From the IMG/VR virus record IMGVR_UViG_3300010938_000114, positions 1 to 20,308 of that record: DNA of 20,308 bases. One strand, 5' to 3'. Positions 1 through 20,308 of this stretch are shown here, piece by piece; positions within the stretch are counted from its first letter, which is position 1; every line of letters begins with the position of its first letter. The notes under the pieces were generated by a model. That model saw only the letters and a list, made by a program, of their open reading frames with translations, was not told where the DNA came from and did no database searches. The stretch is from a virus. A program made the translations under genes and the position numbers.

Positions 1-240
1 ACAGGCACCAGTACAACCACAAAGACAAGCACAGGCACCAGCACAACCACCACAAAGAGTACAGGCACCAGTACAACCACAAAGACAAGCACAGGCACCA
101 GCACAACCACCACAAAGAGTACAGGCACCAGTACAACCACAAAGACAAGCACAGGCACCAGCACAACCACCACAAAGAGTACAGGCACCAGTACAACCAC
201 AAAGACAAGCACAGGCACCAGCACAACCACAAAGACAACC
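1..240. repeat. 60-bp tandem repeat, three perfect copies plus one diverged copy
   Basis: Bases 1-60, 61-120 and 121-180 are identical. Bases 181-240 match except for the last 10-11 bases. Each 60-mer is made of two related 30-mers that both begin ACAGGCACCAG. The unit length is a multiple of three and contains no stop codon in any of the six frames. The plus strand is almost free of T, with two per unit. Perfect identity between units suggests recent expansion by slippage or unequal recombination. The repeat probably continues left of the window, so the copy number is a minimum. No variable spacers separate the units, so it is not a CRISPR array. Confidence 0.97.
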
Positions 241-256
241 AGTGAGAAGAAGATGA
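2..256 (+). CDS. 3' end of upstream gene with Pro/Gln/Ala/Arg-rich repeat tail (5' truncated by window)
   Basis: Reading frame 2 runs open from the left edge and stops at TGA 254-256. That stop overlaps the ATG at 253 as ATGA, the coupling used again and again in this window. The repeat reads as decapeptides QAPVQPQRQA and QAPAQPPQRV and ends in VRRR. This Pro/Gln-rich, positively charged low-complexity tail is what one sees in linkers and C-termini of phage structural proteins. Frame 3 ends at 243-245 and would give a His/Asn-rich tail. Frame 1 runs straight into the next gene and would give a Thr/Ser-rich one. I prefer frame 2 because of the stop-start overlap. The body of the protein lies outside the window, so its function cannot be read. 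Confidence 0.6.
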   Translation, partial: QAPVQPQRQAQAPAQPPQRVQAPVQPQRQAQAPAQPPQRVQAPVQPQRQAQAPAQPPQRVQAPVQPQRQAQAPAQPQRQPVRRR

Positions 257-1578
257 AAACATTAGCAGATATCATAAACGAAGCCAGGGCAGCTAGAGCA
301 CAACAAAGCGTATATGGCCCAATGGCTAGAGCAATAGCAGGAATAAATCCTTATGACTCTTCATCTAAAGGGAAAAACTTAGCGCAAGCTTTAGTGCAAG
401 GGCTTTTAGTCGGTGGCTTATCTGGTTATGAGCAAAGAAGAGAAAGAGAAACCGACGAAGCATTAGTAAAGCTAATTCCTCAAGTTTTAACGGGGCAACA
501 ACTAGTAATGCCCGAAGGAATGGATCCCACCATATTTAATAAAGTTAGTGGCGATCTAGCTGTATTTAAAGCAATGAGGGATTTAGAAAAGCAGGATAGA
601 AAAGATCTTTTAGATGAAGAAATAAGAAAAACTACAGAAATAGAAAAAGCTAGGGCACTAGCCCCCTTAATTGCTAGAGAAGAAAGAAAGAAGCTTTTAG
701 GAGAATCAACAGCAACGCCACTAGGATCATCGTTGCTGGTTACTCCAAGCACATCAAGCAATTTACAAACAAAAACATATCAACAAAAACTGGCTGAAAA
801 GGTAAATGAGTTGCTAGATACAGGCGAGTTTACAACGGCTCAAGCTAATGAAGCAGCCAGAGCATCCTTATCAGGAGAATTAGCTCAAAATAGAGAAGAT
901 CTTAAAAAGTTAGCGGAAAGACAAACAGTAATTGATCAAGCGGAAAGGATGGGGGCAGAAGTTGAACGAGTAGCGCCTTTAGCTACTCAATCAGGGCCAG
1001 GAGGGAAAACGCTACAGTTTATATACGGTGCTTCTCAATTGCCAGTAGTAGGCGATTTAATGCCTGAATGGATGGGAGAAAAATATAAAGCAGGGGAGAC
1101 GCTAGAGTCACAAGCAGCTGGGATTGTGGCAGCTGCTAGAGAAGCTGGAGTTGGCGCGATGTCTGATGCAGAAATGAATATGTATCTGAAATCAGGGCCA
1201 GGGCTACAGTTTACGCCTCAGACAAATCTCGAATTAGCAGCAAAAGCTAAGGATATAGCAAAAGTTGGTAGAGAATATTTAGAGTTTAAGCGAAACTTAA
1301 TGAGTCAAGGAGTTTCAGCTTTAGATGTTGAAATAGAGTATCAAAGATACAAATCTGAAAACCCTCATTTTATAAGTGACAATAACGGGAATATAGTTTT
1401 AAACAGAAACAGACCATCACCTATAGAATGGGCACTTGGGAAAGTATCAAAACCGGCAATAGTTATTGAAGAAACAGCATCTGTAGTGCCTTCTATAGTA
1501 GCTAGCGAGACGACTATTCCAACTGTAGGTAGCATCTACAATGGAGAAAGGGTAGTGTCTGTTAGGAGAATTAAATAA
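253..1578 (+). CDS. Probable internal virion / DNA-ejection protein
   Basis: 441 residues, mostly helical, rich in Ala, Glu, Lys and Gln. The N-terminus has a small hydrophobic Gly/Leu stretch (about residues 46-60) followed by a charged helix. A second Ala/Gly-rich stretch lies near residues 290-305. There is no enzymatic motif or signal peptide. Its position, directly before a large Gly-rich protein with a transglycosylase domain, is that of podovirus ejection proteins (internal virion proteins released into the host with the DNA). The role is inferred from context and composition, not from a recognised domain. The ATG overlaps the stop of the upstream frame (ATGA), preceded by a purine-rich GAGAAGAAG. 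The same frame stays open upstream through the repeat, so an N-terminal extension cannot be excluded. The stop TAA overlaps the next ATG (TAATG). Confidence 0.6.
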   Translation: MKTLADIINEARAARAQQSVYGPMARAIAGINPYDSSSKGKNLAQALVQGLLVGGLSGYEQRRERETDEALVKLIPQVLTGQQLVMPEGMDPTIFNKVSGDLAVFKAMRDLEKQDRKDLLDEEIRKTTEIEKARALAPLIAREERKKLLGESTATPLGSSLLVTPSTSSNLQTKTYQQKLAEKVNELLDTGEFTTAQANEAARASLSGELAQNREDLKKLAERQTVIDQAERMGAEVERVAPLATQSGPGGKTLQFIYGASQLPVVGDLMPEWMGEKYKAGETLESQAAGIVAAAREAGVGAMSDAEMNMYLKSGPGLQFTPQTNLELAAKAKDIAKVGREYLEFKRNLMSQGVSALDVEIEYQRYKSENPHFISDNNGNIVLNRNRPSPIEWALGKVSKPAIVIEETASVVPSIVASETTIPTVGSIYNGERVVSVRRIK

Positions 1579-4100
1579 TGGCCACATATCAAATTACTAC
1601 AGATTCTGGGGCTGTATATGAAATTACAACAGAAGAACCATCTAATTCATTAGAGCAATCTAGTAAATTATCCTTGCCTGGTTACACAAGTGCACAAGGA
1701 CGGGGAGCTAGAATATTAGATTCTGTTCTTTTTGGGTTCGGTGATGAGGCTCAAGCTGCTTATGATGCCTTAAAAGATACAATCAAAGGCGACACTAGAA
1801 CAGGAAAAAGCTTTGCTGAACGATTTAAAAACTATCAAACTGTTTATGATGCAACGAACGAGCGATTTAAGGAAGAAAATCCTGTTGAATCGGTAGCGAT
1901 AGATGTCTTTACTCCTAACCCATTAAGTAAGATAAAGACAATTAAAAACGCTGGGTTAGCAGGTCGAGTGCTAAACAATGTGCTACAAGGAGCCTCAACA
2001 GGAGCTATAGTTGGGGCAGGTAGCAACGAGGAGGATAGGCTACAAGGAGCTTTGTCTGGTGGTGCTTTGGGAGCAGGTTTTGGTGGTGTTTTAGGAGCAG
2101 TTGGAGAAGGAATAGGAGCAGGAAGTAGATATCTTAAAAATTTATTCACTAGCACTGACACTATTGGAGAAAAGCGAGCACAAGATATCTTAAGACAAGT
2201 AGCTGGTGACAGAATAGAAGCCTTAGCCCATTCTAAGTTGCCTTTAACTTTAGCAGAAGAGCTGCAAGATCCAACATTAGCTAGAATGCAAATAGGAGTA
2301 TCAAAAATAGAATCAAGCGATATTCCAAAATTAAAATTAGAAGCAAAGCAGCAAGCAGTTAATGAGGCTTTAGATATAGTAGCCCCTCAAAGAGCAGATG
2401 ACATATTACCAGTTAGGCTAAGGGAGGAGCTTGCTGCTAGAGAAGCAGTAGATGCAGATGCAGTAGAGCAAATGTACAAAGCGATAAGCGCGGACAGTAA
2501 AGTAGAAATGCCTAAGCTTTCTACTATTAACAAAATAATTAATAAATACATTGGAGAAACAGGGGAGCCAGATTCGAAAATAAAAGCAGTAATCGGAAGG
2601 ATAAACCAAGCTCGCAAAAATCCTACTTTTCACGAATGGCAAGCAATCAGAGTTCAGCTTAATGATGCTATCGGCGACTTAGATAAAGCTCAACAAAGAA
2701 TAGCCTTAGGCATTAAAGATGAATTAAATGAAGCTGCAGAAACAAGCTTTAAAAAAGGACTTATTACTCCGCAGGATTATCAAACATGGAAAACTGCTAA
2801 TCAAATGGCTAAAGATAAAATCACTACTTATGAAAAAGCCCCATCTGGAAAACTTAGCAATGTAGGTAAACTGTTAAAAAGCAAAGGAGATGAATTTGCT
2901 TTAGAAGATAGCAGAATCATAGAAGCGGCATATGACGGAAAGCCCGAAACAGCAATGGCTTTGCTAAAAGCAGTAGGGCCAGAAAATAAAGATATGGTGC
3001 GATCTGTTGTAGTTCAAAGATGGGCTGATAGATTACAAGAGCCGGAAATAGCTCCAGGAAGATGGGTAAAAATTTTAGACACTGAAGCACAAAGGTTAAA
3101 AAAGCTATTTACTAAGCCTCAACTAAAAGCAATTGAAGAAGCAAGAAAAACTCTCGTTACTATGCAAACTGGTAGAGTGCGCGGAGAGTTTCAACCTATT
3201 GAAGTATTAGCTGAATTTGGCGGCAGTCAAACTAAACCTTTAGAATATGTTGAGCGATTAACAAAGCGCTTTGCTAGGCCAAAAGCTGGAGCAATAGGAA
3301 GTGCTTGGAATTTTGTGATAGAGCAAATAGCGGCTCGTGGCCAGAATGTAGATATGGCAACAAATCGGGCTCTTTTAGCTGCTCTTTACGATCCTAAAAT
3401 CGCAAAAGAATTGATGGGTAAATATAAGCCTGGAATAACAGATGCATTAATTGATACTATATCGTTAATAGACGTTAAATCAGGAATAATAAAAGGCGTA
3501 GCTAGTTATGAAGATAAGGCCCCTAAATTTACTCCACTTTATTCTTCTTCTGTTAAGCCTCCCCCTGCTCAGCTACTTGAGCCTTTATATACAGAAAAAA
3601 AAACTAACGAGCCTATATTAATGGATCAAGAACCTATGACTAAAGATTTTGAAAACAACAAAAAAGACGTAAGAGCGCTAATTGATGAACAACCGCCTTT
3701 GATAAGAGCGGTTATCGGGCAAGAATCTGCCGGTAAGTTTGATGCAATTAGCAAAGCAGGAGCACAAGGGCTTATGCAGTTAATGCCCGCTACTGGTAGA
3801 GAAGTATTTCAAAATTTAAAACTTAAAGGTTTGCTTCCTGGCTATCAAGAATATGATCCTTACGATCCAGAGCTAAATGTTATATTGGGAACTGAATATT
3901 TAAATCAGATGATGAATAAATTTGGAGATGTCCAGTTAGCTTTAGCGGCTTACAATGCAGGGCCAGGAAGAATTTCTAGACTTATGAAAGAGTATGGAGA
4001 TAGCTTTGAGGCTATTAGGCCATATCTACCGGATGAGACTAGAAAGTATGTTCCTTCGATATTAAAGCGGTTAAACAAAATAGGTTTTATCAATGTTTAA
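1578..4100 (+). CDS. Large ejection protein with C-terminal lytic transglycosylase domain
   Basis: 840 residues. The N-terminus starts MATYQITTDSGAVYEITT. A long Gly/Ala-rich hydrophobic segment lies at about 135-185, of the kind that could insert into or cross membranes. A long helical, charged middle follows. The last 130 residues form an SLT/goose-lysozyme-type transglycosylase: the segment AVIGQESAGKFDA holds the probable catalytic Glu at about 716, then GAQGLMQLMPAT, then ALAAYNAGPGRI, then a C-terminal KYVPSI motif. This is the classic order of the family. Such domains on podovirus internal virion proteins open the peptidoglycan during genome entry. AGGAGA eight bases before the ATG gives the ribosome site, and the start overlaps the previous stop. 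Domain call is firm; the virion location is inferred. Confidence 0.85.
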   Translation: MATYQITTDSGAVYEITTEEPSNSLEQSSKLSLPGYTSAQGRGARILDSVLFGFGDEAQAAYDALKDTIKGDTRTGKSFAERFKNYQTVYDATNERFKEENPVESVAIDVFTPNPLSKIKTIKNAGLAGRVLNNVLQGASTGAIVGAGSNEEDRLQGALSGGALGAGFGGVLGAVGEGIGAGSRYLKNLFTSTDTIGEKRAQDILRQVAGDRIEALAHSKLPLTLAEELQDPTLARMQIGVSKIESSDIPKLKLEAKQQAVNEALDIVAPQRADDILPVRLREELAAREAVDADAVEQMYKAISADSKVEMPKLSTINKIINKYIGETGEPDSKIKAVIGRINQARKNPTFHEWQAIRVQLNDAIGDLDKAQQRIALGIKDELNEAAETSFKKGLITPQDYQTWKTANQMAKDKITTYEKAPSGKLSNVGKLLKSKGDEFALEDSRIIEAAYDGKPETAMALLKAVGPENKDMVRSVVVQRWADRLQEPEIAPGRWVKILDTEAQRLKKLFTKPQLKAIEEARKTLVTMQTGRVRGEFQPIEVLAEFGGSQTKPLEYVERLTKRFARPKAGAIGSAWNFVIEQIAARGQNVDMATNRALLAALYDPKIAKELMGKYKPGITDALIDTISLIDVKSGIIKGVASYEDKAPKFTPLYSSSVKPPPAQLLEPLYTEKKTNEPILMDQEPMTKDFENNKKDVRALIDEQPPLIRAVIGQESAGKFDAISKAGAQGLMQLMPATGREVFQNLKLKGLLPGYQEYDPYDPELNVILGTEYLNQMMNKFGDVQLALAAYNAGPGRISRLMKEYGDSFEAIRPYLPDETRKYVPSILKRLNKIGFINV

Positions 4101-4122
4101 GCAAATCAAAAGGAGATTATTT

Positions 4123-4317
4123 ATGAAACTTTTATCACCTATTGTAGGATCGATAGTTAGGCATTTGACTACAGCTATTGGTGGATATCTTGTTGCTATA
4201 GGAATAGCAAGCCATGAAGTAGATCAATTTCTACTAGCTAGCGGGCCAGTTCTATCGGGACTGTTGTTTTATGCAATTGGACAAGTTTGGTCTCTTGCTG
4301 AAAAGAAGATCCGCTAA
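4123..4317 (+). CDS. Holin-like small membrane protein
   Basis: 64 residues from the ATG at 4123, which has AAAGGAG at about 4108-4114. An in-frame ATG at 4093 overlaps the previous gene and has a poor ribosome site, so I choose 4123. Two hydrophobic segments, about residues 14-30 and 36-56, are separated by a polar turn (ASHEVDQ), and a basic tail AEKKIR ends the protein. Size, two membrane spans and charged C-terminus fit class II phage holins. The location next to a transglycosylase protein fits lysis or entry functions. No endolysin is obvious beside it on this strand. The stop codon overlaps the stop of the convergent gene at 4314. Confidence 0.6.
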   Translation: MKLLSPIVGSIVRHLTTAIGGYLVAIGIASHEVDQFLLASGPVLSGLLFYAIGQVWSLAEKKIR

Positions 4318-4622
4318 GTTTTTCTAAAGGTTATATCGGGGTAAAGTACCTTTGCTAGCTTCCATTTGAGCTTAAACACTGGCGTTTCTACCCCTTTAAC
4401 ATCTTCGATAATAACCTTACCTTGCTCTATATAGTGAAAATCAGCTATGTAGGTACAGATCATAACCCCTGCTACTTCAAGCTTTAGCTTAGGTTGCAAG
4501 ATTAGCCCCGCAATCTTCCCTGAAAACTCTAGTACAGATAGTTCTCTATAGCGCGCCGCTTCTTTTTTTGAAGCAAACATTTTTCCATCAATGCTTGTCT
4601 TTTTTGCTTTGTATTTTGACAC
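4314..4622 (-). CDS. DUF1064-family phage nuclease (predicted Holliday-junction resolvase-like)
   Basis: 102 residues, the usual length for DUF1064 (PF06356). The pattern is MSKYKAKKT, then FASKKEAARYREL with a helix Glu (about 21), then LQPKLKLE, then IADFHYIE with Asp61, then IIEDVKG with Glu73/Asp74 and Lys76. This is a PD-(D/E)XK-like arrangement, and the family is predicted to cut branched DNA. The probable role is resolving recombination or replication intermediates, consistent with an annealing-type recombinase at the head of the same operon. The start is GTG, preceded by GGTGGGAAAG. The gene is last in the leftward operon and ends inside the stop codon of the convergent holin-like gene. 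Confidence 0.85.
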   Translation of the reverse strand: MSKYKAKKTSIDGKMFASKKEAARYRELSVLEFSGKIAGLILQPKLKLEVAGVMICTYIADFHYIEQGKVIIEDVKGVETPVFKLKWKLAKVLYPDITFRKT

Positions 4623-4646
4623 GGTAACTTTCCCACCAGTGGCACG

Positions 4647-4919
4647 TTAAAAATCCCTAATTTCTCTCCAAGTAACGTTACAAACCCCTTCAACCTTTTC
4701 TTCTTTCTCCATGCACACAGGCACCCCCTTATATAAAACATTGAGGTATCCAAGTTCGCTCATTTCCTTATCAGCTATAAGCCCCCCGTATCGACTTTCA
4801 TATAACGGCTTAATTTCGTTGATTAACTCTTCAAACTGTTGCGGCCTTAAGAAAAATACTGGGGATAGGCACTCTGTTGATAACTCTAAAATCAGCTCTT
4901 CAAGTTTAGCTGCTTTCAC
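4647..4919 (-). CDS. Hypothetical phage protein
   Basis: 90 residues, not recognised. It starts with GTG and overlaps the previous stop as GTGA (4916-4919), so it is translationally coupled to the 327-residue gene. The N-terminal half is a charged amphipathic helix (KLEELILELS). The middle has QQFEELINEIKPLYESRYGG, and the C-terminal half carries a few Cys residues (PVCMEK, GVCNV). No membrane segment or catalytic motif is visible. Overlapping frames on both strands here are shorter and lack ribosome sites. It sits between the unknown 327-residue gene and the DUF1064 nuclease, so an early function is likely. Confidence 0.6.
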   Translation of the reverse strand: MKAAKLEELILELSTECLSPVFFLRPQQFEELINEIKPLYESRYGGLIADKEMSELGYLNVLYKGVPVCMEKEEKVEGVCNVTWREIRDF

Positions 4920-5899
4920 CTAAAGTACCCTTCCCTAAATCCTGCATTGATTATTCCAAGAGTTTTCCCGTTTGCTATGATTTTCAATAGCCCATGCTCT
5001 TTAGCAAGCTTGTAGCCCCATTTTTCAAAGTAATACCGATTCTTTCCTTCATGTTTACCAGCCCATTTAGCACTAGCAACCGTTTGATTTCCTTTGACCA
5101 AATGAACCGCATCAGCTTTCTCAGCTAAGATTAACATTAACTTATTTGAGCGATTTAATCCTTTAATATCTTCAGCGTGGCTTTTTGCTAGATCGCCTTT
5201 GTTAATACTAGTTTTTCCTTTGTTTGTAGCAAGAAAATGAATCGACTCTAAAAGCTCTTTTGTAGGCCTTACATCTCGCTTGTCTCGTGGTGGTCTTGGT
5301 GATTTATCATTGCGAAGTAGATTGAGTTGGTAACACCAAAAGAAAAACACATCAGCTTTTTTGTATATTGTTTTATCTTGAGATACATCTGAATCAAAGC
5401 AATTTATACCATCATAACTAAAATTAAATTTTCCTCGTGGTGGTAACATGTTGTCGTCTCTGTGCACTTCGTTTTTGTATTTGTTTGAAATCCTGCCTCC
5501 ACCTTTAATCCATGGGGTGTTTACTATCTCAACGTTCTTCATCCCCTCGTACACCTTAGCTACTTTGTCGAGCAACGAATCAGGATTAGATAGTTTATGC
5601 TCACAAGCTGGCGACACTTCAAATTGAATCTTCGGAAACTCTTGAGCCAACTTTTTTACCTCACGAGATTGCTCTAAGATTTTCTCATCTTTGCCATTAA
5701 AATCGTGATCATCTTCCCACCAAAGTTGAAATCTTATGAATTGACATTTACCTGTTTTAAGTAGCTTTTTTGCTACACCTAAAGATGACCCAAAACCATC
5801 GACGTATGAGAAAAATCCAGCAGCCCACCCATCTGGATGAGTTTTTAGTATTACTTCTCCGTATCTAGCACCAGCTAGATAATCAATTCCGTATTTCAT
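4916..5899 (-). CDS. Conserved-looking phage protein of unknown function, possible TIM-barrel glycosidase-like fold
   Basis: 327 residues with a strong ribosome site (AAGGAGGTATAATG). Alternating strand/helix texture in the first two thirds suggests an alpha/beta barrel. Strand-end motifs are FIRFQLWWEDDHD (about 54-66), IQFEVSPACEH (about 91-101), VEIVNTPW (about 123-130), NFSYDGINCFDSD and VFFFWCYQLN. The pattern of a strand ending in acidic or aromatic residues, with a Glu in SPACEH, resembles glycoside hydrolases, but I cannot assign a family. The last 90 residues look like a beta-rich accessory domain (ADAVHLVKGNQTVASAKWAG, then GKNRYYFEKWGYKL). There is no signal peptide. A cell-wall-degrading role would suit a phage, yet the gene lies among early DNA genes. 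The existence of the gene is firm; the fold is a guess. Confidence 0.75.
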   Translation of the reverse strand: MKYGIDYLAGARYGEVILKTHPDGWAAGFFSYVDGFGSSLGVAKKLLKTGKCQFIRFQLWWEDDHDFNGKDEKILEQSREVKKLAQEFPKIQFEVSPACEHKLSNPDSLLDKVAKVYEGMKNVEIVNTPWIKGGGRISNKYKNEVHRDDNMLPPRGKFNFSYDGINCFDSDVSQDKTIYKKADVFFFWCYQLNLLRNDKSPRPPRDKRDVRPTKELLESIHFLATNKGKTSINKGDLAKSHAEDIKGLNRSNKLMLILAEKADAVHLVKGNQTVASAKWAGKHEGKNRYYFEKWGYKLAKEHGLLKIIANGKTLGIINAGFREGYFR

Positions 5900-5963
5900 T
5901 ATACCTCCTTAAATCCGTATAATCCCCCAATCTAAGCTCTGACATTAACCCAATGGCTTTCAT
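5883..5963 (-). CDS. Tiny coupled ORF, 26 codons
   Basis: The ATG at 5963 overlaps the methyltransferase stop as ATGA. The frame fills the 60-bp gap between methyltransferase and the 327-residue gene and ends 17 bases inside that gene. The product begins MKAIGLMSELRLGDYTD and ends RRYNEIRN. It has no membrane segment. The downstream gene's AAGGAGG lies inside this ORF, so its translation could keep that site open. The support is the stop-start overlap that neighbouring genes also use. The length is short enough for chance. Confidence 0.35.
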   Translation of the reverse strand: MKAIGLMSELRLGDYTDLRRYNEIRN

Positions 5964-6775
5964 AATACTTTCTCTTTTCTTAACCCCGCTAACGTCATAA
6001 AAGCCTCTCTTGCCTGTAACGGCACAACCGCATTTCCTAAACATCTAAGTTTACCCAATCTGTTGGATACCCCATGAGCCACGCGACCCACATCGGGTTC
6101 AACTGTCCACCAGTTTTTGTTAAAAGTGTCTCGCTGTTCCGCCTTAATTCCGCAGGACTCCTCCCGTTGTCTTTCCAGTCTCTCGAAGTCGAAGTCGGAT
6201 AGGTCCTCACGTACATTTCTAAATTTCTGTTGTTCTGATTCCTGCTTTTTGGATCGTAAGATGCTTCTTTGCTGGGCCTCCAGGTTGTAGCCGTCGGAGT
6301 AGGCAAGTAGCCACCATCTATTCCTTTTATGATTCGCTCCGACTTTTGAAGCTGATAAATCCGTCCATCGACAATCATACCCCTCATCGGCCATTGCTTT
6401 AATAACTGTAGATAGTCCACGGGTTCGGATAGCAGGCACGTTTTCCAAGAAGACAAAGGAAGGCTTACATTCGCGAACAAGTCTAATGATTTCGAAAAAT
6501 AATCTGCTTCGCTCTCCCTCCAAGCCCTTGCCACGGCCCGTAATCGAGATGTCCTGACATGGGAACCCTCCGTAAATGATGTCGATATCGGGTAGTCCTT
6601 TGAGCGTTCTAACGTCATCCCAAATTGGTGCTTTTGGCAGTAATCCTGAAACCATATTTTTAATGAGAACCGCTTGTGCGTACTCGTCATTTTCGCAGTA
6701 GGCGACTGGGGTAACCCATGGACTAAGGGCGAGCGTGATTCCTCCAATTCCTGAAAATAGATCCAAGCCATTCAC
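5960..6775 (-). CDS. C5-cytosine DNA methyltransferase (Dcm-type)
   Basis: 271 residues; transfers methyl from S-adenosylmethionine to C5 of cytosine. Motif I is GLDLFSGIGG (3-12). Motif IV is GGFPCQDIS with catalytic Cys73. Motif VI is FLENVPA (Glu111). Motif VIII is HKRNRWWLLAY (149-159), and motif X is LRCLGNAVVP (243-252). Between VIII and IX only about 60 residues remain, rich in Gln, Glu, Arg and Ser, where the target-recognition domain should be. That is shorter and less structured than usual. It starts with GTG at 6775, eight bases after AAAGGAG. A second long frame (6037-6771) lies entirely inside it. In a phage early operon the likely role is protecting phage DNA from host restriction. 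It is followed by an ATGA-coupled tiny ORF. Confidence 0.93.
   Translation of the reverse strand: MNGLDLFSGIGGITLALSPWVTPVAYCENDEYAQAVLIKNMVSGLLPKAPIWDDVRTLKGLPDIDIIYGGFPCQDISITGRGKGLEGERSRLFFEIIRLVRECKPSFVFLENVPAIRTRGLSTVIKAMADEGYDCRWTDLSASKVGANHKRNRWWLLAYSDGYNLEAQQRSILRSKKQESEQQKFRNVREDLSDFDFERLERQREESCGIKAEQRDTFNKNWWTVEPDVGRVAHGVSNRLGKLRCLGNAVVPLQAREAFMTLAGLRKEKVL
6037..6771 (-). CDS. Overlapping gene inside the methyltransferase, alternate frame
   Basis: 244 codons without a stop, fully nested in the methyltransferase gene in another frame of the same strand. Its ATG (6771) is four bases after the methyltransferase GTG, 12 bases from the same AAAGGAG. The product looks like a protein rather than random sequence: FTEGS (66-70), SWKT (108-111), WPMRGMIVDGRIYQL (127-141), LPTPTA (156-161), RDWKDNGRSP, and a C-terminus GGQLNPMWVAWLMGYP. 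From memory, this series of motifs (SWKT, WPxxGM, PTPxA, GGQLNPxWVEWLMGxP) recurs in phage proteins annotated as hypothetical or methyltransferase-associated; I could not search. The terminal WLMGYPTDWVNLD is read from the bases that encode AHGVSNRLGKLRCL of the methyltransferase. Alternative: a non-translated frame kept open by codon bias. Confidence 0.6.
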   Translation of the reverse strand: MAWIYFQELEESRSPLVHGLPQSPTAKMTSTHKRFSLKIWFQDYCQKHQFGMTLERSKDYPISTSFTEGSHVRTSRLRAVARAWRESEADYFSKSLDLFANVSLPLSSWKTCLLSEPVDYLQLLKQWPMRGMIVDGRIYQLQKSERIIKGIDGGYLPTPTATTWRPSKEASYDPKSRNQNNRNLEMYVRTYPTSTSRDWKDNGRSPAELRRNSETLLTKTGGQLNPMWVAWLMGYPTDWVNLDV

Positions 6776-6870
6776 GTCAATTTCTCCTTTCTGTTTCTAC
6801 ATCTCCTAATTTCATCTGCCAACCTTTCTTGCTCTTCTACTAGCTCTCTTTGTCTAGCCTCAAGTTTAAT
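6772..6870 (-). CDS. Short coiled-coil reading frame without a normal start codon
   Basis: The frame reads IKLEARQRELVEEQERL then ADEIRRCRNRKEKLT and stops at a TGA that overlaps the methyltransferase GTG as GTGA. Heptad-like charge patterning makes it look coded. No ATG or GTG is present; only ATT at 6870 or TTG further in could start it. It overlaps the end of the pentapeptide-repeat gene in the -1 frame. Its EIRRCRNRK tail matches the EIRRCKNGK end of the metalloprotease gene at DNA level. It may be a remnant of a gene end, a frameshift extension, or a coupled leader peptide. Confidence 0.3.
   Translation of the reverse strand: MKLEARQRELVEEQERLADEIRRCRNRKEKLT
6798..6813 (-). repeat. Copy 2 of a 16-bp duplicated gene-end/ribosome-site segment
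   Basis: The minus strand reads GAAATTAGGAGATGTA, identical to 7350-7365, with weaker similarity for about ten more bases. Both copies lie just ahead of a gene start and include a TTAGGAG ribosome site. In copy 2 an extra AAAGGAG follows before the methyltransferase GTG. Confidence 0.8.
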
Positions 6871-7346
6871 TTGTCGCCTTTTCTAACGTCTTTTCTAACG
6901 TCTATGCCCGTAATTTCAAAAAATATATCAGCGTCAAAGTTTGGAAGATTAAGGAATTTCTGTTTATTCTCTTCAGTATCCTTCTCCCAACCCCGCTGCC
7001 ACATCTCTTTATAGTCATAAGTTTTTGAGTATCCACCAACCACCTGGCATTCCGGGTGTTTAGCTTTTTCTTCTTCAGTCATATCTTGTAAATCAATCCA
7101 GCTTGCTTGCTCGTAGTTAGACAAATTCGGATGATCGATCTCATCCCACCTTAGATTTGTCTCTTTATTAAAAAGCCGTACAGTCGGCTCATTTGTACAA
7201 AATATTCCTGAATTTCTGTTTCCAGAGTTCCCATACCCTGAGTTCCTGTTTCCTGAGTTCCAGTCTCCTGTGTTACAGTCTCCTGTGTTACAGCTTCCTG
7301 AGTTCCAGTCTCCTGAGTTCCTGTTTTTTGAATTATTACTTTCCAT
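6840..7346 (-). CDS. Pentapeptide-repeat (NSG-type) phage protein
   Basis: 168 residues from the ATG at 7346. The longer frame back to 7406 is rejected because TTAGGAG sits eight bases before 7346. Residues about 8-46 are tandem five-residue repeats of the form N(S/T)Gxx: NSGDW, NSGSC, NTGDC, NTGDW, NSGNR, NSGYG. They could form a short right-handed helix. The C-terminal 120 residues are a globular domain with FNKETNLRWDEIDHP, WIDLQDMTEEEKAKHP, YKEMWQRGWEK and FLNLPNFDADIFFEITGI. This architecture is known from phage early proteins of unknown function. The start overlaps the metalloprotease stop by 11 bases. A role as a DNA mimic, as in Qnr-type pentapeptide proteins, is only a thought; the repeat block here is short. 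Confidence 0.8.
   Translation of the reverse strand: MESNNSKNRNSGDWNSGSCNTGDCNTGDWNSGNRNSGYGNSGNRNSGIFCTNEPTVRLFNKETNLRWDEIDHPNLSNYEQASWIDLQDMTEEEKAKHPECQVVGGYSKTYDYKEMWQRGWEKDTEENKQKFLNLPNFDADIFFEITGIDVRKDVRKGDKLNLRLDKES
7206..7330 (-). repeat. 15-bp coding repeats of the pentapeptide block
   Basis: About eight imperfect 15-bp units (AACTCAGGA / AACACAGGA cores on the minus strand) encode the NSG/NTG pentapeptides. Two adjacent units reading CCTGTGTTACAGTCT on the plus strand are nearly identical, so the number of repeats probably varies among relatives. Confidence 0.85.
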
Positions 7347-8037
7347 TTTTACATCTCCTAATTTCGTTTTTACTTTTTTCCGAAAATCTCCACATCTCTG
7401 GAGCACTTTGACTTGAAAAACCTTTTACATTGAAAAGACTATTCATGATGAAATTATCTTCTGGTTCATCATGAGTTAAGCCGAGAATTAAATGCCCCCA
7501 CTCGTGAATCATAATTGCTACCGATTGAGGTATTCTGGTTTGGCCGTTAATTTGAGTTTTTAGAAAGTGCCCGTAGCCGATCCCCGCAATAATACCAAAA
7601 TTTCTAAATAGCTTAATGTCGCGATAGCATTGAACCTGAGCCGCCCCCATAAACCAATAAGTACCGTTGTGATACATCGGATTAGCTACTAGGTAATGTG
7701 CGACACCATCGCGCCTTGAGTAGCCGTTATTATTAATCCTATCGTATATTGCTCTAATGCATTGTGATGGTGTTGCACTCCAACTAGAGCATAAATGGAA
7801 ATATGCAAAATTGTTTTCAAAGGTATTGCAGTACCTAACTTTTTTTATTCGTAACTTTACGCCCGTTAGATTTCTAAAAATTCTCTTTGCTCGATCAACT
7901 TCTTGTGCCCTATCATCAAAAGAGCCAAATAGCGTGGTGTCTACGTCGCCATAAGGCATATACACTCTCATTCTAGGCGTTGCTAGCGCGCAATAAGTCA
8001 ACAAAAGTATTGTTAAAAGTTTTCCAATCACTGCCAT
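7336..8037 (-). CDS. Secreted zinc metalloprotease-like protein (HEWGH)
   Basis: 233 residues. Residues 1-19 form a signal peptide: short N-region with Lys6, hydrophobic LLTILLLTY, and a C-region CALA before TP. The zinc-binding helix is HEWGHLILGLTHDE with His178, Glu179 and His182. A third His is at 189, one residue later than in the metzincin pattern HExxHxxGxxH. IMNS (197-200) could be the Met-turn. Five Cys in the mature part (70, 83, 93, 137, 229) suggest disulfides and an extracytoplasmic location. The reaction would be peptide-bond hydrolysis of unknown substrates, perhaps on the host surface or in the medium. GAGGAC precedes the ATG, inside the preceding 37-codon ORF. Secreted proteases are unusual in a phage early operon. 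Confidence 0.8.
   Translation of the reverse strand: MAVIGKLLTILLLTYCALATPRMRVYMPYGDVDTTLFGSFDDRAQEVDRAKRIFRNLTGVKLRIKKVRYCNTFENNFAYFHLCSSWSATPSQCIRAIYDRINNNGYSRRDGVAHYLVANPMYHNGTYWFMGAAQVQCYRDIKLFRNFGIIAGIGYGHFLKTQINGQTRIPQSVAIMIHEWGHLILGLTHDEPEDNFIMNSLFNVKGFSSQSAPEMWRFSEKSKNEIRRCKNGK
7350..7365 (-). repeat. Copy 1 of the 16-bp duplicated gene-end/ribosome-site segment
   Basis: The minus strand reads GAAATTAGGAGATGTA, identical to 6798-6813. Here it encodes the EIRRC of the metalloprotease C-terminus and at the same time supplies TTAGGAG for the pentapeptide-repeat gene starting at 7346. Confidence 0.8.
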
Positions 8038-8141
8038 AAGTCCTCATAGTTATTGTTTGTAAAATCTCGACAAAACCAATAAAAAGCTTTTTTCCCTGCT
8101 ACGATTTTTGCTAACCAAATAAACGGAAATGCCAAACTCAT
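8028..8141 (-). CDS. Small hydrophobic/aromatic protein, 37 residues
   Basis: The ATG at 8141 overlaps the nuclease stop as ATGA, and the frame runs to a TGA at 8028-8030, ten bases inside the metalloprotease gene. It therefore exactly bridges what would otherwise be a 100-base gap. The product starts MSLAFPFIWLAKIVAGKKAF and continues YWFCRDFTNNNYEDLWQ. The N-terminal 16 residues are hydrophobic and could associate with a membrane. Coupled starts at both ends argue for a real gene. Its role is unknown; a link to export of the following protease is conceivable but unsupported. Confidence 0.5.
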   Translation of the reverse strand: MSLAFPFIWLAKIVAGKKAFYWFCRDFTNNNYEDLWQ

Positions 8142-8593
8142 TCTAATCCTGGTGACAACCATACAAATTTTTCCATTGGAATTTCACAAACAATTTCTCT
8201 GTCGTACTCCCATCCTGTTTTTTCTCTCTGATCTAGCACTCTGGTTTTAAAACTTTCTCCTTTCTCAATTTTTGCATATCGACACTCAAAAGGATTGCAA
8301 ACTAAAAACACAATCGGTAGCCCATAATATAATTTAACTGGACTAGCAAACATCGAAGTAAAAACGCTATGCGCTTTTAGCTTTTGCTCGCTAAAGAAAA
8401 CAGTAGGATATTTAAATTCGTCTTTTCTACACTTTATTTCTAAAAATCCCAACATGTCTTCGTTTTGGGTTATAACGTAGTCAAAAGGCCAATTGAAAGG
8501 CGATTTTAGCAAAGTTAGTTTTTTGAATTTTTCTAAAAATCGCTTTGCTGCTTTTATTTCGTTTTGAACATCTTCTTTACATGTTGTCGGCAT
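8138..8593 (-). CDS. PD-(D/E)XK-like nuclease
   Basis: 151 residues if started at the ATG at 8593, two bases after the previous stop. An ATG at 8617 gives eight more residues, and the open frame back to 8698 lies inside the upstream gene. Neither start has a clear ribosome site, so coupling or reinitiation is likely. The pattern is a helix with Glu12 (QNEIKAAKRFLEKF), then WPFDYVIT with Asp38, then MLGFLEIKCR with Glu52 and Lys54, then a later strand IVFLVCNP. That is the E-D-ExK series of the restriction-endonuclease-like fold. In this operon, next to annealing and OB-fold proteins, a recombination exonuclease or resolvase is plausible. Fold inference is from the motif only. Confidence 0.6.
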   Translation of the reverse strand: MPTTCKEDVQNEIKAAKRFLEKFKKLTLLKSPFNWPFDYVITQNEDMLGFLEIKCRKDEFKYPTVFFSEQKLKAHSVFTSMFASPVKLYYGLPIVFLVCNPFECRYAKIEKGESFKTRVLDQREKTGWEYDREIVCEIPMEKFVWLSPGLE

Positions 8594-8594
8594 C

Positions 8595-9053
8595 TCATGC
8601 TTGTTTGTTTGCTTCATCTCGCAAGCGATCAAGCGCGCTTTCGTATTGCTTTGTAAATTGATGACCTTGCATGACTTTTCCATCAGAGATTTTAACATTT
8701 ACAGTCTCCTTTAAAACTTGAGTTACATACGAAGCACCTAAAATGTCCATTAACATTTCAATTTCTGTTAGCTCTCTTTGAATTTCAGGTGGTTTTGCAT
8801 CTTTTCTTTGCACACCAAGTTGTTTTTCAACATACCATGCGCCATCTTCGGCCTTGCCACCCCATCTGACAATACCCTTCCAGAAGTCGCCTTCAATTTT
8901 GCCGACTGGAAAAATCTCAGGATCAAAACAGATGCAAGTATAAAGCTCGTTTTTACTCTCTAAATCCCACTTACAGTAATTCTGACCCCGTGCGCTCGTA
9001 AACACCACGGGGTTAGAAATTAATTTTCCTTCAACAATCTTTCTGCGTGCCAT
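8595..9053 (-). CDS. OB-fold-like protein, possible phage ssDNA-binding protein
   Basis: 152 residues. The N-terminal part reads as short beta strands with an SSB-like opening: KIVEGKLISNPVVFTSARG, then YCKWDLESK, then LYTCICFDP, then FWKGIVRWGGKAEDGAWYVEK. This resembles an OB fold in which the first strand is V-x-G-x-L followed by a P-V/E turn. The C-terminal half is helical and charged. It lacks the usual SSB acidic tip; that tip is instead on the preceding gene's product. The start overlaps the recombinase stop (TAATG), so the two are made together. A single-strand binding or recombination-mediator role is inferred. Confidence 0.5.
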   Translation of the reverse strand: MARRKIVEGKLISNPVVFTSARGQNYCKWDLESKNELYTCICFDPEIFPVGKIEGDFWKGIVRWGGKAEDGAWYVEKQLGVQRKDAKPPEIQRELTEIEMLMDILGASYVTQVLKETVNVKISDGKVMQGHQFTKQYESALDRLRDEANKQA

Positions 9054-9832
9054 TAAAATGGAACCTCATCTGATTCAAATTCAACAAATTCAGGAGTTGG
9101 TGGCAATTCCTCGTCTTTAACTATTTTTTTGCCGTCTTGAAACGTAAACGGGACAGCTGAAGGGACAACAACGTTACCTCGCCAGACTTTGCTTTGAGAG
9201 TCCCAGCGATAGCCTGCGGCTTTTAAATCGTCTTTGATTTTTTGCCCTGTTTTCCAATCACACCGAATTTCGTATTCACCAGTGAGATCTTGAGCGGTTT
9301 TTGGCGCAAATTGTGTGTTTTTTTGCGGCACATGGATAGTTTTTGATTCTCCTCGCAGCTCTTCGGGCAGATCTTCGACATCTTGTGTAAATAAATCGCC
9401 ACAAGCACCGGTTGAGATAGCAGTGTCAACAAAGGCACGCTTTTTAGCAATTTTAAAAACAGTGTTATAAACATCTGCCGGATGCCTCGCGTTGCGGTAT
9501 TTTGTTTCAAGTGTTGAGCATGATCCTACTCCCTGTCCTATTATCTTTCCTGTTTCTCTGTGAAACCATTCACAGAGAAACTCATATTCTTTGTGATCGC
9601 CATCAAGCCGCCTTTCAGTCCACTGATACCTTGCCCCTGCATTGCAAAGTAGAGCGATTTTTTCTGCTCCAGCTTTTAAAAGAGTAGGTTTTTTTGTGCC
9701 TGGTATGACTCCGTAGTCCTCGTGCTCTTTCATGTGCATTTTGACAAGCTTTGAGATGACATGAACGTGACTTCCGACCAGCTCAAGTCTTGAATCATCA
9801 ATTTCGAATTTTGTTGGTAACGTATTATCCAT
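9053..9832 (-). CDS. Phage single-strand annealing/recombination-type protein with SSB-like C-terminal tip
   Basis: 259 residues from the ATG at 9832, which has AGGGAG before it. The frame opens further upstream, but those 18 codons lie across the promoter. Conserved-looking blocks are MHMKEHEDYGVIPGTKKPTL, LLKAGAEKIALLCN, EYEFLCEWFHRETGKIIGQG, VGSCSTLETKYR, and NTVFKIAKKRAFVDTAISTG. These are typical of a widespread phage protein family that sits in recombination operons and is usually left unnamed or likened to Rad52/Erf-type annealing proteins. I recall this and could not verify it. A second module, about 185-215, has the form KxAGYRWDSQSKVWRG. The protein ends SDEVPF, close to the SSB tip consensus DDIPF. 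It is first in the leftward operon. Confidence 0.6.
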   Translation of the reverse strand: MDNTLPTKFEIDDSRLELVGSHVHVISKLVKMHMKEHEDYGVIPGTKKPTLLKAGAEKIALLCNAGARYQWTERRLDGDHKEYEFLCEWFHRETGKIIGQGVGSCSTLETKYRNARHPADVYNTVFKIAKKRAFVDTAISTGACGDLFTQDVEDLPEELRGESKTIHVPQKNTQFAPKTAQDLTGEYEIRCDWKTGQKIKDDLKAAGYRWDSQSKVWRGNVVVPSAVPFTFQDGKKIVKDEELPPTPEFVEFESDEVPF

Positions 9833-9884
9833 TTGATTTCTCCCTAAAAAAAAGTTACATTTAGGTAATATAATAGTTATACAC
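9833..9884. promoter_or_regulatory. Divergent promoter/operator between recombination operon (-) and HTH regulators (+)
   Basis: On the plus strand TATAAT lies at 9869-9874, only ten bases before the ATG at 9885, with no ribosome site between. On the minus strand TTGACT (formed by the first codons of the plus gene, 9886-9891) is followed 15-17 bases later by TATATT/TATTAC, giving a promoter for the recombination operon. Bases 9863-9882 match the inverted-repeat operator at 11605-11624 (minus strand) in 16 of 20 positions, sharing TATAATAGTTATAC almost fully. A poly-A/T run (9846-9853) separates this from the minus-strand ribosome site. Confidence 0.55.
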
Positions 9885-10088
9885 ATGAGTCAAGATAATT
9901 TTTTAGATTTTTTACTAGAATATTCACCAGAGATTGAGCAAGAATTTACTAGACAAGAGAGATACTTTCTGCGACAAAGAAAAAATCTGCCCAGATGGGA
10001 AACGATGAAGCGAATCGCACAAGCAACGAATCTTACAAAGAAGGAACTTTCAATCTTGTGTGCAAAATGGATCTTGAAGAAATTGTAA
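9885..10088 (+). CDS. Small HTH-like regulator, probably leaderless
   Basis: 67 residues. The second half, PRWETMKRIAQATNLTKKELS, looks like helices 3-5 of an XRE/Cro-type helix-turn-helix (weTmkrIAxAtnLtkkEL). The N-terminal part is acidic (FLDFLLEYSPEIEQEF) with a basic linker (RQERYFLRQRKN). It is short compared with full XRE domains, so DNA binding might need dimerisation or a partner. There is no Shine-Dalgarno, and the TATAAT box is only ten bases upstream of ATG, so the message probably begins at or near the start codon, as with lambda cI. It overlaps the next gene by 22 bases. It likely controls the operator at its own promoter and the related one near 11605. Confidence 0.5.
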   Translation: MSQDNFLDFLLEYSPEIEQEFTRQERYFLRQRKNLPRWETMKRIAQATNLTKKELSILCAKWILKKL

Positions 10089-10435
10089 ACGTACTTCCTG
10101 AGCACGATCTATATGCAAACGTAATTTTACAAGCGTTTATCGATGCCAAAAATTATAGGCTTAGAGTAGAACGTAATTTTAGAAATTTTCAGCGAGATGC
10201 AGAAGACTGGCTTCGTGGATTTTTAAAAACAAGCGGATTAACATTTGAGCAGTGCTGTGCCGCAATCAACGTTTGCAGCACAACACTTAGAAAAAAGATT
10301 ATTTTTTACCTCGATAATCTTCCAGTTTTCCCACCTGTGCTCTCGGATTGCCAAAAACGTCGTAGGAAATATATTCTGGAAAGTGCACGCGCAATTCGGC
10401 GTCGGCATAGAAATTCACGCGCACAAAACCGATAA
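10067..10435 (+). CDS. Probable HTH transcriptional regulator
   Basis: 122 residues from the ATG at 10067. An earlier in-frame ATG at 9995 would read through the HTH-coding part of the previous gene and give an unlikely N-terminus. The core RDAEDWLRGFLKTSGLTFEQ, then CCAAINVCSTTLRKKIIFYL, resembles a family of small bacterial and phage proteins in which an acidic W motif precedes a helix-turn-helix of the form (F/L)SFExxCxxLgxxxxyLRrxl. The C-terminus is strongly basic (KRRRKY, RAIRRRHRNSR). No strong ribosome site is present, and translation is probably coupled to the overlapping upstream gene. Its last 137 bases overlap an opposite-strand membrane-protein gene. Confidence 0.55.
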   Translation: MDLEEIVNVLPEHDLYANVILQAFIDAKNYRLRVERNFRNFQRDAEDWLRGFLKTSGLTFEQCCAAINVCSTTLRKKIIFYLDNLPVFPPVLSDCQKRRRKYILESARAIRRRHRNSRAQNR

Positions 10436-10544
10436 TTAAAATTATCCCAAGCCAGAAAATAGTTTCTTTAGCCCATTTTAAGCGATTTAAAAAAAACGCT
10501 TGTATAATATTTACTTTTTTTATATCCTGATCTTGATTATTCAT
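10299..10544 (-). CDS. Small single-span membrane protein
   Basis: 81 residues with AGGGAAG six bases before the ATG. A charged/polar N-terminus (MNNQDQDIKK) leads to one strong transmembrane segment, about 27-44 (ETIFWLGIILIIGFVRV), followed by a 35-residue polar domain with YISYDVFGNPRAQVGK. It lies after a lipoprotein gene in the same direction; together they might form a pair acting at the envelope, for example in superinfection exclusion. That is inference. Its 3' 137 bases overlap the HTH gene on the other strand, and the entire gene lies under the rightward transcript that ends at 10608. Confidence 0.55.
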   Translation of the reverse strand: MNNQDQDIKKVNIIQAFFLNRLKWAKETIFWLGIILIIGFVRVNFYADAELRVHFPEYISYDVFGNPRAQVGKLEDYRGKK

Positions 10545-10572
10545 AAGTACTTCCCTAATTTATGATGTCCCA

Positions 10573-10608
10573 GGGAGTAGGCAAGTCGATAGCCTACTCC
10601 CATTTTTT
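10573..10608 (+). terminator. Rho-independent terminator of the rightward regulator operon
   Basis: A perfect ten-base stem GGGAGTAGGC (10573-10582) and GCCTACTCCC (10592-10601) encloses a nine-base loop, followed by A and six T. The T run is on the plus strand, so it stops rightward transcription from the 9885 promoter. The minus strand has no T run after the stem, so leftward transcription should pass. It touches the stop codon of the lipoprotein gene. Confidence 0.9.
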
Positions 10609-10834
10609 ATTCTTTATTAAAACGAGGTGGTAACGGCCTTACTCCTCGTTTGTTTTCAACGTTATCAATCTGGTTAAATCCTACCGAGTAGTCTAGTCCC
10701 TCGCTAAATTTAACCTCAAGCCCCCAGGCGTCGATTTCTCGAACGCCTAGCATTCCGCACCCCGACAGAATTGAGGCAGTAGCCACGATCCCAATAGCTG
10801 CTAAAATATTACAATGCCTTATTTTATTATCCAT
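10607..10834 (-). CDS. Small lipoprotein
   Basis: 75 residues with an excellent ribosome site (TAGGAGG, six bases before ATG). The lipoprotein signal runs from MDNKIRHCNI through a hydrophobic ILAAIGIVATASI to the lipobox LSGC with Cys26 as the lipidation site. The mature chain of 50 residues is polar (EIDAWGLEVKFSEGLDYSVG) and ends Pro/Arg-rich. Small lipoproteins in phage early or lysogenic regions often block superinfection (T5 Llp type) or pair with spanins. Here the position next to regulators favours exclusion, but nothing in the sequence proves it. The downstream membrane protein is co-directional. Confidence 0.75.
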   Translation of the reverse strand: MDNKIRHCNILAAIGIVATASILSGCGMLGVREIDAWGLEVKFSEGLDYSVGFNQIDNVENKRGVRPLPPRFNKE

Positions 10835-10897
10835 AATTATCCTCCTAAAAAACGAACGTTCAATCTATCGAACAAATATCAAACAAACTTTAGTGCA

Positions 10898-10937
10898 ATA
10901 GGTATAGAAAAAGTTTTTTTATTTTTTCTGTACCTAT
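10898..10937. terminator. Long A/T-rich hairpin at the 3' end of the 161-residue gene
   Basis: Arms ATAGGTATAGAAAAA (10898-10912) and TTTTTCTGTACCTAT (10923-10937) pair over 15 bases with one G-U wobble on the plus strand, with a ten-base T-rich loop. On the minus strand there is one A-C mismatch. The stem contains the stop codon of the leftward 161-residue gene (10934-10936), a terminator-like position. No clean T run follows on the minus strand, so it may only attenuate or protect a 3' end. Confidence 0.45.
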
Positions 10938-11419
10938 ATTTCCCTGTTTATAAACGGTTGTGTTGCCCACAGTATTAATGCAATTCGTCCCGCGTGAGCA
11001 TTACGCCCTAAAATTTTGTAGCAAGCTAGTCTAAGTCCCCATCCTCGTAAAAAATCGTTTTCACTGTCGATACACGGGCTCCCTGGTCGTCGTAACCAGT
11101 CTAAGACCCTATCACAATCAAATCTCTCAAACTCTGAAATTTCGGGATCACTAGAGAACCAAAAATCAGAGATCTCAGAATATTCGATCTCAGAGCGAGC
11201 AGTCTCTGATTGAGCGATCTCAGATTGAAAGCGAGAAGCCTCTAAAACGGGCTTATACGCGACCGTTTTCCCCGATTCGACCACCAAACCGCTTGAGTCC
11301 AAGATCGTGTAACCTGAGCCAACGTGCGACCTTATGAAGCTTTTAGCATCGCTAATACTGTTAGTTTCATACTGCTTTTCATTACCGTTTTTAAAACGTA
11401 GTTTTACTTTGAATTTCAT
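10934..11419 (-). CDS. Hypothetical early protein with SE-pentapeptide repeats
   Basis: 161 residues with a small N-terminal beta/alpha domain (KFKVKLRFKNGNEKQYETN, then SISDAKSFIRSHVG). The middle contains four five-residue repeats starting with Ser-Glu at 66, 71, 76 and 81 (SEIAQ, SETAR, SEIEY, SEISD) and then more acidic sequence. The C-terminal domain reads FDCDRVLDWLRRPGSP, FLRGWGLRLACYKILGRNAH and ends hydrophobic. Not recognised. The ATG overlaps the stop of the 48-residue gene (ATGA), and GGAG lies just upstream. The repeat codons share 21 of 23 bases with the portal gene at 15991-16013. Confidence 0.7.
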   Translation of the reverse strand: MKFKVKLRFKNGNEKQYETNSISDAKSFIRSHVGSGYTILDSSGLVVESGKTVAYKPVLEASRFQSEIAQSETARSEIEYSEISDFWFSSDPEISEFERFDCDRVLDWLRRPGSPCIDSENDFLRGWGLRLACYKILGRNAHAGRIALILWATQPFINREI

Positions 11420-11562
11420 ATTTTCTCCTTATCTTTTGGCCAATAAATGTGACTATTTGGCGATCTATCTAATTGAATTGCTCGTAGTGCAAAGTTAATT
11501 GCTAATTCTAGTTCGTGACCAGAGAATACACTGTTGTGTTCGTTTAGTTTTGTTGTCCTCAT
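11416..11562 (-). CDS. 48-residue early protein
   Basis: The ATG at 11562 has a good ribosome site (TTAGGGAG, about 11 bases upstream). The stop overlaps the next gene's ATG as ATGA. The product starts MRTTKLNEHNSVFSGHELEL and continues as AINFALRAIQLDRSPN then SHIYWPKDKEKI. The central part is an amphipathic helix. The start lies about 55 bases downstream of a clear promoter and operator, making this the first gene of the leftward accessory operon. It is too short for most gene callers. Function unknown; a small regulator or host-takeover peptide would fit the position. Confidence 0.65.
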   Translation of the reverse strand: MRTTKLNEHNSVFSGHELELAINFALRAIQLDRSPNSHIYWPKDKEKI

Positions 11563-11591
11563 AGTTTTTATACTCCCTAATTTTTAAAATT

Positions 11592-11643
11592 GCTCACTAT
11601 TGAGCGTATAACTATTATTATACGTTTTAGATCTAACAATCAA
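11592..11643 (-). promoter_or_regulatory. Leftward early promoter with two operator dyads
   Basis: On the minus strand TTGATT (11638-11643) and TATAAT (11617-11622) are separated by 15 bases. The -10 box lies inside a 20-bp inverted repeat with seven-base arms, CGTATAA and TTATACG (11605-11624). Immediately downstream is a second dyad, GCTCA and TGAGC (11592-11605). The first dyad resembles the one at 9863-9882. A repressor bound here would occlude the promoter of the 48-residue gene. Confidence 0.6.
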
Positions 11644-11657
11644 GAAAAAAGATTCAA

Positions 11658-11677
11658 ATTAGAATGATCATTCTAAT
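11658..11677. promoter_or_regulatory. Perfect 20-bp palindrome
   Basis: The sequence ATTAGAATGATCATTCTAAT is identical to its reverse complement over all 20 bases. It lies 14 bases upstream of the -35 box of the leftward promoter. With no loop and this length it is a better candidate for a protein-binding site (dimeric activator or repressor) than for an RNA hairpin. Confidence 0.75.
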
Positions 11678-11882
11678 CTTATTGACTAACTCCACTTCTT
11701 GATATCCCCCCAAACCCCTATCGTGTATTGACGTAAGTCGATGTTCGTGTAACCTCCTCATATTATTAGATATCTAAAAAATCTCTTATAATTTCAATAA
11801 CATCGACTACCTAAAATACTTATACAAATTGACATGAAATATCCCTGTAACTTACTAAAATCTTTACATAATCATTTTTCTC

Positions 11883-11913
11883 TTGACAGCCTTCCGTCAT
11901 CCCCCCTTATAAT
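11883..11913 (+). promoter_or_regulatory. Candidate late promoter
   Basis: TTGACA (11883-11888) and TATAAT (11908-11913) are both perfect sigma-70 boxes, separated by 19 bases, which is longer than optimal. C6 boxes (ATCCCCCC) at 11899-11906 and 11912-11919 flank and overlap the -10. The unusual spacer suggests that a regulator is needed. Transcription would run through a leader of nearly 390 bases to the small terminase gene. Confidence 0.45.
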
Positions 11914-11931
11914 CCCCCCTATATCAGTTGA

Positions 11932-11953
11932 AAAACAAAACAAGTTTTGTTTT
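11932..11953. repeat. A/T-rich inverted repeat in the late leader
   Basis: AAAACAAAAC (11932-11941) and GTTTTGTTTT (11944-11953) are exact complements with AA between. It lies about 12 bases after the expected start of the late transcript, so it would form a 5'-end hairpin that could stabilise the message. Confidence 0.7.
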
Positions 11954-11972
11954 CCCTATTTTCTCTTCTTTC

Positions 11973-11987
11973 GTTTCCTTCGGAAAC
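11973..11987. repeat. Small hairpin GTTTCC-TTC-GGAAAC
   Basis: Six-base arms around a three-base loop in the same leader. It is too weak to stop transcription and has no T run after it. It is one of several stem-loops in the region. Confidence 0.5.
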
Positions 11988-12060
11988 TTCAATTCGAGAA
12001 AAAAAACTAATTCTTAGCTTTAGAGACAGAGACAACATCAACTTAACTCTAAACAACTAA

Positions 12061-12104
12061 ATTAGATTAGATTAGATTACAGTTTGAATCTATTGCTAAT
12101 CTAG
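12061..12104. repeat. GATTA direct repeats with inverted copy
   Basis: Bases 12061-12079 are nearly four tandem copies of a five-base unit (ATTAG/GATTA). CTAATCTAG at 12096-12104 is an inverted copy that can pair with TAGATTAG on the left. Short iterated units with an inverted partner near the terminase genes could bind an initiator, a late activator or the small terminase. Confidence 0.6.
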
Positions 12105-12117
12105 TCTCTATTGTTAC

Positions 12118-12167
12118 TGTTATAAGAATCGTTTGAAAGACATTGAAAACGATTCGTTTTTATAACT
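12118..12167. repeat. Nested inverted repeat with T run
   Basis: GAATCGTTT (12126-12134) and AAACGATTC (12147-12155) pair perfectly around a 12-base loop, followed by G and five T. Outside them GTTATAA and TTATAAC form a second pair of arms. It could be a weak terminator within the late leader or a protein-binding cruciform. Confidence 0.55.
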
Positions 12168-12269
12168 GTTTGAACTAGCACTACTGTTGATTTGATATTG
12201 ACTGATCGCAGTTGTTGTTACGGCGCAAGGGCGTGTATCTTAAGAGTTGTGTTAAATAAAACTGCACTT

Positions 12270-12296
12270 TTGCAACTACGTGTTTAAATGTATACT
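12270..12296 (+). promoter_or_regulatory. Possible promoter for a leaderless terminase message
   Basis: TTGCAA (12270-12275) and TATACT (12291-12296) are spaced by 15 bases. The expected start of transcription falls on or next to the ATG at 12303, which has no ribosome site. The spacing is short, so this is tentative. Confidence 0.35.
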
Positions 12297-12302
12297 CGTT
12301 CT

Positions 12303-12660
12303 ATGACGAGCGGTCAGAAAAAAAAAAAGAGGGGGCAATCAACCGCATGTTTACGACCCCAAACTAGCTGAAAAGATTAGAGAATATGCGGCTTGCGGAG
12401 TAACTCAGGAGTCAATAGCTAGGATCTGCGGGATCTCAGCTGATACTATACAACGGCACTACGCTAACGATTTCGCTGAATCTGTTGAGAATGCAAACAA
12501 AATTGTAGCTCGAACACTGTTTGATAAGGCAGTTGGTGGTGATACTACCGCTATGATATTTTGGCTCAAATGCCGTGCAAGGTGGAAAGAAGTTTCGCAA
12601 ACGGAAATCACAGGGCAAAACGGGAAAAAACTTGAATGGGTTGTGAAACTCAAGAAGTAG
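12303..12660 (+). CDS. Small terminase subunit, interrupted by a one-base shift at an A11 run
   Basis: The protein frame that ends at TAG 12658-12660 is clearly TerS-like. It has a basic N-terminus, a helix-turn-helix GVTQESIARICGISADTIQR, then HYANDFAESVENANK, then AVGGDTTAMIFWLKCRARWK. It has no ATG, GTG or TTG at its beginning. The ATG at 12303 opens another frame (MTSGQKKKKRGQS) that ends after 22 codons. Removing one A from the 11-A run at 12318-12328, or adding two, joins both into a 118-residue protein starting MTSGQKKKRGGNQPHVYDP. TerS binds the packaging start site and hands DNA to TerL. Causes could be a homopolymer sequencing error, a real mutation, or transcriptional slippage or frameshifting. 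It overlaps TerL by 25 bases. Confidence 0.8.
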
Positions 12661-14087
12661 AACTGCATCCCAAGCAATTTGCTGTCTACGAGTCTACTGC
12701 TCAAGAAATTCTCTACGGTGGATCAGCTGGATCAGGAAAAAGTTATTTAGCAAGAATTTTAGCAATTACCTACGCTATTCAAATTCCAGGGCTTCAAGTT
12801 TATTTCTTCCGCCGCCATTACGCAGATCTGATAAAAAATCATATGGAAGGTGAAGCGGGGTTTCGTGCTCTATTAGCTTCTCTTGTTGATGCTGGAATCT
12901 GTGAAATTGTGAAATTAGAAATCAGATTTTCTAACGGTTCAAGAATTTTTCTAAACTCGTGTCAACACAAAGATGATGTATACAAATTCCAAGGCGTGGA
13001 AATCCACTTTCTAATGATTGATGAAGCTACTCAATTTCATGAGGAAATGGTTAGATTCTTACGCTCTAGAGTTCGTTTATCTGAAGAGATGAAAAAACGA
13101 ATTCCAAAAAATGTTAAAGAAAAATTTCCATTCATTCTCTACACTGCTAACCCTGGTGGCGTAGGACACCAATATTTTAAATTGAATTTTGTTGATAAAG
13201 GCGATGCTATTTATAAAGCACCAGACTCAGAAGGCGGTTTTTTGCGACAGTTTATCTCAGCACGGCTTAACGATAACCCATCTTTAGATCCAATTGAGTA
13301 CGCAAAAACTTTGCAAGGACTAAAGCGACCAGAACTTGTTAAAGCAATGCTTGAAGGTGATTGGAACGTAGCGTTAGGCGCGTTTTTCACTGAATTTTCA
13401 GACTCATTAATCATTCCAGATATCAATATTCCACCTGGTGTTCAAACGTTTGGTGCATTCGATTGGGGATATTCAGCACCAGCAGTTTTATTATTTTTTG
13501 CTGTATCAGATGGAATCGAATTTCCAACAAAATTAGAAGGCTCAGTATATATTCCTCGTGGCGCATTAGTTTGCTACAAAGAACTGTCCTTTATCGCTAA
13601 AGAAAATCCTAGCCTTGGTGCTCAGCTCTCTAATGAGCAAATGATAAAATTTATGGTTTCCGCCGGTGCTGATAAATTGCCGTTTATTGTCACAGATTCT
13701 TTGCCGTTTCAGTCTCGTGGCGGACTAAAACTTGCTGAAGAGTACAGAAGAGAAGGACTAAAACTGATAAAAGGCGATGACTCAAGAGTAACTGGATGGG
13801 CACAAGTTAGATCAAGATTTATTGAGCAAATGATATATTTTACAAAATCTTGCAAATACACTATTCAAACCCTTCCCTTACTTCAAACTAACGACAACAA
13901 CCCCGAAGATTGCGACACTGATGGCGATGACCATTGGGCTGATTGCGTTAGACTTGCTTGTATGACTAGACCTCTTGTCAAGAAAAGAGAAATTCAACAA
14001 AATGAAATTAAAGAAGCTATTAATGTTCCTAAATTTGGTGATCTAATTGAAAAACACATCAGAGCGCAAAAAAGATCCGCTAGATAA
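12636..14087 (+). CDS. Terminase large subunit
   Basis: 483 residues; the packaging motor ATPase and headful nuclease. Walker A is GGSAGSGKS (28-36) and Walker B is FLMIDEAT (about 126-133). The coupling motif is TANPGG. The RNase H-like nuclease has FGAFDWGYS (first Asp), FIVTDS (second Asp) and DTDGDDHWADC (third acidic cluster). Length is close to the P22-type large terminases. The ATG overlaps the small-terminase gene, and a weak GGGAAAA stretch precedes it. It assembles with TerS on the portal at the prohead. The end overlaps the portal start by 41 bases. Confidence 0.95.
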   Translation: MGCETQEVELHPKQFAVYESTAQEILYGGSAGSGKSYLARILAITYAIQIPGLQVYFFRRHYADLIKNHMEGEAGFRALLASLVDAGICEIVKLEIRFSNGSRIFLNSCQHKDDVYKFQGVEIHFLMIDEATQFHEEMVRFLRSRVRLSEEMKKRIPKNVKEKFPFILYTANPGGVGHQYFKLNFVDKGDAIYKAPDSEGGFLRQFISARLNDNPSLDPIEYAKTLQGLKRPELVKAMLEGDWNVALGAFFTEFSDSLIIPDINIPPGVQTFGAFDWGYSAPAVLLFFAVSDGIEFPTKLEGSVYIPRGALVCYKELSFIAKENPSLGAQLSNEQMIKFMVSAGADKLPFIVTDSLPFQSRGGLKLAEEYRREGLKLIKGDDSRVTGWAQVRSRFIEQMIYFTKSCKYTIQTLPLLQTNDNNPEDCDTDGDDHWADCVRLACMTRPLVKKREIQQNEIKEAINVPKFGDLIEKHIRAQKRSAR

Positions 14088-16236
14088 CTACGATTTTTGG
14101 ATCAATCAGATCAAACAGGCTAAAACAGAAGCCAAAGAATGGGAAACCGAATGCAAAGCTGCATGGAATGAGTATTTAGCAAAAAATCCGAACGGCGAAT
14201 ATTACAGAACTCTTTTGTATCAAAAAAATCATTACCCAATGTACTGGTCAGATACTCAAACACTAAAACCAGCAATTTATTCAAACATCCCTAAAATAAT
14301 AATCAAACAAAAATTCTCTACAGATGATCCAATAGCAAGAACTGCATCACTTTTACTAGAAAGACTAGGGATAAGCCTGATAGAGCTATCCGATTTTGAA
14401 CAAGCTATAGAAAAATGCGCGCTAGAGTTTTTAAATACGAATCGTACTACATCCAGAATTTTTTATGATTCAGATATTAAAACTAGAACTAAAAGAATCC
14501 CTGTCTATCAACAACAAATAGAACCTGAGATAGATCCTGAAACAGAAGAGCCGCTAGGAGAACTACAAATATTTTATGTAGATGAAAATGGTAATCAAAT
14601 TGATGAAAAGGAGGTGAAGATTAATGAAGAAGGGCAAATGTTCCAAGAAGGGCAAGGGGAAGAAGAAATAATTGATGAACGAATCAAACTAAAAGCACTT
14701 GGGTATACTGAGTGCTTAATTTCTCCTAAAGCACAAAACGAATCTGAAATATGGTGGAAAGCGTACAAAATAAGAGCTACAAAAAAAGAAGCCATTGATA
14801 GATTTGGAACAGAAAAAGCTCATCTCTTAGGGCTTAATGATAAAGAGCAAAAAGACCAACGAGTTGAGTATTGGGAAGTTTGGTGCAAAAGAAATAAAAA
14901 AATATATTGGTTATCAGAAATAAAAGGCGGCAATTTTTTAGATACCCAAGATGATATTTATGAATTAGAAAACTTTTTCCCAAGTCCAAAATTTATCATC
15001 GATTCAGCACCAACAGATTCTTTGTTTCCTGTCACAGATTTTACCCAAACAAACCATCTCTATAACCAGCTACATATCTTAGCTGGTAGAATGGAGAAGT
15101 TATCTCGCGCTATTCGCTCACGATATATATTTGATGGTGCAATACCTGAACTTCAAAATTTAGGCTCAGAAACTTATGAAGCCGAAGGATTAGGAGTAGC
15201 CGGATGGCAACAAATTACAGACAAAGGAGGGCTAAGGGGAGTAATAGACTTTTGGCCGGTTGAAGATCTAGTTCGCTCTTTAAATCAGTGTCAGCAATTG
15301 TTTGAGCAATATAAAAACCAAATTTACGAACTTCGAGGTATCCCTGATGTAATTCGTGGTGCAACTGATGCAGCTGAAACAGCTTTTGCTCAGCGAATTA
15401 AGTCGAGATATGCATCGCTACGATTCTCGTGGAAGCAACGAGCTTTTGCTAGATTTATAGCGGATAACATCCGCCTAATGGTCGATATGGCCTTGCATAT
15501 ATTCTCAGATGATACATTACGAGAGTTAATGGGAGCTAGTTTTTTAGATCCGGAAGATCAGGAAAGATTTGACCAGGCTTTGCTTCTTTTAAAATCTGAT
15601 AAGCAAAGAAGCATAAGATTAGACATTGAAACTGATTCTACGGTTTTGTGGGTGGAGGAAGAGCAAAAACAACTAAAAGCTGAACTGCTACAAGCAGTTT
15701 CCTCCTTTGTAAGAGAAACAGCTACAATGATAAAAGAAGATAAAAACTTCGCTAAGCCTATGATGGCGGTTTTGTACAACTACATTAAAGAGTTAAGACA
15801 AGGAAAAGAAATTGAAGATGAAATCTCTCAAAGTTTCAATCAATTGCTGGAACAATTAAATCAACTGCCACCAGAAGAGAATCTGGAAGATCCTAAGATT
15901 GTGGCGGAGCAAATGAGGCTAGAAGCTTCCAGAATAGAAGCAGAAGCGTTGTTAATTAGAGCGCAATCAGAATTACAAAAAGCTCAGCTACAATCTGAAA
16001 TTGCTCAATCAGAACTACAAATGAAACAAGAAGCTTTATTAGTAGAGCGTGAAAAAATAGCATTAGAGTATCAAAAAATAGGAGCACAATCACAGATAGA
16101 GCAGATAAAAGCAGGAGCAGAACAGTTTAAAGCTGACGCTCAAATTCAAAAAGAAGCTATTGATACAGAACAAGCAATCATTAAAGCAAATGCAGATAGA
16201 ATCAAAGCAGAAAGTGAGGTGTATTCAAGTCTATGA
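14047..16236 (+). CDS. Portal protein, P22-like with long C-terminal helical barrel
   Basis: 729 residues, near the 725 of P22 portal. In-frame TAA at 14044-14046 forces the start to TTG at 14047, preceded by GGTGATC, which pairs with the 3' end of 16S rRNA. The next Met is far inside. The N-terminal part has KNPNGEYYRTLLYQKNHYPM, and the core has DSAPTDSLFPVTDF and ELRGIPDVIRGATDAAETAF, typical for portal clip/wing regions. The last 130 residues are a continuous Gln/Ala/Glu-rich helix like the barrel that extends into the head in P22. A low-complexity acidic insert (EEGQMFQEGQGEEE) lies near residue 195. It forms the dodecameric DNA gate and head-tail connector. Confidence 0.88.
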   Translation: MKNTSERKKDPLDNYDFWINQIKQAKTEAKEWETECKAAWNEYLAKNPNGEYYRTLLYQKNHYPMYWSDTQTLKPAIYSNIPKIIIKQKFSTDDPIARTASLLLERLGISLIELSDFEQAIEKCALEFLNTNRTTSRIFYDSDIKTRTKRIPVYQQQIEPEIDPETEEPLGELQIFYVDENGNQIDEKEVKINEEGQMFQEGQGEEEIIDERIKLKALGYTECLISPKAQNESEIWWKAYKIRATKKEAIDRFGTEKAHLLGLNDKEQKDQRVEYWEVWCKRNKKIYWLSEIKGGNFLDTQDDIYELENFFPSPKFIIDSAPTDSLFPVTDFTQTNHLYNQLHILAGRMEKLSRAIRSRYIFDGAIPELQNLGSETYEAEGLGVAGWQQITDKGGLRGVIDFWPVEDLVRSLNQCQQLFEQYKNQIYELRGIPDVIRGATDAAETAFAQRIKSRYASLRFSWKQRAFARFIADNIRLMVDMALHIFSDDTLRELMGASFLDPEDQERFDQALLLLKSDKQRSIRLDIETDSTVLWVEEEQKQLKAELLQAVSSFVRETATMIKEDKNFAKPMMAVLYNYIKELRQGKEIEDEISQSFNQLLEQLNQLPPEENLEDPKIVAEQMRLEASRIEAEALLIRAQSELQKAQLQSEIAQSELQMKQEALLVEREKIALEYQKIGAQSQIEQIKAGAEQFKADAQIQKEAIDTEQAIIKANADRIKAESEVYSSL

Positions 16237-16595
16237 GACAATTGTTTGTTTGGCGTGATGGTAAATTTATAGAATTGGATCCATATTCAAAACCAAAACA
16301 GGTAAATGCTCCTTTTGTTTGGACTGATTCCATGCAAGCCGTAGAGCACCCAGCATCTGGTAAAATATATGAGTCTAAGTCAGCTTTTAGACGAGAAACT
16401 AAAAGATATGGATTAGAAGAAGTTGGTAACTCAAGAAACTTTGCAAACAAAAAAGAATCTATAAGCAAAGTTCCGGAGATAGAAGCCGCCCTGATTCAAG
16501 CTAAAGCAATGCTTGATTCTGGAACGGCTCCTTTATCTGAAAAAGATAGAGAAGTGTGTAAACGTATTAACGAACGAATAAGGAATAAGGTATGA
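16233..16595 (+). CDS. Conserved small head-region protein
   Basis: 120 residues, coupled to the portal by ATGA and to the scaffold gene by another ATGA. The segment VNAPFVWTDSMQAVEHPASG, then KIYESKSAFRRETKRYGLEE, then VGN is a pattern I know from many podovirus and siphovirus genomes between portal and scaffold or capsid genes; function is not established. It resembles small zinc-ribbon-derived proteins in length but has no Cys. The C-terminal half is helical and charged. It is probably a minor head-assembly or accessory factor, as inferred from position. Confidence 0.7.
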   Translation: MRQLFVWRDGKFIELDPYSKPKQVNAPFVWTDSMQAVEHPASGKIYESKSAFRRETKRYGLEEVGNSRNFANKKESISKVPEIEAALIQAKAMLDSGTAPLSEKDREVCKRINERIRNKV

Positions 16596-17644
16596 GCGAT
16601 GAAGAAATTATTGAAGAATCTAATGAATTGGTTGAAGAGTCTATTGAACAAGAAACCACCACCACCGAACCTGCCAAACATAGCAGCGTAGAAGATGACG
16701 TAAAGGAAGCCTTAAAACAATTAGAAGAAGAGCAAGAAGAAGAGCCAGAAGAGCCTCTAGAGGAAGAGCAAAAAGAAGAGATAAACCAGCAAGATGATTT
16801 TATCTTGCCACCCGAACGATTTAACGCAGAAGGAAAAGAATGGTTTAACTCGCTAGATCCCGAAGGGAAGCGACACATAGCAAAAACTATAAAAGACTTA
16901 GAAAAGCACTATCAAAGGTCTTGGAGGGAAGCTGCTGAGTTAAAGCATGAGCTAGAGACAGAAAGACAATCTGTTAGAAATCTAATTTCAGCAGCCGAGC
17001 CACATTTAAAAACATGGGGGCTAAAAGGATTAACAGCAGAGCAAGCAATTGCTCAGCTTTGTGCATTTCAAACGCTGTCTTTAGAAGATCCAGACGAAGC
17101 TTTAAGAGCCTTGGCTAAAAGCACTGGACGGCAAATAGAAATTAAAAATGCTCAATCAGAACCTAGGCAGCAAAATTATCAACCTGATCCTCTTGTTCAC
17201 GAATTACGAAACGAGATAGAATCATTAAAGAGAGCACAATATCAGCCTATTTTAGAGCAGGTAGTGCATACAATAGATCATGAGTTCAATGATCTAAAAA
17301 ATACAATAACGCCGGATGGTCGTTATATGTATCCGGATATGCACGATAACGATTTTGTGTTTAGCAACGTTGAGCCACTAGCGCGCACGATTGCAGAAAG
17401 ACAACCTAACTTGCCGTGGCGTGAGATTATCTCAAGAGCTTACGCAGCAGCAGGGGGAAGGGTTCTTTCGGCATCAACTAATCAAGCGACTCGTCTTAAC
17501 GGCAAAAGGCATATAGAGATAGCGAAAAGAGCGCGGTTAAGTGCTCCGAGTAGTCAAGCAAGCTCTAGCATGGATTTGCCAGACGAGGTTCCGGATAAAC
17601 CGCAGGATACCGTAAGACTGGCGATGAGCATGCTAGGCATGTAG
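16592..17644 (+). CDS. Capsid scaffolding protein
   Basis: 350 residues. Residues 1-70 are extremely acidic (repeated EE/EEQ). They are followed by ERFNAEGKEWFNSLDPEGKR, then a coiled-coil stretch (TIKDLEKHYQRSWREAAELK, then HELETERQSVRNL). The C-terminal half is helical and ends with a Ser/Ala-rich linker and VRLAMSMLGM. Acidic N-terminus, coiled coils, lack of enzymatic motifs and location directly before the major capsid gene fit scaffolding proteins, which drive prohead assembly and leave before packaging. The start is coupled by ATGA, with AAGGAA upstream. Confidence 0.82.
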   Translation: MSDEEIIEESNELVEESIEQETTTTEPAKHSSVEDDVKEALKQLEEEQEEEPEEPLEEEQKEEINQQDDFILPPERFNAEGKEWFNSLDPEGKRHIAKTIKDLEKHYQRSWREAAELKHELETERQSVRNLISAAEPHLKTWGLKGLTAEQAIAQLCAFQTLSLEDPDEALRALAKSTGRQIEIKNAQSEPRQQNYQPDPLVHELRNEIESLKRAQYQPILEQVVHTIDHEFNDLKNTITPDGRYMYPDMHDNDFVFSNVEPLARTIAERQPNLPWREIISRAYAAAGGRVLSASTNQATRLNGKRHIEIAKRARLSAPSSQASSSMDLPDEVPDKPQDTVRLAMSMLGM

Positions 17645-17670
17645 TAACAGATTTTTATGGAGAATTTAAA

Positions 17671-18660
17671 ATGGCTGGAGAACCAGGACTAAGTGAGCTA
17701 ATCACTACTACTCTAAGACTTCGCTCCAAGAAACTAAAAGATGCTGTTAGCAATAATAACGCAGTATTTTATCAAATGGATAAAGTAGGCAGCATTGAAA
17801 AAGTTTCTGGCGGACGAACAATTGTTGAAGAAGTAGGATATGCTCAAAACTCAACATTTAAGCGATATGAAGGCGGAGAGCAACTTAATATATCATCTGC
17901 AACTACAATGACTGCTTTTGAATATGATTGGAAGCAAGCTGCAGTAGCAGTAACTATTACAGGAAGAGAGCAATTACAAAACTCAGGGCCTGAAGGCGTA
18001 ATAAAGCTACTAGCTTCTAGGGTTAAAATTGCAGAAGATACCCTTCTTAACTATCTAAACTCTGATGCTTTGTCAGATGGAACAGCAGATGGTGGAAAGC
18101 AAATGGGTGGATTGGCTTTAGGCATTTCCCAAACTCCAACTGTTGGGGTTATTGGTGGAATTGATAGAAGCACTTCAGCAGGAGCATTTGCAAGAAACTA
18201 CGCTCTAAACTTCACCACTGCTTTTGGATCTGAAGCATCGGCGGCTAACATCAAGCAAGGATATACTAGAGCAAAAATAAACATCACTAGACAGCCTGAT
18301 GGGCCAGGATTAGCACTAGCTGGTAACAACCACTATGAGTTTATTCAGCAGGCTTCTCAAGCTATTCAAAGGGTAACAGATCCTAAAATGGCAGAGCTTG
18401 GCTTTGAGAACATCTACTTCTGCGGCATCCCGGTAGTATTAGGTGGCGGTGTGAGCTTTGGTGGTCAATCGCTTGTTCCTGATGGAGTGAGCTATATGAT
18501 TAATCCTAAGTACACAAAACTTGTTGTCCACAAAGATTGTGATATGGATCCGCTAGAGACCAGATTCTCAATCAATCAACATGTAGAAGTAAGACTTATT
18601 GCATGGATGGGTAACATGGTTTACTCAAATCCAAAACTTAACGCTGTATTGTTTAACTAA
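17671..18660 (+). CDS. Major capsid protein
   Basis: 329 residues with a TGGAGA ribosome site. The N-terminal LSELITTTLRLRSKKLKDAV, then ENxxF-like NAVFYQMDKVG and SGGRTIVEEVGYAQN resemble the N-arm and E-loop of HK97-fold coat proteins in podoviruses. Further on are NISSATTMTAFEYDWKQAAV, ITGREQLQNSGPEGVIKLLA and ENIYFCGIPVVLGGG. The C-terminal region has RLIAWMGNMVYSNPKLNAVL. The order scaffold, capsid, decoration supports the call. It makes the icosahedral shell. Confidence 0.88.
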   Translation: MAGEPGLSELITTTLRLRSKKLKDAVSNNNAVFYQMDKVGSIEKVSGGRTIVEEVGYAQNSTFKRYEGGEQLNISSATTMTAFEYDWKQAAVAVTITGREQLQNSGPEGVIKLLASRVKIAEDTLLNYLNSDALSDGTADGGKQMGGLALGISQTPTVGVIGGIDRSTSAGAFARNYALNFTTAFGSEASAANIKQGYTRAKINITRQPDGPGLALAGNNHYEFIQQASQAIQRVTDPKMAELGFENIYFCGIPVVLGGGVSFGGQSLVPDGVSYMINPKYTKLVVHKDCDMDPLETRFSINQHVEVRLIAWMGNMVYSNPKLNAVLFN

Positions 18661-18673
18661 GGAGATTTATTAG

Positions 18674-19132
18674 ATGGCTACAGATTATTTTTTAACAGAT
18701 GGGTTAGCAGGAGTTGACCTAGACGATGTAGATGATTCTCCTAAGTACGATCTTGGCACTCTTCAATGGGGTGCTAAAGGTGTTTACCAGTACATTAAAG
18801 CTACTGGCACAATAGCAGCAGGAAGATTTGTTAGAGTCAATAAAGACTTTGAAGGAATTGCTCTTGTTACTGGTATTACAGAACGAATTGGCGTTGGAGT
18901 TTCTTGCTCAAATTTATCAAACGGTAAATTTGGCTGGGTGTGGCGAGGATCTGGACAATTTGAGGGGCATGTCGCTAACGGAGTAGCAGCAGGAACCGCG
19001 CTTACAGCTACCGCTACAGGCGGAGAAGTAGGAACCGGTGGAACAGCTATTGCTGGACTTGTTAACGTGGATGCAGGGGTTACTGATACTAGAGTAACAG
19101 TATTTGCATCAACTTTAATGACTAGTAACTAA
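18674..19132 (+). CDS. Head decoration-like protein
   Basis: 152 residues, beta-rich and Gly/Thr/Ala-rich, without hydrophobic segments or a signal peptide. Segments TGTIAAGRFVRVNKDFEGIA, VGVSCSNLSNGKFGWVWRGS and AAGTALTATATGGEVGTG have the look of capsid-stabilising proteins (DUF2190/decoration type). AAGGAGA stands before the ATG. It follows the capsid gene by 13 bases and is followed by a terminator, so it should be made at capsid-like levels. The acidic N-terminus (LTDGLAGVDLDDVDDSPKYD) may contact the shell. Confidence 0.65.
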   Translation: MATDYFLTDGLAGVDLDDVDDSPKYDLGTLQWGAKGVYQYIKATGTIAAGRFVRVNKDFEGIALVTGITERIGVGVSCSNLSNGKFGWVWRGSGQFEGHVANGVAAGTALTATATGGEVGTGGTAIAGLVNVDAGVTDTRVTVFASTLMTSN

Positions 19133-19139
19133 AATAAAT

Positions 19140-19172
19140 AAGGCCCTACTTAATTTGTTGAGTGGGGCTTTT
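19140..19172 (+). terminator. Rho-independent terminator after capsid/decoration genes
   Basis: AAGGCCCTACT (19140-19150) pairs with AGTGGGGCTTT (19161-19171) over 11 bases with two wobble pairs, a ten-base loop and four T at the end. The short T run suggests partial termination, which would give more head-protein message than downstream tail message. Confidence 0.75.
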
Positions 19173-19185
19173 ACAAAGGAGATTT

Positions 19186-19818
19186 ATGCTACCAGAAGGA
19201 TTTATAGAACCTACAGATTTTCAACAAATTGGCAACGGTGCTTATCGGGCAAGAAGCGGATCAGATAGAAACTTATCTGTAAAATTTTATTATAACGAGG
19301 AGTGGGATCCGATTGAAAAGAAACATAAAAAAGTAGAGATGTTGCGAATCTGGAAACCAGGAGAGAAATCATGGGAATATAATACCTATCCAACGTTAGA
19401 TCATAAAAAACGTTTTCCAGTTGAGTATGCAGCATTTTTAAAGGGAGATTCTAGGGTTATAGGCACACCGATAGATTCGTGGAGTTATTTACAAATAAAA
19501 CAACTAGATGATTTAAAGTATTTAGGCATTGAATCTGTTGAGCAGATTGCTGCAATGACAGAAGAGCAAGTAAATTATCTAGGACCAGAAGGCGGGGAGC
19601 TTAGAGCACAAGCGATATTTTTTGTGGCCGAGAAAGAGCAAAATAGCACTGAGCTTAGACTGCAAAAAGCTTTAGCTGAAAGAGATGCTAAAATATCAGA
19701 GCTTGAGAAAAAACTTAATTCTGTTTTAGTAGGACCTGACGGCGAGCCAATATCAGCACCAAAGAAAAAAGCCGGTAGGCCTAAAAAAGAAGTACCACAA
19801 TCTTTTGAGGAGATTTAA
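19186..19818 (+). CDS. Phage structural-region protein with AT-hook-like tail
   Basis: 210 residues from the ATG at 19186 with AAAGGAG before it. The frame could be opened from a GTG at 19162, but that lies in the terminator. The N-terminal half is beta-rich (VEMLRIWKPGEKSWEYNTYP). The middle, LKYLGIESVEQIAAMTEEQV then NYLGPEGGELRAQA, looks like a helix-hairpin-helix or SAM-like helical domain, followed by a coiled coil (about 165-185). The C-terminus has KKKAGRPKKEV, an AT-hook-like motif with GRP core. I recall similar proteins downstream of capsid genes in podoviruses, without known function. A DNA- or head-completion role is possible. Confidence 0.7.
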   Translation: MLPEGFIEPTDFQQIGNGAYRARSGSDRNLSVKFYYNEEWDPIEKKHKKVEMLRIWKPGEKSWEYNTYPTLDHKKRFPVEYAAFLKGDSRVIGTPIDSWSYLQIKQLDDLKYLGIESVEQIAAMTEEQVNYLGPEGGELRAQAIFFVAEKEQNSTELRLQKALAERDAKISELEKKLNSVLVGPDGEPISAPKKKAGRPKKEVPQSFEEI

Positions 19819-19821
19819 CTA

Positions 19822-20308
19822 ATGAAGAAAATTTTAGCGATACTGTTACTAGCAACTTTAACGCTTGCTCAACCCGCTCAAAATAGTCTTATGGGCTTAG
19901 GGATGTCTGACAGCCTAGCTCAACAACTAGGAAGAGAAAACCAATCTAATTGGCGATTTTTGTTTGAAAACATAGGGCTAGCTAACAACCAATGGCTTGT
20001 AGGTCGAAATGCGGCTAATACTAATAATTTAAATTTACTACGAGTCGATTCATCGGATAGAACAATTTTACAACATGCAACGGGGGCTACCATTAGACTA
20101 ACTACAGAAGCAAATGCAAACGTATTTGCTTCTTTTGCAGGAGGAGCAAGTAGTTCAAATTTTTTAATTACCGATGGCGTCAGAAACTTAGAATTTCAAA
20201 CAGATGCGGGAGTAGGAACTAGAATTATATCCACAACAAATACAGCTTTATCGTTTGGGACAAACAATTTGCGACGTTGGACAATGTCCACAGCGGGAGC
20301 ATTCACCA
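19822..20308 (+). CDS. Beta-rich virion or fibre-like protein with signal peptide (3' truncated by window)
   Basis: 162 codons are visible. GAGGAG lies nine bases before the ATG. Residues 1-16 (MKKILAILLLATLTLA) are a clear signal peptide followed by QPAQ. The rest is rich in Asn, Ala, Thr and Ser with alternating strands: NIGLANNQWLVGRNAANT, LLRVDSSDRTILQHATGA, RLTTEANANVFASFAGG, NNLRRWTMSTAGAF. The last phrase resembles the repeated RWTIxxxG units of tail fibres that end in intramolecular chaperones. A secretion signal is unexpected for a virion protein made in the cytoplasm. The gene may instead make a released adhesin-like protein. Confidence 0.6.
   Translation, partial: MKKILAILLLATLTLAQPAQNSLMGLGMSDSLAQQLGRENQSNWRFLFENIGLANNQWLVGRNAANTNNLNLLRVDSSDRTILQHATGATIRLTTEANANVFASFAGGASSSNFLITDGVRNLEFQTDAGVGTRIISTTNTALSFGTNNLRRWTMSTAGAFT

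Follow-up and report, generated by a model that had tools for sequence, protein, structure and literature searches.

Long same-strand gene overlaps are thought to be rare in dsDNA phages, and gene finders suppress them. In overprinted viral genes, such as the Rz/Rz1 pair of phage lambda, a second frame on the same strand is born on an older gene. Overprinted genes of viruses have been reviewed (PMC8227390). The pair described here, consisting of a phage C5-cytosine DNA methyltransferase (Dcm) and a second frame that we call alt, is of the same kind, but it differs from those examples in being double-coding over nearly the full enzyme gene (735 of 816 bases, alt lying wholly inside Dcm) and in being kept across a whole clade, whose members occur in phages and prophages from several bacterial phyla.

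Another protein read in a different frame of a phage methylase gene is the ShiLan domain, an HNH endonuclease concealed in an alternate frame of an actinophage methylase; it constitutes a mobile insertion some 200 codons long (PMC11855218). In contrast, alt overlaps the conserved motifs of the methylase itself. We therefore rejected alt as a hidden endonuclease of the ShiLan type, as it gave no HNH match and its frame spans the enzyme motifs and not an insertion. The C5-methyltransferases of restriction-modification systems belong to the same family (PF00145) as the gene under alt; unlike the alt-bearing Dcms, those of the sampled genomes carry no alt, and their stops in the +1 frame are at the null expectation.

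From the sequence comparisons given below, we consider it likely that alt is a genuine and ancient gene, which arose by a single overprinting in the common ancestor of phage-type C5-methyltransferases and was retained by selection, with a role as partner of the enzyme as the likeliest function. Dual coding, distribution and single-clade origin are established by computation, the last on a provisional tree. Alt/Dcm is a widespread case of overlap, found in one clade of a common enzyme whose bearers are phages or prophages from several bacterial phyla, and its hundreds of examples at varied divergence offer a natural laboratory for two proteins evolving in one DNA. As most changes affect both proteins, phage Dcm mutants may have been misread.

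The Dcm gene and its nested frame

The window, which is the whole stretch of DNA analysed, covers 20,308 bases of a virus record with a length of 29,287; its plus strand encodes terminase, portal and head proteins. Its Dcm gene matches PF00145 and displays the catalytic motifs GGFPCQ, ENV, RxRxW and GN, so that it was classified as a phage-type Dcm. The first-pass annotation had noticed a 244-codon frame nested in this gene, and the frame was recovered as described, in +1 relative to Dcm (Table 1).

Table 1. Positions of the Dcm/alt features in the window and of the motif IV insertions in related loci
Feature	Position	Strand	Remarks
C5-cytosine DNA methyltransferase (phage-type Dcm)	5960..6775	-	271 aa, GTG start; PF00145 E 1.2e-40, PHROG_363 E 6.7e-64
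Overprinted second gene (alt)	6037..6771	-	244 aa, +1 frame of Dcm; PHROG_1008 family, E 1.1e-15; open frame, stop depletion, conserved in 202 viral and 48 bacterial loci, dual-frame constraint
C-terminal signature GGQLNPMWVAWLMGYPTDWVNLDV of alt	6040..6111	-	opposite Dcm motifs IX-X
Tandem start GTGAATG	6769..6775	-	Dcm GTG 6775-6773, alt ATG 6771-6769; from sequence
Shine-Dalgarno-like AAGGAG	6784..6789	-	8 nt before Dcm GTG, 12 nt before alt ATG; from sequence
FP/CQ insertions in relatives	L018:3214-3240, L023:1016-1042, L286, L289, L297-L304, L337, L341, L345, L351, L356, L369, L372		Dcm motif IV

The motifs quoted in that annotation are present in alt and are the alternate-frame reading of Dcm motifs: EGSHVRTS of alt lies on GGFPCQDIS of Dcm, LPTPTA on LLAYSDGY, and WVAWLMGYPTDWVNL on GRVAHGVSNRLGKL. 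The best-conserved part of alt is the region of its C-terminal signature, whose W and L residues are more conserved than the Dcm residues encoded by the same bases.

Directly upstream of Dcm, the minus strand encodes a pentapeptide-repeat-like protein (6840-7406; PF01469, E 7e-8). A 233-aa protein on the same strand (7336-8037) gave no Pfam match; it contains HEWGHLILGLTHD, which is near the metzincin zinc-protease motif but one residue longer. Downstream of Dcm lies a 327-aa protein (4916-5899, minus strand) without a Pfam or PHROG match.

Database matches and protein properties

The first-pass annotation mentioned phage proteins with the same order of motifs, and these exist as PHROG_1008. 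This family, which is labelled "DNA methyltransferase" in the category "other", matched 27 of 28 alt proteins with a best E-value of 8.7e-35, and did not match the window Dcm. Judged by these profile matches, PHROG_1008 is the alternate-frame family and its label appears to be borrowed from the gene underneath, a mislabelling that is corrected here. Going by the same comparisons, the alt family is already in the databases, but misnamed or missed. Among 19 annotated loci, none lists both genes, and in five (L004, L005, L007, L206 and L209) the deposited gene is the alt frame while Dcm is unannotated; in L007, the alt product is even named DNA-cytosine methyltransferase. The alt product itself has no PF00145 match of the kind that defines the enzyme, and by profile it is not a C5-DNA methyltransferase.

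Pfam, NCBIfam, PADLOC and the PDB provided no family for alt beyond weak or chance matches, and the PDB search revealed no solved relative. In the literature covered, mainly open-access journal papers, no description of a gene overlapping a phage Dcm was found, which is weak evidence of novelty. Proteins of the alt family are mostly basic, with a median pI of 8.6 (9.4 for the window alt), and contain 4.2% Trp. Two AlphaFold models of alt reached a pLDDT of 60 and a pTM of 0.25-0.29, and had in common only a helix or two within the first half of the protein, a beta hairpin formed by WPxxGMxxxG and, at the C-terminus, a helix on LNPxWVEWLMG; in prediction, alt is thus poorly foldable.

Distribution and origin

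Using profile models, we found alt open over Dcm, always in the +1 frame, in 202 of 202 viral loci with any match; these come from a set of 203 (one had no match) that includes many near-duplicates and loci fetched by Dcm similarity. The same arrangement in +1 was seen in all 48 bacterial contigs, which represent many phyla, and in eight phages. Likewise, 11 phage and E. coli prophage loci (L204-L214) carry alt over Dcm, some of them broken. Most loci are metagenomic contigs.

Copies of alt encoded away from Dcm, whose lack had been named beforehand among the outcomes counting against the proposal, were not found in viral contigs, bacterial genomes, phages or plasmids, as far as a profile made from overlapping copies can reach. 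Wherever overlap was checked, alt sat on a Dcm; the plasmid matches, counted by annotation alone, are annotated as Dcm in three of four cases. This constant linkage may reflect only that alt cannot leave Dcm.

In a tree of 87 Dcms, provisional as it was obtained by a quick method, the 64 alt carriers form one group with an SH-aLRT support of 99, and L401, which has a weak and partial alt match, falls just outside this clade. Alt therefore has a narrower spread than Dcm, as expected of an overprinted gene, being confined to one Dcm clade in this quick tree. Since Dcm is the wider and, by inference, the older family, alt was overprinted on Dcm, probably once. A single origin is the most likely reading because the carriers are one clade and restriction-type Dcms are devoid of alt. 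The earlier suggestion that the family arose by overprinting of phage Dcm genes is thereby supported, for a coding family restricted to this clade.

Possible role of alt

Alt occurs only with Dcm and is mostly basic, tryptophan-rich and poorly foldable, and on these grounds we tentatively propose that it might function jointly with the methyltransferase, either as its binding partner or as its regulator. A bolder version, to which we give somewhat less credence, is that phage-type C5-methyltransferases as a class could consist of two proteins, the second subunit being written in the +1 frame of the first as an obligate overprinted partner, which would have been retained throughout the history of the clade and overlooked through its methyltransferase label. 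The functions named in the first-pass annotation (inhibitor, specificity partner, anti-restriction factor) are guesses.

Next in rank, and rather unlikely in our view, is a job independent of methylation, for example in counter-defence or host takeover, with alt residing in Dcm only because it was born there. Phage Dcm genes are often found among early accessory genes, and alt is open in L075, L235 and L251, loci with single stops that interrupt Dcm. In L201 (1306-2235), the Dcm frame even has two stops, one of them replacing the catalytic Cys codon, while alt is open over about 290 codons, a hint that alt may be of use even when Dcm is inactive. However, an independent job would sit uneasily with the lack of a stand-alone alt in all four groups of sequences searched, and the PADLOC defence families gave only weak matches, mostly to methyltransferases. 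Moreover, the mostly basic pI argues against a DNA mimic like Ocr or ArdA; an acidic anti-restriction protein of this type was disfavoured, as strong acidity is lacking in the family and in the window alt. The partner role is the one that we rank first.

Start sites and expression

In the window, the Dcm and alt starts are 4 nt apart behind one Shine-Dalgarno, in the order AAGGAG-8 nt-GTGAATGG. Among 179 non-redundant relatives, alt starts at Dcm codon 2 in 84, of which 81 use ATG, mostly as NTGAATG, and 53 of the 84 starts have an SD-like site ahead. The alt frame opens after the Dcm start in 68 of the 179, often with an ATG near Dcm codons 52-62 that is preceded by GGAG. In the window and about half of the relatives, ribosomes at the single Shine-Dalgarno would have two places to begin, the Dcm start and, 4 nt past it, the alt ATG, and one mRNA would yield both proteins through the shared site; most of the remaining relatives seem to have their alt start within Dcm, often near codons 52-62. 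Start anatomy alone is no proof that alt is translated.

The codon-2 start is not universal, as the 68 later-opening frames illustrate, and alt might instead be made chiefly as a +1 frameshift extension of Dcm, that is as a trans-frame protein. This is improbable given that about half of the relatives have the start just past that of Dcm, often behind an SD-like site, and that many of the remaining ones offer candidate internal ATGs with GGAG; in addition, no common slippery site stood out on non-systematic inspection.

Selection on the second frame

As a null model, the synonymous codons of each Dcm were permuted, which preserves the Dcm protein and its codon usage. The +1 frame of the window has no stop where 8.1 are expected (none of 500 shuffles was as low), while the +2 frame, serving as control, has 19 versus 17.4 expected. 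The absence of a stop over 735 bases, as first reported, was thus borne out; the "AT-rich genome" in which it was said to occur is only mildly so, the Dcm region having 46% G+C. Across 44 related loci, the +1 frame within the overlap holds 0 stops against 253 expected, a zero that is partly built in as the overlap is delimited by the open frame, yet the overlap is most of Dcm in each case. The +2 frame of these loci is at chance level (659 versus 643), and loci fetched with the Dcm protein alone revealed the same stop pattern. The frame is accordingly longer than expected by chance given Dcm.

Substitutions point in the same direction. Among 24 independent close pairs, the difference is 0.305 at sites where a change is silent in Dcm but alters alt, and 0.90 at doubly silent sites. 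The pSN/pSS ratio was 0.34 (0.30-0.39) in Dcm/alt close pairs versus 0.76 (0.68-0.88) in 79 pairs of neighbouring genes, which is clear in direction but rough, given only 148 doubly silent sites that are close to saturated. Similarly, dNN/dNS was 0.45 (0.36-0.54) in Dcm/alt close pairs versus 0.78 (0.69-0.88) in neighbouring genes, and 77 wider Dcm/alt pairs agree with this constraint. The second frame is thus under purifying selection. Stops in relatives and a lack of excess synonymous constraint were two of the three outcomes named beforehand as counting against a second gene, and neither was observed.

In 179 non-redundant genes, 11 sites have a +1 entropy more than 0.3 bit below both flanking Dcm residues, compared with two such sites in the +2 control. 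One of the 11 is a stop beside the Dcm start. The others are ten alt residues more conserved than Dcm, namely the P of WP, the T and P of the first PTP, the whole second PTP, which lies in a variable region, and the W, W, L and W of WVEWLMG..GW.

RNA elements can also constrain Dcm-silent sites, but selection on RNA or DNA (structure, protein-binding sites) in place of the alt protein is very unlikely: the constraint is frame-specific, stops being absent over some 250 codons of +1 but not of +2, evolution is fast at sites that are silent in both frames, and the start codon with its SD-like sites is preserved. Scarcely credible, and refuted as far as sequence allows, is an alt frame that is kept open merely by the amino acids of Dcm or by codon bias, with no protein selected: although most alt motifs overlie conserved Dcm motifs, which forces some resemblance, and entropy under the codon permutation is lowered in +2 as well as in +1 (as expected from shared ancestry, and given no weight), such an origin is ruled out by the 253 stops that the permutation predicts and by the restriction-type Dcms, which share the motifs but have stops at chance level, and it disagrees with the constraint on Dcm-silent sites and with alt residues exceeding Dcm in conservation.

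Interrupted Dcm frames

Relatives outside the window carry insertions exactly between FP and CQ of the Dcm catalytic motif (motif IV), and 33 distinct genes of this type were found in three scans for insertions of up to about 30 bases, the first of which required TGA while the other two did not. The insertion is 6 nt long in 24 of the 33 genes and 7-12 nt otherwise. It opens with a stop codon, immediately following the Pro codon, in 30 and closes with a further Pro codon, ahead of the Cys codon, in 20, as in CCA TGA CCA TGC; the layout of the latter is CCN-stop-CCN-TGC. Behind the inserted stop, the Dcm frame has 22 stops versus 164 expected over 23 genes, and most have none.

Stop-hopping had no known natural in-frame case in 2016, and the bypassed stretch of T4 gene 60 is tied to a homing endonuclease (PMC5009743). 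The FP/CQ insertions resemble a stop-hop layout and a mobile bypass cassette as in T4 gene 60. By this analogy, they are a candidate for natural stop-hopping, as a lead only: over a third of the insertions have no matching landing codon, and recent homing into still-intact Dcm genes would likewise leave the Dcm frame open behind the stop. In 12 of the insertion-bearing genes, an HNH-type reading frame related to phage endonucleases lies just upstream in the Dcm frame.

Other interruptions were seen in single loci or groups of isolates. L234 has an insertion, TAACTACAG, just past the Dcm PCQ (position 2481), with alt open across it, and is another case of a stop-bearing insertion at the catalytic motif. 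In an E. coli PCP07014 prophage (L205:1477-2278), Dcm (by TGA) and alt are broken at the same spot by stops a few bases apart. In Mycobacterium phage Ochi17 and its relatives (L214:1501-2260), a frame change about 123 codons into Dcm divides it into two annotated genes; its C-terminal half continues in the +1 frame, an arrangement common to many isolates.
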